A stretch of DNA of 64,000 bases from Microvirga lenta (GTDB lineage: Bacteria > Pseudomonadota > Alphaproteobacteria > Rhizobiales > Beijerinckiaceae). Position 1 is the first letter of the stretch. The number at the start of each line of letters is the position of its first letter. Location of the stretch: NCBI RefSeq assembly GCF_020532555.1, contig NZ_JAJBBR010000010.1:1-64000 (forward strand). The letters are read 5' to 3'. This document shows, piece by piece, positions 1 through 64,000 of this stretch. Position numbers and translations under genes: made by a program. The notes below the pieces were generated by a model that worked only from the letters and a program-made list of their open reading frames with translations, searched no databases and was not told the origin of the DNA.

Positions 1-2
1 TG

Positions 3-200
3 GAGTCGGGCGGCTTTCTCGGGATCGGGGCGGACCGTGTGGCGTTTCCGCTGGAGCGGTTCTGGCTTCGGGGCGATCAGCTGTTCATCCGCGGAGTGAC
101 GGAGCAGGACATCGAGGCGATGGACGACTATCGCGATCAGCTCGACAGCTTCCAGCGTCTGCCGCGCAACCAGCAGGCCGAGCTGCGGGTCTGGGAGTAA
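3..200 (+). CDS. PRC-barrel domain protein, C-terminal fragment
   Basis: The reading frame is open from the window edge to a TAA at 198-200, so only the last 65 residues are present. They contain the GGFLGIGADRVAFPL block, which matches the strand pattern GGFLG(V/I)...V.(I/L) of PRC-barrel domains. The same block occurs in three further proteins of this window (2004-2471, 14293-15021 and, more weakly, 1434-1940). PRC-barrel proteins of this kind are usually periplasmic or membrane-linked and of unknown function. The 5' part lies outside the window, so signal peptide and total length cannot be judged. Confidence 0.8.
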   Translation, partial: ESGGFLGIGADRVAFPLERFWLRGDQLFIRGVTEQDIEAMDDYRDQLDSFQRLPRNQQAELRVWE

Positions 201-229
201 TCCCACACCTCGCCCCACACCAAAACAAC

Positions 230-255
230 GAGCCGGCGGAGAAATCCGCCGGCTC
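230..255 (+). terminator. Perfect hairpin after the PRC-barrel gene
   Basis: Stem GAGCCGGCGGA (230-240) pairs perfectly with TCCGCCGGCTC (245-255) across a GAAA tetraloop. It lies 30 nt after the stop codon. No T-run follows, so it may act as an RNA 3' end stabiliser or a weak terminator. Confidence 0.65.
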
Positions 256-573
256 CAGCAGCCTCAGGGGATGGTACACGCAACGACGTGAGGTCGCGTC
301 ATCACAGATGAGGGCTGCACGCATCCGCCGGAACTGAAACGTCCTATTCGACTCCGCGAACGACTGATGATTCTTAGCCAGAGGAACATCACGCACCCGG
401 AGTGAGGGATGAACGAAGGCGGCAAGTTCTGAGCCTACACTTGCAAAATTGTTGATGGGCTCATCCTCTGGCGTGCCGAAGCCATGACTTCACAGGAGCT
501 ATGTACTCGCTGTTTTGAGAGCATCCAGGATCGTTGACGCCACAGAAGGCCAAGGATGGGTGAGGTGATCGGC
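256..573. other. Intergenic region upstream of the Crp/Fnr gene
   Basis: About 320 nt between the hairpin at 230-255 and the Crp/Fnr start. Open frames here are short and lack a credible start with a ribosome binding site. I see no tRNA-like fold and no convincing Fnr-type palindrome. It probably carries the promoter of the regulator gene. Confidence 0.4.
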
Positions 574-1329
574 ATGAGCTTTGAACGAACACCCGTTGAG
601 CCGAAGCTACTCCTCGATGGGCGACCTCGGAACAGACTGCTCGCAGCGTTGCCACCCTCCGAGCTGGAATACATCCTCACGGAACTGGAACTCGCCGTCA
701 TTCCTCGCGGATCCATCCTGCAGGACTACTATAAGAAGCAGGATCACGTCTTCTTCATCGAGAGTGGCTTGGTCTCGCTGCAGGCCAAAACCAACAGCGA
801 CGATCCCGTCGAAGTCGGGGTTCTGGGCCGAATGGGCATGGTCGGGGCACCGGTCGTTCTCGGTACTCTTGATGCTCCCCTGCGTGCCGTCATGCTGATC
901 CCGGGCGAAGCGCTCATGATCAGCGCCGCCAGCCTTCGAGCTGCCATGGCCCGCACGCCGGTACTGCACGATCTCCTCTTGGGCTATACCCAGGCGATCA
1001 CCGTGCAGAATTCCCAACTCGTGCTGTGCAGTTCACGCCATGAGACGGAGCAGCGCCTTGCACGATGGCTCCTGCTGGCTCACGACTGGCTCAAGTGCGA
1101 TCTCATTCCCGTAACGCACGAAACGCTCAGCAACAGCCTGACCGTCCGCAGGCCCAGCGTCACGGTCGCCATCAGCAATCTCAAGGAGGCCGGCGCCATT
1201 CACACCGACCGCGGGTGCATCACTATCGCGAGCCGGCCGAGGCTGGAGCGCCTCGCCTGCGGCTGTTATCGCGTGATCAGGTACGAGTATGCCCGCCTGC
1301 TCGAGAAGACCCTGATCGTCCCCGGTTGA
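574..1329 (+). CDS. Crp/Fnr family transcriptional regulator
   Basis: A 251-residue protein. The N-terminal half is a cyclic-nucleotide-binding-like beta roll (around ILQDYYKKQDHVFFIESGLV), and the C-terminal part holds a winged helix with the recognition region SNSLTVRRPSVTVAISNLKE. This is the arrangement of the rhizobial Crp/Fnr subgroup. I see no N-terminal Cys cluster, so an oxygen-sensing Fe-S Fnr is unlikely, and the ligand is unknown. An in-frame ATG at 556 exists, but its only purine tract sits 1-2 nt away. The ATG at 574 is preceded by GGTGAGG with 8-9 nt spacing and is preferred. The gene is flanked by PRC-barrel genes; a regulatory link to them is only a guess. Confidence 0.85.
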   Translation: MSFERTPVEPKLLLDGRPRNRLLAALPPSELEYILTELELAVIPRGSILQDYYKKQDHVFFIESGLVSLQAKTNSDDPVEVGVLGRMGMVGAPVVLGTLDAPLRAVMLIPGEALMISAASLRAAMARTPVLHDLLLGYTQAITVQNSQLVLCSSRHETEQRLARWLLLAHDWLKCDLIPVTHETLSNSLTVRRPSVTVAISNLKEAGAIHTDRGCITIASRPRLERLACGCYRVIRYEYARLLEKTLIVPG

Positions 1330-1433
1330 AGACGAGGTCGCGGCTTGCCGAGCGAGCGCCGATATCGCGGATCTCGCCTCGATCCCCGCGATACCCGGAC
1401 CCGGCCTACTCGGTCCCTGGACGGTTTTACACG

Positions 1434-1940
1434 TCAGCCGTTGAACGACGGCATCGCCTTGAGCTGCTCGGCCGACATCGGAAGGATGATCCGATCGGGA
1501 TAGACGACCGGGCTGATCCGGTTGCTCATGCGGGTGTCGACTCCCGCCTCGGTGCTGGGAGCTAGGCCCCCGACAGTGCCGGTCGTTGCCGTGGTCCCCG
1601 GATCGATCCGGAAGGCATGGACCGGAACACGGACCTTGCGTTCACCGAAACCGAGAGTGCCGCCAACCTCGAGGACGAACTCGGACATTCGGCCGTCGGG
1701 CCCAAACAGCACGTCGGCAATCTCGCCGATCACCTGATCGTCCGCGCCATGGACCTCCCGTCCGACGAAATCCGAGGGGCGCAGGGTTCCCGGCGTATAT
1801 GGCCCGAGATACCGCTCCAGCTCGAACGTCGCGCTGCCCGGAGGCACCGGAGCTCCTGCCGTGCCACCGGCCTGCGCATGGGCGGGGGCCGTCAATATGA
1901 TCGAAACGCCTAGACTCACGAAGTGCAGAAATGTCCGCAT
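1434..1940 (-). CDS. Secreted PRC-barrel domain protein
   Basis: A 168-residue protein with a Sec signal peptide (residues 1-22, ending APAHAQA). A PRC-barrel-like segment follows (SDFVGREVHGADDQVIGEIADVLF, then GRMSEFVLEVGGTLGFGERKVRVP). The start is supported by AAGGAGG 6 nt upstream of the ATG. It is probably periplasmic. The tail (PVVYPDRIILPMSAEQLKAMPSF) resembles the C-terminal tails of other alphaproteobacterial PRC-barrel proteins. It lies 63 nt downstream of the PRC gene at 2004-2471 on the same strand, so the pair may form one transcript. The function of such proteins is not established. Confidence 0.8.
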   Translation of the reverse strand: MRTFLHFVSLGVSIILTAPAHAQAGGTAGAPVPPGSATFELERYLGPYTPGTLRPSDFVGREVHGADDQVIGEIADVLFGPDGRMSEFVLEVGGTLGFGERKVRVPVHAFRIDPGTTATTGTVGGLAPSTEAGVDTRMSNRISPVVYPDRIILPMSAEQLKAMPSFNG

Positions 1941-2003
1941 GAATTCCTCCTTGAACGATCCCGCAGGTCGGCCGGGGATCGGGTTAATCGGGCAGGGGCT
2001 TTG

Positions 2004-2471
2004 CTAGAGCTGAGGTATGTTGACGATGTCGGAATCCACGAGTTCGCGGTATTCATGGTCCCTGACGTCCCAGTCCGGAACAGCCTCCAGCTCAGGCCCG
2101 GTCACATCCCGCACAACCAGACGGCCCTGTTGATAGAAGACCTGGTCCAGGCGGATAGGGACTTCCTTCTCGGCAACACCAAGGAATCCGCCCCTATCGA
2201 GAACGATGAAGCGGCGTCCGTCGGTGGACTTGAAGACGAGACGCTTCACTTCACCGAGCTTTTCTCCTCGTGCATTATAGACACCGCTTCCTTCGAGTTC
2301 TCCGGCCCGCATGGTTCGGAACGGAAGTGCGGCCGTGCTCGCCGGGTCCGACGTGCCCTGGTTCACCTGGGTCTGAGGAGAAACGCGCTGAGGCGTGGCA
2401 TTCTGCGCCATGGCAGCAAGCGGTGCCGACAGAAGCAGGCCCAGCAGCACCTTACGGTGTATCTTTTGCAT
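2004..2471 (-). CDS. Secreted PRC-barrel domain protein
   Basis: A 155-residue protein with a signal peptide (MQKIHRKVLLGLLLSAPLAAMAQ). The PRC-barrel core follows: MRAGELEGSGVYNARGEKLG, VKRLVFKSTDGRRFIVLDRG, then GGFLGVAEKEVPIRL. A longer frame begins at 2495 but has no ribosome binding site, whereas the ATG at 2471 has GAGGGA about 9 nt upstream and places the signal peptide at the N-terminus. It is the first gene of a probable two-gene PRC operon with 1434-1940. Its GGFLG block is close to that of the truncated gene at 3-200, suggesting local duplication. Confidence 0.82.
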   Translation of the reverse strand: MQKIHRKVLLGLLLSAPLAAMAQNATPQRVSPQTQVNQGTSDPASTAALPFRTMRAGELEGSGVYNARGEKLGEVKRLVFKSTDGRRFIVLDRGGFLGVAEKEVPIRLDQVFYQQGRLVVRDVTGPELEAVPDWDVRDHEYRELVDSDIVNIPQL

Positions 2472-2693
2472 CGATCGAGATCCCTCGTGGAGCATCGAAG
2501 TGTTCAGCGAGCGTCATTCCCATGAACAACAGAGGGATACGAGCAGCGTTCCTCATGGGTGGTGGCCGTGCGGCAAATTCCGTACGGTGGCGGACAAAAC
2601 AGAGGCTCCGCAAGCGGCCTGCCGGCTGGGCCGCGGCGCATCCCGAAGGCGAGGGGCGCCCGCTTCGCAGGGGCAGCGAAGGCTTCGCATCCC

Positions 2694-3395
2694 CTAAACC
2701 GCCTCACGCTCGACCTTGCCCTCCGCCTGCAGCCACAAAGTGACGACCCAGCACAGCAACGCCCAGGCAGCGCCGACGGCCCAGCCTGCCAATACATCGG
2801 TCGGCCAGTGAACGCCGAGATAGACCCGGCTGATGCCGACCAGGATCGTCAGGAGCACGGCAGATACAAGAATGTACGCCTTCGCGCGCTTGGGCGACTG
2901 GACCCGTGCAAGCAGCGCGCCCAAGGTCAGGTAGACCACGGCCGCCATCATGGAGTGACCGCTTGGGAAGCTGGCCGTGTAGACATAGGAACCGTGGGAG
3001 ACAAGATCGGGCCTGGGGCGGTCGAAGCCCATCTTGATCAGGGTGCTCAGCAGGATTCCGCCAGCGACCGAAAGCAGAACTGCAAGAGCGGCACGCCATT
3101 TGTCGGTCAGGAAAAGGTAACCCACCGCGCCTACCGTGAGCAGCGTCAGGACGCCGACCCCGCCCAGCGCCGTGAAGTCGCGCATCATCTCCTCCAGCCA
3201 GGCAGGGCCTAGCGGCTCTGCCGGGTCGGCTTCACTGCGAAGGGCGAGAAGGAGCCTCCGGTCGATGGCGTGGGTGCTGCCCTCCACAACCTCGTCCGCC
3301 AGTTCGACGAAGGCCCAGATAGCGCCTGCCGCAGCGAGGCTCGCCAGCAGGATGGGCCACTCGGCCCGACCGATCTGCCGGGCAAGGGCTCCCAT
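2694..3395 (-). CDS. PAP2 family membrane phosphatase
   Basis: A 233-residue membrane protein of the type 2 phosphatidic acid phosphatase superfamily. All three catalytic motifs are visible: KMGFDRPRP (K-x6-RP), SFPSGHS (PSGH) and SRVYLGVHWPTD (SR-x5-H-x3-D). At least five hydrophobic helices surround them. Such enzymes remove phosphate from lipid phosphates or undecaprenyl pyrophosphate at the outer face of the inner membrane; the substrate here is not fixed by sequence. A longer frame up to 3650 exists, but the extra residues look non-coding. The ATG at 3395 follows GGTGGA with 6 nt spacing; ATGs at 3413 and 3419 are alternatives. It diverges from the molybdoenzyme gene. Confidence 0.85.
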   Translation of the reverse strand: MGALARQIGRAEWPILLASLAAAGAIWAFVELADEVVEGSTHAIDRRLLLALRSEADPAEPLGPAWLEEMMRDFTALGGVGVLTLLTVGAVGYLFLTDKWRAALAVLLSVAGGILLSTLIKMGFDRPRPDLVSHGSYVYTASFPSGHSMMAAVVYLTLGALLARVQSPKRAKAYILVSAVLLTILVGISRVYLGVHWPTDVLAGWAVGAAWALLCWVVTLWLQAEGKVEREAV

Positions 3396-3648
3396 CCGGG
3401 ATCCACCGGCCATGTCCATGGGCTGTTGTTGCAGGCGCGGCTTCAATTTCCATCCGTTCGGTTGTTCTGAGTGGCTTCGCCCAATCAACGCGCCGTGCCG
3501 AAAAGAGGTTGAACAGCATCGGCACCTCGATGGTCCACTACCGTACCAAAACTTTGCGGTGGAAGCACAGGCACTCGCGAGGAGGAGCAGGAACAATGCA
3601 CCTCCGGACAAGTTGGCGACCGTTGTATCTCGATCAGCAGAGAGTGCC

Positions 3649-6555
3649 ATGCGTCAGGGACGGGGCCGATTTGGGGAGGCGGGCAGGGCGATCCGCCAGA
3701 GCCGGGACAGCATTGCAGGCATCTGGGGGGAGCGCACTGGCTTCCATGGCGAGGACCAGTGGCCTGCCCGCGTCGACGAGGCTTTGATCGAGGAGCCCGA
3801 GCGCTGGGTTCAATCGGCCTGTGTCCTGTGCTCCAACGGCTGCGCTCTCGACATCGGCGTCAAGGACGGGCGCATCGTCGGGGTGCGCGGCCGCGAGGTC
3901 GATCGGGTCAATCGAGGACGACTCGGTCCCAAGGGCCTGCATGGCTGGCGCGCCAACAACAGCCCGGATCGTCTGACCCGACCCCTTATCCGCTCCGGCA
4001 CGGGCTTTCGCGAGGCGAGCTGGGACGAGGCGATGGACCTCATCGTCTCCAGGTCGCAGGAGCTGATCCGCGACTATACGGGCTCCTCGATCGGCTTCTA
4101 CACCACGGGTCAGCTGATGCTGGAGGAGTACTACACCCTCAGCGTCATCGGCAAAGCCGGCATCGGTACGCCGCATATGGACGGCAATACCCGCCTCTGC
4201 ACTGCGACTGCCGCTGCGGCGCTGAAGGAAACCTTCGGTTCCGACGGGCAGCCCGGCAGCTACTCCGACATCGATACGACGGACTGCATCCTTCACGTCG
4301 GTCACAACATCGCCGAGACCGATACCGTTCTCTGGATGAAGGTGCTCGACCGCCGTCGCGAGCCGAACCCGCCCAAGCTCATCGCAATCGACACGCGCGA
4401 GACACCGACGGCCAAGGAAGCAGATATCCATCTCTCTCCGAAACCCGGCACGAACGTGCCTGTCCTCAACGGACTTCTGAACCTCATCATCGAGGGGGGC
4501 GGAGTGGATCGAGCCTTCGTCGAGGCGCACACGATCGGCTTCGACAAGTTGAAGGAGACCGTTTCCAAATACACGCCAGAACGCGTGGAGGAGCTCTCAG
4601 GCGTGCCCGCTGAGAGGCTTCGGGAGGCCGGGCGTATGCTCACGGAAGCCAAGAGCCTCGTATCCACCGTGCTCCAGGGCGTCTACCAGTCGATGCAGGC
4701 CACTGCGGCGGCCGTGCAGGTCAACAACATCAACCTGATCCGCGGCTTCATCGGAAAGCAGGGCTGTGGTCTGCTGCAGATGAATGGCCAACCGACCGCC
4801 CAGAATACCCGCGAATGCGGAGCCGACGGCGACCTGCCTGCTTTCCGCAACTGGGATAACCCGGAGCACATCAAGGAGCTGGCGGAGCTGTGGAACGTCG
4901 AGATGGACAAGATCCCGCATTGGGCTCCTCCGACCCATGCGCTCGAAATCTTCAACTATGCGGAGAAAGGCTCGATCCGCATGCTGTGGATCCAGGCCAC
5001 CAATCCGGCGGTCTCGCTGCCTGACCTCGGTCGGGTACGCTCCATCCTGAAGAACCCGAACCTGTTCGTGGTGGTGCAGGACATGTTCCCGACAGAGACG
5101 ACGGAACTGGCGGACGTGGTCCTGCCGGCTGCGGGCTGGGGCGAGAAGACCGGCACCTTCACCAATGTCGACCGCACGGTGCATATCACCCACAAGGCGG
5201 TCGAACCGCCGGGCGAGGCCAAGTCCGACCTGGATATCTTCCTGGATTATGCGCGCCGCATGGACTTCCGCGACAAGGATGGGCGGCCGCTGATCAAATG
5301 GCACGATCCGGAGAGCACGTTCGAGGCGTGGAAGGCCTGCACCCGGGGGCGGCCCTGCGACTACACGGGGCTGTCCTACGCCAAGCTCACGGGAGGCTCA
5401 GGAATTCCCTGGCCCTGCAACGAGCAGCAGCCGGAGGGCACCAAACGGCTCTACGAGGACCATCATTTCCCTACGGAGCCCGAGTATTGCGAAAGCTTCG
5501 GGCATGACCTCGTCACCGGCGGCGTGGTCACGCCGACCGAATACAAAGCCCTCAATCCGAGCGGAAAGGCTCTCCTGAAGGCAGCCGAGTACCACGCTCC
5601 CCACGAGGAGCCCGACGACGCATATCCGTTCTGGCTCTCGACAGGCCGGCTCGTCTACCATTTCCACACCCGCACGAAGACGGGACGCTCCGAGGAACTC
5701 CACAATGCCGCGCCCGATACCTTCATCGAGATGAACGTTGCGGACGTGCTCGGAAACGGCTTGAGGGAGGGCGATTGGGTCAGCGTGTCCTCCCGGCGGG
5801 GAAAGGTCGAGGCCCGTATCAGGATCGGCGACATCGAGCCGGGGAGAGTCTTCATTCCGTTCCACTACGGCTACTGGGACGACCCGGAGCGGATGCGCGC
5901 GGCGAACGAGCTGACCCTGTTCGAATGGGACGCTGTAAGCAAGCAGCCGCACTTCAAGTATGCGGCGGTATCCATCAGCAAAATCGACGAGCCGCAAACG
6001 GATCAGCCCGACAAGGCGCCTACCGTTGCGTCCGAGGTGGTCGACCGCCTCCAGCACATGGCGGATGCGGCCATGAAGGTGGTCAAGCCCGAGCACCGGC
6101 ACGTCCGTGAGTATCTCGGCCTGCTGGAAGGCAGCGAGCGGGCGCTGGCAGACGCGCTGGAAAAGGTTGCCGAGACGCATGCGCGCGAGCCGGACATTCG
6201 GAACGAATGCCACCTTCTGGCGCACTGGTCCCGCAAGGAGCTCGACGAATTGCGTTCTCTCATCGAGCGCTACGGAGAGGAGAGGGTGGCCGAGACGGAC
6301 CGCCTCGGAAATGCCCTGAAGCCGCAGCAGAAGGCGACCGGTTTCGGCCTGGTTCGCGACCTGCACGATTGCTGGCTTCTCGCCAACGAATCGCATGTAT
6401 CGCTCGTCATCCTCGCCCAAGCCGCAAGCGGGCTGCGCGATGAGCAGATGAAGGGCCTCATCAAGCGGATCGATGAGCAGAACCACCGACAGCGCACCTG
6501 GTTGATGACGCGGATCAAGCGGGCTTCGCCTCAGGCTCTTACGGTTCCCTCGTAA
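3649..6555 (+). CDS. Molybdopterin oxidoreductase, nitrate reductase/formate dehydrogenase-like, with C-terminal extension
   Basis: A 968-residue enzyme of the Mo-bisMGD family. The N-terminal Fe-S motif has C58, C61 and C65, but the fourth ligand position is G93 (context GRLGPKG instead of the usual GRLCxKG). C184 in NTRLCTATA is at the position that ligates Mo in Nap/Nas-type enzymes. The C-terminal cofactor-binding domain includes FWLSTGRLVYHFHTRTKTGR. Residues from about 787 onward form an extra, mostly helical domain not typical of NasA or FdhF. The frame is open from 3136, but the upstream part overlaps the divergent PAP2 gene and looks non-coding. ATG 3649 has a weak GAGAG site and precedes the typical IWGERT start. 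It is followed after 12 nt by an HPP membrane protein. The substrate is unproven; nitrate is one possibility. Confidence 0.8.
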   Translation: MRQGRGRFGEAGRAIRQSRDSIAGIWGERTGFHGEDQWPARVDEALIEEPERWVQSACVLCSNGCALDIGVKDGRIVGVRGREVDRVNRGRLGPKGLHGWRANNSPDRLTRPLIRSGTGFREASWDEAMDLIVSRSQELIRDYTGSSIGFYTTGQLMLEEYYTLSVIGKAGIGTPHMDGNTRLCTATAAAALKETFGSDGQPGSYSDIDTTDCILHVGHNIAETDTVLWMKVLDRRREPNPPKLIAIDTRETPTAKEADIHLSPKPGTNVPVLNGLLNLIIEGGGVDRAFVEAHTIGFDKLKETVSKYTPERVEELSGVPAERLREAGRMLTEAKSLVSTVLQGVYQSMQATAAAVQVNNINLIRGFIGKQGCGLLQMNGQPTAQNTRECGADGDLPAFRNWDNPEHIKELAELWNVEMDKIPHWAPPTHALEIFNYAEKGSIRMLWIQATNPAVSLPDLGRVRSILKNPNLFVVVQDMFPTETTELADVVLPAAGWGEKTGTFTNVDRTVHITHKAVEPPGEAKSDLDIFLDYARRMDFRDKDGRPLIKWHDPESTFEAWKACTRGRPCDYTGLSYAKLTGGSGIPWPCNEQQPEGTKRLYEDHHFPTEPEYCESFGHDLVTGGVVTPTEYKALNPSGKALLKAAEYHAPHEEPDDAYPFWLSTGRLVYHFHTRTKTGRSEELHNAAPDTFIEMNVADVLGNGLREGDWVSVSSRRGKVEARIRIGDIEPGRVFIPFHYGYWDDPERMRAANELTLFEWDAVSKQPHFKYAAVSISKIDEPQTDQPDKAPTVASEVVDRLQHMADAAMKVVKPEHRHVREYLGLLEGSERALADALEKVAETHAREPDIRNECHLLAHWSRKELDELRSLIERYGEERVAETDRLGNALKPQQKATGFGLVRDLHDCWLLANESHVSLVILAQAASGLRDEQMKGLIKRIDEQNHRQRTWLMTRIKRASPQALTVPS

Positions 6556-6567
6556 GGATGAGAGCCC

Positions 6568-7059
6568 GTGAAGAGCATTCCCGAGTGGATTTGGGCGCCG
6601 CTGTCGGCGATGCTGCTGACAGCTGTCGTCGGCGCGACGGGATACTGGGCCGGCCTGCCGTGGCTGTTCCCGAGCCTTGGGCCGACCATTTTTCTGCAGG
6701 TGCATAAGCCGGGGCAGAGTTCCGCAAAGCTCTACAATGTCGTCGTAGGGCATGCGGCCGGCATCGTGGCCGCAATCACCGGCGTCCTCATCCTGGGGGC
6801 AGGGAGCGCTCCGCCCGTGTTGTCGTCGAACGAGCTGAGCTGGCCCCGGATCTGGGCGTCGGTGATCGCGATGGGGGCGACGCTCCTGATTCAGGTTCCG
6901 CTCAAAGCCTCCCATCCGCCTGCTGCTGCGACCGCGCTGCTGGTTTCGCTGGGCGGATTCTCCCTGGCGTGGCGCGACATGGGTGTGCTGACCGCCGGTA
7001 TCCTGATTGTCGCCCTGCTTGGAGAGGGATTGCGGCGGTTGCGGACTGCCGGTGACTGA
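6568..7059 (+). CDS. HPP family integral membrane protein
   Basis: A 163-residue protein with about four transmembrane segments and the two hallmarks of the HPP family, PSLGPT near residue 36 and SHPPAAATALL near residue 114. It starts with GTG at 6568, preceded by AAGGA with 9 nt spacing, 12 nt after the molybdoenzyme stop, so the two genes are almost certainly co-transcribed. Some cyanobacterial and plastid HPP proteins have been described as nitrite transporters. Pairing with a nitrate reductase-like enzyme would fit that role, but this is inference. Confidence 0.82.
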   Translation: MKSIPEWIWAPLSAMLLTAVVGATGYWAGLPWLFPSLGPTIFLQVHKPGQSSAKLYNVVVGHAAGIVAAITGVLILGAGSAPPVLSSNELSWPRIWASVIAMGATLLIQVPLKASHPPAAATALLVSLGGFSLAWRDMGVLTAGILIVALLGEGLRRLRTAGD

Positions 7060-7241
7060 ACCTCCCTGCCTTGGAAGTCCGCCCGAAGCGAGATCCGAGC
7101 ACCGGTGAAGAGGCCCTGACTCGGCACGAGCCTCGGACGCGGTGAGGGGAGGCCCGGCTACGAGCTCTGCTCACAGCCAAGGTTGTCGTTCGAATTGCCG
7201 TGCCTTCGCGCGTCACCCCTCGTTATAGGGCCTTGGGACTA

Positions 7242-7270
7242 TTGACGCTGCATGCTGGCGCGCCTACATC
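7242..7270 (+). promoter_or_regulatory. Candidate sigma70 promoter of the PadR-RND operon
   Basis: TTGACG at 7242-7247 is a good -35. A loose -10 (TACATC at 7265-7270 or CATCAT at 7267-7272) follows at 17-19 nt. Transcription would start at about 7277-7281, essentially at the ATG, which agrees with the absence of a ribosome binding site. Confidence 0.4.
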
Positions 7271-7289
7271 ATACTCCAATATGGAGTAT
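7271..7289. promoter_or_regulatory. Palindromic operator overlapping the padR start codon
   Basis: ATACTCCAATATGGAGTAT is a perfect 8-bp inverted repeat with a 3-nt centre. The start codon (7281-7283) lies inside it and the candidate -10 abuts it. PadR regulators bind dyad sites near their own promoters, so this is a strong candidate autoregulatory operator. Confidence 0.6.
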
Positions 7290-7868
7290 TCCGCTTTGGA
7301 CACAAAAACCCTTTGCCTTGCCGTCCTGTCCATGGGGGACGCCTCCGGCTACGAGATCAGAAAGCGTGTCGAGGAGGTCTTCGCCCGCTTCATGGACGTC
7401 GCTCCGAGCGGGATCTACGCCGCTCTGAAGCTGCTCGATCAGGAGGGCCTCGTCTCGGCGACGGTCGTGCCGCAGGAAGGCAAGCCGAACAAGACCGTCT
7501 ACACCTTGCTCGACAGAGGTCGCGAGGCTCTGGCTGCGTCGCTCCGGGCCTCGGAGGGACGGCACAGAATCCGCTCCGAGTTGGTGACGCTGCTGATGTT
7601 CGCCGATCTGCTTCCTCCTGAGAAGCTGCGAGACGTCCTCGCCAATCGGGTGGCGGAACTGGAGCAGATCAAGGCCGAGATGGAAGCATCCACCAACACC
7701 TGCCGCCCGGGGCACCGGTTCCTGGTTCGCATGGGGAGGGTCCTGGCCGAGGCGGAACTCTCATTCCTGCGCGAGAGCGTTCCGGAACTCTTGGCCGAGC
7801 TCGGCCGGAGCGAAAGCGACGTGGGTACATCCGCGGCCGGCGAACTCGTCGGACATGACCAGCACTAG
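7281..7868 (+). CDS. PadR family transcriptional regulator
   Basis: A 195-residue protein. The N-terminal winged helix has the PadR pattern (TKTLCLAVLSMGDASGYEIRK, then PSGIYAALKLLDQEGLV and a wing around KPNKTVYTLLDRG). A helical PadR C-terminal dimerisation region follows (ELVTLLMFADLLPPEKL). An upstream in-frame ATG at 7200 would add 27 residues of poor quality; ATG 7281 gives the standard N-terminus. The 3' end overlaps the RND adaptor gene by 14 nt, making it the first gene of an efflux operon. PadR proteins commonly repress adjacent efflux genes and are relieved by phenolics or drugs; the inducer here is unknown. Confidence 0.88.
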   Translation: MEYSALDTKTLCLAVLSMGDASGYEIRKRVEEVFARFMDVAPSGIYAALKLLDQEGLVSATVVPQEGKPNKTVYTLLDRGREALAASLRASEGRHRIRSELVTLLMFADLLPPEKLRDVLANRVAELEQIKAEMEASTNTCRPGHRFLVRMGRVLAEAELSFLRESVPELLAELGRSESDVGTSAAGELVGHDQH

Positions 7869-8997
7869 GGGCATTACCTTGAAGAAAAACTTTGCTGTCG
7901 TGCTTACCGTGGCCGCCGTCGTTGCGGCGGGAGCCGGGGGGGCGCGCTACCTGAAGAACGATACGGCCCAGGCGGTGGCTCCGACTACGGCTCCCGGGCC
8001 CACGGTGGTCGAACTCGCAGCGAGCGAGATCTCCGAAGTGCGTAAGACGGACCTTCGGTTCAACGTCCCGCTCGCCGGTACCCTGCGCCCTGTGGATCAG
8101 ACGACGCTCAAGTCGGAGGTTGCGGCGAAGGTGTCGGAGGTCCTGGTTCAGGAGGGCCAGCCTGTAAAGAAGGGTGACGTCCTCGTGCGTCTCGATACCG
8201 AGGATCTCGAAACCAGGCTGAACGAGCGCGTGGCCAACCTCGAATCCGCGAAGGCACAGCTTGTGCTGGCGGAGAAGAACCGCTCGATGAAGCTCAGCCT
8301 TCAGCAGAAAGGTTATGCGGCCCAGGCCTCCGTGAACGAGGTCGAGAGCTCGTACCGGGCTGCCCAGGCGAGCGTTCGCGCACAGCAGGCGCAGGTCGAC
8401 CTCGCCCGGAAGGCGCTCGAGGAGGCCGTCGTAAAGGCTCCGATGGACGGGTTCGTGTCCGAGCGTGCCGTCAATCCGGGCGACAAGGTTCCCGTGGACG
8501 GCAAGCTGCTGACGCTGATCGACCTGGCGAAGCTCGAGATCGAGGCGCCGGTGCCGACGAACGAGATTGCACTCGTGGCGGTGGGACAGAAGGCGAGCTT
8601 CCGCGTGCCTGGCATCGAAGGTCGAGAGTTCTCCGGCCGAGTCGAACGGATCAATCCGACGACGAAAGCCGGCTCCCGCTCGATCCCGGTCTATATCCGG
8701 GTCGAAAACGGCGACCAGGTTCTGCGCGGCGGCATGTTCGCCTCGGGCGACATCGTTGTCCGGGAGGTAAAGGAGGTCGTCGCAGTCCCGCCGGAAGCGG
8801 TGCGCGGCGACGCCGACCGTAAATACGTGCTCAAGCTCGACGGCGGCAAGATCGCCCGGCAGTCGGTCGAGGTGTCGGAGGACGCCACGGCCACCCTGGT
8901 CGCCGTGAAGTCGGGCCTGTCGGAGGGCGACACTGTTGTGAGCGCCCCGTCCATCATTCTCGAACCGGGTACTCCGGTCCGCATCGGCGGAAAGTAA
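7855..8997 (+). CDS. RND efflux periplasmic adaptor (HlyD/MexA type membrane fusion protein)
   Basis: A 380-residue adaptor with an N-terminal membrane anchor (FAVVLTVAAVVAAGAGGARYL). A split lipoyl/barrel-sandwich domain (KVSEVLVQEGQPVKKGDVLVRLDTED ... VVKAPMDGFVSERAVNPGDKV) encloses an alpha hairpin, then beta-barrel and membrane-proximal domains follow. It bridges the inner membrane pump to an outer membrane TolC-like channel, which is not encoded in this window. The ATG overlaps the padR end; a TTG at 7879 with AGGGG upstream is an alternative start that would begin LKKNFAVVL. One nucleotide separates it from the pump gene. Confidence 0.9.
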   Translation: MTSTRGITLKKNFAVVLTVAAVVAAGAGGARYLKNDTAQAVAPTTAPGPTVVELAASEISEVRKTDLRFNVPLAGTLRPVDQTTLKSEVAAKVSEVLVQEGQPVKKGDVLVRLDTEDLETRLNERVANLESAKAQLVLAEKNRSMKLSLQQKGYAAQASVNEVESSYRAAQASVRAQQAQVDLARKALEEAVVKAPMDGFVSERAVNPGDKVPVDGKLLTLIDLAKLEIEAPVPTNEIALVAVGQKASFRVPGIEGREFSGRVERINPTTKAGSRSIPVYIRVENGDQVLRGGMFASGDIVVREVKEVVAVPPEAVRGDADRKYVLKLDGGKIARQSVEVSEDATATLVAVKSGLSEGDTVVSAPSIILEPGTPVRIGGK

Positions 8998-8998
8998 G

Positions 8999-11900
8999 AT
9001 GTTTCTCACCCGTATCAGCATCAACAACCCGGTCTTCGCCACCATGATGATGGTGGCGATTCTCGTGGTCGGGCTGTTCTCCTATCAGCGTCTCGGCGTC
9101 GATCAGTTTCCCGACGTCGACATCCCCACGGTCGTCGTGACGGCCTCCTATCCGGGGGCCTCCCCGGAGGCGGTGGAGAGCGACGTCACCCGCAAGATCG
9201 AGGATGCCGTCAACACGATCAGCGGTCTCGACACGCTCACCTCGCGTTCCGTCGAGGGGCGCTCCATCGTGATTGCGCAGTTCACCCTCGACACGCCTGC
9301 GGCGACCGCCGTGCAGGACGTGCGCGAAAAAGTGGCCGGCATTCGCGGTCAGCTCCGCGATGAGGTGGACGACCCGACCGTCACCCGCTTCGACCCCGAC
9401 AGCGCGCCGATCGTATCGGTGGCGGTGGAGTCGCCTTCGCGTTCGTTGCGCGAGCTGACGACGCTGGCCGACGAGGTCGTGCTCAAGCGGATTCAGACGG
9501 TGCGCGGCGTGGGCAGCGCCGCCATCGTCGGCGGCGTGAAGCGCCAGGTCGAGATCCGGCTCAAGCCGGACCGGATGCAGGCGCTCGCCATCGGCGTCGA
9601 TCAGGTCGTGGCGACGATCCGCTCCGAAAACCAGGACCTGCCGGCGGGCAACGTCACCCGCGGGCGCGAGGACAAGGTCGTCCAGATCGAGGGAACCGTG
9701 AAGGAGCCGCGCGAGATCGGCAATTTCATCGTGGCCCAACGCGGAGGCTCTCCGGTCCGCCTGTCCGAGGTGGCCGACGTCATCGACGGCCAGGAGGAGA
9801 AGACAAGCCTCGCCCTCTACAACGGCAAGCCGGCTCTGGCGGTGGATGTGGTGAAGGTGCAGGGCGCCAACACGATCGAGGTCGCCGACGGCGTGTTCAA
9901 GGCGGTGAACGAGCTCAAGGCCTCCCTGCCGTCGGACGTCGAGCTGTCCATCGTGAAGGACACGTCCAAGGGTATCCGCAGCTCGGTCGCGAACGTGCGC
10001 AGCACGATGCTCGAGGGCGCAGCCCTGACTATCGCCATCGTGTTCCTGTTCCTGCACTCGTGGCGCTCGACCGTGATCACGGGGCTCACGCTGCCGATCT
10101 CGGTGATCGGCACGTTTGCGGCGCTCGCCTTCATGGGCTTTACCCTGAACACGATGACCCTGATGGCCCTTTCGCTTGCCATCGGCATTCTGATCGACGA
10201 CGCCATCGTGGTGCGTGAGAACATCGCCCGCCACCTCGAAATGGGGGCAGGCCACTTCGAGGCCGCCCTCAAGGGTACCCAGGAGATCGGTCTGGCCGTG
10301 GTGGCGACCACGCTCGCCATCGTGGCCGTGTTCGCCCCCGTGGCCTTCATGGGCGGCATCATCGGCAAGTTCTTTTTTCAGTTCGGCATCACCGTCTCTG
10401 TGGCGGTGCTGATTTCGCTGTTCGTCTCGTTCACGCTCGATCCGATGCTCTCGAGCGTGTGGCACGACCCGTCCATCGGCCGGAAGCCCCGCGGCGTGTT
10501 CGGCTGGGTCGCGAGCCTGTCGGACAAGCTGACGGCGGGGATCCTGGCCATCTATCGGCCGCTGATGCGCTTCAGCCTGCGGCGCCGCTGGGTCGTGATG
10601 GTGGCCGCCCTAGGTATCTTCGTGGGCAGTTTCGCCCTCGTGCCCATGATCGGCGTTGAGTTCGTCCCGACGGCCGATATGGGCGAGATGACCGTGAAGG
10701 TGACCGCGCCGGTAGGCTCCTCCCTTGAATATACGGAGACGAAGGCCCGTCAGGCGGAGGCCGCCATCAAGGACTTCCCGGAGGTGGACTTCACCTACAC
10801 GACGATCAACAGCGGTCAGGCGGCCGGCAAGAACGAGGCGAGCGTGGCGATCACGCTCAAACCCATCGAGGAGCGGACGCGCTCGGCAACGGAGCTGGTG
10901 GACCTGATGCGCGAGCGCCTCAAGGCGATTCCCGGTATCGATCTGGCCGTGAGCCTGCCGGGCGTCGGCGACGGTAAGCCGGTTCAGATCAGCGTCCAGG
11001 GACCGAACCTCGACGAACTGGCCCGGATCGCAAACGAGACGGCGGCCATCATGGCAAAGGTGCCGGGCGTGGTCGACATGGAGTCGAGCCTGAAGGCGGC
11101 CCGCCCCACGATCGCAGTCAGCCTTGATCGCGAGCTGGCGAGCGATCTCGGGGTGAGCCTGCAGCAGGTTTCCGACACGCTCAGGCCATTGCTGTCCGGC
11201 GAGGATGCAAGCAGCTTCCGCGCGCCGAACGGCGAGAACTACGATGTCAACGTGCGCCTGCCCGAGACGGGGCGCGAGTCCCGTGAGGACCTGTCGCGGC
11301 TCTATCTCGCCAGCAGGCTGTCGAACGAGGACGGCACGCCGCGCATGGTCGCGCTGCGGGAGGTGGCGAAGCTGGAGCCTGGCGTCGGCCCGTCCCAGAT
11401 CAATCGGCGCGATCTCGCGCGGGAGGTGCAGATCACGGCCAATGTCAGCGGCAGGGCCGCGGGCGACGTCACGAGCGAGATCAAGGCCGCGCTCAAGGAG
11501 GTGAAGCTGCCGGCGGGCTATCAGTACGTGTCCGGCGGATCGGCGAAGAACATCGAGGAGACTTCCGGTTACGCGGGGTCGGCGCTGCTTCTGGCCGTGA
11601 TCTTCATCTACATCATTCTGGCGTCGCAGTTCGGCAGCTTCCTGCAGCCGCTTGCCATCATGGCATCGCTTCCGCTGTCGCTGGTCGGCGTGTTCCTCGG
11701 TCTGCTGGCCTGGGGATCGACCCTCAACATGATGTCCGCGATCGGCTTCATCATGCTGATGGGCCTCGTGGTGAAGAACGCGATCCTGCTGGTGGACTTC
11801 GTCAACCAAGCCCGCAAGGGCGGCATGGAACGCTCAGCCGCAATCATGCAGGCTACCGAGGTGCGCCTGCGGCCCATCCTGATGACGACGCTCGCCATGA

Positions 11901-12133
11901 TCTTCGGCATGCTGCCGATGGCCTTGGGGCTGGGCGAGGGCGGGGCGCAGCGCGCCGGCATGGCGCATGCCGTGATCGGAGGCCTGATCAGCTCGACGGT
12001 TCTCACGCTGGTGGTGGTGCCGGTGGTGCTCACCCTGCTCGAGGACATGGCATGCAAGCTCGGCTTCGGACGAAAATCTGATGTCGCGCCTGTCACGGAG
12101 GATGCCGGTCCGGCGCTGTTGGCGGCGGAGTAG
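8999..12133 (+). CDS. RND family efflux permease (AcrB/MexB-like, HAE1 type)
   Basis: A 1044-residue inner membrane pump of normal family length. Residues near the start (NNPVFATMMMVAILVVGLFSYQ) form TM1, followed by the porter-domain motif YPGASPEAVE. TM4 contains LSLAIGILIDDAIVVREN with the paired Asp residues of the proton relay. The second half repeats the fold and ends with GLVVKNAILLVDF and MTTLAMIFGMLPMALG. It works with the adaptor just upstream to export hydrophobic toxicants using the proton gradient. The substrate is not readable, but control by PadR favours aromatic or phenolic compounds. Confidence 0.93.
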   Translation: MFLTRISINNPVFATMMMVAILVVGLFSYQRLGVDQFPDVDIPTVVVTASYPGASPEAVESDVTRKIEDAVNTISGLDTLTSRSVEGRSIVIAQFTLDTPAATAVQDVREKVAGIRGQLRDEVDDPTVTRFDPDSAPIVSVAVESPSRSLRELTTLADEVVLKRIQTVRGVGSAAIVGGVKRQVEIRLKPDRMQALAIGVDQVVATIRSENQDLPAGNVTRGREDKVVQIEGTVKEPREIGNFIVAQRGGSPVRLSEVADVIDGQEEKTSLALYNGKPALAVDVVKVQGANTIEVADGVFKAVNELKASLPSDVELSIVKDTSKGIRSSVANVRSTMLEGAALTIAIVFLFLHSWRSTVITGLTLPISVIGTFAALAFMGFTLNTMTLMALSLAIGILIDDAIVVRENIARHLEMGAGHFEAALKGTQEIGLAVVATTLAIVAVFAPVAFMGGIIGKFFFQFGITVSVAVLISLFVSFTLDPMLSSVWHDPSIGRKPRGVFGWVASLSDKLTAGILAIYRPLMRFSLRRRWVVMVAALGIFVGSFALVPMIGVEFVPTADMGEMTVKVTAPVGSSLEYTETKARQAEAAIKDFPEVDFTYTTINSGQAAGKNEASVAITLKPIEERTRSATELVDLMRERLKAIPGIDLAVSLPGVGDGKPVQISVQGPNLDELARIANETAAIMAKVPGVVDMESSLKAARPTIAVSLDRELASDLGVSLQQVSDTLRPLLSGEDASSFRAPNGENYDVNVRLPETGRESREDLSRLYLASRLSNEDGTPRMVALREVAKLEPGVGPSQINRRDLAREVQITANVSGRAAGDVTSEIKAALKEVKLPAGYQYVSGGSAKNIEETSGYAGSALLLAVIFIYIILASQFGSFLQPLAIMASLPLSLVGVFLGLLAWGSTLNMMSAIGFIMLMGLVVKNAILLVDFVNQARKGGMERSAAIMQATEVRLRPILMTTLAMIFGMLPMALGLGEGGAQRAGMAHAVIGGLISSTVLTLVVVPVVLTLLEDMACKLGFGRKSDVAPVTEDAGPALLAAE

Positions 12134-12163
12134 CGGAGGCTGGCGCCGTCCGGAATCGACATG

Positions 12164-12191
12164 GAAAGGGTGCGCAAGAGCGCACCCTTTC
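12164..12191 (+). terminator. Terminator after the RND operon
   Basis: GAAAGGGTGCGC (12164-12175) pairs perfectly with GCGCACCCTTTC (12180-12191) across an AAGA loop, 30 nt after the pump stop codon and before the convergent DUF411 gene. It can serve both directions. Confidence 0.8.
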
Positions 12192-12242
12192 GCCTTTAGA
12201 GGAATGCAACGCCGGGAAATCGAAAAGACGCTGCGAATCTCG

Positions 12243-12731
12243 TCAGACCTGTCGGGTCCCACGGTAACGGGCAAAGGTCCTTTGTCCTTCAGCCCCGAAC
12301 AGAACAACGTCGTAGGTGTCGTTCTCGACGCCATCGACTTCCATTCCCGGTGATCCGACGGGCATGCCGGGAACCGCGAGACCCTTGGCATGAGGCTTCT
12401 CGGCAAGGAGGCGCTTGATCGCGTCCGCGGGAACATGCCCCTCGATGACGTAGCCGCCGACCTCGGCCGTATGGCAGGAGGCGAGAGATTGGGGCACGCC
12501 GAGGCGGACCTTGAGGCGGTTCACCTCGGGTGACTCGACCACCTCCACCGGGAAACCTGCGGCGCGGACGTGGTCGACCCAAGCGCCACAGCAGCCACAG
12601 TTGGGATCCTTGGTGACCACCAGCTTCGGCTGGGATTCTGTTGCCGCCGCGGCGACGGCGGACATGGCGATAGGGGTGGCGGCAAGGCCGACGAGAAGCG
12701 CTCGCCGGTTGATCGTCGGATTGCTTTTCAT
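12243..12731 (-). CDS. DUF411 family secreted metal-binding protein
   Basis: A 162-residue protein with a Tat/Sec-like signal (NRRALLVGLAATPIAMSAVAAAATES). The DUF411 core follows: VTKDPNCGCCGAWVDHVRAAGF, with Cys residues spaced as in the family, then SLASCHTAEVGGYVIEGHVPADAI and GLAVPGMPVGSPGMEV with conserved Cys/His/Met residues. DUF411 proteins are often found with copper-resistance genes and are thought to bind copper in the periplasm; that role is from family knowledge. It converges on the RND operon and no copper genes lie next to it here. Confidence 0.85.
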   Translation of the reverse strand: MKSNPTINRRALLVGLAATPIAMSAVAAAATESQPKLVVTKDPNCGCCGAWVDHVRAAGFPVEVVESPEVNRLKVRLGVPQSLASCHTAEVGGYVIEGHVPADAIKRLLAEKPHAKGLAVPGMPVGSPGMEVDGVENDTYDVVLFGAEGQRTFARYRGTRQV

Positions 12732-13421
12732 GATGTGAGCCTCACTGCTTGGCGTTCTCCTACGCCTTCATGATGTCCCGGGCGAGTTGGCGGATCTTCA
12801 TGCCCTTGCCAATGGCCGCAGTAACCTTGGTTATATGCGGCCTGGTGAATGGCGATTGCACTGCACACGACATCGCGAACCATGTTGCTTGTATAGGCCA
12901 TCGCCGTGTCGCAGTATCCCGGATCGTTGCATCGATTTCGAATTAGAGCCCATGAACTTGGGTTTTCAGGAGCCGCGACTCAATAGGGCTTCTTGTCCAC
13001 CCGGGATTGGCAGCAGTCACGTGCTTCGCTCGCAGGATCGGACGATCTCGGTTCAGAGGCAGCCTGGAGGATCCCCCTGATGCCAGCGGTTGGAGTATCC
13101 GCATACATATCCTGGCCCCTTCGCATTTGCGGCCAAGCCTCGTCCGCATATTGGACACTATAGCGTTGGCTTTAATGTAATTATGCTCCAAAATCGGGAG
13201 GCGAGCCAATTCTGAACAGTTGTTCATTTGAACATGCCGAGTTCTCGCTTCTCCTCCGACCAGGTTTGCCCATCGATGGGGCTCAATAAGTCTTCATGCG
13301 AGGGTGGTCTCTTCATATCATTCCTGCGATCCTTCAGTATAAGGGAACATCATCCCTGAATTTGTCGTTGATCCCCCACTGATGCGGCTCCAGTACGCCG
13401 CTCATGTTTGGGAGGTTACAT
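12732..13421. other. Long gene-poor region (about 690 nt) with a possible gene remnant and a palindrome
   Basis: No convincing gene is present. On the minus strand a frame ending at TAG 12760-12762 reads as the tail of a protein (KGMKIRQLARDIMKA), possibly a decayed gene end. A perfect TGAACA-GT-TGTTCA dyad lies at 13213-13226, about 195 nt before the DUF1236-like gene, and could be a regulator site. Base composition near 13140-13370 is less GC-rich than its surroundings. Confidence 0.35.
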
Positions 13422-14099
13422 ATGCGCATAGCATTTCTGACAACAGTCGCCGCTGCCGCTTTCTCACTGAGCCTTGCGGCCGTGGCTCAGACGAGCGGCG
13501 GTGCCTCGGGCGGTACTTCAGGCGGTGCATCGGGCGGTACGTCGGGCGGGACGACCGTTGCTCCCAGCACATCCGGCGGAGCTTCGGGTGGCGCTTCGGG
13601 CACGACGGGCGGCGGCACGGGTGGTGCGTCGGGAACCACCTCCGGCGGCGCTTCCGGCACCACGTCCGGCGGAACCTCTTCAGGCACATCGGGCGGCACG
13701 TCCGGCGGGGCCTCCGGAACGACCTCGGGCAGCGGCTCTGGCGGGGCGGCAAGCGGCACGTCGGGTGGAACCTCTGGCGGAGCCTCCGGCAGCACCTCCG
13801 GCACGGCGTCTGGAACCACGGGTGGTGGCAACACCAACGTCAACATCAACCTGTCGGGCGAGCAGCGCACCCGAGCCGTTGAGACGCTCCGCAGCGTGAA
13901 TGTGAGGCCGGTGCAGCAGAACATCAGCATCTCGGTGGGGCAGACGGTCCCGACTACGGTAACCGAGCTGGTCGACTGCCCGACAACGCTCGAGAGCCTG
14001 ATCACCGGCATCCGCGAGTGTAAGGTCGTGCTGGTCGGCGATAGGTACTACATCGTCGAGGGCAGCTCCCGCCGGGTCGTCACCGTGATCGAGCGGTAA
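13422..14099 (+). CDS. Secreted (S/T)GG-repeat protein with DUF1236-like C-terminus
   Basis: A 225-residue protein. Residues 1-23 are a signal peptide ending AAVAQ. Residues 24 to about 135 are a low-complexity tract built on the triplet (S/T)GG with Ala or Thr spacers. The C-terminal ~85 residues (VNVRPVQQNISISVGQTVP ... LVGDRYYIVEGSSRRVVTVIE) match the end of DUF1236 proteins, common secreted proteins in Rhizobiales. ATG 13422 is preceded by GGGAGG with 6-7 nt spacing, while an upstream ATG at 13404 contains that site within its own coding frame and is rejected. The Gly/Ser/Thr tract probably acts as a flexible surface linker. Confidence 0.8.
   Translation: MRIAFLTTVAAAAFSLSLAAVAQTSGGASGGTSGGASGGTSGGTTVAPSTSGGASGGASGTTGGGTGGASGTTSGGASGTTSGGTSSGTSGGTSGGASGTTSGSGSGGAASGTSGGTSGGASGSTSGTASGTTGGGNTNVNINLSGEQRTRAVETLRSVNVRPVQQNISISVGQTVPTTVTELVDCPTTLESLITGIRECKVVLVGDRYYIVEGSSRRVVTVIER
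13491..13833 (+). repeat. (S/T)GG-encoding low-complexity repeat
   Basis: About 340 bp of degenerate 12-nt-like units encoding SGGA, SGGT and TGGG variants inside the DUF1236-like gene. Codon choice varies between units, so the repetition is selected at protein level or is old. Confidence 0.8.
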
Positions 14100-14115
14100 A
14101 CCTTCGGAAGAGACT

Positions 14116-14137
14116 GGTCCGCCTTGCGGACCTTCTT
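14116..14137 (+). terminator. Terminator 1 after the (S/T)GG protein gene
   Basis: GGTCCGC (14116-14122), loop CTT, GCGGACC (14126-14132), followed by TTCTT. A classic short intrinsic terminator 17 nt after the stop codon. Confidence 0.7.
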
Positions 14138-14139
14138 CA

Positions 14140-14168
14140 CCCCGCGGTGCTCACGTGCCGCGGGGTTT
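14140..14168 (+). terminator. Terminator 2, tandem hairpin
   Basis: CCCCGCGG (14140-14147) pairs with CCGCGGGG (14158-14165) across a 10-nt loop and is followed by TTT. Together with the preceding hairpin it forms a tandem terminator. Confidence 0.65.
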
Positions 14169-14292
14169 CGCTGTCCCTGCGGGCTGAGAATGGCGCCGCT
14201 GATGAACCATCGCTTTCCGGCTGGGTTAGACAGCTAGGCCGCGCAGTCCGAGGAGACTGTCGGACCATCCAACTCTCAATGAGGAGGTGCAT

Positions 14293-15021
14293 ATGGCTGA
14301 GACATATCGAGGCGGCGCTTCGCGTCTGGGCTCCGGAACCGGAATGGGATCTCCAGCCTACGGGATGGACGATCAAAGAAGAGCGATCTCGCCGGATTAC
14401 GATGAAGACCTGGAGGGTTACGACTACGACCAATGGGGTGATTACGACGAGCGCCAGAGGACCCGCACCGGCCTCGCCCTTGATGACGGTATCATCCTGC
14501 TCGGCATTCTTCTCGGGGGAACGGCAGGATACATGATCGCATCCTCAGTTCGCACGGATCAGGTCGGCAGCAAAGCCCGGAGACGGTTCGGGCGGTCGGG
14601 CGACAGCCAGTACTCGGGCCACCGGGACCAAAGGAGATCCTACGGTTCCGTCGAGCATGACGAAACGACGGATCTGATCGCGTCCAATAAGGTCGAAAGC
14701 ACGGCGGTCTACAATCGCAGCGGCGAAAAGCTCGGTGAAGTGTACAACTTCATGGTCGGCAAGCGATCGGGCCAGGTTGCCTATGCCGTGATGAGCTTCG
14801 GCGGCTTCCTGGGGATCGGCCAGAAATATCATCCGCTTCCGTGGAACATGCTGACCTACGACACGAGCAAGAAGGGCTACGTGGTTGACGTCGACAAGGA
14901 GCAACTGATGGGAGCTCCGAGCTATGGAGCAGGCGAGGAGCCATTCTCTCAGCCGGATTACGGAAAGCACGTGCGGGACTATTGGGCCTCCCGCGGGTCA
15001 CGATCGGCAGTGATCGGATAA
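14293..15021 (+). CDS. PRC-barrel protein with one transmembrane segment
   Basis: A 242-residue protein. Its N-terminal 60 residues are polar and Tyr/Asp-rich (DEDLEGYDYDQWGDYDE). A single hydrophobic helix (DDGIILLGILLGGTAGYMIASSV) follows, then a basic linker. The PRC-barrel domain covers about 130-210 (LIASNKVESTAVYNRSGEKLG ... AVMSFGGFLGIGQKYHPLPW). The start at 14293 is fixed by AGGAGG 5 nt upstream; the GTG at 14287 overlaps that site. The ~35 residues after the barrel are disordered. Membrane anchoring distinguishes it from the secreted PRC proteins at 1.4-2.5 kb. Function unknown; this family is often stress-induced. Confidence 0.85.
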   Translation: MAETYRGGASRLGSGTGMGSPAYGMDDQRRAISPDYDEDLEGYDYDQWGDYDERQRTRTGLALDDGIILLGILLGGTAGYMIASSVRTDQVGSKARRRFGRSGDSQYSGHRDQRRSYGSVEHDETTDLIASNKVESTAVYNRSGEKLGEVYNFMVGKRSGQVAYAVMSFGGFLGIGQKYHPLPWNMLTYDTSKKGYVVDVDKEQLMGAPSYGAGEEPFSQPDYGKHVRDYWASRGSRSAVIG

Positions 15022-15035
15022 ATCATGCGATGAGG

Positions 15036-15059
15036 CCTGCCATTCCCGAGAGTGGCAGG
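15036..15059 (+). terminator. Possible terminator after the PRC-barrel gene
   Basis: CCTGCCA (15036-15042) pairs with TGGCAGG (15053-15059) over a 10-nt loop, 15 nt after the stop. No T-run follows. Confidence 0.4.
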
Positions 15060-15145
15060 GCTCACCGCTCTCTGCCCCACCTCAAGAGATGAAATCAACG
15101 GTCCGACAGCCGAACCTGCTCGTCGGCGTCGTGCCAGATGACGGT

Positions 15146-15529
15146 TTATGCCTTGGTGGAAGGCGAGGTGAATGTCATCGTGAAGATCTGTCCGGCGATC
15201 GCGCCGCCGAGTTCCGGCGTGACGTTCAGAGGTGTGCAGGCATCGAGAGATGCCAGGATCCGGCTCATGATGATCTTCCGCTCCTCCACGTCGCCGTTGA
15301 AGGTGGAGTAGGTGATGCGGGGCTTCCCGAGCACTTCGCCGTTACGCTTGAAGCTGAAGCGGATCGTGACCTGAAAATTCTGGGTATCCGGTGGTGGATT
15401 CCAGCAGGACCAGAGGGCCTCTCCCATTTCCCGGATGGTGTTGACCGGCGGCCCGACCGGGGCCTGCTGCGAGATGGCGGGTGTGATCCCCAAGACAGAC
15501 AGTGCGAGACCGACAAGAAACCGTTTCAT
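15146..15529 (-). CDS. Secreted hypothetical protein, TonB-C-like fold possible
   Basis: A 127-residue protein with a signal peptide (MKRFLVGLALSVLGITPAIS). The mature part includes MGEALWSCWNPPP and VTIRFSFKRNGEVLGKPRITYS. The latter resembles the strand pattern (xIRFxLxRNGxVxGxPxI) of TonB/TolA C-terminal-like periplasmic proteins, in which a short helix-Cys element precedes the sheet. I cannot name a family with certainty. GGAGGGC sits 4-5 nt before the ATG. It lies 20 nt downstream of the gene at 15550-15876 on the same strand. Confidence 0.65.
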   Translation of the reverse strand: MKRFLVGLALSVLGITPAISQQAPVGPPVNTIREMGEALWSCWNPPPDTQNFQVTIRFSFKRNGEVLGKPRITYSTFNGDVEERKIIMSRILASLDACTPLNVTPELGGAIAGQIFTMTFTSPSTKA

Positions 15530-15549
15530 GATGCCCTCCGCGCGGGACC

Positions 15550-15876
15550 TTAGCAGCCGTCGGAAGCGAGTCCAGTGCGACCTTCGGGGCGCGCCGGCCT
15601 GTCCTGACCGCGGGCTGCCTTTTGCGGAGACTCCACGGATCGACCTCTAGAAAACGCCCGGTCTTCACTGCGGGTCTCGTGCAGGCGTATGTCTGAGAGG
15701 CGGATGGCTTCGTTGGCTGCCGCCAGTTCGACCCGCAGCCGCTCGATCTCGTCGGCAGCCTCGCCCAGCATCCGCGTCGCGTCGTCGTTCAGGCGGGTGA
15801 ACCCGGTTGTCGACGGCAGGGCCATGTCCGCCGTGAATCGCAACCGTTCTACTATATCCTTGGTGTCGTTGCTCAT
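15550..15876 (-). CDS. Hypothetical protein with central coiled coil
   Basis: A 108-residue protein without signal peptide. The segment DDATRMLGEAADEIERLRVELAAANEAI is a strong coiled coil, and the last 35 residues are Arg/Gly/Pro-rich and probably disordered. Short proteins with this EAADEIERLR pattern are widespread in Rhizobiales and their phages with no known role. The ribosome binding site is weak (AAGGG close to the ATG). Not recognised beyond that. Confidence 0.55.
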   Translation of the reverse strand: MSNDTKDIVERLRFTADMALPSTTGFTRLNDDATRMLGEAADEIERLRVELAAANEAIRLSDIRLHETRSEDRAFSRGRSVESPQKAARGQDRPARPEGRTGLASDGC

Positions 15877-16329
15877 GCCCTTTTAAATGGCACAGCTATG
15901 ATGAAGGGAAAGTTTCTCAACTCGCCGACTGAAATAACACGTTATTGCGTAGCGCGTAAATTCATGTCGACGGCGAGCCGAGTGGCACCGACCCAGCATC
16001 AAGGCGCCTCGAAAGCGATGGCGAGGGCAGCAAGGGTCAGGAGCGCTGAAATAAGCCAGTGCCAGTGAAGGATCAGCAACCCGCCCTCCTTGCATTCGGG
16101 GTCACAAGGAGGAGGTTAGTCCATGCCGCGACAGGTGTGGTTGGACGATGGTCTTAGACCGTGGGCCTACCCGAAATGGGACAGGCTGCCGCGACCGGGC
16201 AGAGCGGCACTCGAGCCGTTCCGTAGATTTGTCTTGCATGTTCGAGCGCCGAACGGTTGTCTTGTCAAAGGCTTTGCATTACGGCACGAATTCACAAGAA
16301 CTAAGATGATTTTCTCCAGGAGAACGAAG
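15877..16329. other. Intergenic region with a strong orphan ribosome binding site
   Basis: Roughly 450 nt separating divergent genes. It holds AAGGAGGAGG at 16106-16115 followed after 7 nt by ATG 16123. That frame runs without a stop into the signal-peptide gene at 16330, whose own start is better supported. Otherwise I see no gene, and the section near 15885-15960 is AT-richer and may carry promoters for both sides. Confidence 0.4.
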
Positions 16330-16614
16330 ATGCGCCGCGCCGTCTCGACTGCAATTCTCGTGCTGGGACTCGCAGCACAGGCTCACGCGCAAACAGGACC
16401 TGCTCCCGCCGCTGACGCCGCGCCCGTATCCCGTGCGGAGATCCGCGAGTTGATCGAAGCCGCCCAGGCGACTGCCAAGGCCTCCCGCGAGAATGTCGAC
16501 TATGCGCGCGTGATGCCGGATCTTCTTTACCAGATCCTGGCGAAGCTCGACAAAATCGAAGACAAGCTCGACAAGGTCGAGAATGCGGTGAAGGCCAATC
16601 AGCGCAAGCGCTGA
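16330..16614 (+). CDS. Small secreted protein with C-terminal coiled coil
   Basis: A 94-residue protein: signal peptide (MRRAVSTAILVLGLAAQAHAQ), an Ala/Pro-rich stretch, then a long helix ending ILAKLDKIEDKLDKVENAVK with heptad spacing and a basic tail. It is probably periplasmic and oligomeric. AGGAGA lies 7 nt before the ATG. An in-frame upstream ATG (16123) with an even stronger ribosome binding site would bury the signal peptide behind 69 residues; I prefer 16330. No family recognised. Confidence 0.65.
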   Translation: MRRAVSTAILVLGLAAQAHAQTGPAPAADAAPVSRAEIRELIEAAQATAKASRENVDYARVMPDLLYQILAKLDKIEDKLDKVENAVKANQRKR

Positions 16615-16650
16615 GACGCAGAGCCGGACGTGCGACCCCACCGGGCCGCG

Positions 16651-17475
16651 CTAATCCACATAGCCGAAGGCGCCTTCCGAGGCGCCGCGCTTCCAATAGT
16701 TCAGCACGTACATCTGCTCGCGGTCGAGGCGATGCTGGGTGCGCATGTGGTTGCGGATCGAGCGCGCGACGGATCCTTCGGCGCCCGCCCATACGAAGAC
16801 ACGTGCGTCCGAGGGCCATGAGGCGGCTTTCACCGCATCCTGTAGGGCTGAGGTCGTGCCGGGATGGGCGCCGTTCGGGCAGAGCCATGTGACTTCCACA
16901 CCTTCCGGGCGGGCAAGAGCCTGCATTTCCGTCTCGTCGGGGATTTCGATGAACACCTGGCCGCGCGCGGTTGGCGGCAGGTGCTCCATGATGAAGGCGA
17001 GGGCCGGCAGGGCGGTGTGGTCACCCGCGAACAGATACCAGTCGATATTCTGCGTGGTGGGACAGCCCGGCCCCCATATTCCCACGACATCGCCGGGTTG
17101 AGCACGGGCGGCCCATGCGGAGGCGACGCCGCGGTCCCCATGCATGACGAAATCCACATGCAGTTCCGCAGCCGCCTTGTCGAAGCGGCGTACGCTGTAG
17201 GTGCGCATCACGGGACGTCTTTCGATGGCCGGCCAGACGAGCCGTCCGTCGGACCCGATGGTCGGCCATTCCGGTTCGGCCAGATGCTTCGGCGGGATCA
17301 GGAGTTTGACATACGGGCCGAGCGCATTCGTCGGCACGTCAAAATCGGCGAGATCCTGTCCTCCGAGGACGATCCTGCGCATGCGGGGTGTCAGATCAAT
17401 CGTCCGCACGACATGGAGTATGCAGAGTTGCAGCCTGGTCTCTTTCTGAGCGGGAGCCTTGGTTGCGTCCGACAT
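16651..17475 (-). CDS. Siderophore-interacting protein (FAD-dependent ferric-siderophore reductase)
   Basis: A 274-residue protein of the SIP/ViuB family. It has the flavin-binding motif RTYSVRRFD (residues 91-99), preceded by a beta-barrel FAD domain (TPRMRRIVLGGQDLADF). A SIP NAD(P)H domain includes YLFAGDHTALPALAFIMEHLP and RVFVWAGAEGSVARSIRNHM. It reduces the ferric siderophore in the cytoplasm so that iron is released after import. It is the last gene of the minus-strand uptake block, 25 nt after the permease gene, matching its role. Confidence 0.9.
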   Translation of the reverse strand: MSDATKAPAQKETRLQLCILHVVRTIDLTPRMRRIVLGGQDLADFDVPTNALGPYVKLLIPPKHLAEPEWPTIGSDGRLVWPAIERRPVMRTYSVRRFDKAAAELHVDFVMHGDRGVASAWAARAQPGDVVGIWGPGCPTTQNIDWYLFAGDHTALPALAFIMEHLPPTARGQVFIEIPDETEMQALARPEGVEVTWLCPNGAHPGTTSALQDAVKAASWPSDARVFVWAGAEGSVARSIRNHMRTQHRLDREQMYVLNYWKRGASEGAFGYVD

Positions 17476-17500
17476 GCGGGGATCCTTTCAGGATGGGGAT

Positions 17501-19501
17501 TCAGCGCTCGCGCCGGGTGAGGTGCCAGATCAGGTAGGGAACGCCGATCAGGGCAGCCACGAGGCCCGCGGGAAGCTGGAACGGGAAGATGACCATGCGA
17601 CCGAGCCAGTCGGCCGCCACCATGAGAACGGCGCCGAGAAGGGCGGCGCCGATCAATTGCTCGAATGCGCGCCGCATCCCGAGCACCCGCGCCAGATGGG
17701 GACCGACGAGGCCGGCGAAAGTGAGCGGGCCGACAACCAGCACGGAGGCCGCCGTCAACACGGATGCCAGCAACATCACGACAAGGCGTGCGGCACCGAG
17801 TTCGACGCCGAGCTCCCGCGACGCCTCGTCCCCGAGGGGCAGGATGTCGAGCCAGCGCGAGGTCAGAGGCGTCGCGAGGAGCAGCGGGACGGCGATCGCG
17901 AACGTCATCCAGGCCAGGGAGGCGTCGGCCCGGTAGGTCGAGCCAGCCATCCAGGCGAGAAGCTGGGAGGCTCGCGGATCACCGAGGGCGAGGAAGCTGA
18001 CCATGATCGCATCGAGGAGCGCGCTCAAGGCGATGCCGGTCAGCAGGAGCTGATCCGGGGCAAAGCGGGCTCGCGTGCCACGCCACAGCAGGAGCGCCAG
18101 AACCGCGAAAGCGCCGGCGAGGCCGAGAGCCAATTGCAGTGCGCGCCCGGGAGCGGCGCTGATGACCATGCTCACCAGGATCCCAAGTGCCACCCCTGTG
18201 CCGATGCCGAGCACTTCCGGGCTCGCGATGGGATTGCGCGTCAGCCGCTGCAGCAGGACGCCTGCCATGCCAAGCATGGCTCCGGCGAGGAGTGCGACAG
18301 CGACACGGGGCACCCTCCAGGGGGCAAGGGTGGCAAACTCCTCCCCGAAGGCCAAAGACCAGCCGTCGGGAGTTCGGCCGAGGAAAACCGCCATGAGAAC
18401 GGCGGCGATCAGGATTCCGCCGAAGGCCGAAAAGCCGAGAGGACGTTTTCCGATGCGTGACGTAGCATGAATGTCCGTGGCCCAGTCATTGCCCGCCGAG
18501 CGCAACTGCGGCAGCAGCCACAGGAGGAGGGGCGCGCCGAACAGGGCCGTTACGGCTCCCGTCGGGAGGAAATCGGCGAAATGATCGCCAGCGGCCTGAA
18601 CGGCCTGATCGACGAGGACGAGGAGCCCGCCACCCAACAGAGGGGAGAGGATCAGACGGTCCTGGAGCTGACGGGCCCCCGAGAGGCGGACGATCTGCGG
18701 CGCGGCAAGCCCGATGAAGCCGATGACGCCGACAGCCGATGTGACGAAAGCGGTCAAAAGGACAGCGAGAAGGAGGGCACCTGCGCGCAGCGCCTGCAGG
18801 GAAACGCCGAGACTGCTGGCGCTCGCGTCGTCCAGAGCCATGACGGTCAAGGGGCGCACGAGCAGGGCCGCGACGATTCCCCCGATGAGGAGGCGCGGGA
18901 GGAGATAGGCAACGGCGGACCAGTCCTGCTGGGCGACCGAGCCCGCTCCCCAGATGAACAGCGAGGTGACGTATTCCTGGTTCAGGAGTTTCAAGGCAAC
19001 GGAGAGAGCGCCGCAGAACAGGCCGACCACCAGTCCTGTCAGCACCAATGTGAGGGAGGAAAACCCTCTTTTCGAGGCGACGGCGAAGATCAGCGCCGTC
19101 ACGGCCACGGCCCCGGCAATGGCCACGATCTCCCGGCTCGCACCCAGAAGCGCGGGAGCCCAGATGGCTGCCATCACAAGCGTGAGCTGGGCGCCCGCCT
19201 CGACGCCGAGGGTCGTCGGGGAGGCGAGGGGGTTGCGCAGAACATGCTGAAACAAGGCGCCTGCCAGCCCCAGACCTGCCCCGCAGAGAAACGCCGTCAT
19301 CAGGCGCGGCAGGGCGCTGAAATGGAACAGGAGCTGGCGCACGTCGTCGGCCGAAGGCTGCAAGGCGGCCTGGAACCAGAGGGCAGGCGGCAGCTGGCGA
19401 GCGAGCTGCAGGGCGCTCAGCACGAGCGCGAGGCTCAGGATCGCACCTGCCAGTCCGACGGCGCCGCCTCTGGTCCGGCTAGCTTGCACGGGCAGGCTCA
19501 T
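17501..19501 (-). CDS. fhuB: Fe3+-siderophore ABC transporter permease, fused double-length (FhuB type)
   Basis: A 666-residue permease consisting of two FecCD units in tandem, each about 330 residues with about ten helices. Both halves carry the family signatures (FLCGAGLGLAGALFQHVLRNPLASP in the first, LLAGAMLGMAGVLLQRLTRNPIASP in the second). This fusion is characteristic of FhuB. The ATG at 19501 lies inside the end of the binding-protein gene (23-nt overlap), implying translational coupling; a TTG two codons upstream is possible. Hydroxamate siderophores are the typical substrate of FhuB systems, but the ligand is not proven here. Confidence 0.9.
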   Translation of the reverse strand: MSLPVQASRTRGGAVGLAGAILSLALVLSALQLARQLPPALWFQAALQPSADDVRQLLFHFSALPRLMTAFLCGAGLGLAGALFQHVLRNPLASPTTLGVEAGAQLTLVMAAIWAPALLGASREIVAIAGAVAVTALIFAVASKRGFSSLTLVLTGLVVGLFCGALSVALKLLNQEYVTSLFIWGAGSVAQQDWSAVAYLLPRLLIGGIVAALLVRPLTVMALDDASASSLGVSLQALRAGALLLAVLLTAFVTSAVGVIGFIGLAAPQIVRLSGARQLQDRLILSPLLGGGLLVLVDQAVQAAGDHFADFLPTGAVTALFGAPLLLWLLPQLRSAGNDWATDIHATSRIGKRPLGFSAFGGILIAAVLMAVFLGRTPDGWSLAFGEEFATLAPWRVPRVAVALLAGAMLGMAGVLLQRLTRNPIASPEVLGIGTGVALGILVSMVISAAPGRALQLALGLAGAFAVLALLLWRGTRARFAPDQLLLTGIALSALLDAIMVSFLALGDPRASQLLAWMAGSTYRADASLAWMTFAIAVPLLLATPLTSRWLDILPLGDEASRELGVELGAARLVVMLLASVLTAASVLVVGPLTFAGLVGPHLARVLGMRRAFEQLIGAALLGAVLMVAADWLGRMVIFPFQLPAGLVAALIGVPYLIWHLTRRER

Positions 19502-20372
19502 GGGCAAGGAGGTTCTCTGTCAGCAGGCGCGCAAAGCGTTCGGCGGCAACGACGTCGCCGAACGCCCAGGCGGTCGGCAGGGGCGTGACCCGTCCGGCCC
19601 GAACGAAGGGCAGGTTCTGCCACAGGCCCGGCCCCTCCCTGTTGACCGGAGCATCGGCAGGGATGGGTTCGATCGCGACGAGCTGCGCGTCCGGGTAGGC
19701 TGCCAGATCGGAGACGCCCACGAGGCTGAAGCCCCAATAATTCGTCGGGCGGTCCCAGGCGTTCGGCACGCCAATACGGTTCAGCACATTGCCGAAGAGA
19801 CTATTGGCGCCATAGATCCGCACATGGCGTGCATCCATGAAACCGGCGAGGAGGAGCGGGCGCAAAGCACGGCCCACGAGCGCGCGCCGGGCGGCGTCGA
19901 AGGTGGCATCCGCTTCGGCCAGCACGGCCTCCGCCCGGCTCTCCACGCCGAGCTCCCGGGCGATGTCGCGCATGATCCGGCGAGACTGCTCCAACGGTTC
20001 TCCAGAGGCCGTATAGGTGGCATAGGAGCGCGTCGGCGCAATGCGCTCCAGAAGCGGGCGGACGCTTTCGCTGAAGGGTGTCGTGATAATCAGATCGGGC
20101 TCGAGCGCAGCGATCACTTCGAGGTTCGGCTCGGTGCGCAGGCCGATATCCTGGACTCCCGGAGGCACAGGAGGCTCGGCCGCCCATCGACGATAAAGAT
20201 TGATCTCCGCAATGCCGACCGGTTCGATGCCGAGAGCAAGCACGGTCGAGGTCAGACCCCAATCGAGAACGGCGACGCGGCTCGGGCGCCCAGTGCTCCG
20301 TGCGCCGACGGGGAGAGCTTGCGAAAGCAGGAGGGCTGCGATCAGCTCGCGCCGGTTGAGGCTCCGAGTCAT
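19479..20372 (-). CDS. fhuD: Iron-siderophore ABC transporter substrate-binding protein (FhuD-like)
   Basis: A 297-residue binding protein of the helical-backbone (TroA/FhuD) type with an N-terminal signal containing two Arg residues (SLNRRELIAALLLSQALPVGA). Core features are RVAVLDWGLTSTVLALG, EPDLIITTPF and IYGANSLFGNVLNRIGVPNAW. It captures the ferric siderophore in the periplasm and delivers it to FhuB. A frame continuing to 20831 exists, but ATG 20372 overlaps the ATPase stop by 4 nt (ATGA) and begins with the signal. It sits between the ATPase and permease genes. Confidence 0.88.
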   Translation of the reverse strand: MTRSLNRRELIAALLLSQALPVGARSTGRPSRVAVLDWGLTSTVLALGIEPVGIAEINLYRRWAAEPPVPPGVQDIGLRTEPNLEVIAALEPDLIITTPFSESVRPLLERIAPTRSYATYTASGEPLEQSRRIMRDIARELGVESRAEAVLAEADATFDAARRALVGRALRPLLLAGFMDARHVRIYGANSLFGNVLNRIGVPNAWDRPTNYWGFSLVGVSDLAAYPDAQLVAIEPIPADAPVNREGPGLWQNLPFVRAGRVTPLPTAWAFGDVVAAERFARLLTENLLAHEPARAS

Positions 20373-21202
20373 CGCGCGAATCCGATGGGCGCTTCGGTGA
20401 CGGGATGGCGGATCACCTCCATGGGGATGCCGTAGACCATCTCTAAAACGTCGGAGTGCATGATGTCGCCGGGCGTTCCGCGCATGCGGATCGCGCCCTT
20501 TTGCAGGGCGATCAGCTCGTCGCAGAAGCGCGCCGCCATGTTGATGTCGTGCAGGACGGCGACAACGCCCAGATTCCGGCTGCGGCTCAGGCTCCGCAGA
20601 AGGCGCAGGACCTCCATCTGATGGGCGAGATCGAGGGCCGAGGTGGGCTCGTCGAGAAGAATGAAGCCGCTGTTCTGGGCCACCAGCATCGCGACCCAGG
20701 CGCGCTGGCGCTCGCCGCCCGACAGGGTGTCCACCAACCGGTCGGCGAAGGGCTCCACCTGGGCGAGGCTCATGGCCTCGGCCACGTGCCGGTGATCCTC
20801 GGGAGAGACGCGACCAAGAGGGCCATGCCACGGATAGCGCCCGAAACGCACCAGTTCTCGGACCGTCAGGCTCGTCGTGACGGGGGTATGCTGGGGAAGG
20901 TAGGCCACATGCCTCGCAAAGGCGCGGGCGCCGAAATCCTGGATCGGAGTTCCGGCGAAGCGGATCGCGCCGCCGCTCGGCGGCATCTGCCGGGCCAGCA
21001 GCTTGAGGAGAGTCGACTTGCCCGACCCGTTATGGCCGATGATCCCGTAGACGCGACCCCGCCCGAAAGCGAGCGAGGTCGGCTGAAGGAGCGCATGCCC
21101 CTCGATGGAGAGGTGAGCCCCCTCCATCTCGAGGACGGCGTCGGCCCCGCCGGAATGCCCGGCGAAGGTCTCGGCCGTTCTGCGCCGGAACGGGGCGTTC
21201 AT
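20369..21202 (-). CDS. fhuC: Iron-siderophore ABC transporter ATP-binding protein (FhuC-like)
   Basis: A 277-residue ATPase with Walker A GHNGSGKST, Q-loop AYLPQHTPV, signature LSGGERQRAW, Walker B FILLDEPTSALD and switch His in AVLHDINMA. These are typical of FepC/FhuC proteins. ATG 21202 overlaps the receptor stop codon by one base (TGATG), so it is translated with the receptor; the longer frame to 21256 runs into receptor coding sequence. It powers uptake through FhuB. Confidence 0.92.
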   Translation of the reverse strand: MNAPFRRRTAETFAGHSGGADAVLEMEGAHLSIEGHALLQPTSLAFGRGRVYGIIGHNGSGKSTLLKLLARQMPPSGGAIRFAGTPIQDFGARAFARHVAYLPQHTPVTTSLTVRELVRFGRYPWHGPLGRVSPEDHRHVAEAMSLAQVEPFADRLVDTLSGGERQRAWVAMLVAQNSGFILLDEPTSALDLAHQMEVLRLLRSLSRSRNLGVVAVLHDINMAARFCDELIALQKGAIRMRGTPGDIMHSDVLEMVYGIPMEVIRHPVTEAPIGFAR

Positions 21203-23409
21203 CACCACTTGTAGCTCGCGCTCACGGTTGCCCTGCGGCGGTCGCCGTAGAAGCACGCGTTGGGCGAGGAGCAGGAGCCCACATAGACCTCGTCGAACAG
21301 GTTCGACACGTTCAAGGCAAAGCGCCAGTTGTCGCGCTCGTAATGAACGGCGGCATCGGCGACCGTGTAGCTCGGCACCTTCAGGGTGTTGGCCTCGTCC
21401 GCATAGGAACTGCCGACGAAGCGGACGCCCGCGCCTACGCCGAAGCCCTTGAGGGCTCCTTCCTGCACGGTGTAGTCGAGCCAGAGCGATCCGAAAGTCT
21501 CCGGCACGCCCGCCGGAACCCGGCCGATGCGGGACGGATCCAGGTCCTTCGTGGTCTCAAGGTCATAGATCGTGTAGGCGCCTACGAGGTTGAGCCCCTC
21601 TATCAGATTGGCATTGGCCTCGAACTCCACGCCCCGGGAGCGCACCTCTCCGGTCTGCACCTGATTGAGGACATTGGCCGGATCGGTCGTCAGCACGTTC
21701 TGGCGCGTCAGGTCGAACAGGGCTACGCCGATGAAGCTGCGGGATCCTACGGGCTGGTACTTGACGCCCACCTCGATCTGCTCGCCGGTCTCGGGCTCGA
21801 GGGGGCGCTGGGTGGCGCTGTTGGTGCCGATCAGCGGGTTGAAGGAGCGCGAATAGCTCGCATAGGGCGCAAGTCCGATATCGCTCGTGTAGACGAGGCC
21901 GACGCGTCCGCTGAACTTGCGGTCGTCGCCTTCCGTGCTGGCGGACGGGAACAGGTAATTGGTCGTGTCCGTGTTGACCCAGTCATGCCGCCCGCTCAGC
22001 ACCAGGGTGAAGCGGTCGAACTTGATCTGGTCCTGCACATAGGCGCCGAGCTGGCTCTGAACGATGTTGTTGAGGGTATAGCGCGAGGTCGTCGGCAGGG
22101 TGGGCGTATAGATCGGATTGAGCAGGTCGAGGGGCGGGCCCATCTCGAAACCCTGCTCGTCGTCGATCCGGTAGCGCTTGTAGTCGAGCCCCATGAGAAG
22201 GGTGTGGCTCAGCGGGCCGGTGGCGAACTTCACCTCCGCATGGTTGTCGACCGTGAACAGGCCGACGCGGGGCTTGGTGACGAAGTTGCCGCGCGCCAGA
22301 AGCGCCTGGGTCGCCGTCGGCACGGCCGCGTAGCCGAGGCCGTAAAGGTTCGTGAAATCGATGCTGAGAGCGTTGTAGCGCAGGTTCTGGCGCACCGTCC
22401 AAGCGTCGTTGAAACGATGCTCGAACTGATAGCCGATCATCGCCTGCTCGCGCTCGAAGGAATCGAAGCCCGGATTGCTGGTGAACAACTGTGTCGGAAT
22501 GCGTCCGAAGGGGGCCGGGACCACCGTTCCCTCATAGGGAAGGAAGTTCTGGCCGTTGGTTTTGTCCCGCTGGTAGGAGCCGAGGATCGTCAGGGTCGTG
22601 TCGGCGGAAGGCTTCCAGGTCAGGCTCGGCGCGATGAAGGCGCGGTCGTCCCTGGTGTAGTCCGTCTGGGTGTCGCCGATCTTGCCGAGCCCGGTGAGCC
22701 GGTAGAAGAACTGGCTGCCGTCACCGCCCATAGCGACCGGGCCGCTCAGGTCGAAGGCGCCGAAAACATTGCCGAACGAGTTGACGCCCACATCGACCCG
22801 GCGGAGCGGCTCGCTCGTGGGCATCTTGCTGATGGCGTTGATGAGGCCGCCCGGGTTCGTGCCGCCGTAGAGGACCGAGGAGGGGCCGCGCAGAACCTCG
22901 ATGCGTTCGAGGCCGTAGGGTTCGAGTCTGAAGGTGGCGAAGGACGTCGAGAAGAGCTGCAGGCCGTTCAGGTAATAGCCTGTCGCCTGGGCCGTGAAGC
23001 CGCGGATGAGGAACCAGTCATTGCGGACGTCGCCGCCGAAGGTCTCCGAGCGGATGCCGGGCGAGTAGCGTGTCGCCTCCACCACCGACTGAGCCCCTTG
23101 CTCCTCGATCTGCTCGCGTCCGACCACCGAGACGGCCTGGGGCGTCTCGATGATGGGCGTATCCGTCTTGCTGCCGCTCGCGCTGCGGGTCGCCACATAA
23201 CCCTGGACCGGGCCCGTTGCGGTCTCGCCGCGCTCAGTGACCGTCACCGTCTCGAGGGCGATCTCGCCGTTCGGCTGGGCGATTGCCGTCTGCGCCGCCG
23301 CATGGGTCACGGAGAGACCGAGACCTCCCAAAGCCGTCGTGGCGAGGAGGCCCCAGAGCCCAGCTTTGCGGCGTGAGAGCCGCTTGGTCGAATTCGGATA
23401 CGCACTCAT
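21202..23409 (-). CDS. TonB-dependent siderophore receptor
   Basis: A 735-residue outer membrane receptor. It has a long signal peptide (RRKAGLWGLLATTALGGLGLSVTHAAAQ), a TonB-box region around LETVTVTERGE and the plug domain (DTPIIETPQAVSVVGREQIEEQGAQSV, then RGPSSVLYGGTNPGGLIN). A 22-strand barrel follows, ending in aromatic SYKW. The sequence pattern is of the FhuA/ferrichrome-type family. GGAAGGA lies about 6 nt before ATG 23409; the frame to 23730 is not used. With the downstream FhuCDB genes it forms a complete uptake path. 120 nt separate it from tonB, which may include a secondary promoter. Confidence 0.92.
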   Translation of the reverse strand: MSAYPNSTKRLSRRKAGLWGLLATTALGGLGLSVTHAAAQTAIAQPNGEIALETVTVTERGETATGPVQGYVATRSASGSKTDTPIIETPQAVSVVGREQIEEQGAQSVVEATRYSPGIRSETFGGDVRNDWFLIRGFTAQATGYYLNGLQLFSTSFATFRLEPYGLERIEVLRGPSSVLYGGTNPGGLINAISKMPTSEPLRRVDVGVNSFGNVFGAFDLSGPVAMGGDGSQFFYRLTGLGKIGDTQTDYTRDDRAFIAPSLTWKPSADTTLTILGSYQRDKTNGQNFLPYEGTVVPAPFGRIPTQLFTSNPGFDSFEREQAMIGYQFEHRFNDAWTVRQNLRYNALSIDFTNLYGLGYAAVPTATQALLARGNFVTKPRVGLFTVDNHAEVKFATGPLSHTLLMGLDYKRYRIDDEQGFEMGPPLDLLNPIYTPTLPTTSRYTLNNIVQSQLGAYVQDQIKFDRFTLVLSGRHDWVNTDTTNYLFPSASTEGDDRKFSGRVGLVYTSDIGLAPYASYSRSFNPLIGTNSATQRPLEPETGEQIEVGVKYQPVGSRSFIGVALFDLTRQNVLTTDPANVLNQVQTGEVRSRGVEFEANANLIEGLNLVGAYTIYDLETTKDLDPSRIGRVPAGVPETFGSLWLDYTVQEGALKGFGVGAGVRFVGSSYADEANTLKVPSYTVADAAVHYERDNWRFALNVSNLFDEVYVGSCSSPNACFYGDRRRATVSASYKW

Positions 23410-23530
23410 TGTCTGTCCTTCCGGACGCGGTTCAAGGCCGCGCCTGTGATGCCTCTTGTCGAATGATGGGGCCGGGGCCCTCTTGTTGCTCGATGGCTTG
23501 CCAAGCCTTCCGCGTGCGTGCCCGTTCTCC

Positions 23531-24517
23531 TCAGCGCAGGTCGAACCGCAGCGGCACGGCGAAGGTGAACTGCTGCTGGGGAAGGGCGTCCGGCGCCGGA
23601 GGCAGGGAGGTTCCGGGCGCTGTGGCGGCCAGTGCGGCCTGATCGAGAGCGGGATGTCCGGCGCTGCGCACGAGTGCGGCACCGACGATCCGACCATTGC
23701 GCAGCATGGTAAAACGGACGGTTGCGACACCCTCGATCCCCTGCGCTTTCGGGCCCTCCGGATAGCGCAGGCGCCTTCTCAGGGTGGAGCTTAGTTGCGC
23801 CGCATAGCGGTTGAGAACGTTCGGGTCGGCCGAGGCCGCTGCACCGCCCGTGTTCTCCCGTGACGAGGAGGCCTGCCCCTGGCGCGGGGTGGACGGAGTT
23901 GACCTCTGCTCGGCAACCGCCTTGCGCGGGGCAGGGCGCGGCTTCGGCTCCACCTTTTTCGGTGCCGGCGGCTTCTTGGGCTTCGGGGCGGGCTTCTGCT
24001 CCAGTGTCTTCGCCACGACCGTTTCATCGGGCGGAGGAAGGGCCGCGACGATCTCGGGTTCCGGAGCCGCTTCCGCCTCGACGGGCGCCGCATCCGCGGG
24101 CACGGTCTCGATGGGCTTCGCTTCTGCCACCTCTTCGGGCTGGACGGCCTCGTTCATTTCCATCGGGACGGCTTCGGAGGTCTCCTGCGGAAGAACCTCG
24201 GTCATCTCCTCCGGTGGAAGCGCCTCCTCCGGCGGCAGGGCTTCGGCCGTGACGGGCTCGGGAGGCTGAACCTCCGCCGCCTCGGCCAGAACATCGGCCG
24301 GGGCCGCCGCTTCCGCTGGCGCGAGGGCTTCGGCGGTTTCCATGGCGGGCGCCAGATCGATGGTGATTTCCTGCTCGCCGGGTGGAGCCTGAACGTCCCG
24401 GGACGGCCAGAGCGCGAGGGCTCCCAGCGCGCCGGCATGGAGAGAGAGCGCAACGAGGAAGGCTGCACCGAGGCGGCCTTGGTCCTTCGTCTCCCTGTCC
24501 TGAACCAATGTTTGCAT
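23531..24517 (-). CDS. tonB: TonB energy transducer
   Basis: A 328-residue TonB. The N-terminal anchor (GRLGAAFLVALSLHAGALGALALW) contains the SLHAG motif with the His of the membrane helix. Residues ~45-200 form a long Pro/Glu then Pro/Lys-rich periplasmic spacer (PKPKKPPAPKKVEPKPRPAP). The C-terminal TonB domain has LRYPEGPKAQGIEGVATVRFTM and LDQAALAATAPGTSLP. It transfers ion-gradient energy to the outer membrane receptor. It follows exbD by 11 nt and is part of an exbB-exbD-tonB set dedicated to the neighbouring receptor. Confidence 0.93.
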   Translation of the reverse strand: MQTLVQDRETKDQGRLGAAFLVALSLHAGALGALALWPSRDVQAPPGEQEITIDLAPAMETAEALAPAEAAAPADVLAEAAEVQPPEPVTAEALPPEEALPPEEMTEVLPQETSEAVPMEMNEAVQPEEVAEAKPIETVPADAAPVEAEAAPEPEIVAALPPPDETVVAKTLEQKPAPKPKKPPAPKKVEPKPRPAPRKAVAEQRSTPSTPRQGQASSSRENTGGAAASADPNVLNRYAAQLSSTLRRRLRYPEGPKAQGIEGVATVRFTMLRNGRIVGAALVRSAGHPALDQAALAATAPGTSLPPAPDALPQQQFTFAVPLRFDLR

Positions 24518-24528
24518 TGTCTCGGGCT

Positions 24529-24972
24529 TTACTGCGCCGTCGGGCTCGGTGCCTGGGCGATCAGGGACACCTTGCTGAAGCCTGCCGCGCTGACCTGGCC
24601 CATGATCTCGATGACACGGCCGTAGGGCACACTCCGGTCTCCGCGCACCAGCACGATCTGGGCCGGGTCCTGAGCTGCAAGCTCCTTGAGGCGCGGCACG
24701 ATCGTCTCGGGCAGGAGCGGCTCCTTGTCGAGGAAGGGCTGCCCGTTCTCGTCGATGCTGACGACGACCGGTTGCTTCGGCTGCGAGACCTTCGGTGCCG
24801 CCGTCTTCGGCAGCTGCACCGGTACGCCGACCGTCATGAGAGGCGCGGCGACCATGAAAATGATGAGAAGCACCAGCATCACGTCGACGAGCGGCGTGAC
24901 GTTGATCTCGGAAAGAGGTGTAGCGCCGAACTCGTCGTCCGGCTCACCTGAGCGGAGCGGTCCCATGCCCAT
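24529..24972 (-). CDS. exbD: ExbD, TonB-system motor protein
   Basis: A 147-residue protein with a single N-terminal helix (INVTPLVDVMLVLLIIFMVAAPL) carrying the conserved Asp (PLVDVMLVLL) needed for ion translocation, then a periplasmic domain (VVVSIDENGQPFLDKEPL ... IVLVRGDRSVPYGRVIEIMGQV). Its start overlaps the exbB stop by one base (TAATG), a clear sign of coupled translation. Confidence 0.95.
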   Translation of the reverse strand: MGMGPLRSGEPDDEFGATPLSEINVTPLVDVMLVLLIIFMVAAPLMTVGVPVQLPKTAAPKVSQPKQPVVVSIDENGQPFLDKEPLLPETIVPRLKELAAQDPAQIVLVRGDRSVPYGRVIEIMGQVSAAGFSKVSLIAQAPSPTAQ

Positions 24973-25658
24973 TATTCGGCGGCCTCTGCGCGGACATGGG
25001 GCTTGCGGTCACGGGCAAGACGGTCGCCCAGAGCCGTGATGCCCGCAGCGAACGATTGCTGCACGCGGCCGAGATCGGTGGTGAGCTTGTTGTAGGCAAT
25101 CACCGCCGGGATGGCGGCCACGAGGCCGATGGCAGTCGCGAACAGGGCTTCGGCAATGCCGGGGGCCACGACGGACAGGCTCGTATCCTGACTCTTCGCA
25201 ATTGCGGAGAATGAGTTCATGATTCCCCACACCGTGCCGAACAGGCCTATGAAGGGGGCTGCGGATCCTGTGGTGGCAAGAAAGGCGAGGCCCGGCTGGA
25301 GACGGCGCATATCCACGGCGAGCGCGGCCCGCATGGCGCGCTCGATCCGCTCCCGCCGCTCTGCCCGGGACTCGGACGCGTCCTGGTCGCGCCAAGCCTC
25401 GTGGCCGGCCGCCACGATGCGCCCGGCGGGGCCCGGGATCTGCGGATGGAGCCTCTCGCCGGAACGGGCGGCGGCCTCGAAGGCGCGAGCCTGGCGCCGC
25501 ACCCTCACGAGACGCACGAGTTTGTCGATGATGATCGTCCAGCAGCCGAGCGACGCCAGGACGAGCAGGATCATGACCCCTTTGACGATGGGGTCGGCCT
25601 GAAGGAACAGGCCGAGGAAGGACAGATCATGCGGTGCGGTGGGGGCGATCTCGTTCAT
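24972..25658 (-). CDS. exbB: ExbB, TonB-system motor protein
   Basis: A 228-residue MotA/TolQ/ExbB family protein with three membrane helices: DPIVKGVMILLVLASLGCWTIIID, then LAFLATTGSAAPFIGLFGTVWGI, and GIAEALFATAIGLVAAIPAVIAYN with the characteristic Thr/Gly pattern. The longer frame to 25733 lies partly in the preceding gene. ATG 25658 has GAGG 8 nt upstream and begins 11 nt after the preceding stop. It forms the stator-like motor with ExbD. Confidence 0.93.
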   Translation of the reverse strand: MNEIAPTAPHDLSFLGLFLQADPIVKGVMILLVLASLGCWTIIIDKLVRLVRVRRQARAFEAAARSGERLHPQIPGPAGRIVAAGHEAWRDQDASESRAERRERIERAMRAALAVDMRRLQPGLAFLATTGSAAPFIGLFGTVWGIMNSFSAIAKSQDTSLSVVAPGIAEALFATAIGLVAAIPAVIAYNKLTTDLGRVQQSFAAGITALGDRLARDRKPHVRAEAAE

Positions 25659-25668
25659 GTCTGCGGCC

Positions 25669-26145
25669 TCACTTTTCGAAGGGAACGTTGTCGACCTTGG
25701 AGGCGGTCTCGACGGCGGCGAGGCACTGCTCACGGTCGCTGGCCGCGCCCTCGCAGGCCATCACATCGTTGAGGAGGATGCGCCCGAAGCGCGAGCAGGG
25801 GAGGCCGGCGAAGTCGAACAGCTTGATGAGCGTCTTCTTCTCCGGAACGGGCCCGATCTCCACGGCCAGACGCTTGGCCGCCACGCCGTCCGTATCGAGC
25901 GCGAACAGATCGAGCTTGAGCGAGCGCCAGCCTGCTCCCTGACGGTTGTTGATCAGGAAATACGCCCGGCAGTTGTCGCCTGCATTCTCCAGCCGGTTCA
26001 GTTCGACCCGCAGAGGAGACGCTGGCGTCTTTTCCTGTGCCCAGGCGGTTCCACCGATGCCGAGCGATAGAGCCGCAAAGGCGGCGACGAGTTTGGTGCG
26101 ACGGGTGAGAGCGGTCGTGCCGGAGGCTTGAGGGTTTGTTCCCAT
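25669..26145 (-). CDS. Secreted protein of unknown function heading the tonB operon
   Basis: A 158-residue protein with a signal peptide (TRRTKLVAAFAALSLGIGGTAWA). The mature part, PLRVELNRLENAGDNCRAYFLINN ... FDFAGLPCSRFGRILLNDVMACEG, contains paired Cys residues suggesting disulfides and a beta-rich fold. Homologues beside exbB in other Rhizobiales come to mind, but I know no function. The ribosome binding site of ATG 26145 is poor; further upstream frame (to 26262) looks non-coding. Position as first gene suggests it is expressed together with the TonB motor. Confidence 0.7.
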   Translation of the reverse strand: MGTNPQASGTTALTRRTKLVAAFAALSLGIGGTAWAQEKTPASPLRVELNRLENAGDNCRAYFLINNRQGAGWRSLKLDLFALDTDGVAAKRLAVEIGPVPEKKTLIKLFDFAGLPCSRFGRILLNDVMACEGAASDREQCLAAVETASKVDNVPFEK

Positions 26146-26670
26146 GAGAAGCGTCGTTTCACTCTTCTTGTGGTCGAGCGCGTCTACCGCGACGCGAGCA
26201 TGCAGCCGCCCGCGCCCGGCGCCATCAGCGCTGGGTGTTGTCAGGATATTCAGATCAAGCAATCGAGCGGCGCTGAAACAGGTCCTGCGCCACGTCTCGA
26301 ATATCTGAAAGAAGACATTCTGATCAAGGGCTTAGCGAAAAGTCAGAGCGGTTCTAAAAGAGGCCTTACAGCCTTGAGTTCGATAGGAATTTCGCCTCTT
26401 TAAAATGGCTGTAAGGTGTTTTTTGAAGGATTTCGGCGCTCGGGATCCGAGGAAATGCCGTGTCGCGGTCTGTCCTGTCGGTGGGCTTTGCCACCAAGGC
26501 GCGGCTGCCGGAGCCGCCATAGAAGAGGATAATTCACATTCCATGTCTTGGTGGAATATGCTTGGCCGTAAGGATGAAATATGCACCCGACGATAATGCC
26601 TATCGCACGGGTCGAAGGTCGTCTTAAACTCGACCAGACAGGCTCTCGAAAGCCGAAGAGGGAGGGAATA
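26146..26670. other. Divergent control region between the tonB block and the Liv operon
   Basis: About 525 nt without a gene. It contains a near-identical 12-nt direct repeat (ATTCAGATCAAG at 26248-26259 and ATTCTGATCAAG at 26317-26328), a half-site TTCTAAA near 26352 that resembles half of an Irr iron control element, and the folded element at 26357-26423. Promoters of both operons must lie here. A full Fur/Irr dyad was not found. Confidence 0.45.
26357..26423 (+). promoter_or_regulatory. Two crossing stems followed by a T-run (possible attenuator or pseudoknot)
   Basis: Stem A: AAAGAGGC (26357-26364) with GCCTCTTT (26394-26401). Stem B: CCTTACAGCC (26364-26373) with GGCTGTAAGG (26407-26416), followed by TGTTTTTT. 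The stems cross, so they are either mutually exclusive or an H-type pseudoknot. On the plus strand stem B plus T-run looks like a terminator about 250 nt before livK. A small inverted-repeat element is another reading. Confidence 0.4.
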
Positions 26671-27846
26671 ATGTTGCGAAGAACTTTTGTCGGGATCGTC
26701 AGTGCTGCGGCGCTCACGCTGGGCCTCGGTGGCGCGGTGTCGGCTCAGGAGACGATGAAAGTCGGTCTGATCCTGCCCATGACGGGACCGTTCGCATCGA
26801 CCGGGCGCCAGATCGAGGCCGCTGCGAAGCTGTACATGCAGCAGAACGGCGACACGGTCGCGGGCAAGAAGATCCAGCTGATCGTGAAGGACGATACCGG
26901 CGTTGCCGACGTGACGAAGCGGCTTGCGCAGGAGCTGATCGTCAACGACAAGGTGGGCGTCATCGCTGGTTTCGGCCTCACGCCTCTTGCTCTGGCAACC
27001 GCGCCGCTCGCTACGCAGGCGAAGGTCCCGGCCGTCGTCATGGCGGCCGCGACGTCGACGATTACGGAGGCTTCACCCTTCATCGTGCGCACCAGCGGCA
27101 CTCTCCCGCAGAATGCCATGCCCATGGCGGAGTGGGCCTCGCAGAACGGTATCAAGAAGGTCGTGACCCTCGTGTCCGATTACGGGCCGGGCATCGATGC
27201 CGAGAAGGCGTTTTCGGGCGCCTTCACCAAGGCGGGCGGTCAGGTGGAAAACCTGCGCGTTCCGCTGCAGAATCCAGATTTCTCGCCATTCCTCCAGAAG
27301 GTGGCCGATGCCAAGCCGGATGCGCTCTTCGTGTTCGTTCCCTCGGGTGTCGGGGCGCAGTTCATGAAGCAGTTCGTCGAGCGCGGGCTCGACAAGGGCG
27401 GCATCAAGCTGATCGCTACCGGCGACGTGACGGATGACGACATTCTGAACGGCATGGGCGACGTAGCGCTCGGCACGATCACTACGCACTACTATTCGGC
27501 CGCCCACGACAGCCCTGAGAACAAGGCGTTCGTCGATGCCTTCAAGAAGGCGAACAATGGCATGCGGCCGAACTTCATGGCCGTCGGCGGCTATGACGGT
27601 ATGCACCTGATTTACGAGGGGCTGAAAAAGACGAACGGCGCCGGCGGTCAGGCTCTGGTCGATGCCATGAAGGGCATGAGCTGGACGAGCCCGCGCGGCC
27701 CGATCACGATCGACCCCCAGACCCGGGACATCATTCAGAATGTCTATGTCCGCAAAGTCGAGCGGGTGAACGGCGAGCTCTACAATGTGGAATTCGCGAC
27801 GATCGAGGACGTCAAGGACCCGGTCAAGGCTGCCAAGTCGAACTGA
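26671..27846 (+). CDS. livK: Branched-chain amino acid ABC transporter substrate-binding protein
   Basis: A 391-residue periplasmic binding protein of type I fold. The signal peptide (RRTFVGIVSAAALTLGLGGAVSAQ) is followed by MKVGLILPMTGPFASTGRQIEAAAKLYM, typical of LivJ/LivK. Conserved later features are VIAGFGLTPLALA, WMAEW-like MPMAEWASQNGIKKV and AVGGYDGMHLIYEGLKK. ATG 26671 has GAGGGAGG upstream; the frame opens at 26581 but lacks such a site. It is first in a five-gene importer operon plus a MetE-like gene. The ligand may not be leucine, because this family also binds other amino acids and aromatic acids. Confidence 0.9.
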   Translation: MLRRTFVGIVSAAALTLGLGGAVSAQETMKVGLILPMTGPFASTGRQIEAAAKLYMQQNGDTVAGKKIQLIVKDDTGVADVTKRLAQELIVNDKVGVIAGFGLTPLALATAPLATQAKVPAVVMAAATSTITEASPFIVRTSGTLPQNAMPMAEWASQNGIKKVVTLVSDYGPGIDAEKAFSGAFTKAGGQVENLRVPLQNPDFSPFLQKVADAKPDALFVFVPSGVGAQFMKQFVERGLDKGGIKLIATGDVTDDDILNGMGDVALGTITTHYYSAAHDSPENKAFVDAFKKANNGMRPNFMAVGGYDGMHLIYEGLKKTNGAGGQALVDAMKGMSWTSPRGPITIDPQTRDIIQNVYVRKVERVNGELYNVEFATIEDVKDPVKAAKSN

Positions 27847-27860
27847 GTTCACGCTGAAAG

Positions 27861-27898
27861 GAGGCGCCGTCCCCGTTGACGGCGCCTCTCACGTTTTT
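27861..27898 (+). terminator. Intra-operon attenuating terminator between livK and livH
   Basis: GAGGCGCCGTC (27861-27871) pairs perfectly with GACGGCGCCTC (27878-27888), loop CCCGTT, followed by TCACGTTTTT. It lies 14 nt after the binding protein and just before the permease start, so it probably lowers permease expression and stabilises the binding-protein mRNA. Confidence 0.8.
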
Positions 27899-27909
27899 CG
27901 GAGTACGCG

Positions 27910-28764
27910 GTGCTGACCATTCTCTTCGACGGTGTCGCCTATGGCATGCTGCTGTTCGTGCTTGCCTGCGGCCTTGCCGTGACGCTCGGGTTGATGAACT
28001 TCGTCAATCTGGCGCATGGTGCCTTCGCCATGGCGGGCGGCTACATCACGGCCGTTCTGATGAACCGTTACGGCGTACCGTTCCTCTTGACGCTCCCCTT
28101 GGCCTTTATCGGGCCGGCGCTGCTCGGGCTCGTGCTCGAGAGGACCCTTTATGTGCAGCTCTATGCCCGCAGCCATCTCGACCAGGTTCTGTTCTCCATC
28201 GGCCTCGTCTTCATGGCGGTGGCGGCCATCGACTACACGATGGGCTCGCAGCAGCAGCTGATCCAGCTTCCCGGCTGGCTGCAGGGGCGGGTCGATGTGC
28301 TCGGGGTGCAGGTCGGGCTCTACCGCAGCTTCATCATCGGCGTTTGCGGCGTTTTGGTCATTGCCCTGCAGCTGATCCTGACGCGGACCCGGTTCGGAAG
28401 CAGGCTGCGCGCCGCCGTGGACGATCCCCGCGTCGCGCGCGGCCTCGGGATCAATGTCAGCGCCATTTTCGCCACGACCTTCGCAGTCGGGTCGGGTCTG
28501 GCCGGGCTCGGGGGCGCGCTCGGCGCGGAGATCCTCGGGCTCGACCCAACCTTTCCCCTCAAGTTCATGATCTACTTCCTGATCGTCGTCACCGTCGGCG
28601 GCACGACCAGCATCACCGGACCCTTCCTGGCCTCGCTGCTCCTCGGCATCGCGGATGTCGCCGGCAAGTACTATCTGCCCGATTTCGGAGCGTTCATCAT
28701 CTACACTCTCATGATCGTCGTTCTCGTGCTCCGCCCGCAAGGGCTCTTCGCCCACGGACGATGA
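27910..28764 (+). CDS. livH: Branched-chain amino acid ABC transporter permease LivH
   Basis: A 284-residue permease with about eight helices. The N-terminus GVAYGMLLFVLACGLAVTLGLMNFVNLAHGAFAM is the LivH signature. Later regions NVSAIFATTFAVGSGLAGLGGALGA and IVVTVGGTTSITGPFLASLLLG are also conserved. It starts with GTG 27910 after GGAG with 6 nt spacing. The stop overlaps the next start (ATGA). Confidence 0.92.
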   Translation: MLTILFDGVAYGMLLFVLACGLAVTLGLMNFVNLAHGAFAMAGGYITAVLMNRYGVPFLLTLPLAFIGPALLGLVLERTLYVQLYARSHLDQVLFSIGLVFMAVAAIDYTMGSQQQLIQLPGWLQGRVDVLGVQVGLYRSFIIGVCGVLVIALQLILTRTRFGSRLRAAVDDPRVARGLGINVSAIFATTFAVGSGLAGLGGALGAEILGLDPTFPLKFMIYFLIVVTVGGTTSITGPFLASLLLGIADVAGKYYLPDFGAFIIYTLMIVVLVLRPQGLFAHGR

Positions 28765-29816
28765 TCATGCAGGACAAGCCTTTCATGTCATCGCTTACGA
28801 CCGATGAGGTCGCCACGTCCCTGCGCAGGAAGGGGCGCTGGGGACTGGGCGAAGTCCTCTTCTGGCTCGCCGCCGCGGCGACGCTCTTCTTTCTTCCCGA
28901 GCGCCATCTCATTCTCAACGAAATCGCCATCATCGGCCTCTTCGCCGTCTCCCTCGATCTGATCCTGGGTTATGCCGGCATCGTTTCCCTGGGCCATGCC
29001 GCGTTCTTCGGGGTTGGCGCCTATGTGGCCGGCATCTTCGCGAAGGAAATGACCGGTGATCCACTGACCGGTCTCGCCGTGGCAGGCGTGGCCGCGGCTC
29101 TCCTCGGTTTCGCAACGAGCTTCCTCGTGCTGCGCGGCGCGGACCTGACGCGGCTCATGGTGACCCTCGGCGTGGCGCTCGTCGCGGGCGAGATTGCCAA
29201 TCAGGCCTCCTGGCTGACGGGTGGCGCAGATGGTCTGCAGGGTATCATGATGGGGCCCCTGCTCGGGATGTTCGAATTCGACATCTTCGGCACGACGGCC
29301 TATGCCTACAGCCTTGTGGTTCTCTTCGTCCTGTTCGTCGTGGCCCGGCGCATCGTTCATTCGCCCTTCGGGCTGTCCCTCCGCTCCATCCGCGACAACT
29401 CTCTGCGGGCTCGCGCCGTCGGCATTCCCGTGAATCGGCGTCTTGTAGCCATCTACACGATCTCCGCAGCCTACGCGGGCATCGCCGGCGGGTTGCTGGC
29501 GCAGACCACGCAGTTCGTGTCGCTGGACGTCTTGGCCTTCCACCGTTCGGCCGATGTCCTCCTCGTCCTCGTCATCGGGGGCGTGGGCTATCTCTATGGC
29601 GGGCTGATCGGCGCGGTGATCTTCAAGGTCCTGCAGGACATCCTCTCCAGCATGACACCGCAGTACTGGCAGTTCTGGATCGGGCTCATTCTCGTCGTCC
29701 TGGTACTGGCCGGGCGCGAGCGGCTGACCGAGCGGGCGCGATTCCTCGCAGGACGCCTCTTCGGACGTTCGGCCGGAGCACCCCGGACAGCGCCTGCACG
29801 GGAGGGCCGGCCGTGA
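28761..29816 (+). CDS. livM: Branched-chain amino acid ABC transporter permease LivM
   Basis: A 351-residue permease. The LivM signature NEIAIIGLFAVSLDLILGYAGIVSLGHAAFFGVGAYVAG lies near the start, and LRSIRDNSLRARAVGIPVNRRLVAIYTISAAYAGIAGGLLA, which contains the coupling helix region, follows later. The ATG at 28761 overlaps the livH stop (ATGA). In-frame ATGs at 28767 and 28785 are possible alternatives. The C-terminal 40 residues are basic and cytoplasmic. Confidence 0.92.
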   Translation: MIMQDKPFMSSLTTDEVATSLRRKGRWGLGEVLFWLAAAATLFFLPERHLILNEIAIIGLFAVSLDLILGYAGIVSLGHAAFFGVGAYVAGIFAKEMTGDPLTGLAVAGVAAALLGFATSFLVLRGADLTRLMVTLGVALVAGEIANQASWLTGGADGLQGIMMGPLLGMFEFDIFGTTAYAYSLVVLFVLFVVARRIVHSPFGLSLRSIRDNSLRARAVGIPVNRRLVAIYTISAAYAGIAGGLLAQTTQFVSLDVLAFHRSADVLLVLVIGGVGYLYGGLIGAVIFKVLQDILSSMTPQYWQFWIGLILVVLVLAGRERLTERARFLAGRLFGRSAGAPRTAPAREGRP

Positions 29817-30565
29817 CTCCTGCACTGGAAACCATCGGACTGCAGAAGCGGTTCGGCGGCCTTACTGCCACCGATAACGTCTCGTTCCGGCTGGAGAAGG
29901 GTGCTCGTCATGCCCTCATCGGGCCCAACGGGGCCGGCAAGACCACCTTCATCAACCTGCTCACGGGCGTGATCCCGCCGACGAGCGGACGTATTCTCCT
30001 GGAGGGCGCGGACATTACCAGGCTGTGCCCGGAGCTTCGCGTTCAGCGCGGGCTTGCCCGCACGTTCCAGATCAACCAGCTCTTTCCGGCCATGACCCCG
30101 CTGGAGACCCTGGGCCTGGCGGTTTCGGAGCGCAAAGGGAGCGGGCGCGACTGGTGGCGGGTGTTCGGGAGCGACCGCGAAATCGTGGACGAGGTCGTCG
30201 GGATCGCGCAGCGGTTCCGCCTTGCCGACGTGCTGGACGAGCGCACCTCCAACCTGCCTTATGGAAAGCAGCGGCTCCTTGAGATCGCGGTCGCCTTCGC
30301 CTGCGAGCCCCGGGTGCTGCTTCTCGACGAACCGGCCGCCGGCGTGCCGGAGGCGGAGCGTCATGAACTGCTCGCGACGGTGGCCGCTCTCCCGCGGGAC
30401 GTTTCCGTGCTTCTCATCGAGCACGATATGGACCTCGTCTTCAGTTTCGCCGAGCGCATTTCGGTGCTGGTGAACGGCGGTCTCTTCACGGAAGGCACGG
30501 TCGACGAGATTGCCGCGGATCCGCGCGTCCGCGCCGTTTACCTCGGGGAGAGCGTCGATGAATGA
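29813..30565 (+). CDS. livG: Branched-chain amino acid ABC transporter ATP-binding protein LivG
   Basis: A 250-residue ATPase with Walker [11 protein letters not shown], the LivG element [22 protein letters not shown] and Walker [13 protein letters not shown]. The switch His is in [11 protein letters not shown]. The usual LSGGQ signature is replaced by [12 protein letters not shown], which is normal for LivG proteins. GTG start overlaps the livM stop by 4 nt. Confidence 0.92.
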
Positions 30566-31295
30566 TCTCCTGTCCCTGCGGCGGGTCTCGGCCGGATACG
30601 GGGATGCCGTCGTCATTTCGAACATCGATGTGGGCCTGAGGCAGGGCGAATCCTTCGCCGTTCTCGGGCGCAACGGAACCGGCAAGACGACGCTGATCAA
30701 CACCATCGTCGGGGTCACCCGCCAGAAGGGCGGCATGATCGTCCTCGACGGCAGGGACCTTACCGGAGCACGCCCGGAGACCCGCGCGAAGGCCGGGATC
30801 GGGTGGGTTCCCCAGGAGCGCAACATCTTCAAGTCGCTCACGGTCGAGGAGAACCTGACTGCGGTCGCCCGCCCGGGACCGTGGACCCTTGCCCGTGCCT
30901 ACGAACTCTTTCCCCGATTGCGGGAGCGCCGCTCGAATCTCGGCAACCAGCTCTCTGGCGGAGAGCAGCAGATGCTGGCCGTTGCCCGCGCCCTCGTCCT
31001 CAATCCGAGAATCATGCTTCTCGACGAGCCGACGGAGGGATTGGCTCCCATCATCATCGAGGAATTGCTGGCGGCCCTGACCAAGGTCATTCGCGAGGAA
31101 GGCATGTCGGTCATCATTGTCGAGCAACACGCCCAGAAGATCCTCGGCATGACCGACAGGGCACTCATTCTCGACCGCGGCACGATCGTCCATTCAAGTT
31201 CCAGCAAGGCGCTCATGGAGGATCCCACTGCTCTCGAGCAGCATCTTGGCGTCACCGGCGGCAAGAAGAAGCGGCTCGGACACCCGCCACTCTAG
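30558..31295 (+). CDS. livF: Branched-chain amino acid ABC transporter ATP-binding protein LivF
   Basis: A 245-residue ATPase with Walker A GRNGTGKTT, signature LSGGEQQMLAVARAL and Walker B IMLLDEPTEGLAP, the latter typical of LivF, plus the motif VPQERNIFKSLTVEENL. ATG 30558 overlaps the end of livG and has GGGGAG 8 nt upstream, so the earlier in-frame start at 30510 is not needed. It pairs with LivG to drive the permeases. Confidence 0.92.
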   Translation: MNDLLSLRRVSAGYGDAVVISNIDVGLRQGESFAVLGRNGTGKTTLINTIVGVTRQKGGMIVLDGRDLTGARPETRAKAGIGWVPQERNIFKSLTVEENLTAVARPGPWTLARAYELFPRLRERRSNLGNQLSGGEQQMLAVARALVLNPRIMLLDEPTEGLAPIIIEELLAALTKVIREEGMSVIIVEQHAQKILGMTDRALILDRGTIVHSSSSKALMEDPTALEQHLGVTGGKKKRLGHPPL

Positions 31296-31327
31296 TTCTG
31301 CACAACAACCCTGGGAGAGACAGTCTC

Positions 31328-32464
31328 ATGCAAAGCAGCAAACCTCCGTTCCGCGCCGACATGGTCGGCAGCCTTCTTCGTACCCGGCCCTTGAAGGAGG
31401 CCCGGGACAAGCATCATCGCGGCGAGATCTCCGACGAAGCCCTGAAGGCGGTCGAGGATCAGGAAATCAAGAACCTGATCAAGCGTCAGGAAGAGATCGG
31501 CCTGCAGGCGGTGACCGACGGCGAATTCCGCCGCGCCTACTGGCATTTCGACTTCCTGGAGCACCTGGACGGCGTGACCTCGATCGAGGCCGATTCAGGC
31601 ATGAACTTCAAGGGCGGCGTCGGCATCACCAAGGCTCTGCGCGTCACCGGCAAGGTGGGCTTTTCCGACCATCCGATGATCGACCATTTCCGTTTCGTGA
31701 AGGAAAACACGAGCCGCGTCGCCAAGATGACCATTCCAGGCCCGAGCATGCTCCACTACCGCGGCGGCCGGAAGATGATGAATATGGGCGTCTACCCGGA
31801 TATGGACGACTTCTATGCGGATGTGGGCGCGGCCTACAACAAGGCGGTCCATGCCTTCTACGATGCAGGCTGCCGCTACCTGCAGCTCGACGACATCTCC
31901 TTCGCCTATCTCTGTGACCCCAACCAGCGCGAGATGCTGAGGGAGCGCGGGGACGATCCCGAGAAGCAGCCCGACATCTATGCCGGCATGGTGCGCGAGG
32001 CCCTGAAGGACAAGCCTTCGGACCTGGTCATCACGATGCATCTGTGTCGCGGCAACTTCCGCTCCACCTTCATCGCCTCGGGCGGCTACGAGCCCGTGGC
32101 GGAAACGCTCTTCAATGCCATGCCGGTGGACGGCTACTTCATGGAATGGGACACCGATCGGGCAGGGGGCTTCGAGCCGCTCCGGTTCCTGCCGAAGGGC
32201 AAGTCGGTGGTTCTCGGCCTCGTCACGTCGAAGACCGGCACTCTCGAGAGCAAGGATGACATCAAGCGCCGTATCGACGAGGCGACGAAGTACGTCGACC
32301 TCGACCAGCTCTGCCTCTCTCCGCAATGCGGCTTCGCCTCCACGGAGGAGGGCAATACCCTCGCCGAGGACGAGCAGTGGGCCAAACTCCGCATGATCGT
32401 CGAAATCGCCGAGGAGGTATGGGGCAAGGCGCCGTCAGCCACGCAGGTGCGGCAGGCTTCGTAA
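31328..32464 (+). CDS. Cobalamin-independent methionine synthase-like methyltransferase (MetE C-terminal domain family)
   Basis: A 378-residue single-domain protein equivalent to the catalytic half of MetE. All four zinc ligands are in place: H238 and C240 in MHLCRGN, E273 in FMEWD and C334 in SPQCGF. The N-terminal half-barrel of full MetE is missing, as in 'core MetE' proteins such as YxjG. It would transfer a methyl group to homocysteine or a related thiol, but the methyl donor of core MetE proteins is often not methyltetrahydrofolate. It follows livF by 32 nt with GGGAGAG upstream of ATG 31328, so it belongs to the Liv operon, suggesting that the imported compound may be a methyl donor or sulfur compound. 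Confidence 0.85.
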   Translation: MQSSKPPFRADMVGSLLRTRPLKEARDKHHRGEISDEALKAVEDQEIKNLIKRQEEIGLQAVTDGEFRRAYWHFDFLEHLDGVTSIEADSGMNFKGGVGITKALRVTGKVGFSDHPMIDHFRFVKENTSRVAKMTIPGPSMLHYRGGRKMMNMGVYPDMDDFYADVGAAYNKAVHAFYDAGCRYLQLDDISFAYLCDPNQREMLRERGDDPEKQPDIYAGMVREALKDKPSDLVITMHLCRGNFRSTFIASGGYEPVAETLFNAMPVDGYFMEWDTDRAGGFEPLRFLPKGKSVVLGLVTSKTGTLESKDDIKRRIDEATKYVDLDQLCLSPQCGFASTEEGNTLAEDEQWAKLRMIVEIAEEVWGKAPSATQVRQAS

Positions 32465-32490
32465 CGATCCGCGAGAGGATCGCGCAATCC

Positions 32491-32524
32491 AGCGGGACTC
32501 GGGGACAAAGAGCCGAGCCCCGCT
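32491..32524 (+). terminator. Terminator-like hairpin at the end of the Liv operon
   Basis: AGCGGGACTCGG (32491-32502) pairs with CCGAGCCCCGCT (32513-32524) with one mismatch and a 10-nt loop, 26 nt after the stop codon. No T-run follows. Confidence 0.6.
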
Positions 32525-32766
32525 GAGGATGCCAGGATTGCTTGCTGCACCCGCATCCCTGCTGAGAGAGCCGCCTCGAAGGCCGCAGAACCTGGCTTTT
32601 CCGTCCTCAGACTGCCTGAGCCGGCGGGAAATGGGCGGGACGAACGCCCCGCTGCGACAATTCTGCGGCCTTTGGGTTTCTTTCGGGGATGGATACGGGT
32701 TACTTTGTTGTCTATTCAGTCGGCCACAGCCGTTCACGCTATCCAGAAGAAGCTTTGCGTACCACG
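32525..32766. other. Intergenic region before the GAF-HTH gene
   Basis: Together with the preceding hairpin this makes about 300 nt without a confident gene. An in-frame ATG at 32689 would extend the next protein by 26 residues of unusual composition; I do not use it. The rest shows no recognisable element. Confidence 0.35.
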
Positions 32767-33561
32767 ATGACGTTTCCGATGCCGCCGAACGAGGTGGAGC
32801 GGCTGCAAGCTCTCCACCGCCTGAACATCCTCGACGGGAGGCTTCCGTCGGGGCTCGACCGGATCTGTTCGATCGCGCAATCCCTGTTTCATGTGCCCGT
32901 GGTCCTCATGGTGTTCCTCGACGAGGAGGTGGCCTGGATCAAGAGCGGGTCCAACTCGGAACTGTCGAAAGAGCCGCGGGCCCTGTCCTTCTGCAACCAT
33001 ACCGTGATGCACGACGAGGTGTTCGTGGTTCCCGACACGTTCGCGGACCGGCGTTTCGCGGAACATCCCTATGTCAAAGCCGATCCTCCGCTGCGCTTCT
33101 ATGCGGGAGCCCCCTTCACGACGGAGCCGGGCTTGCGGATTGGCTCGATCTGTCTTGTCGATCACGTCCCGCGCGACTTCACGCCCCGGCAGATGAACCT
33201 CCTGAGCTCTCTGGCCCGTGTCGCGGTCGACGAGTTGTGGCTGCACCACCTGGAGCGGTCGGGCCTTGCGCCTGCGACCGAGGTGCTTCCCCTTGCCAGG
33301 AAGGTGTCGCTGGACTTCCAGCTGGAGCCGTCCATCACCAGCCGCCAGGTTCGCGCCGGGCGCGGCCTGCTCAATTGGTCGGTGCGGGAGCTGGCGGAGG
33401 CCGCCAAGGTGTCACCCATGACCGTGAAGCGCATCGAGGCGAGCAGCGATGTCCTTGTGGTCAGGGATGAGAGCGCCAAGGCGGTGCGCCGGGCGCTGGA
33501 AGAGGGCGGCGTCGAGTTCGTGTTTTCTCCCGATGCGGAGCCGGGGGTGAGGCCCCGCTGA
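32767..33561 (+). CDS. GAF domain protein with C-terminal XRE-type helix-turn-helix
   Basis: A 264-residue protein. Residues ~1-155 are a GAF domain of the GGDEF/GAF-light-sensing-like type (PPNEVERLQALHRLNILDG ... LSFCNHTVMHDEVFVVPDTFADRRFAEHPYV ... RFYAGAPFTTEPGLRIGSICLVDHVPRDFTPRQ). Residues ~190-255 form a helix-turn-helix (SRQVRAGRGLLNWSVRELAEAAKVSPMTVKRIEAS) like those of short alphaproteobacterial XRE regulators. The fusion suggests a ligand-sensing DNA-binding regulator. Start choice is uncertain: 32689 is possible, but homologous GAF proteins begin near PPNEVERL. It converges on the DUF2892 gene. Confidence 0.8.
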   Translation: MTFPMPPNEVERLQALHRLNILDGRLPSGLDRICSIAQSLFHVPVVLMVFLDEEVAWIKSGSNSELSKEPRALSFCNHTVMHDEVFVVPDTFADRRFAEHPYVKADPPLRFYAGAPFTTEPGLRIGSICLVDHVPRDFTPRQMNLLSSLARVAVDELWLHHLERSGLAPATEVLPLARKVSLDFQLEPSITSRQVRAGRGLLNWSVRELAEAAKVSPMTVKRIEASSDVLVVRDESAKAVRRALEEGGVEFVFSPDAEPGVRPR

Positions 33562-33602
33562 AACGCTCCCCGGGCCTCCCGAATACCGTGCCTGGAACCG
33601 GC

Positions 33603-34061
33603 TCAAAGCCGGGCCGCCTGCAGGGCGTGGCTGGCGCGGGTATCGCGGTTGCGGGGACCAGGGCCGATGGGGCCGAAATCCCCTCGCAGCGCCTTCAGGG
33701 CATAACGCTCGGTGTCGATCTCGCGGGCGGTGCGGAAGCCGAGATTTCTGAGGATCGGCAGGGGCGGACACCAGCCTTGCACCGAATGCTGGAACAGGAA
33801 GATGGAAACAAGGGCTGGCAGGGCGAGCCAGCGCCGGTCCATCGTTGCGCCCAGGGCGACGCCGGCAAAGGCAACGGTCGCGGCATTGGCCTCCAGCATC
33901 CGCTCGATATCCCACTCCTCATCGAGCTCGCGGAGCCTGCGGTCGATCCGGTCGGGGTGCTCGGCGTGCCATCTCACACTTTCGGCGATCCGCGCCTCGA
34001 TCCGGCGGTTGGCGTTCTGCCCCGTGCGGCCTGCGACCCGTTCGGCACTGCTTGCCACCAT
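33603..34061 (-). CDS. DUF2892 (YgaP-like) membrane protein
   Basis: A 152-residue protein with an N-terminal charged helix region (RRIEARIAESVRWHAEHPDRIDRRLRELDEEWDIERML). Two hydrophobic segments follow (TVAFAGVALGATMDRRWLALPALVSIFLFQHSV), then GWCPPLPILRNLGFRTAREIDTERYALKALRGDF. The WCPP-LG-R-TA-EI-ERYALK pattern is typical of DUF2892 proteins in Rhizobiales. GAGGAGG lies 7 nt before the ATG. No rhodanese domain is fused, unlike E. coli YgaP, and the function is unknown. Confidence 0.85.
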   Translation of the reverse strand: MVASSAERVAGRTGQNANRRIEARIAESVRWHAEHPDRIDRRLRELDEEWDIERMLEANAATVAFAGVALGATMDRRWLALPALVSIFLFQHSVQGWCPPLPILRNLGFRTAREIDTERYALKALRGDFGPIGPGPRNRDTRASHALQAARL

Positions 34062-34141
34062 GACGCATCCTCCTCTGCTCCGTTAGAAACGGGGCCGTTC
34101 GGGTGCAGTTCCGCGGTGCGGCCTCGGCTGTCGGGTTTGGG

Positions 34142-35200
34142 TCAGGTGCTGCGACGCTCGATCAGAACGTGGCTCGTATCGATGACGCGCCGCGCGTCCT
34201 CGGCATGAGGCTCTTGGATGCGCGCGAGGATCAGGCGAGCGACTTCCTTTCCGATCAGATCTCCCGAGGGTCTGATCGTGGTGAGCGAGGGGACGCAGGA
34301 GGTGCTGAAATCCAGGTCGCCGAAGCCGATCAGGGCGACGCGCTCGGGAATCGCAATGCCCCGGCGCTGACATTCGAACAGAACGCCCAAGGCGATCAGG
34401 TCGTTGGAGCAGGCGATGCCGTCGAGATCCGGGGCCTGTTGAAGAGCCCGGTTGAGGAGAAGGGCGCCGGCCTCGACCGTGGCGGCGCCAGGGTGATTGA
34501 TAATTTCGCAGATCGGGGCTCCCCCGCCCTTGCCGGCCTCCGCGAAGCCGCTGGCGCGTTGCGCCGCACGGCGATCCTCGTCCATCCGCGCTCCCAGGAA
34601 GACAAGGTTGCGGCGGCCTTTCGAGAGCAGATGCCCTGCCGCCGAGGCGCCGACCTGTGGATGGGAGAAGCCGACGGCCATGTCGATGGGCTCTCCTCCA
34701 ATCTCCCACATCTCGACTACCGGCACACGGCTGGCTTTCAGCAGCTTGCGGGTTTCGGGGCTGTGATTGAGCCCCGTCAGCACGACGGCGGCCGGCGCCC
34801 AGGAGAGGGCGGTCCGGACCAAGGCCTCTTCCTGGCCTTCCCCGTATTCGCTGTGCCCGAGGAGAACCTGGAGTCCCTCGGCGGCGAGGGCGGATTGAAG
34901 CGTCGAGACCGTTTCTGCGAAGAAGGCGTTGCGGATCGAGGGCACGATGATGCTGACGACCCGGGAGGAGGCTGCGGCGAGCCCGCCGGCAACTAGATTG
35001 GGCACGTAGCCCAGCGTATCGATGGCCCGGGCAATGTCCTGTCCGGCTGCGGGGGACACCGCGTCGGGCTTGCGCAGATAGAGCGAGACCGTGGAGGGGG
35101 ACACCTGGGCGAGCTTGGCGACGTCCATCATGGTGACGCGCTGCATCTTGCGCCGTTTCCGAGTCGCCCGGGTCTGGATCGTTCCGCCTCCTGAATCCAC
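34142..35200 (-). CDS. LacI family repressor of the sulfoquinovose cluster
   Basis: A 352-residue regulator. The helix-turn-helix TMMDVAKLAQVSPSTVSLYLR is followed by the hinge and a periplasmic-binding-like effector domain (RVVSIIVPSIRNAFFAETVSTL ... DLDGIACSNDLIALGVLFECQRRGI ... RVALIGFGDLDFSTSCVPSLTTIRP). GTG 35200 is preceded by GGGAGA with 7 nt spacing, while an internal ATG 18 codons on would start right at the helix-turn-helix. The gene diverges from the ABC-pathway operon, and two palindromes with the LacI-type core AGCGCT lie between them. The effector is inferred to be sulfoquinovose or a derivative. Confidence 0.88.
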   Translation of the reverse strand: MDSGGGTIQTRATRKRRKMQRVTMMDVAKLAQVSPSTVSLYLRKPDAVSPAAGQDIARAIDTLGYVPNLVAGGLAAASSRVVSIIVPSIRNAFFAETVSTLQSALAAEGLQVLLGHSEYGEGQEEALVRTALSWAPAAVVLTGLNHSPETRKLLKASRVPVVEMWEIGGEPIDMAVGFSHPQVGASAAGHLLSKGRRNLVFLGARMDEDRRAAQRASGFAEAGKGGGAPICEIINHPGAATVEAGALLLNRALQQAPDLDGIACSNDLIALGVLFECQRRGIAIPERVALIGFGDLDFSTSCVPSLTTIRPSGDLIGKEVARLILARIQEPHAEDARRVIDTSHVLIERRST

Positions 35201-35215
35201 GAAAAGTCTCCCTAA

Positions 35216-35231
35216 TTCGTAGCGCTCCGAA
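35216..35231. promoter_or_regulatory. LacI-type operator O2 near the repressor gene start
   Basis: TTCGTAGCGCTCCGAA is a palindrome with a single mismatched pair around AGCGCT. It starts 16 nt upstream of the repressor start codon, next to its ribosome binding site, which fits autoregulation. Its centre is 130 bp from O1. Confidence 0.6.
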
Positions 35232-35238
35232 GGGAGAG

Positions 35239-35266
35239 CTTAATCCCTTTCCAGCGCGGATGACAA
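35239..35266 (-). promoter_or_regulatory. Weak candidate promoter of the lacI gene
   Basis: On the minus strand TTGTCA (35266-35261) and ATTAAG (35244-35239) are separated by 16 nt and lie just upstream of O2. The -10 match is poor. Confidence 0.3.
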
Positions 35267-35332
35267 GAAAATCAACCATATAGAGGGGATATTCCTGCTC
35301 CGGACGCCTGTTGAGAGATATAGCCTCCGGTC

Positions 35333-35361
35333 TTGCGGCAATTTCATCGTAGCGCTATGAT
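35333..35361 (+). promoter_or_regulatory. Promoter of the sulfoquinovose operon
   Basis: TTGCGG (35333-35338), a 17-nt spacer and TATGAT (35356-35361) form a good sigma70-type promoter. The -10 lies within operator O1, so repressor binding would block RNA polymerase. Predicted transcription start is near 35367, about 85 nt before the first gene. Confidence 0.6.
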
Positions 35362-35364
35362 GAA
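35343..35364. promoter_or_regulatory. LacI-type operator O1 over the operon promoter
   Basis: A 22-bp palindrome: arms TTCATC and GATGAA around the perfect core TAGCGCTA (35350-35357), with a single mismatched pair between arm and core. The AGCGCT core is the common recognition sequence of many LacI-family regulators. Confidence 0.7.
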
Positions 35365-35451
35365 TGAAATCGGCCGTGCGGAAGCGGTCTTTTGCTGCTG
35401 CCGCGAAAGGTCCACGCGTCGAGCCGACGCGCCAGGAACAGGTGAGGAAGC

Positions 35452-37855
<2,404 letters not shown>

Positions 37856-37875
37856 GCCGCTCCACCCCATGACCC

Positions 37876-37901
37876 GACGGACGCCTCAACCGGCGTCCGT
37901 C
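37876..37901 (+). other. Hairpin after the binding-protein gene
   Basis: GACGGACGC (37876-37884) pairs perfectly with GCGTCCGTC (37893-37901), 8-nt loop, no T-run. It is located between the binding-protein and permease genes, where such stems typically stabilise the upstream message. Confidence 0.55.
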
Positions 37902-37932
37902 CCCAACGTTGCAACCGGGCAGGAACATGACG

Positions 37933-38871
37933 ATGGCAACGGCCAGCGAAACAGGCATCATCACGGCGCATCGTGAAGGCGCCACGAAATGGTGGACGCG
38001 CTTCCTCGATCCGAGCGAGCGCACCCTTGCGGCTCTCCTGCTGGCTCCGACGGCGCTGCTGCTCTCGCTCATCATCGTCTATCCTGTCTGCCGCCTGGTC
38101 TGGACGAGCTTCCAGAATCTGTCGCTCACCTCCGGGCTCCCGGCGGAGTTCGCAGGGCTCGAGAATTACCGTCTGATGATCGACGATCCGGTGTTCTGGG
38201 AGACCACCTGGAACACGGTTCTCATCACGCTGATCACCGTTCCCGGCGCATTGCTGGTCGGCCTCGGGCTCGCCCTCATGGCCAACATGCCCTTCAGGCT
38301 GAAGTGGCCGGTTCGCCTGTCCCTTCTCATTCCCTGGGCGCTGCCGCTCTCCTTCGCCGGCCTGATCTTCGCCTGGTTCTTCCACTCCGAGTACGGGGTG
38401 GTGAACGACGTGCTCCGGCGAGTCGGCATCGAAGGCATCATCTGGTTCAATTCCGCCAATTGGGCCTTCGCGGCCATCTGTCTGACCATCATTTGGAAGA
38501 CCTCGTCCTTCATGGCGCTGATCATCCTGGCCGGACTGCAGACCATTCCGCGCTCCCTCTACGAGGCTGCGGAGGTCGATGGGGCAGGGCGCTTCCGCCA
38601 GTTCTTCGAGATCACGCTGCCGCTCCTGAAGCCGGCCATCGTGGTGGCCCTGATCTTCCGTACGATCACGGCGCTCCAGACCTTCGATATTCCCTTCACC
38701 ATGACCCGCGGCGGGCCCGGCACGTCCACGGCGACGCTGGCCATGTACATTCACCAGAACACCGTCGATTTCCTCGATCTGGGCTACGGCTCCGCGCTGG
38801 CGGTCGTGATGTTCCTGCTCTCCATGTGCGTGACCTTCGTCTATCTGCGCATGATCCGCGCCAAGGGGTGA
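37933..38871 (+). CDS. ABC transporter permease, MalF/UgpA type
   Basis: A 312-residue permease with six helices, beginning [29 protein letters not shown]. It contains the EAA coupling motif [27 protein letters not shown]. The CUT1 feature [25 protein letters not shown] near the end is typical of MalF/UgpA. ATG 37933 has AGGA 8 nt upstream; ATG 37927 and TTG 37909 are in frame but less well placed. It forms the heteromeric channel with the next gene. Confidence 0.9.
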
Positions 38872-38876
38872 CAGCC

Positions 38877-39728
38877 ATGAACGCCGAAGCACCTGCAACC
38901 CAGTCGCTCCTCTCCGGCAAGCCGCTGCGGCTTCTCATCGCGTTCATCCTCGTGATGAACGGCATGTTTCCGGCCCTGTGGATCCTCTTCACTTCGCTCA
39001 AGACCGAAGCGGAGCTGACGGTGAAGCCGATCACCTGGCTGCCTCATGCGCCGACGATCGCGAACTACCTGCGCGCCTTCACGGACCAGCCGCTGCTGCT
39101 CTTTCTGTTCAACAGCTTCATGGTGGCGATCCTTTCGACCGCACTGACCCTGTTCGTATCGGTTCTGGCGGCCTATGCCCTGGCGCGCCTGCAACTGCGG
39201 GCGCGGGATCTGATCCTGTCGGCGATCATCGCCGTCTCGACCTTCCCCTTGGTGACCCTGCTCGTGCCTCTGTTCGAGATCATGCGGGCGCTCGGCCTCC
39301 TCAATACCTGGGTGGCGCTGATCCTGCCCTACACGGTTCTGAGCCTGCCGGTCTGCACCCTGATCCTGGTTTCGTTCTTCGAGGGCATTCCGCGCGACCT
39401 CGAAAACTCCGCCATGATCGACGGCTGCACCCGCATCGGCGCTCTGTTCAAGGTCGTCGTGCCACTCTCGGCGCCGGGCGTGTTCACCGCGGGCATCCTG
39501 GCCTTCGTCAATGCCTGGGACGAGTTCCTGCTCGCTCTCTCATTCAATTCCAATCCCATGCTGCGCACCCTGCCGGTCGGCATCACGCTCTATCAGGGCG
39601 AGTTCGCCTTCCCCTGGCCGGTGATCTCGGCGGCGCTCGTCGTCGGCATCGTGCCGGTCGCGGTTCTGATCGTGATCTTCCAGGAGCGCGTCGTGTCGGG
39701 CCTGACCTCCGGCGGCATCAAAGGTTGA
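38877..39728 (+). CDS. ABC transporter permease, MalG/UgpE type
   Basis: A 283-residue permease with six helices (LRLLIAFILVMNGMFPALWILFTSL at the start) and the EAA motif DLENSAMIDGCTRIGALFKVVVPLSAPG, where the usual E-A-A reads E-N-S-A. AAGGGG precedes ATG 38877. It starts 5 nt after the first permease, and the next enzyme gene begins 10 nt after it. It completes the sugar importer. Confidence 0.9.
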   Translation: MNAEAPATQSLLSGKPLRLLIAFILVMNGMFPALWILFTSLKTEAELTVKPITWLPHAPTIANYLRAFTDQPLLLFLFNSFMVAILSTALTLFVSVLAAYALARLQLRARDLILSAIIAVSTFPLVTLLVPLFEIMRALGLLNTWVALILPYTVLSLPVCTLILVSFFEGIPRDLENSAMIDGCTRIGALFKVVVPLSAPGVFTAGILAFVNAWDEFLLALSFNSNPMLRTLPVGITLYQGEFAFPWPVISAALVVGIVPVAVLIVIFQERVVSGLTSGGIKG

Positions 39729-39738
39729 GGACTTTCCC

Positions 39739-41472
39739 ATGACACGCCGACCCCTCGCAGACCTGCGGAGCCAGCGCTGGTTCGCCTCCGACGACATGCG
39801 CGGCTTCGCGCATCGCCAGCGCACACAGCAGATGGGCATGCGCCGCGAGGAATTCCTCGGAAAGCCCGTTGTCGCCATCCTCAATACCTGGAGCGACATG
39901 AGCCCGTGCCACTCGCACCTGCGCGACCGGGCCGAAGCCGTGAAGCGCGGCGTGTGGCAGGCCGGCGGTTACCCCGTTGAGCTGCCCGCCCTCTCCGTCG
40001 GCGAAGTGATGGTGAAGCCCACCACCATGCTCTACCGCAACTTCCTGGCCATGGAGGTGGAGGAACTGCTGCGCTCCCACCCGGTCGACGGGGCGGTGCT
40101 GCTCGGCGGCTGCGACAAGTCCACGCCCGGCCTGCTCATGGGCGCGATCAGCATGGATCTTCCGGTGATCTTCTGTCCGGCGGGTCCCATGTCGAACGGG
40201 CAGTGGCGCGGCGTGAAGACCGGGGCCGGAACCCATACGAAGAAATATTGGGACGAGCTGCGCGCCGGTAACATCACGCAGGACGATTGGGTCGACCTGG
40301 AAAGCCGCATGACCCGCTCCATCGGCACCTGCAACACCATGGGAACGGCCTCCACCATGACTTCCATCGTGGATGCCATGGGCCTGACGCTTCCGGGCGC
40401 TTCCTCGATCCCGGCCGCGGACAGCGGGCATACCCGCATGGCATCGTCCTGCGGCGAGCGGATCATGGAGATGATCTGGGAGGACCTGAAGCCCTCCCGC
40501 ATCCTCGATGCACGCAGCTTCCGCAACGGACTCGTGGCCTACATGGCGCTCGGAGGCTCGACCAATGCCGCCGTTCACCTGATCGCCATGGCCCGCCGCG
40601 CCGGAGTGGAGCTGACCCTCGACGACATGTCCGACATGGCCGGCAAGGTGCCGGTCTGCGCCAATCTCTTCCCGTCGGGCGAGTACCTGATGGAGGATTT
40701 CTATTTCGCAGGCGGCCTGCTGGCGATGCTCAAGAAGCTCGAGGCCCATCTCGATCCGGAGGCAAAGACGGTCAACGGCCGGACCTTGGGCGAGAACATC
40801 GCCGATGCCGAGTGCTGGAACGACGACGTGATCCGCGGCCCCAACAACCCGGTGGTGCCGCTCTCGCAGGGCAAGACCCTGGCCGTGCTCCGGGGCAACC
40901 TCGCTCCCAACGGCGCGGTCATGAAGTCCTCGGCTGCCAACCCCAAATTCCTCAAGCATGTGGGCCCGGCCATCGTCTTCGACAGCCCGGCCGAGATGAA
41001 CAAGGCCATCGACGATCCCGATCTCGACATCACCGAGGACAGCGTTATCGTCCTGCGCAATGCGGGCCCCGTGGGAGCGCCGGGGATGCCCGAATGGGGC
41101 AATCTGCCCATTCCGAAGAAGCTCCTGAAGCAGGGCGTGCGCGACATGGTCCGCATCTGCGACGGGCGCATGAGCGGCACCCATTACGGCACCTGCATTC
41201 TGCACGTGGCACCCGAAGCCGCCGTGGGAGGCCCCCTCGGTCTCCTCAAGACGGGCGACCTGATCGAGCTGGACGTGGCGGCCGGGCGGCTCGACATGCG
41301 CGTCGCTCCAGCCGAACTGGAGCGCCGCAAGGCCGAGTGGAAGCCGACCGCGCCGGTTTACGGGCGCTCCTTCGCCGCCCTCTACCAGCGCCATGTCTCG
41401 CAGGCCGACGAGGGCTGCGACTTCGATTTCCTGAGCGCGCCCGGCCCGGTGGCCGAGCCCGTGATCTTCTGA
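39739..41472 (+). CDS. IlvD/Edd family dehydratase, probable 6-deoxy-6-sulfogluconate dehydratase
   Basis: A 577-residue dehydratase of the sugar-acid subgroup. The Fe-S ligands are C57 (SPCHSH), C125 (GGCDKSTPG) and C198 (GTCNTMGTA), the positions known for the [2Fe-2S] pentonate dehydratases. By itself the protein would be called an L-arabinonate dehydratase. In this operon, with a sulfoquinovosidase, lactonase and aldolase, the expected substrate is 6-deoxy-6-sulfogluconate, giving 2-keto-3,6-dideoxy-6-sulfogluconate. Start and spacing (10 nt after the permease) are unambiguous. Substrate is inferred, not shown. Confidence 0.85.
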   Translation: MTRRPLADLRSQRWFASDDMRGFAHRQRTQQMGMRREEFLGKPVVAILNTWSDMSPCHSHLRDRAEAVKRGVWQAGGYPVELPALSVGEVMVKPTTMLYRNFLAMEVEELLRSHPVDGAVLLGGCDKSTPGLLMGAISMDLPVIFCPAGPMSNGQWRGVKTGAGTHTKKYWDELRAGNITQDDWVDLESRMTRSIGTCNTMGTASTMTSIVDAMGLTLPGASSIPAADSGHTRMASSCGERIMEMIWEDLKPSRILDARSFRNGLVAYMALGGSTNAAVHLIAMARRAGVELTLDDMSDMAGKVPVCANLFPSGEYLMEDFYFAGGLLAMLKKLEAHLDPEAKTVNGRTLGENIADAECWNDDVIRGPNNPVVPLSQGKTLAVLRGNLAPNGAVMKSSAANPKFLKHVGPAIVFDSPAEMNKAIDDPDLDITEDSVIVLRNAGPVGAPGMPEWGNLPIPKKLLKQGVRDMVRICDGRMSGTHYGTCILHVAPEAAVGGPLGLLKTGDLIELDVAAGRLDMRVAPAELERRKAEWKPTAPVYGRSFAALYQRHVSQADEGCDFDFLSAPGPVAEPVIF

Positions 41473-41479
41473 GGACGCC

Positions 41480-42286
41480 ATGATCGACATCGAAAACCGC
41501 TTCAAGCGCTGGCTTCAGGGAGCGGGCCCGAAACCGCCGCTGGGAACCTGGCTGATGGCGGCGGCTCCCGCCACCGCCGAGGCCATGGGCTATACGGGCT
41601 TCGACTTCCTCGTGGTCGATATGGAGCACGTGCCGATCGAGGTGGCGGATCTGGCCCACATCCTGCGCGCCATCGGCTGCACGCCGGCCGAGGCGGTCGT
41701 CCGCATGGCCTGGAACGACCAGATCCTCATCAAGCGCGTTCTCGATGCAGGCGCCCAGACCATCATGGTGCCTTTCGTTCAGAACGCCGAGGAAGCCCGT
41801 CAGGCGGTCGCCTTCGCCAAATATCCGCCGCACGGCGTGCGCGGGGTCGCTGCGGTCCATCGCAGCTCCCGGTTCGGCCGCGCGTCCGACTATCTCAAGC
41901 GGGCGAACGACGAGGTGGCCGTGATCGTCCAGCTCGAGACGCCGGAGGCCATCGAGCGGCTGCCGGAGATTGCAGCCGTGCCGGGCGTCGACGCGCTCTT
42001 CGTCGGGCCGGGCGATCTCTCTGCGGCCATGGGCTATATCGGCAACATCACGCATCCCGAGGTTCAGGCTCTCATTGCGAAGGCCGCGAAGGATTCCCAT
42101 GCCGCCGGAAAGCCCGTCGGCATCGTCGGTCCCAATCCCGAGATGGTGCGCCGCTTCATCGACTACGGCTACGATTTCGCCGCCATCGCCTCCGACATCG
42201 CCATGATGACCGGCCGCGCCACAGACTGGCTCGGCGCGCTTCGCGACCAGCCGGTGCAAGTGGCGCCCGCAGCTGCCGCCTATTGA
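41480..42286 (+). CDS. HpcH/HpaI family aldolase, probable 2-keto-3,6-dideoxy-6-sulfogluconate aldolase
   Basis: A 268-residue class II aldolase. Catalytic/metal features are VVDMEHVPIE (H50), VQLETPEA with E153, and FVGPGDLS with D179, the Glu and Asp that bind the divalent metal in HpaI/GarL. It cleaves 2-keto-3-deoxy acids into pyruvate plus an aldehyde. In a sulfo-Entner-Doudoroff pathway the aldehyde is 3-sulfolactaldehyde. The ATG follows the dehydratase stop after 7 nt. GarL-type (glucarate) activity is the main alternative and is made unlikely by the cluster. Confidence 0.85.
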   Translation: MIDIENRFKRWLQGAGPKPPLGTWLMAAAPATAEAMGYTGFDFLVVDMEHVPIEVADLAHILRAIGCTPAEAVVRMAWNDQILIKRVLDAGAQTIMVPFVQNAEEARQAVAFAKYPPHGVRGVAAVHRSSRFGRASDYLKRANDEVAVIVQLETPEAIERLPEIAAVPGVDALFVGPGDLSAAMGYIGNITHPEVQALIAKAAKDSHAAGKPVGIVGPNPEMVRRFIDYGYDFAAIASDIAMMTGRATDWLGALRDQPVQVAPAAAAY

Positions 42287-42296
42287 GGTTCGCTCC

Positions 42297-43957
<1,661 letters not shown>

Positions 43958-43965
43958 GCCCTTCC

Positions 43966-45981
43966 ATGCAGATCCAGACACAACCCAACGGCTTCGACCT
44001 CCTCCTCGACGGCAGGCTTATCCTGCGCCACCGGAGCGATGTTCCATGCCTTTTCGTCGGCCATGGCGAAGCGCGCATGGACATGTACCGGGGCAATTTC
44101 GACATCGAGGACTATGTCGTCGAGCGCACGCCTCTCGCTCACGCCGAGATCACCGGGACGGACGACGGCTGCGACATCGCCTTCGCGTCCGCGCCGGGGC
44201 AGCCTGTGCGGCTCACGCTGAGCATTTCGGGCGACGAGCGCAACGGCGTCGTCTTCTTCAATGCTCAGGATCTGTCGATCAACCGTGTCTGGCTGCGGGT
44301 TCAGGCCGAGGCGGATGAGCATGTCTGGGGCGGCGGCGAGCAGATGTCCTATTTCGACATGCGCGGTCGCCGCTTTCCTCTATGGACTTCCGAACCCGGC
44401 GTCGGGCGCGACAAGTCGACGGAGATCACCTTCAAGGCGGACGTGACGGGCAAGTCGGGCGGCGACTACTGGAATACCAATTACCCGCAGCCGACCTATG
44501 TCTCGTCCCGTCGCTATGCGCTCCATGTGGAGACGACCGCCTATTCCGCCTTCGACTTCCGTCGCGAAGGGTTCCACGAGATCGAGGTTTGGGCTGTGCC
44601 GGAGCGGATCGAGCTTGCGTCTCGACCGACCTTTCTCGCCCTGGTCGAGACGCTGTCCGAGCGCTTCGGCCGTCAGCCGCCTCTGCCCGAATGGGTCTAT
44701 GGGGGCGCCATCATCGGCCTGAAGGACGGGGCGCGCTCCTACGAGCGGCTCGACGCCATCGTCGCGGCCGGAACGAAAGTGTCCGGCCTCTGGTGCGAGG
44801 ACTGGGTGGGCCTGCGCAACACTTCCTTCGGCGCGCGCCTGTTCTGGGATTGGAAAGCGAACGAGGACCGCTATCCGGGCCTGCGCCAGCGCATCGCCGA
44901 GATGGCGGAGCGCGGTATCCGCTTCCTCGGCTATGTCAATCCGTACCTTGCCGTGGACGGATCGCTGTTTCCCGAGGCCGATGCGGCGGGCTATTTCGCG
45001 AAGGACGAGGCGGGCAAGACTGCCCTCGTGGACTTCGGCGAGTTCGATTGCGGCGTGGTGGACTTCACCAATCCCGACGCGGTGGAATGGTTCGCCGAAC
45101 GGGTGATCGGGCAGAACATGCTCGATTTCGGCCTTTCGGGCTGGATGGCCGATTTCGGCGAGTACCTGCCCATCGACGTGCATCTCGCCAACGGCGTCGA
45201 TGCGAAGCTCATGCACAATGCCTGGCCGACCCTCTGGGCCGAGGTGAATGCCCGGGCGGTGGAAAGCCGCGGCAAGACGGGCGAGATCCTGTTCTTCATG
45301 CGCGCGGGGTTCACGGGCGTGCAGAAATACTGTCCGCTGCTCTGGGCCGGGGACCAGTCGGTGGACTTCACCCGTCACGACGGTCTCGTGACGGTGATAT
45401 CGGGCGCCCTCTCGTCGGGCCTCCTCGGCAACGCCTATCACCACTCGGACATCGGCGGCTATACGAGCCTGTTCGGCAATGTCCGCACTGCAGAACTCAT
45501 CATCCGCTGGGCAGAGATGGGGGCCTTCACGCCGGTCATGCGGACCCACGAGGGCAATCGGCCGCGCGACAACCTGCAGATCGACCAGGACCCGGAGGTG
45601 CTCCGCCACTTCGCTCGGATGACGCAGGTCTATGTGCATCTCGTGCCGTACCTGAAGTCGCTCGTGGCGGAGGCCTCCGCGCGCGGGTTGCCGGTGCAGC
45701 GGCCGCTCTTCCTGCATTTCGAGGACGATGCCCGCGCCTACACGATCCAGGACGCCTATCTCTACGGGCCCGATCTGCTCGTGGCTCCCGTCTGGCAGGC
45801 GGGCAGGACCGAATGGACGACCTACCTTCCGAAGGGCGCGGATTGGGTCCATGTATGGTCCGGCCGAACCTTCGCGGGCGGCGAGGAAGTCACGGTGGCC
45901 GTGCCTTACGGTCAGCCGCCCGTATTCCATCGGGCGGGCTCCGCCTTCTCGGAGCTCTTCGCAGGCCTGAAGGATCTCTGA
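43966..45981 (+). CDS. GH31 sulfoquinovosidase
   Basis: A 671-residue GH31 enzyme that releases sulfoquinovose from sulfoquinovosyl glycerol or the sulfolipid SQDG. The nucleophile is D396 (GWMADFGEYL) and the acid/base D463 (WAGDQ). Sulfonate-recognising residues described for sulfoquinovosidases are all there: K253 (GLKDGAR), E278 (CEDW), R291 and W294 (FGARLFW), and Y499 (DIGGYTS). Their mutual spacing equals that of the Agrobacterium tumefaciens enzyme (K245, E270, R283, W286, acid/base D455, Y491 as I remember them), with a constant offset of 8. No signal peptide is seen, so it acts in the cytoplasm after uptake. This is the key diagnostic gene of the cluster. Confidence 0.93.
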   Translation: MQIQTQPNGFDLLLDGRLILRHRSDVPCLFVGHGEARMDMYRGNFDIEDYVVERTPLAHAEITGTDDGCDIAFASAPGQPVRLTLSISGDERNGVVFFNAQDLSINRVWLRVQAEADEHVWGGGEQMSYFDMRGRRFPLWTSEPGVGRDKSTEITFKADVTGKSGGDYWNTNYPQPTYVSSRRYALHVETTAYSAFDFRREGFHEIEVWAVPERIELASRPTFLALVETLSERFGRQPPLPEWVYGGAIIGLKDGARSYERLDAIVAAGTKVSGLWCEDWVGLRNTSFGARLFWDWKANEDRYPGLRQRIAEMAERGIRFLGYVNPYLAVDGSLFPEADAAGYFAKDEAGKTALVDFGEFDCGVVDFTNPDAVEWFAERVIGQNMLDFGLSGWMADFGEYLPIDVHLANGVDAKLMHNAWPTLWAEVNARAVESRGKTGEILFFMRAGFTGVQKYCPLLWAGDQSVDFTRHDGLVTVISGALSSGLLGNAYHHSDIGGYTSLFGNVRTAELIIRWAEMGAFTPVMRTHEGNRPRDNLQIDQDPEVLRHFARMTQVYVHLVPYLKSLVAEASARGLPVQRPLFLHFEDDARAYTIQDAYLYGPDLLVAPVWQAGRTEWTTYLPKGADWVHVWSGRTFAGGEEVTVAVPYGQPPVFHRAGSAFSELFAGLKDL

Positions 45982-45984
45982 GGA

Positions 45985-46755
45985 ATGTCAGCTGCGGAGC
46001 TGGTGGGCTTTCTTCTTCTCGCCGGGGCCGCAGCCTATGCGCAGACCCTGACCGGTTTCGCCTTCGGGCTGATCACCATGGGCGGGATCGCTCTGACCGG
46101 GCTGCTTCCGCTGACGGATGCGGCGGCGATCGTCAGCGTGCTCACCCTGGTCAACGCCACGCAGATGCTCCTCAAGGGCTGGCGCGATGTCGCCTGGCGC
46201 GAGTTCTGGCTCGTCATGGCGACGAGCGTGCCGTTTCTCTTCGCGGGCTATGCCCTGCTCGAGTGGCTCGCCGAGACCCGTACCGATCTCCTGCGCCTGA
46301 TCCTTGGTCTCATCATCATCGTGTCCAGCCTCCAGCTCGCGCGAAAGCCCGAGCCTCTGGGCCGGCTGTCCGGCTCGGGCTCCTTCCTGTTCTTCGGCAG
46401 CATCGCCGGCCTGATGGGAGGGCTCTATTCCACCGCAGGGCCGCCGCTCGTCTATCACTTCTATCGTCAGCCGATGCCCCTCGTGCAGATCCGCGAGACC
46501 CTCGTCACGGTCTTCGCGCTCAATGCAGTGTTCCGTATCGGCCTCGTGGGTTTCACCGGCAACCTGCCGACCGGTTCGGCCTGGTTCGGGCTTCTCGCGG
46601 TTCCCATGGTCATGGGAGCGACCTATGCCGCACGCCGCTGGCCGCCGCCGCTCTCCCCCAAAACGACGCGCCGCATCGTCTTCGTCCTGCTGTTCCTCTC
46701 CGGAGCGTCTCTCGCGGCGCCGGCTCTGGTGCCGATATTCGGAAGCTCGGTCTAG
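45985..46755 (+). CDS. TauE/SafE family exporter, probable sulfolactate (sulfonate) exporter
   Basis: A 256-residue protein with about eight helices and the two-fold repeated pattern of TauE/SafE proteins (YAQTLTGFAFGLITMGGIALTG in the first half, SIAGLMGGLYSTAGPPLVYHFY in the second). TauE/SafE proteins export sulfite or organosulfonates and occur in several sulfosugar gene clusters. It begins 3 nt after the sulfoquinovosidase gene, so it is the last gene of the operon. It would release the C3 sulfonate end product. Its stop overlaps the convergent Sel1-like gene in a shared CTAG. Confidence 0.87.
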   Translation: MSAAELVGFLLLAGAAAYAQTLTGFAFGLITMGGIALTGLLPLTDAAAIVSVLTLVNATQMLLKGWRDVAWREFWLVMATSVPFLFAGYALLEWLAETRTDLLRLILGLIIIVSSLQLARKPEPLGRLSGSGSFLFFGSIAGLMGGLYSTAGPPLVYHFYRQPMPLVQIRETLVTVFALNAVFRIGLVGFTGNLPTGSAWFGLLAVPMVMGATYAARRWPPPLSPKTTRRIVFVLLFLSGASLAAPALVPIFGSSV

Positions 46756-47924
46756 GGGACAGCCCGAAGGGAGGCGATGTCCCCATCGGTCAGGCCGGCA
46801 GCCTTCGCTCTCGCATAGAGTTCGCGCGCCTTGGAAGGATCGCCCCTTATCCCGAGCACCCTCCAGCTTGCCAGCACCTGTGGATCGTAGGTCTGTGCCA
46901 AACGGTAGATGGCCCTCGCGCTGCCCTGAGCCGCCGCTTTCTCCAGCACGAGACGGGCGGCGCCGACATCCGCCTGTGCCAGAAGACGGTTGGCTCGCTC
47001 CAGAAGCGCGATTTCGTCCTTGCCCGGTGGAGCATGCGGCGCACCGGGAAACGTGGCAGCAGGCGGAGGAGGCGGTGGCGCCGTCATCCAATCGGGCGGC
47101 TGGCGCTGCCGCTGGATGGTCAGGCCCCGCCGCAGGGCCTCGGATTCGCGGATCAACGCCTCCGCATCGCTACGGCCCGAAGGTGCTTCCGAGCCTGTCA
47201 CATGCGAGGGCGGTGGTGCATCGTCGGCGCGAGGCGAGCGGGCAGGTGGGTCAGGAGATGACGCTTCGCCGGAACCCGGAGGTCCATCGGGAAGGGCAGG
47301 AGCGGCGGAGGGCGGTTCGCCGAGGACGCTCCGTCCTCCCGGGAACCAAGCGGCGACCGCGACGGCGAGCAGGGCCGCGACGACGAGCTGCGCCGCCATG
47401 ACGGTCCAGCCGAAGAGGCTCAGAGACGGAAGGTCGCTCCGCGACAACGGGGCTGCCGAGAGGCCGGAGAGCGGGCGTGGCTTGGCTTCGTCTTCCGGGG
47501 GCGGGATCCCGGCCTCTGCGGCCCTGCCCAGGATCGGATGTGGGGCTTCTGCAGGAATCTCCGCATCTTCTCCGGAAAGACCCAGGATCCGCTCCAGATC
47601 CGCCTCTCCGTCCGCATCTGTCGCAAACGCGATCCTCTCGCAGTCTGGATCGGGATTCCCCTGGATCATGGCCTCTACCGGGTCTGGAGTGTGGCCCTTG
47701 GCCAGGGCTCGGATCGCCTGAACCGCCTCGTCGAACTTGGCCTGCCGGGACAGGAGGTCACGGGAGGCGGGAACGATCCTGCCGGCTTCCTCCAGAGGGG
47801 ATGCGCTCGGATGTACTGCTTTCCGGCCAGACGTGGAGCGTTGCGGCCGCAGGTCCGGTTTCCTCCGACCGTTCTTGCCGGCGTTCGCTCGCGTCTCTTG
47901 CTCTGCACGTCTTCTCATAGGCAT
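46752..47924 (-). CDS. Membrane-anchored Sel1/TPR-like repeat protein with disordered linker
   Basis: A 390-residue protein. Residues 1-165 are charged and cytoplasmic. One membrane helix lies around 172-197 (LFGWTVMAAQLVVAALLAVAVAAW). A Pro/Ser-rich disordered stretch runs to about 310, and a helical repeat region forms the C-terminus (LLERANRLLAQADVGAARLVLEKAAAQGSARAIYRLAQTYD ... GDPSKARELYARAKAAGLTD), which resembles Sel1 repeats. The ribosome binding site is weak and the ATG at 47918 is equally possible. It is transcribed away from the Asp-rich/type I secretion genes, so a shared control region of about 470 nt lies between them. Function unknown; a cell-envelope scaffold is plausible. Confidence 0.7.
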   Translation of the reverse strand: MPMRRRAEQETRANAGKNGRRKPDLRPQRSTSGRKAVHPSASPLEEAGRIVPASRDLLSRQAKFDEAVQAIRALAKGHTPDPVEAMIQGNPDPDCERIAFATDADGEADLERILGLSGEDAEIPAEAPHPILGRAAEAGIPPPEDEAKPRPLSGLSAAPLSRSDLPSLSLFGWTVMAAQLVVAALLAVAVAAWFPGGRSVLGEPPSAAPALPDGPPGSGEASSPDPPARSPRADDAPPPSHVTGSEAPSGRSDAEALIRESEALRRGLTIQRQRQPPDWMTAPPPPPPAATFPGAPHAPPGKDEIALLERANRLLAQADVGAARLVLEKAAAQGSARAIYRLAQTYDPQVLASWRVLGIRGDPSKARELYARAKAAGLTDGDIASLRAVP

Positions 47925-48393
47925 ATCGCTTTATGAGAGGGATTTCTCGGTCGCCCGTGCGTTCCGTCAGAACATACGGCCGGGAGCCGGCGTCCCACAA
48001 TCGGCACCTAAGGGTGAGGCGGTCGCGACAGAGGCGGAATCGATCCCGTGCCTCCTGCGATAGGATGAGCCGTCAGCCTTCGGGAGTAGTGCGTCCCATA
48101 ATCCCGAGGAACGCGTTGTGTTCCGGCGCCTGCCGCGGTCTTGCCAAGCTGTTCGCCGAGCCCGGCCAAGTTTTCGGCCCAGCTTGCTGCAGCTTCATCC
48201 AAGAAGATGATGCTGCAACAACCGTAAACCCTTTAGGCGGATGCGAATTGGCAACTGTTTCCCATGGTCGAGAACGAGGAAGGTCTTTGCTGCCGGCGGG
48301 ATGTGCGGGATCCGATCGTGATTCTCCGACGCCCCCGGTCCGTTCCGATGGCAGATGCTTGCCGGAGCGGCCAGTCAAACGGGAGAGCGCACC
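47925..48393. other. Divergent control region between the Sel1-like and Asp-rich genes
   Basis: About 470 nt without a credible gene. The main element is the long hairpin at 48184-48221. I found no clear -35/-10 pair; the region should hold promoters for both directions. Confidence 0.4.
48184..48221. promoter_or_regulatory. Long imperfect inverted repeat upstream of the Asp/Gly-rich gene
   Basis: TTGCTGCAGCTTCATC (48184-48199) and GATGATGCTGCAACAA (48206-48221) match in 14 of 16 positions with a 6-nt loop. It lies about 170 nt before the start codon and could be a leader RNA hairpin or a binding site for a dimeric regulator. Confidence 0.45.
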
Positions 48394-49560
48394 ATGGAAG
48401 AAGAAGACACTGAAGGCACCGCCAACACCGGCAGCAACAACACCTTTACCTTCGACTTCGATTTTGATCAGGACCTTGTCCAGGATCAGGACGCGGATGT
48501 CGACGTCGATACCGACCAAGTTGCCGATATCGATCAGGATAATGACCAGACGGCCGACTCCGATGCGGTCGCCGACAATGATGCCGATCTTGATGTCTTC
48601 ACCGACAACGATGCCGACTCCGACGCGACCGCGGATTCCGACGGAGACGCCGTGAACGATATCGATAGCCCTGTCGACGGAAGCGACGGCACGGGCGGCG
48701 CCGGTGACGGCGGTGACGGCGGCGATGGCGATGGTGGCGACTCGACCGGCAGCGGCGGCGATGGCGGCAGCACGGACAACGACGGCGGAGCCGCTGGCGA
48801 CGGCGGCGACGGCGGCGATACGTTCGGTGATGGTGGCGACGGCGTGGCTGGCGACGGCGTGGGCGGCAACGGTGGCGACGGCGGTGACGGCGGTGACGGC
48901 ACCGGAGGCAATGGCACCGATGGCGGCGGCGGCGGCGACGGCGGAGCCGGCGGTACTGAAGGCAGCGGCGGCACGAGCGGCGCCGATGGGACGGATGGCA
49001 CCGATGGCGGTGGCGGCACCGGTGGAACCGGAGGTACCGGCGGCACTGGCGGAGCCGGTGGATCAGGTGGCGCCGGTGGCGCTGGCGGCGCCGGCACCGG
49101 TGGTGCTGGTGGAGCCGGTGGCGCAGGCGGCGATGGCGTGGGCGGTGCCGGCACCGGTGGTGCAGGCGGCTCGGGTACGGGCGGTGCGGCCGGCAGCGGC
49201 GGCGCTGGCGGCTCGGCCGACGGTGACGCAGGTGCGGGCGGCTCCAGCGGCAATGGCGACGGCGGTGACGGCGGAGCCGGGGCCGGTGGCGATGGCGGCG
49301 CAGGCACGGGCGGCGATACCACCAGCACGGTGACGGCCGACGCATCCACCGACAACGATGCCGATGCGAATGCCGACGGCGATGCCGATGGCGATGCTTC
49401 GGGCGATGCCACTCAGGACGCGGATGCCCTGTCCTACGTCGATCAGGATACCGGCGACGTCGATGTCGCGCAGGACCAGGCGGTCGATGTGGACGTCGTC
49501 CAGGATCAGGACGCCGACCAGGCGATCACGATCGATTTCGACTTCGGCGACTTCGGCTGA
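48394..49560 (+). CDS. Asp-rich/Gly-rich repeat protein, probable type I secretion substrate
   Basis: A 388-residue, extremely acidic protein without Cys and without a Sec signal. Residues ~19-92 are Asp-alternating ([21 protein letters not shown] ... [15 protein letters not shown]). Residues ~98-309 are a Gly-rich tract of GGDGG, GGAGG, GGTGG type. Residues ~310-388 are again Asp-alternating and end [14 protein letters not shown]. The two acidic ends resemble each other in mirror order. GGGAGAG is 7 nt before ATG 48394. The protein lies immediately upstream of a type I exporter and shares the DQDADVD(V/I)D motif with the protein at 54263-55429. Calcium binding and surface display are inferred. 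No known family recognised. Confidence 0.75.
48690..49322 (+). repeat. GGxGG-encoding low-complexity repeat
   Basis: About 630 bp of 6- and 9-nt units (GGCGGT/GGCGAC variants) coding for the Gly-rich middle part of the Asp/Gly-rich protein. The units are degenerate and lack spacers, so this is a coding repeat and not a CRISPR array. Confidence 0.85.
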
Positions 49561-49573
49561 TCGATCTCCTGCC

Positions 49574-49606
49574 GAGGCCCGGCACCCGAAAGCGTGACCG
49601 GGCCTC
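49574..49606 (+). terminator. Hairpin 1 after the Asp/Gly-rich gene
   Basis: GAGGCCCGG (49574-49582) pairs with CCGGGCCTC (49598-49606) over a 15-nt loop, 13 nt after the stop codon. Confidence 0.6.
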
Positions 49607-49608
49607 AT

Positions 49609-49644
49609 GGCCTACGCTGCCGCTCTCCTCAGGCAGCGTAGGCC
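49609..49644 (+). terminator. Hairpin 2, strong 13-bp stem before the type I exporter
   Basis: GGCCTACGCTGCC (49609-49621) pairs perfectly with GGCAGCGTAGGCC (49632-49644), 10-nt loop. With hairpin 1 it separates the abundant substrate message from the exporter genes, probably giving partial termination. Confidence 0.7.
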
Positions 49645-49697
49645 GCTTTCGCGCCCTGCCGACGGGCGATGTTGTCTGCCGGCGCCCGTGAAGACCA

Positions 49698-51545
49698 ATG
49701 GGAGACCTGCCGCCCATGGCCCTATCGTGGATGAGAACCCGTCCCCGGACCGAGATCGAGATTGCCTTCAGGCTCTGCCGCGCCTCACTCATCATGGTGT
49801 TCGCGCTGAGCTTCTTCCTCAATTTTCTGGCACTGACCGTTCCGCTCTATCTGCTTCAGGTCTACGACCACGTCCTGTCGAGCCACAGCATCGACACGCT
49901 CGTGATGCTGACCGGCATCGCCGTCGTCGCGCTCGCCGTGAGCGCCATCCTGGACGGCCTGCGCCGGGAGATGCTGTCGCGGATCGGAACCTGGCTCGAC
50001 GACCGCATTCAGGCCTCGGTCCTGACGGCGGCGGTTCAGGCCGCGCTCCGGAGCGATCCGACGGCCGCCGCCCAGTCCTGGCGTGATCTGAACGGACTGC
50101 GCACCTTTTTCGCCGGCAATGCCTGCAGCGCGCTCTTCGATCTGCCCTGGACGCCGATCTTCGTCCTGGCGATGATCATCGTCCATCCGCTGCTCGGCAT
50201 CCTCGGGCTTGTCGCATCGCTCATCCTGTTCGGCCTGGCGCTGCTCAACGAGACGCTGACGCGCCGGTCCGTCGCCCGTGCAAGCATGGCCTGGTCCAAC
50301 AGCCAGCATCGCTTCGAGGCCCTCCTGCGCAATGTGGAGGCCATCAGCGCCATGGGCATGCTGCCCGGCGTGGCTCGCATCCTTCACGACGAGCAGGTCG
50401 AGGCGAAGCAGGCCCAGCTCTCGGCAGGTGCCCGCGGCGCGATCATTCAGTCCCTCGCGCGCTTCGTCCGCCTCTTCACCCAGGTCACGGTCATGGCCTT
50501 TGCCTCCTGGCTGGTCATTCGCCACGATATCAGCCCGGCGGCCATCTTCGTGAGCTCGATCCTTCTCGGCCGGTCCCTCGGCCCCGTGGAAGGCGCCATC
50601 GGGACGTGGAAGGCGGTCACGAGCGTTCGGCTGGGCTATGCCCGCCTGCAGAAGCTGATGGCCGCCGCTCCGCCCAAGGGGCCCGGCATGTGGCTGCCCC
50701 GGCCGAAAGGCGATCTCTCCATCGAGCAGTTGAGCTACACGCCGCCCGGCTCCGACACCTTGGCCCTCCGGCGTCTCAGCTTCAGTCTGAAATCGGGAGA
50801 GGTGCTCGGCGTCGTCGGCCCTTCAGGTGCCGGCAAGTCGACCCTCGGGCGGCTCATTGCCGGGGTCATCATTCCCACGGCAGGGCACGTGCGCCTCGAC
50901 GGAGCGGACATGTCGATCTGGATGGCGTCGGGCGGCCACGGGCATTTCGGCTACCTGCCGCAGGACGTCGAGCTCTTCGGCGGTACCGTTCGCGAAAACA
51001 TTTCCCGCCTGCAGGATGCTGCGTCGGAGGACGTGATCGCTGCGGCGACCCTGGTGGGACTGCACGAAACGATCATGCGCCTGCCGCACGGCTACGATAC
51101 CGATATCGGGGAAGGAGGCGCACGCCTTTCGGGCGGGCAGCGCCAACGTCTCGGGCTGGCGCGGGCCTTCTTCGGCGAGCCCCGCCTCGTCGTGTTGGAC
51201 GAACCGAACGCGAGCCTCGACCAGGACGGCGAGGATTCCCTCCGGCAGGCGATCCTTGAGATGCGCGACCGCGGCGTGACCGTGGTCGTCATCGCCCAGC
51301 GCCTCGGTATCCTCAGCATCTCGGACAAGGTTCTGATCCTCGAGAACGGCGCCCTGAATGCCTTCGGATCCCGCCGGGACGTGGCCGAGAAGATCAGGAG
51401 CGGGCGCACGGCCATCAAGGTCAAGGGGCCACAGGTCATCGACGAACGCCGGAAGCCGGTCCAGGATACCCGGCCCGCTCAGTCCTTGCCGGATGTGTCG
51501 AACGGGCCGATGCTGCTCGACGAGGCGAAGAGGGCCGTGTCATGA
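49698..51545 (+). CDS. Type I secretion system permease/ATPase (PrtD family)
   Basis: A 615-residue fused membrane-ATPase exporter. Six helices occupy roughly residues 28-300, without an N-terminal peptidase domain. The ATPase part has Walker A GPSGAGKST (374-382), Q-loop Q422 (YLPQDVELFGG, typical of PrtD), signature [14 protein letters not shown] (478 on) and Walker B LVVLDEPNASLD with E502. The switch position expected to be His is Q534 (VVVIAQRLG). ATG 49698 has a poor binding site; ATG 49716 (MALSW) has GGGAG upstream at a long spacing. It overlaps the adaptor gene (ATGA). Its likely cargo is the adjacent Asp-rich protein. A TolC-like partner is not in the window. Confidence 0.88.
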   Translation: MGDLPPMALSWMRTRPRTEIEIAFRLCRASLIMVFALSFFLNFLALTVPLYLLQVYDHVLSSHSIDTLVMLTGIAVVALAVSAILDGLRREMLSRIGTWLDDRIQASVLTAAVQAALRSDPTAAAQSWRDLNGLRTFFAGNACSALFDLPWTPIFVLAMIIVHPLLGILGLVASLILFGLALLNETLTRRSVARASMAWSNSQHRFEALLRNVEAISAMGMLPGVARILHDEQVEAKQAQLSAGARGAIIQSLARFVRLFTQVTVMAFASWLVIRHDISPAAIFVSSILLGRSLGPVEGAIGTWKAVTSVRLGYARLQKLMAAAPPKGPGMWLPRPKGDLSIEQLSYTPPGSDTLALRRLSFSLKSGEVLGVVGPSGAGKSTLGRLIAGVIIPTAGHVRLDGADMSIWMASGGHGHFGYLPQDVELFGGTVRENISRLQDAASEDVIAAATLVGLHETIMRLPHGYDTDIGEGGARLSGGQRQRLGLARAFFGEPRLVVLDEPNASLDQDGEDSLRQAILEMRDRGVTVVVIAQRLGILSISDKVLILENGALNAFGSRRDVAEKIRSGRTAIKVKGPQVIDERRKPVQDTRPAQSLPDVSNGPMLLDEAKRAVS

Positions 51546-52897
51546 GGAGCGGGAAAAACACTCCTGTCCTGGACCTTGCCGCCGTCCTGCCGCCTCCTCC
51601 TCCGACGCCGTTTCAACGCATGGGCTTCCTGGCGGTCAGCGCCTTCGCGCTGATCGGCGTCTTCGTGATCGGGTTCGGTGTCTGGGCGACGCAGGCGCCC
51701 CTCGAGAGCGCCGCCATCGCGGGCGGCGCCATCGAAGCGGAATCGAGCCGCAAGACCATTCAGCATCTGGAGGGAGGGATCATCGGGCGGATTCTGGTGA
51801 AGGACGGGGACGAGGTGACCGCCGGCCAGCCGCTCATCCGCCTCGACGATACCAAGGCCCGTGCCACGCTCCAGGTTCTGCAGGGCCAGCTATGGGATGC
51901 GCAGGCCCGGGAGGCCCGCCTTCTGGCCGAGCGCGACGGACATCAGGCGCTTGAGTACCCCGAAGGGCTCGCGAGGGCCGCAGCCGACAACCCGGCCGTC
52001 ACGGAGGTGCTGAGCGGCCAGCAGAAGATCTTCGAGACGAGACGCCGCCTTCAGGAATCGCGCATCGACGTCATCCGCCAGCGCAAGGGGCAGACCCTGC
52101 GGGAGATCGAAGGCCTCCGTTTCCAGGAAGGTGCCGCCACCAAGCGTGCCCGGATCATCAAGGAGGAGCTGGCTGCAATCGCACCCCTTGTGGCCAAGGG
52201 CCTGCAGACCCGTCCGCGACTGCTGCAACTCGAAAGGGAGCAGGCCGAAATCGATGGCCGGCGCGGCGACACGCTGGCGCAGATCTCCCGCGCCGAGCAG
52301 GCGGTCGGCGAGGCCGAGGCCCAGATCCTGAAGCTGCAAAGCGACTGGCATTCGGAAATCGCCCTGGCCCTGCGCGACACGCAGAGCCAGATCTTTCAAC
52401 TCCTCGAGCGCATTCAGGCGGCGACCGACGTGCTGGCGAGGACGGAGGTCCGGGCGCCGGAGGCGGGTACGGTCACCAACCTGCGCATCCATACTCCGGG
52501 CGGCGTCATCGCCGCCGGCGAGCCTCTGATGGACCTCGTGCCCCAGCAGGACAGATTGATCGTTCAGGCACAGGTGAAGCCGGATGACATCGATCTCGTC
52601 CGGCCGGGTCTCACCGCGAGGGTCCGACTTCTCGCCTACAAGCAGCGGCGCGTTCCCCCGGTGGAGGGCGTCCTCACCTATGTCTCGGCAGACCGGCTCG
52701 TCGATAAGGAAACCGAACAGGTCTATTACACGGCACGCATTCAGCTCGACGAGGCGGCGCTGCACCAGTTGCCGGAAGTCGAGATCATGCCCGGCATGCC
52801 GGTCGAGGTTCTGATCAAGACCGGCGAGTTCACCGTTGCTCACTACATGCTGCGTCCGGTTCTGGACAGCTTCAACCGAGCCTTCCGCGAGAACTGA
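51542..52897 (+). CDS. Type I secretion membrane fusion protein (HlyD/PrtE family)
   Basis: A 451-residue adaptor with a short cytoplasmic tail, one membrane helix (MGFLAVSAFALIGVFVIGFGVWATQAPLES) and a biotinyl-lipoyl part (TIQHLEGGIIGRILVKDGDEVTAGQPLIRLDD). A long coiled-coil hairpin covers ~110-290, and the HlyD C-terminal motif VRAPEAGTVTNLRIHTPGGVIAAGEPLMDLVP follows. ATG 51542 overlaps the exporter stop. It connects the ATPase to an outer membrane channel. Confidence 0.93.
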   Translation: MRSGKNTPVLDLAAVLPPPPPTPFQRMGFLAVSAFALIGVFVIGFGVWATQAPLESAAIAGGAIEAESSRKTIQHLEGGIIGRILVKDGDEVTAGQPLIRLDDTKARATLQVLQGQLWDAQAREARLLAERDGHQALEYPEGLARAAADNPAVTEVLSGQQKIFETRRRLQESRIDVIRQRKGQTLREIEGLRFQEGAATKRARIIKEELAAIAPLVAKGLQTRPRLLQLEREQAEIDGRRGDTLAQISRAEQAVGEAEAQILKLQSDWHSEIALALRDTQSQIFQLLERIQAATDVLARTEVRAPEAGTVTNLRIHTPGGVIAAGEPLMDLVPQQDRLIVQAQVKPDDIDLVRPGLTARVRLLAYKQRRVPPVEGVLTYVSADRLVDKETEQVYYTARIQLDEAALHQLPEVEIMPGMPVEVLIKTGEFTVAHYMLRPVLDSFNRAFREN

Positions 52898-52938
52898 AGG
52901 GCCGGTTGGGAAAAGGAGAGGAGCTTTCGATCTGCGGT

Positions 52939-53751
52939 CTAGCGCCCGCTGGAATCCGGCGGGCGGTGCTGGGACAGGACGACCGCTTCGGTGCGGTTCG
53001 TGGCCCGGAGCTTTCTCATGATGTGCCGGATATGGACCTTCACGGTATTCTCCGAGAGGTTCAGGTGATGGGCGATCCACTTGTTGGACCGCCCCATCTG
53101 CAGGGCCGCCAATACATCGGTCTCCCGCGCCGTGAATGTCACCAAGAGACCGCCGTGCTCGTCCGGATCGTGGTGCTCGGTGCCCCCGTCTGCCGATAGA
53201 CCGTGATCGGCAGCGTTGTGGGATGGATCGGATTCGCGGATGTGCGAAGGCATTTCCGTAACGCCATGATCGGAATCGCGCGAGCCCGCGTTCAGGCGTG
53301 CGCTGTCGATGACCGATTGAGGATAATAGGTGCCGCCGGCCAGAACCAGCTGCAGGGCGGCGACTGCGATCTTGAGGGATGCCGTAACAGGTATGACCCC
53401 TTGCGCCCCGGCAGCCATCGCGATGCCGACATGGGGAGCATCGTCGCAGGCCGTAATCACGACGATCGGCACCTTGGGAAAGTACCGGGCGATGGACCTG
53501 ATGTCGTTCGCCAGTCCATCTCTGGGCAACGGATACGGCTTCGTCTTCAGCAGAATGAGCGCGACGCTTGTTCCGTTGGGGCGCGGGAGCTTGTCGATGG
53601 TCGGCGTTCCCAGGATGATCGCCTGAGGAAAGGCGCTCCTCATGGCTTCAGCGAGACAGTCCTGCGTCAACGTCTCCTCATCGATGAGGATGATGAGGTC
53701 CTTGCTGTTTTCATCCGGATGGGAATCTGAGGCTGAATGCGACATTGGCAT
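52939..53751 (-). CDS. LuxR-type regulator with degenerate receiver domain
   Basis: A 270-residue protein. Residues ~17-135 have a response-regulator-like fold (LIILIDEETLTQDCLAEAM ... VPIVVITACDDAPHVGIAMAAGAQGVIPV). The phosphoacceptor Asp expected after strand 3 is replaced (ALILLKTKP), and the Lys of strand 5 is absent. After a His/Asp-rich linker, residues ~205-265 form a LuxR helix-turn-helix (FTARETDVLAALQMGRSNKWIAHHLNLSENTVKVHIRHIMRKL). AGGGAA is 6 nt before the ATG. It converges on the secretion genes and has the AT-rich region as its upstream, so it may control the locus without phosphorylation. Confidence 0.82.
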   Translation of the reverse strand: MPMSHSASDSHPDENSKDLIILIDEETLTQDCLAEAMRSAFPQAIILGTPTIDKLPRPNGTSVALILLKTKPYPLPRDGLANDIRSIARYFPKVPIVVITACDDAPHVGIAMAAGAQGVIPVTASLKIAVAALQLVLAGGTYYPQSVIDSARLNAGSRDSDHGVTEMPSHIRESDPSHNAADHGLSADGGTEHHDPDEHGGLLVTFTARETDVLAALQMGRSNKWIAHHLNLSENTVKVHIRHIMRKLRATNRTEAVVLSQHRPPDSSGR

Positions 53752-54262
53752 GGCAATTCCCTGCTTTGCCTTGCTTGATCATGTCCGACGAGGACGCCCC
53801 GATTATTCAGGCGCAACGCTGACGCAGCAGGCACTGAACCGGACAAGAACTCCACCTCGCGGCTATCCCGGGAAGAACCGCGCAAGGATGACTACAAACC
53901 TAAGAGGCCGGATAGGACACCACAGATGGGATGATTCGGATATTACCCGTTTGAATTAAAAATATAGAAAGAATTAAGCCCTGCGAAACTGCCAAGTTTG
54001 TTTATATTCTTCTTTATATATGAAAGTATTCAGGATGAAAGCATGAATTGGGAATACGCATATTACGGTATGTTAGTCGGATCAGATTTCTACTGCGGTT
54101 GAACTGCGCGTCGAGTGTCGGATGCCGTGACGCCTGAGATTAAATCCTCCGGGTGGTGTCCGCTGCACGGGCTCCTCAAAATGATGTCTAGCGTCCGGCT
54201 AACCCTTTGCCATCATCAGCTGGGACACACCAGCGGGCCCGGCAGGGCCACGAGGAGGCTTC
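53752..54262. other. AT-rich control region between the LuxR gene and the second Asp-rich gene
   Basis: About 510 nt. From ~53930 to ~54110 the sequence is markedly AT-rich (runs such as ATTAAAAATATAG and CTTTATATATGAAAG), in strong contrast to the rest of the window. No ORF of interest occurs there. It probably contains the divergent promoters and may be a target of nucleoid or silencing proteins (MucR/Ros type). Confidence 0.5.
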
Positions 54263-55429
54263 ATGGCTCCGCTCGACAGAGGATTCCGGGATCTGCTGCC
54301 ATTCCTTGAGGCCTATCCTGACGAGTTCGGATTGGTCGCTGAGGAGGAAGGGGAGCGTCCCGTTCAGAGTCCCGGTTTCGAGCCGCTTCCCGTTGCGGCC
54401 GAATCTCCTGCTCCGGAGGCCATGAAGCTTCCGGGGCTGGCGGTCCGCGATACAGGCGATGCGCCGCTGCCGAAGCAGGACCTGCCGGTGTCGAGCGGAG
54501 GCGCGCAGGCCGACCAGAACTCGGGAGCCGCGGATGGATCGGCCATCACGGCACCATCCCATGGGGGCGATCCTCAGGTCTTCGAGTCGACGGTCGCCAA
54601 GACATCGGTGTCGGGCGGGAGCGGCTCCGGCGGACGGGAGCAGGGGCAACAGAGCTCGGCCGCGGCGAGTGACGCCGGGGAGGATCGGACGTCCGTCGAG
54701 GGGGATCGGCCTTCCTCCGACGGGGATGGTCCAGCCGGCGAGGAAACCCTCGTTGATGAGCCTGTTGATGAGGTGGAGCCCGATGGCGCCCCGCCACAGG
54801 AGGTCCCGGCCGCCGAGCCGGGGCTTCCGGTCGAGGCGGAGGATGACGGCCATGATATTACCGTGACCCAGATCGCCGACGTCGATCAGGACGCCACCAT
54901 TCTGGTCCAGGGCTATATCGGTCCGATCGTCGCCCGCTTCCATGTGGATCAGAGCATCACCATGGATCAGGATGCCGACGTCAGCATCGACATCGACGGC
55001 AACGGGCATTTCGCCATCTCCATCGACCAGCGGATGTTCATCAGCCAGCAGACTGAACTCGACCTCAACATCTATGACGATGACGGGGTGCTGTATGTGG
55101 ACCTGTTCCTGCGCGACGTCATCGAGGTCGATCAGGATACGAACGTCGTCTTCAACTTCTACGACGGGTTCGGCGAAAACGATCTCCAGATCGTCCAGGA
55201 TCTGGTCATGGATCAGGATGCCGACGTGGACATCGACATCGAGGATGACCTGGAGGAGCGGTACACGGTCAAGGTCGAGGCCGTCATCCAGCAGGAGGTC
55301 GATGCCGAGCAGGATGCCCGGTTGAACATCGAGGCTCTCGACGAGGGTTTCGAGGTGGACGTTCAGGCCGATCAGGTCGCCTCCATCGACCAGGAGACCC
55401 TCGTCAAGATCGACTTCGCCCTGGTCTGA
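54263..55429 (+). CDS. Asp-rich beta-repeat protein, probable second type I secretion substrate
   Basis: A 388-residue acidic protein, the same length as the protein at 48394-49560. Residues 1-195 are low-complexity (Pro/Ala/Glu, then Gly/Ser-rich). Residues ~198-388 contain irregular repeats of about 20-28 residues built around (V/I/M)DQDA(D/T)(V/I): TQIADVDQDATILVQG, ITMDQDADVSIDIDG, IEVDQDTNVVFNFYD, LVMDQDADVDIDIED, EVDAEQDARLNIEA, ASIDQETLVKIDF. Alternating hydrophobic residues suggest stacked beta strands with Asp-lined turns. GAGGAGG precedes the ATG. It has no Sec signal and lies downstream of the type I exporter genes. No known family recognised; cation binding is inferred. Confidence 0.75.
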   Translation: MAPLDRGFRDLLPFLEAYPDEFGLVAEEEGERPVQSPGFEPLPVAAESPAPEAMKLPGLAVRDTGDAPLPKQDLPVSSGGAQADQNSGAADGSAITAPSHGGDPQVFESTVAKTSVSGGSGSGGREQGQQSSAAASDAGEDRTSVEGDRPSSDGDGPAGEETLVDEPVDEVEPDGAPPQEVPAAEPGLPVEAEDDGHDITVTQIADVDQDATILVQGYIGPIVARFHVDQSITMDQDADVSIDIDGNGHFAISIDQRMFISQQTELDLNIYDDDGVLYVDLFLRDVIEVDQDTNVVFNFYDGFGENDLQIVQDLVMDQDADVDIDIEDDLEERYTVKVEAVIQQEVDAEQDARLNIEALDEGFEVDVQADQVASIDQETLVKIDFALV

Positions 55430-55462
55430 GACGTAGATGCCGGCGACAACCGGAGAGAAAAC

Positions 55463-55678
55463 ATGCCGCGCTACTACATCCACCTCGCCCACGAAGGGCA
55501 CATCGTCTGGGATTACAGCGGCATGGAGCTGCCCAGCCTCAAGGGCGCCCGCGGCATGGAGGCGGCGGCCGCCAAGGAACAGTGGAGCAATGCGCTCCGT
55601 TCGCTCGAGGGACGGCCCGAATCCACCGCCGTCATCACGGACGATGCCGGGCGGATTCTGTTCATGATCTCCGTGTGA
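55463..55678 (+). CDS. DUF6894-like small protein
   Basis: A 71-residue protein beginning MPRYYIHLAHEGHIVWDYSGMELPSLKGAR and ending VITDDAGRILFMISV. This is the compact pattern of DUF6894 proteins (MPRYFFH ... D.EG.ELPDL..AR ... V.D..GR.L), abundant in Methylobacterium, Microvirga and Bradyrhizobium. GGAGAG precedes the ATG. It starts 33 nt after the Asp-rich gene, so both are probably co-transcribed. Function unknown. Confidence 0.78.
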   Translation: MPRYYIHLAHEGHIVWDYSGMELPSLKGARGMEAAAAKEQWSNALRSLEGRPESTAVITDDAGRILFMISV

Positions 55679-55709
55679 CCGCCGCCAACCCGAAGGGTGC
55701 GAGCGGCGG
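55679..55709. terminator. Hairpin between convergent DUF6894 and autotransporter genes
   Basis: CCGCCGC (55679-55685) pairs with GCGGCGG (55703-55709); an inner ACCC/GGGT stem extends it. It directly follows the small gene's stop and precedes the convergent gene's end, so it can act in both directions. Confidence 0.5.
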
Positions 55710-55724
55710 CCGGACGGCGTGCCT

Positions 55725-58499
55725 TCAGAACTTCCAGGTCAGGTCGCCCTTGACAGTCTGATCCTGCGTTCTCCCGGAGATCTGCCCGGAATAGCTCACG
55801 CCGAGGGTTGCGGCAGGGCCGACCGCGAGGTCGAGACCCGCCTCCACGACGAGAGCATCGCGCGCAACAGGCGCTCCGGTAACGCTGAAGGGGAATGCGC
55901 CGTCCTGAAAGGTCATCAGAGCCGCAGGCTCCACATCGCCGAAGGCATGGCGCCAGCCAAGGGTGCCCCGGACCGTGAGGGCCGTCGTTTCGCTCAGGGC
56001 GATCCGGTTCGCCACCCGGACGCCGAGAGTCGAGAAGGTCGTATTGGCGCTGCCGCCCCTTGCGTTCAGGGCCGCTGCCCCACCGGTTTCCGTGAGGCCG
56101 TCCGTGTGCAGGTTCACATGAGCCAGTGCGGCAAAGGGCTCGAGGGCGGCAGTGCCCAAGGCAAGGCCATATCCCACCTCGCCGAAGATCTGCGCGGTGC
56201 GCCCGTCCCGGTCGCTGACCAGGGTGTCGGAGAAGCCCGGGAAGACGACCTGCCGATTCACGCCGATGCTGTGCCAGCTCAGGGCCGAACCGAGGCGGAC
56301 GCCGAGCGGTCCCCACTGCCCGCCGCCATAGGCCGCGACGTGGTAATTGTCGCTGGTGCCCGAGGAGACCGTCCGGTCCGTATCGAAGCTGGTCTGGCTG
56401 TACCCGCCCGCGATGCCGACGCGCCACCCGTCTCCCGCCAGCGAGTCCGCGCCGAGGAGGAAGCCTCCTGTCGAAGTGTCGATGCCTGCATGTGCCCTGT
56501 CCGTGTTCCTGCCCCAGGAGCCGAAACCCTGTCCCCACAGGCCGACGGTCGTTCCATGAGGCGTCTGAACGGTGCCGGGGGGAGCCGACAGGGAGGCAAG
56601 GGAGCCGTCGCCTGTGAAGGTCTGGCGCATGCGGTTCGTCGCCGCGTCACGCACATAGCGGCTGGTGTCGAGCAGAACGCCGCGTGCCGAGGCATGGATA
56701 TCGCCTGCGAGGTTTCCGAAAGCACCGCGCGCGGACGTTTCATCCAGCTGCAGGATTGCGCCATAGACCTGATGGGTGGGCGCGAGAGCTTCCGCCGCCG
56801 CGCCCGCAGCCCTTTCATTGCCGGTGAGGCCGATATCGGCAAAGGCCAGACCATTGCGGGCGAGGTTCATGGTCACCGCGCGGGAGCCATAGGTCAGCGA
56901 CGGGTCGAAGAATGCGAAGCTGTCCGTCACCCGGGCGAAGCGGCCCTCGACGGCACCTGCCGTTAGGATCTGCGCAGTCGTGTTCTGGTGCAGGGGATCG
57001 ACGCGGCCACTGACGTGGAGGGTGCCGCCCAGCGTGGCAGTTTGCTCCACGGAAAGGCGACTGGAGTCGCCGTCGCGGACCCGGATGGCGAGAATGCCCA
57101 TGTCGGTCTGCACATAACGACCCTGAACGGTCAGCACACCCGGAGCGGTCGCGGAGCCCGGGGCCACGACGCCGCCTTTGTTCGCCACGCCGAAGGGGGT
57201 GACGATCCGGCCGGTTCCGCTGAGGGTTCCGCCGGAGATATCGAGCAGGCCCGTCGAGAGAGTTCCGTCGACGGCGAGCCGCCCGTCGGAAAGCTCGGTG
57301 CCGAGGATCGCCGCGAGTTCACGCCCACGGGGCAGGGAAAGGGCCGATTGCTCGCCACCGATCCACAGGCTGTCGATGGTCGCGTTCATGTCGAGGGTCA
57401 TCGTGCCGGGCTGCGTCAGCGCGACCTGATAGTAGCGCCCGATGGCGCCGGCCCCTCTGAAATGGCCGTCCCTGTTGTTCGGTACGGCGCCGGATCCCGT
57501 GGCCGTGTCACTCCAGGCGGACCGGTCGCTCCAGACATGATCGCCCGCCCGTGCCCGAACCTGGCGCAGGGCATTGTGCTGGTCGATCCAGCTCAGATAA
57601 TCGGCGACGGAGGTCCAGCCCGTCACGCTGCCATAGCCGAATTGCGGCGCATCGTAGTTGACGACCCAGTCCGCGACGCCGATCTGGACCAGGCCCCCCT
57701 CCGTCACCACGAAGAGCGGGCCGCCGCTGTCGCCAGGAGCGGCGCCGGCTTGGAGATGCGGAAGCGGACCGACCGGATCGTCGGGATGGGCCGGATCCTC
57801 GAACTGGCCCATGATGTAGCGCTGCTTGTTGCCGGTCATCCCGGCCTCTTCTCCCGTCAGATAGCCTCCGAAGAGGGTCTCGCCGACCCGACGCTTGTCG
57901 TCGTAGGGGCCGGTATCCCGGTAGGGAGGGTTGGAGCCGGTGCCGGAGGCTCCGTAGCCCACCATTCGGATGACGGTGCCCACCGGGGGGAGGGGATCGC
58001 CTGCCTTGACCAGCTTCACCGGGGTCAGGTCGGTGACCGGAGCGGCGAGGGATATCAGGGCGATGTCGTTGTTGAGAGGCCCGTGGTTGTACTGCGCATG
58101 GGCCGCGACTCCGCTGATCAGCCTGTTGTTCGGGTTCGGCTGCGTCGCGATCGGGGAGAAGCTGATATAGGTATTGTCGTTGGAGATATAGAGCTGGCCC
58201 GGACCGTGCTCCACGCAATGGGCTGCCGTCAGGATCGTGCGGGCGTTGATGAGGCTGCCCGTGCAGTTTGCGCCGCCGCCGGTCACCAAGGCTGCGACGC
58301 TGCTGTAGACGTTATCCCGGTCGTAGTAGTTGCCGATGCCGCCGGCCTCGTTCGCCGCCTTGTCGTTGAGAACGACAGCCTGGGCCGGGGCGAGACTGGC
58401 GAGGACGAAGAGGAAGGGGATAAGGCTCGACCCCACCGGTCCGGCCAGGCACGTGGTCGCGCAAAGGCGATCGCCCAGGGTTGTCCTGTGCAAGGTCAT
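55725..58499 (-). CDS. Autotransporter with trypsin-like serine protease passenger
   Basis: A 924-residue protein. An extended signal peptide ends near residue 41 (LASLAPAQA). Residues ~60-310 form an S1 (trypsin-like) protease with triad H94 (LTAAHCVEH), D145 (NNDIALISL) and S258 (PGDSGGPLF). A beta-helical linker (GGTLSGTGRIVTPFGVANKGGVVAPGSATAPGVLTVQGRYVQ) carries typical autotransporter passenger repeats. The last ~280 residues are the beta-barrel translocator (GLWGQGFGSWGRN ...) ending in aromatic WKF as needed for Bam recognition. A purine-rich GAGGGGGC tract precedes the ATG. Secreted or surface proteolysis is expected. It uses type V secretion, so it is independent of the type I system nearby. 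Confidence 0.9.
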   Translation of the reverse strand: MTLHRTTLGDRLCATTCLAGPVGSSLIPFLFVLASLAPAQAVVLNDKAANEAGGIGNYYDRDNVYSSVAALVTGGGANCTGSLINARTILTAAHCVEHGPGQLYISNDNTYISFSPIATQPNPNNRLISGVAAHAQYNHGPLNNDIALISLAAPVTDLTPVKLVKAGDPLPPVGTVIRMVGYGASGTGSNPPYRDTGPYDDKRRVGETLFGGYLTGEEAGMTGNKQRYIMGQFEDPAHPDDPVGPLPHLQAGAAPGDSGGPLFVVTEGGLVQIGVADWVVNYDAPQFGYGSVTGWTSVADYLSWIDQHNALRQVRARAGDHVWSDRSAWSDTATGSGAVPNNRDGHFRGAGAIGRYYQVALTQPGTMTLDMNATIDSLWIGGEQSALSLPRGRELAAILGTELSDGRLAVDGTLSTGLLDISGGTLSGTGRIVTPFGVANKGGVVAPGSATAPGVLTVQGRYVQTDMGILAIRVRDGDSSRLSVEQTATLGGTLHVSGRVDPLHQNTTAQILTAGAVEGRFARVTDSFAFFDPSLTYGSRAVTMNLARNGLAFADIGLTGNERAAGAAAEALAPTHQVYGAILQLDETSARGAFGNLAGDIHASARGVLLDTSRYVRDAATNRMRQTFTGDGSLASLSAPPGTVQTPHGTTVGLWGQGFGSWGRNTDRAHAGIDTSTGGFLLGADSLAGDGWRVGIAGGYSQTSFDTDRTVSSGTSDNYHVAAYGGGQWGPLGVRLGSALSWHSIGVNRQVVFPGFSDTLVSDRDGRTAQIFGEVGYGLALGTAALEPFAALAHVNLHTDGLTETGGAAALNARGGSANTTFSTLGVRVANRIALSETTALTVRGTLGWRHAFGDVEPAALMTFQDGAFPFSVTGAPVARDALVVEAGLDLAVGPAATLGVSYSGQISGRTQDQTVKGDLTWKF

Positions 58500-58717
58500 C
58501 TCGTCTGCCCCCTCTATTTATATAGGTTGGGCTTCGTATAGAGCTTGAGCGCAGCTTTCGTCGAGGGGGATTTTCCGCGGACAGGGAGGGATTTCCGGCC
58601 GCTACCTTCCGTCAATTTGACTTCGCTGTGGGTTTGGAGGACATCAGCGCCCTTCAAGGGTGTTTCGCCTGTAGATTGCTCTCTTGATAAGGACATCTTC
58701 CGTCTCCGGAGCTTTTG

Positions 58718-60427
58718 ATGGACGGTTTCGTCTCACAGCAGCGGTTGTCTTTGCGTCATTTGTCCGCTGCCCAGCTGACAAGCGTCGCCGAGCGGAGCCA
58801 TGCCCGCCTCTGCTTCATCCTCGTGCTGCTCTCGCTGGCGTGCTTCCTGCCGGGTTTCGCCTCCCTCCAGCCCATGGACAGGGACGAGCCGCGATATGCC
58901 CAGGCCTCGAAGCAGATGCTCGAGACCGGGGACTTCGTGGATATCCGCTTTCAGGATGAGGCGCGTCACAAGAAGCCGGTCGGAATCTATTGGATGCAGA
59001 GTGCGGCCGTGGCCGCCGGGGAGGCGCTGGGAGTCCCCGAGGCGCGGACCACCATCGCCCTCTACCGGATTCCGTCCCTGCTGGGCGCCCTCGCCACCGT
59101 TCTGCTGACCTACTGGGCCTCCCTGGCCTTCCTCGGCCGACGCGGAGCCTTCCTGGCCGCCGGTCTCATGGCGACATCGGTGATCCTCATGGTGGAGGCG
59201 AGACTCGCCAAGACGGATGCGGCCCTCGCCGCTTGCGCCGTTGCGGCCATGGGCGGCTTGGCGCGGGCCTATCTCAGCCGGGGAGCCGGCGTCCTGCCGC
59301 GGCGGACCCTTCTCATCTTCTGGCTCGGCATCGCCGGCGGCATCCTCATCAAGGGGCCTCTCATCCTGATGTTCGTCGGCTTGACCGCCGCCGTGCTCGC
59401 CTATCGGGAGCGCTCGGCCCGCTGGCTGCTGACGCTCCGGCCCTGGCTCGGCGGATTGATCACACTTCTGATCGTGCTGCCCTGGTTCGTCGCCATCGCG
59501 ATCAAGAGCGGCGGAGCCTTCTATTCGGCCTCTGTGGGCCACGACATGCTGGGCAAGGTCGGTACGGCGCAGACCTATCACTGGGCCCCTCCCGGCTTCT
59601 ATCTGCTCTCCTTCTTCGCCACGTTCTGGCCGGGAGCCATCCTCGCGGCCATCGCGGTGCCCTTCGCCTGGATCCACCGGAAAGAGGAGCCGGTCGCGTT
59701 TGCCCTGGCCTGGATCGTCCCCGCTTGGCTCGTCTTCGAGATCGTGCCGACCAAGCTGCCGCACTACACGATGCCGCTCTTCCCGGCGGTCGCCATTGTG
59801 ACGGTGATGGCCGTCTCCCGCCATTTCGTCGGTCCCCATCGGCCCGCGGCCAAGTTCGCGACGATCCTGATCCCGTTCATCCCGGTCGGCCTCACCATCG
59901 GCCTGTCGGCGGTCGCCTGGACCTTCGATGGCGCCTTACCTTATCGGGGTCTGCCGCTGATGGTCCTGTCGTCGCTGGCAGCGCTTTATGCCTGGCGGCT
60001 TTTCGTGAGGAACCGGGTCATCGGCTCCGTCTGGGCGAGCTTCGCTTCGGCCGTATTCCTTGCCATCGGCGTATTCGGGCTGACCCAGCTCGATCTGCGC
60101 TCCCTCAAGGCTTCGCCGCGGCTGGCGGAGGTGGCGCGCAACCTCGCCTGCGAGAATCCGCGCGTCGCGACCCTCGGCTACCGGGAGCCCAGTCTGGTCT
60201 TCCTGACGGGAGCGAACCTCGACATGCTCGAAACCGGGGCCCAGGCCTCGGCCTTCCTGCAGCAGGGCGGCTGCCGCCTCGTCTTCGTCGAGAGACGTTT
60301 CGAGGACGAGTTCCGGGCTGAAAATGCGCGCCTTGGTTTGAGGCCGTCGCTCTCGACGCGCGTCGCAGGGTTCAATATCAACAGCGGGCGCCGGCTCGAC
60401 ATCGGAGCCTACGCAACCGGCTTCTGA
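58718..60427 (+). CDS. ArnT/GT39-like integral membrane glycosyltransferase
   Basis: A 569-residue polytopic protein with about twelve helices. The first periplasmic loop contains MDRDEPRYAQASKQMLETGDF, where the D54-R55-D56-E57 cluster is the catalytic/metal motif of the ArnT/PMT (GT39/GT83) families, followed by HKKPVGIYW. These enzymes transfer sugars from undecaprenyl-phosphate to lipid A or proteins in the periplasm. ATG 58718 has GGAG 7 nt upstream. The next two genes would make the lipid-linked donor and flip or support it, forming a glycosylation operon. Confidence 0.88.
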   Translation: MDGFVSQQRLSLRHLSAAQLTSVAERSHARLCFILVLLSLACFLPGFASLQPMDRDEPRYAQASKQMLETGDFVDIRFQDEARHKKPVGIYWMQSAAVAAGEALGVPEARTTIALYRIPSLLGALATVLLTYWASLAFLGRRGAFLAAGLMATSVILMVEARLAKTDAALAACAVAAMGGLARAYLSRGAGVLPRRTLLIFWLGIAGGILIKGPLILMFVGLTAAVLAYRERSARWLLTLRPWLGGLITLLIVLPWFVAIAIKSGGAFYSASVGHDMLGKVGTAQTYHWAPPGFYLLSFFATFWPGAILAAIAVPFAWIHRKEEPVAFALAWIVPAWLVFEIVPTKLPHYTMPLFPAVAIVTVMAVSRHFVGPHRPAAKFATILIPFIPVGLTIGLSAVAWTFDGALPYRGLPLMVLSSLAALYAWRLFVRNRVIGSVWASFASAVFLAIGVFGLTQLDLRSLKASPRLAEVARNLACENPRVATLGYREPSLVFLTGANLDMLETGAQASAFLQQGGCRLVFVERRFEDEFRAENARLGLRPSLSTRVAGFNINSGRRLDIGAYATGF

Positions 60428-60471
60428 GGCTGGCGCACTGCTTGTAGAGGTGGCCTCGAGGCCATGAATTG

Positions 60472-61206
60472 ATGACCCACACTCCCTCGGCACCGCGTAT
60501 CAGCGTGGTCGTTCCGGTCAAGAATGAAGCCTTGAACATCCTTCCCCTGGTGGAGGAGATCGAGCAGGCCTGCGCGCCTCTGGGCTCCTTCGAGGTGATC
60601 TACGTCGACGACGGCTCGACCGATGCCACCGTCGAGCAGGTTCTCGGCGCCCGCGCGACCCGGCCTTGGCTGCGGCTGGTCCGGCACGAGGCGAGTTGCG
60701 GACAGAGCGCAGCCGTCCGGACGGGAGTCTATGCGGCCCATGCCCCGATCGTCGTGACCCTGGACGGGGACGGACAGAACGATCCCGCCTTCATCCCGAA
60801 GCTGGTGGCGGCCCTCGACGATCCCGCCACCGGCCTCGCTGCCGGTCAGCGGGTGGGGCGCAAGGACGGATCTTACAAGAAGTGGCAGTCGCGCATCGCG
60901 AACGGGGTGCGCGGCAGGATCCTGAAGGACGGGACCCGGGATACCGGCTGCGGCCTGAAGGCCTTCCGGCGTGACGTCTATCTGCGGCTGCCTTACTTCG
61001 ATGCCCTGCACCGCTTCATGCCCGCGCTGATCAAGCGCGATGGCTACGGCATCGCCCATGTGGACGTGGTGGACCGGCCGCGCCATGCGGGGCAATCGAA
61101 TTACGGGCTCTTCGACCGCCTCTGGGTCGGAATTCTCGACTTGGCAGGCGTCTGGTGGCTGATCCGCCGCCGTCGCCGCGTGCCGGTCGCTCAGGAGATC
61201 AACTGA
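60472..61206 (+). CDS. GT2 glycosyltransferase (dolichol-phosphate glucosyl/mannosyltransferase-like)
   Basis: A 244-residue cytoplasmic GT-A enzyme. The start RISVVVPVKNEALNILPLVEEI is followed by IYVDDGSTD, the metal motif TLDGDGQNDP and the acceptor region RDTGCGLKAFRRDVY. It is similar to ArnC/DPM1 enzymes that put a sugar on undecaprenyl phosphate. There are no C-terminal membrane helices as in GtrB. TTG 60469 and ATG 60472 are both possible. The stop overlaps the next start (TGATG). Confidence 0.9.
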   Translation: MTHTPSAPRISVVVPVKNEALNILPLVEEIEQACAPLGSFEVIYVDDGSTDATVEQVLGARATRPWLRLVRHEASCGQSAAVRTGVYAAHAPIVVTLDGDGQNDPAFIPKLVAALDDPATGLAAGQRVGRKDGSYKKWQSRIANGVRGRILKDGTRDTGCGLKAFRRDVYLRLPYFDALHRFMPALIKRDGYGIAHVDVVDRPRHAGQSNYGLFDRLWVGILDLAGVWWLIRRRRRVPVAQEIN

Positions 61207-61562
61207 TGCTGATGCGGTTGTCGCACGACCTCGGCCTGTACTTCTACGATGTGGTCATCGCCCGCTTCGACGTGTGGGCGGCTTTCGGCGTGTTGGCTCA
61301 GTTGGTCTTCGGAGCCCGGTTCATCGTGCAATGGATCGCGAGCGAGAGGGCGGACCGCAGCGTCATTCCTGTGGGCTTCTGGTTCCTGTCGATCGCAGGC
61401 GGGCTGATGACCCTGGTCTATGGCTTTGCCCGCCGGGACATCGTCATCATTTTCGGCCAGGCGCTGTCGGTCTTCATCTATGTTCGCAATCTGATGCTGA
61501 TTGCGAAGGAGGCCCGCTCCAAGAAGGCCGAGCCTCGGATCGCCGAAGGGGCGGAGGGCTAG
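61206..61562 (+). CDS. Lipid-A-disaccharide synthase N-terminal domain (LAB_N) membrane protein
   Basis: A 118-residue protein with three helices and the LAB_N signature (FGVLAQLVFGARFIVQWIASERADRSVIPVGFWFLSIAGGLMTLVYGFARRDIVIIFGQ). This small domain occurs alone beside GT2/GT39 genes in many alphaproteobacteria and is thought to help handle lipid-linked sugars, perhaps like ArnE/ArnF. It overlaps the GT2 stop by one base, so it belongs to the same operon. Confidence 0.9.
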   Translation: MLMRLSHDLGLYFYDVVIARFDVWAAFGVLAQLVFGARFIVQWIASERADRSVIPVGFWFLSIAGGLMTLVYGFARRDIVIIFGQALSVFIYVRNLMLIAKEARSKKAEPRIAEGAEG

Positions 61563-61589
61563 GCCCTTTCGGCCCAGCCCCCGGGCCAC

Positions 61590-62786
61590 TCAGGCCGCTT
61601 TCGCGTCCGTTTCCCGAAGCCGGGCGAAGCCTGCATCGAGATCGCGCTTGAGATCGTCGAGGTCCTCCAGGCCGATATGGAAGCGCAGGGCGTGACCGCC
61701 GGGCTTCCACTGCGTCGCGGTGCGGTAGGTGGAGCAGTCGAAGGGGATCACGAGGCTCTCGAATCCACCCCAGGAATAGCCCATGCCGAAGAGGCCGAGG
61801 CCATCCAGCATGGCGGCCAGCGCGCGGTCGGAGCAGGGCTTCAGGATCACCGAGAACAGCCCCGACGAGCCTTTGAAATCGCGCTTCCAGATGTCGTGGC
61901 CCGGATAGCTTTCCAGGGCCGGATGCAGAACCCGCGCCACTTCCGGGCGGGCCTCGAGCCACCGCGCCATGTCGAGCGCCTGCTTCTCGTGCTCGCGCAG
62001 GCGCAGCGCCATGGTGCGCAGGCCCCGCAGGCCGAGGAACACGTCTTCCGGACCCGGGCACATGGCGAAGGCATCGTAAGCGGCGCGCAGGGCCTTGAAG
62101 CAGCGCTCATTCGCCGAAACCATTCCGAGGAGGAGGTCCGAGCCGCCGCTGAGGTACTTCGTGCCGGCCTCGATGGCGATGTCGACGCCCCGCTCATGCG
62201 GCGGATAGAGGAGGGGGGTGGCCCAGGTATTGTCCATGAGAACCACGGCACCGTGCCGGTGCGCCACCTCGGCGATGGCCGGGATGTCCTGCATCTCGAA
62301 GGATTGCGAGCCGGGGGCTTCCGTAAAGACAGCGGCGGTGTTGGGCCGGATCAGCGTTTCGATCCCGGCGCCGATCAGCGGGTCGTAATAGGTGGTTTCC
62401 ACACCAAATTTCTTCAGCATTCCTTCGCAGAAATGCCGGGTCGGCAGGTACACCGAATCCGTCATCAGCAGATGGTCGCCCGCCTTGAGGCAGGACATGA
62501 GGGCGACGGTGACGGCGGCAAGCCCCGAGGGCGCCAGAACCGTCCCTGCGGCGCCCGACAGTTCCGTCCAGGCTTTTTCCAGGGCCTCGGTGGTCGGAGT
62601 TCCTTTCGTTCCATAGGAATAGCGGCCGCGCCGGTGCAGGAGATCGTCCGTCGTGGGGTAGAGAACGGTCGAGCCCCGATAGATGGGCGTGTTCACGAAA
62701 CCGTGCTGTTCCGACGGATCGCGTCCGGCATGGACCAGGCGGGTGCGATCACCGAGTTCTGTGGGCTTGGGAGCGAATTTTGACAT
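61590..62786 (-). CDS. metC: Cystathionine beta-lyase (PLP-dependent, MetC type)
   Basis: A 398-residue Cys/Met-metabolism PLP enzyme. The PLP lysine is in AIEAGTKYLSGGSDLLLG; phosphate- and ring-binding elements are LAPSGLAAVTVAL and VVLMDNTWATPLLY; RYSYGTKGTPTTEALEKA matches the tetramer-interface Tyr/Arg motif. The Ser-Asp and Trp-Gly-Gly (YSWGGFESLVIPF) features favour beta-lyase over gamma-synthase. It cleaves cystathionine to homocysteine, pyruvate and ammonia. No strong ribosome binding site is seen at ATG 62786. It converges on the glycosylation operon. Confidence 0.9.
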   Translation of the reverse strand: MSKFAPKPTELGDRTRLVHAGRDPSEQHGFVNTPIYRGSTVLYPTTDDLLHRRGRYSYGTKGTPTTEALEKAWTELSGAAGTVLAPSGLAAVTVALMSCLKAGDHLLMTDSVYLPTRHFCEGMLKKFGVETTYYDPLIGAGIETLIRPNTAAVFTEAPGSQSFEMQDIPAIAEVAHRHGAVVLMDNTWATPLLYPPHERGVDIAIEAGTKYLSGGSDLLLGMVSANERCFKALRAAYDAFAMCPGPEDVFLGLRGLRTMALRLREHEKQALDMARWLEARPEVARVLHPALESYPGHDIWKRDFKGSSGLFSVILKPCSDRALAAMLDGLGLFGMGYSWGGFESLVIPFDCSTYRTATQWKPGGHALRFHIGLEDLDDLKRDLDAGFARLRETDAKAA

Positions 62787-62873
62787 CGTTTCAAGGGGCT
62801 GGTGACGGGGCCCTGATGTGAGACCGGGCCCGGGTCGCCGTCAACCCCGGCGCCATAGGGCACCCATCAAGAC

Positions 62874-62902
62874 TTGACCAGTGACCAATCATAGAATGTG
62901 AT
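62874..62902 (+). promoter_or_regulatory. Candidate sigma70 promoter of the amino acid transporter operon
   Basis: TTGACC (62874-62879), a 17-nt spacer and TGTGAT (62897-62902) precede the binding-protein gene by about 110 nt. The -35 is good, the -10 moderate. Confidence 0.45.
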
Positions 62903-63010
62903 AGGTCCAAGAACGTTTCGTTCAAGAACGGCGAAACGCTCTAACAGGGAACTCGGCTCGGCGGACCAGAAATGCCAAGCCAAGTCGTCAAAGTGGGAGA
63001 ACATACAAAC

Positions 63011-64000
63011 ATGAAAAAGGCTCTCGTATCGATTGCCTTCGGCCTCACGGCCAGCCTGTTCGCGACGGGCGCCTCGGCTCAAGCGACGCTGAACAGCGTC
63101 AAGCAGAAGGGATTCCTGACCTGCGGCTCCAACACGGGCCTCGCCGGATTCGGCGTTCCGGACGCTCAGGGCAACTGGACCGGTCTCGACGTGGATCTCT
63201 GCCGCGCCATCGCAGCAGCCATCTTCGATGACCCGACCAAGGTCCGCTACATCCCGCTGGCCGCCAAGGACCGTTTCACCGCGCTCCAGTCGGGCGAGGT
63301 CGACGTGCTGTCCCGCAACTCGACCCACACCATGTCGCGCGACACGCAGCTCGGCCTGGATTTCCCGACCATCAACTACTACGACGGCCAGGGCTTCATG
63401 GTCCGCAAGTCGCTCGGTGTTTCTTCGGCTAAGGAGCTGGACGGCGCCTCGATCTGCACCCAGCAGGGCACGACCACCGAGCTGAACCTCGCCGACTACT
63501 TCCGTGCGAACAACATGAAGTACGAAGTGGTGGCCTTCGCGACCTCCGACGAGACGTTCAAGGCCTACGATTCCGGCCGCTGCGACGCCTTCACGACGGA
63601 TGCCTCGGGTCTCTATGCCGAGCGCCTGCGCGCCTCCGCTCCCGATGATCACGTGGTTCTGCCCGAGATCATCTCCAAGGAGCCGCTCGGACCGGCGGTC
63701 CGCCATGGCGACGACCAGTGGGCCGACATCGTCCGCTGGACGCACAATGCCATGCTGAATGCCGAGGAGCTCGGCGTCACCAAGGCCAATGTCGACCAGA
63801 TGAAGACCTCCGAGAACCCGGAGATCAAGCGTCTGCTCGGCTCGGAAGGCAAGTTCGGTGAGGCGATCGGCCTGACCAACGACTGGGCCTACCGGATCAT
63901 CAAGAACGTCGGCAACTATGGTGAAATCTTCGAAGCCAATGTCGGCGAGGGTTCGCGCCTGAAGATCAAGCGCGGCCAGAACGCCCTTTGGACGAAGGGT
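63011..64000 (+). CDS. aapJ: General L-amino acid ABC transporter substrate-binding protein (AapJ-like), 3' end outside window
   Basis: 330 codons are present with no stop, so only the last few residues are missing. The signal peptide (MKKALVSIAFGLTASLFATGASAQ) is followed by the polar amino acid binding core: GFLTCGSNTGLAGFGVPDAQGNW, LDVDLCRAIAAAIF, VDVLSRNSTHTMSRD, CTQQGTTTELNLADYF and DAFTTDASGLYAERL. These are characteristic of the ~340-residue AapJ/BztA group, which delivers a wide range of amino acids to AapQM-P. GGGAGAA precedes the ATG. The permease and ATPase genes should follow beyond 64 kb. Confidence 0.92.
   Translation, partial: MKKALVSIAFGLTASLFATGASAQATLNSVKQKGFLTCGSNTGLAGFGVPDAQGNWTGLDVDLCRAIAAAIFDDPTKVRYIPLAAKDRFTALQSGEVDVLSRNSTHTMSRDTQLGLDFPTINYYDGQGFMVRKSLGVSSAKELDGASICTQQGTTTELNLADYFRANNMKYEVVAFATSDETFKAYDSGRCDAFTTDASGLYAERLRASAPDDHVVLPEIISKEPLGPAVRHGDDQWADIVRWTHNAMLNAEELGVTKANVDQMKTSENPEIKRLLGSEGKFGEAIGLTNDWAYRIIKNVGNYGEIFEANVGEGSRLKIKRGQNALWTKG

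Follow-up and report, generated by a model that had tools for sequence, protein, structure and literature searches.

The locus at positions 34142-46755 of the window (the whole stretch of 64,000 nucleotides of Microvirga lenta DNA that was analyzed) very probably encodes the uptake of glycosides of sulfoquinovose (SQ), the sulfur sugar of plant membranes and a very abundant plant sulfonate, together with a sulfo-Entner-Doudoroff (sulfo-ED) pathway leading as far as sulfolactaldehyde (SLA). The route proposed in the initial annotation, from SQ-glycoside through SQ to pyruvate and SLA, is strongly supported as a prediction by the best structurally solved relatives of the encoded proteins, the pocket residues of the predicted SQ dehydrogenase, the family and phylogeny of the dehydratase, and synteny with other clusters. 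The same annotation described the cluster as complete-looking, a description that has to be withdrawn, because it lacks the SLA dehydrogenase (SLADH) gene that lies beside tauE in Rhizobium and likewise in clusters from Shinella and from four Microvirga genomes.

Gene content and automatic annotation

The locus comprises eleven genes, all open reading frames without internal stops and separated by short gaps, in which lacI on the minus strand is divergent from ten plus-strand genes in the order abc-sbp-perm-perm-dehydratase-aldolase-lactonase-SDR-GH31-tauE. This is the gene content that had been read from the sequence initially, and the open reading frames, Pfam matches, and synteny all bear it out. 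The features are as follows.

34142..35200, minus strand: LacI-family regulator, likely an SQ- or SQ-metabolite-responsive repressor (Pfam LacI and syntenic homologues)
35217..35230, no strand assigned: operator-like dyad TCGTAGCGCTCCGA, site 1, near lacI (conservation scan)
35347..35360, no strand assigned: operator-like dyad TCGTAGCGCTATGA inside ATCGTAGCGCTATGAT, site 2, towards the importer operon (conservation scan)
35452..36525, plus strand: MalK/UgpC-type ABC importer ATPase (Pfam)
36593..37855, plus strand: predicted SmoF-type (SQ/SQ-glycerol-binding) solute-binding protein (best solved match SmoF 7nbz)
37909..38871, plus strand: importer permease 1 (Pfam)
38868..39728, plus strand: importer permease 2 (Pfam)
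39739..41472, plus strand: IlvD/Edd dehydratase, predicted sulfogluconate dehydratase (PF00920 and tree grouping)
41480..42286, plus strand: HpcH/HpaI aldolase, predicted KDSG aldolase yielding pyruvate and SLA (PF03328 and synteny)
42297..43178, plus strand: SMP-30 lactonase, predicted sulfogluconolactone lactonase (PF08450 and synteny)
43193..43957, plus strand: SDR, predicted NAD-dependent SQ 1-dehydrogenase (best solved match PpSQDH 9gwu and residues)
43966..45981, plus strand: GH31 protein, predicted sulfoquinovosidase (best solved match 5ohs/5ohy and active-site residues)
45985..46755, plus strand: TauE/SafE permease, predicted sulfolactate exporter and last gene of the cluster (annotated syntenic homologues)

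Pfam was run on all proteins except TauE/SafE, ten in total, and every match named here was above its cut-off: LacI for the regulator; ABC_tran, OB_MalK, and TOBE_2, SBP_bac_1, and two BPD_transp_1 proteins for the importer; and ILVD_EDD_N/ILV_EDD_C, HpcH_HpaI, SGL, adh_short_C2, and Glyco_hydro_31 for the enzymes. The TauE/SafE protein had no match in the NCBIfam search; it takes its name from syntenic genes recorded as "sulfite exporter TauE/SafE family protein", with whose products it shares 78% and 59% identity.

Ordinary annotation of this locus is misleading, as had been anticipated. NCBIfam names the dehydratase an L-arabinonate dehydratase (equivalog NF009559; 933 bits against a cut-off of 882) and the GH31 protein an alpha-glucosidase (973.8 against 553), and plasmid records label syntenic genes "araD: L-arabinonate dehydratase" and "alpha-glucosidase". 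Below cut-off, the nearest NCBIfam models were D-xylose 1-dehydrogenase for the SDR, HpaI/GarL for the aldolase, and GntR/IdnR for the LacI protein.

Signatures of sulfoquinovose recognition

The GH31 protein is predicted to be a sulfoquinovosidase (SQase) and the binding protein to be of the SmoF type. The best solved relative of the former, at 72.5% identity, is PDB entry 5ohs/5ohy (titled "Alpha-glucosidase yihQ"), which we take to be the Agrobacterium SQase, AtSQase. The sulfonate-recognition residues ascribed to the GH31 protein at the outset are indeed present, all seven compared AtSQase positions being conserved in the alignment: K245, E270, R283, W286, and Y491, presumably the SQ-binding residues, correspond to K253, E278, R291, W294, and Y499, and D388 and D455, presumably the catalytic pair, to D396 and D463. 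The best solved match of the solute-binding protein is SmoF 7nbz (E = 4.9e-194; 73.4% identity over 391 amino acids).

Comparison with Pseudomonas putida SQ1 by SDR sequence likewise points to SQ. The best solved match of the SDR is the P. putida SQ dehydrogenase, PpSQDH (9gwu; E = 2.5e-90; 58-61% identity), and the SQ-pocket residues are conserved at 10 of 10 tested positions, including Arg151 and Arg153, which are equivalent to PpSQDH Arg152 and Arg154; an eleventh residue, the C-terminal Gln260, is Asn254 in the SDR. According to the structural report, Arg152 forms a salt bridge with the sulfonate and Arg154 holds a water molecule bound to it (PMC12133307).

Arg occupies PpSQDH position 152 in 68 of 68 SDR rows of SQ loci and position 154 in 61 of 68, in a set that counts some genomes twice, that includes one locus (L175) whose contig ends before GH31, and from which the short duplicate loci L001 and L099-L122 were dropped and twelve rows below 40% identity were left uncounted. 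Four of these twelve also align an Arg at position 152, an alignment that is unreliable at such distance. The SDR paralogues from the same search (all 60, at 44-52% identity) retain the catalytic and most of the sugar-binding residues, and yet Arg152 is missing from 55 of them and Arg154 from every one. Because the remaining five carry Arg152 with Ala at 154 in each case, Arg152 alone is no proof, and the Arg152-Arg154 pair, present in 61 of 68 cluster SDRs versus 0 of 60 paralogues, is the better mark.

Dehydratase phylogeny and choice of pathway

According to a review, the enzymes of the SQ sulfo-ED pathway, including that of P. putida SQ1, belong to families PF13561, PF08450, PF00920, and PF03328 (PMC9594981), and Pfam found all four families in the cluster. 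The aldolase is 51-94% identical to the aldolases of syntenic clusters. In a tree that took in 26 cluster dehydratases, the window protein groups with the 25 others, which come from alpha-, beta-, and gammaproteobacteria (support 88/86; recovered in 90% of 200 bootstrap trees). This group lies apart from the solved proteins 9evv (titled L-arabinonate dehydratase) and 8ej0 and from four paralogues of the same genome, the paralogues in this tree having long branches. Since the dehydratase groups with SQase-linked ones, we consider its match to the NCBIfam L-arabinonate model to be an over-extension of that model.

These results bear on two other substrates that the operon might serve. A pentose or hexuronate operon (arabinose, xylose, or glucarate), which is what automatic annotation implies, would account for the dehydratase score above the L-arabinonate cut-off and for the nearest, below-cut-off models of the SDR (D-xylose 1-dehydrogenase) and the aldolase (HpaI/GarL); it would leave unexplained an SQase match at 72.5%, a SmoF match at 73%, both Arg residues of the SQ dehydrogenase pocket, a pair seen in none of the 60 paralogues, and the grouping of the dehydratase with SQase-linked enzymes rather than with the solved L-arabinonate dehydratase, so that we regard such an operon as highly improbable. 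An ED pathway for sulfofucose (6-sulfogalactose) is a closer relative, as the sulfofucolytic pathway of Paracoccus wurundjeri uses the same dehydrogenase, lactonase, and aldolase families and thus agrees in three of four steps (PMC12421959). However, its dehydratase belongs to PF13378/PF02746, in contrast to the PF00920 enzyme of SQ sulfo-ED pathways (PMC12421959), and Pfam found PF00920, not the enolase-type PF13378/PF02746, in the cluster. Further, no glycosidase (sulfofucosidase) was identified in the sulfofucose system, whereas a GH31 SQase is predicted here, and PNP sulfofucoside is reportedly not cleaved by the SQases of E. coli and Agrobacterium (PMC12421959). We therefore hold a sulfofucose pathway to be very unlikely for this locus.

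For the SQ sulfo-ED reading, we propose the following sequence of events. The binding protein and the CUT1 importer would bring in SQ-glycerol and/or SQ, and the GH31 SQase would free SQ from its glycoside. The SDR would then oxidize SQ to sulfogluconolactone with NAD, the SMP-30 lactonase would open the lactone to sulfogluconate, the IlvD/Edd enzyme would dehydrate sulfogluconate to KDSG, and the HpcH/HpaI aldolase would split KDSG into pyruvate and SLA. Oxidation of SLA to sulfolactate would most likely fall to an aldehyde dehydrogenase of the GabD type encoded elsewhere in the genome, and sulfolactate would leave through the TauE/SafE protein.

A detached candidate for the last enzyme

In Rhizobium WSM4643, tauE is followed directly by a gene whose product differs from the solved SLADH RlGabD (8c54) at two of 489 residues. 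In the window, by contrast, nothing of the SLADH kind follows tauE, and a profile search found no PF00171 aldehyde dehydrogenase in the window or on its contig (C29), out of 14 PF00171 proteins in the genome. No reductase gene is present among the genes of the cluster either. The closest homologue of the WSM4643 SLADH gene lies on a different contig (C11:298519-299976) and is 81.6% identical to it, the next best aldehyde dehydrogenase of the genome reaching 37%. This C11 protein conserves 8 of 8 named RlGabD residues, a count that excludes positions 179 and 182 (E. coli numbering), one of which differs.

In the RlGabD study (PMC10599462), the compared Arg residues have counterparts in human succinate semialdehyde dehydrogenase (SSADH), and an identity of 61% is reported between RlGabD and the SSADH of E. 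coli, which fits an origin from a general GabD-type enzyme. We examined 37 genomes of the genus, our own included, of which 23 had the ED genes (called by an SDR of at least 81% identity) and 14 did not. Among the 23, an RlGabD-like gene (at least 70% identity) is located in the cluster in four (G014, G024, G031, and G033), while 16 have it only elsewhere and three (G002, G009, and G025) gave no such match, according to a tally made by hand from search outputs at a limit of E = 1e-160, so that a fragment would be missed. The cluster in G009 and in G025 stops at a contig end. In three of the four genomes with a cluster copy (G014, G024, and G031), no other copy at that identity was found. As 11 of the 14 genomes lacking the cluster also carry an RlGabD-like gene, the C11 protein probably has a general GabD role, acting on succinate semialdehyde.

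The four cluster-borne copies do not form one clade and are nested among detached copies (p-AU = 4.6e-7 for a clade that was named after a first tree had been seen). That first tree omitted the loci L133, L140, and L155 (copies), L160 (the same gene as L006), the cluster copy of L010, and RlGabD-like rows without a locus; for the AU test, eight long-branch rows and the outgroup were further removed. The simplest reading of this pattern is that one GabD-type enzyme does both jobs and that its gene was relocated or duplicated into the cluster more than once; a loss of the cluster copy combined with gene conversion may be an alternative. We therefore put forward tentatively, giving it somewhat less than an even chance, a Microvirga sulfo-ED pathway without a dedicated last enzyme, in which a single general GabD-type dehydrogenase would serve both succinate semialdehyde and SLA, and its gene would have been recruited into the SQ cluster on several independent occasions. 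For the genome studied here, we consider it fairly probable that the C11 protein catalyzes the last step, SLA to sulfolactate, its activity on SLA being a guess.

Fate of sulfolactaldehyde and sulfolactate

The genome was also searched for other enzymes acting on SLA, sulfolactate, or SQ. None of its 18 PF03446 matches exceeded 31% identity to the reductase-like open reading frame of the Aeromonas cavernicola cluster. Three PF00296 matches were present, none over 30% identical (best, 29%) to the SmoC query, an open reading frame upstream of the importer in Agrobacterium locus L020 that was taken as SmoC by position only. No two-part sulfolactate lyase was seen in the genome by PF04295, which we take to be the family of SuyB; the sole PF04295 protein is a fused, UxaA-like protein of 515 amino acids (the next gene, on the opposite strand, is UxuA-like) and was rejected as a two-part lyase. 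Mineralization to sulfite thus looks unlikely and, as no lyase, SmoC-like, or reductase-like protein was seen, export of sulfolactate by the TauE/SafE protein would be the likely end.

The pathway up to SLA could be the same and still end differently, with SLA reduced to DHPS or oxidized by an unrelated dehydrogenase, the C11 protein not being the last enzyme. The absence of an SLADH gene from the cluster invites this explanation, and DHPS is the known end product of sulfo-ED clusters in Vibrio and the predicted one in Aeromonas cavernicola (PMC13372026; PMC12133307). A gene for an SLA dehydrogenase or reductase is usual in sulfo-ED clusters, although neither enzyme belongs to the four sulfo-ED reference proteins of PMC13372026. 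In addition, the sulfofucose degrader, which has no GabD/SlaB homologue, still makes sulfolactate (PMC12421959), a GapN-type aldehyde dehydrogenase gene lies downstream of tauE in Microvirga calopogonii (L005/L167) and Microvirga ossetica (L096), and G002 has the ED genes and no RlGabD-like gene found at the E = 1e-160 limit. On the other hand, the cluster in the window has no reductase gene, the PF03446 proteins of the genome are at most 31% identical to the A. cavernicola reductase-like sequence, and a close RlGabD homologue is present in the genome. On balance, we judge an ending without the C11 protein to be the less likely course, although one of appreciable probability.

LacI regulator and operator-like dyads

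In loci of Rhizobium, Shinella, and Elstera, too, a homologue of the LacI protein (62-67% identity) is encoded divergently from the cluster, and in the window both dyads between lacI and the importer genes have the core AGCGCT. A 16-base consensus was scanned across 34 lacI-importer intergenic regions spanning Microvirga, Rhizobiaceae, Devosia, and Bradyrhizobium (four duplicate genomes were dropped, L044 was skipped for having no matching pair, and L036/L183, one genome, was counted twice). The scan found 64 sites with at least 12 matches versus 0.3 expected from mononucleotide shuffles, a count inflated by the relatedness of the sequences and obtained with a consensus fixed after the window was seen; a site with at least 14 of 16 matches was present in 34 of 34 regions. 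Within the window, the 14-base form with up to three mismatches occurred at 5 sites versus 3.8 expected, and 33 of 100 shuffles reached 5. Genome-wide, TCGTAGCGCTNYGA with up to one mismatch had 15 matches versus 27 for the reversed control, and its only two exact matches are the lacI-importer dyads. The support for these putative operators is thus conservation across genera, not enrichment in the genome. We propose that the LacI protein would repress the operon through the two AGCGCT-core dyads between the divergent genes. A literature search on SQ, LacI, and operators turned up work on E. coli or on comparisons with E. coli.

A further dyad, ATCGTGGAGCCACGAT, upstream of the C11 aldehyde dehydrogenase gene, matches the operator consensus at 13 of 16 positions without the core. 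Because none of the 25 other detached aldehyde dehydrogenase genes examined is preceded by an operator-like site of at least 12 matches, this dyad does not support shared control of the C11 gene by LacI, which we set aside.

Relatives and novelty

Among the best 80 of 596 loci with a related GH31 gene, the nearest are from Microvirga (82-85% GH31 identity); 32 of the 80 also have dehydratase, aldolase, and SDR genes within the flanks examined, and 14 of these 32 additionally have an RlGabD-like gene. Genomes assigned to the genus of the window carry stretches identical in sequence to named Microvirga loci. The clusters vary within the genus: in 8 of 22 Microvirga relatives, another importer replaces the SmoF type, and tauE was not found in four of the 22 (L165, L166, L172, and L177), L175 being truncated. 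All eleven genes recur, with order and orientation unchanged and at 58-86% protein identity, in Rhizobium WSM4643, whose sulfo-ED cluster is of the R. leguminosarum SRDI565 type. The Agrobacterium SQ clusters (sulfo-SMO; loci L020, L022, L026, and L027) encode an importer and an SQase 69-87% identical to those of the window; in contrast, no ED enzymes were found within the flanks examined there, and no SmoC-like monooxygenase was found in the genome of the window.

The suggestion that this gene order may be undescribed in the lineage can be kept only in part. The order itself is not new, because it equals that of Rhizobium WSM4643, whereas the novelty for Microvirga is compatible with the literature, a full-text search having found no paper that links the genus with SQ or sulfo-ED; supplements and the founding sulfo-ED papers of 2015 and 2020, reportedly Felux 2015 and Li 2020, lay outside that search. 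That the cluster represents a known pathway and a known order, new for Microvirga as far as the searched literature goes, is therefore well supported as a reading of the sequence.

Implications

These findings add Microvirga, which are bacteria of soil and legume nodules, to the probable consumers of a very abundant plant sulfonate and correct annotations of its genes as arabinose or alpha-glucosidase genes. The Arg152-Arg154 pair should help to separate SQ dehydrogenases from paralogues at 44-52% identity by sequence. The part most worth following up is the detached last enzyme: the missing dehydrogenase gene makes it possible to test whether a housekeeping enzyme can close a specialized pathway, and it is relevant to the "missing step" reported for SLA oxidation in the sulfofucose degrader (PMC12421959).

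Gene content of related loci

A lactonase match was absent from the loci of Elstera (L021) and of same-genus genome G017 (L166), both of which carry the dehydratase, aldolase, SDR, and GH31 genes; the Elstera result agrees with PMC13372026. Five Bradyrhizobium loci (L032, L034, L035, L042, and L043) encode the SQase and a SmoF-type importer and share the two operator dyads, and no match to the ED dehydratase or aldolase was found in their flanks.

Another ABC importer takes the place of the SmoF-type system in nine Microvirga clusters (L096, 211-8384; L162, L165 to L168, L172, L177, and L182), alongside a second TIM-barrel (GH31-like) protein; a mannonate dehydratase gene is present in only part of this set. 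Ten Microvirga clusters (L169, at 8166; L170, L174 to L178, and L180 to L182) have an extra gene between those for the aldolase and the lactonase; its sequence looks like that of an aldose epimerase, and it perhaps encodes an SQ mutarotase. Unlike these, the window cluster has no such gene at that place. Contig C11 of the same genome carries an aldose-epimerase-like gene (L129, 7472-8569); this gene and that for the GabD-type ALDH lie roughly 2 kb apart, separated by two opposite-strand genes.

Arg at the SQDH sulfonate position is accompanied by Ala at 154 in five Microvirga SDR paralogues (L258, L259, L261, L263, and L266), and Glu replaces the NAD-binding Asp45 in four of the five. Elsewhere in the window (48355-52897), a repetitive Gly/Asp-rich ORF of 401 aa, likely a secreted repeat protein, is followed by genes resembling those for a type I secretion ABC protein and a membrane fusion protein.

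Genes downstream of the cluster

A GapN-type aldehyde dehydrogenase, possibly an alternative SLA dehydrogenase, is encoded downstream of tauE in four Microvirga loci (L005, at 13119; L096, at 20749; L162, at 602; and L167, at 5232). Directly downstream of the cluster lies glpK in L096 (15971-19036), L161, L162, and L182, joined by glpD in all of these except L161, an arrangement that is consistent with the release of glycerol from SQ-glycerol.
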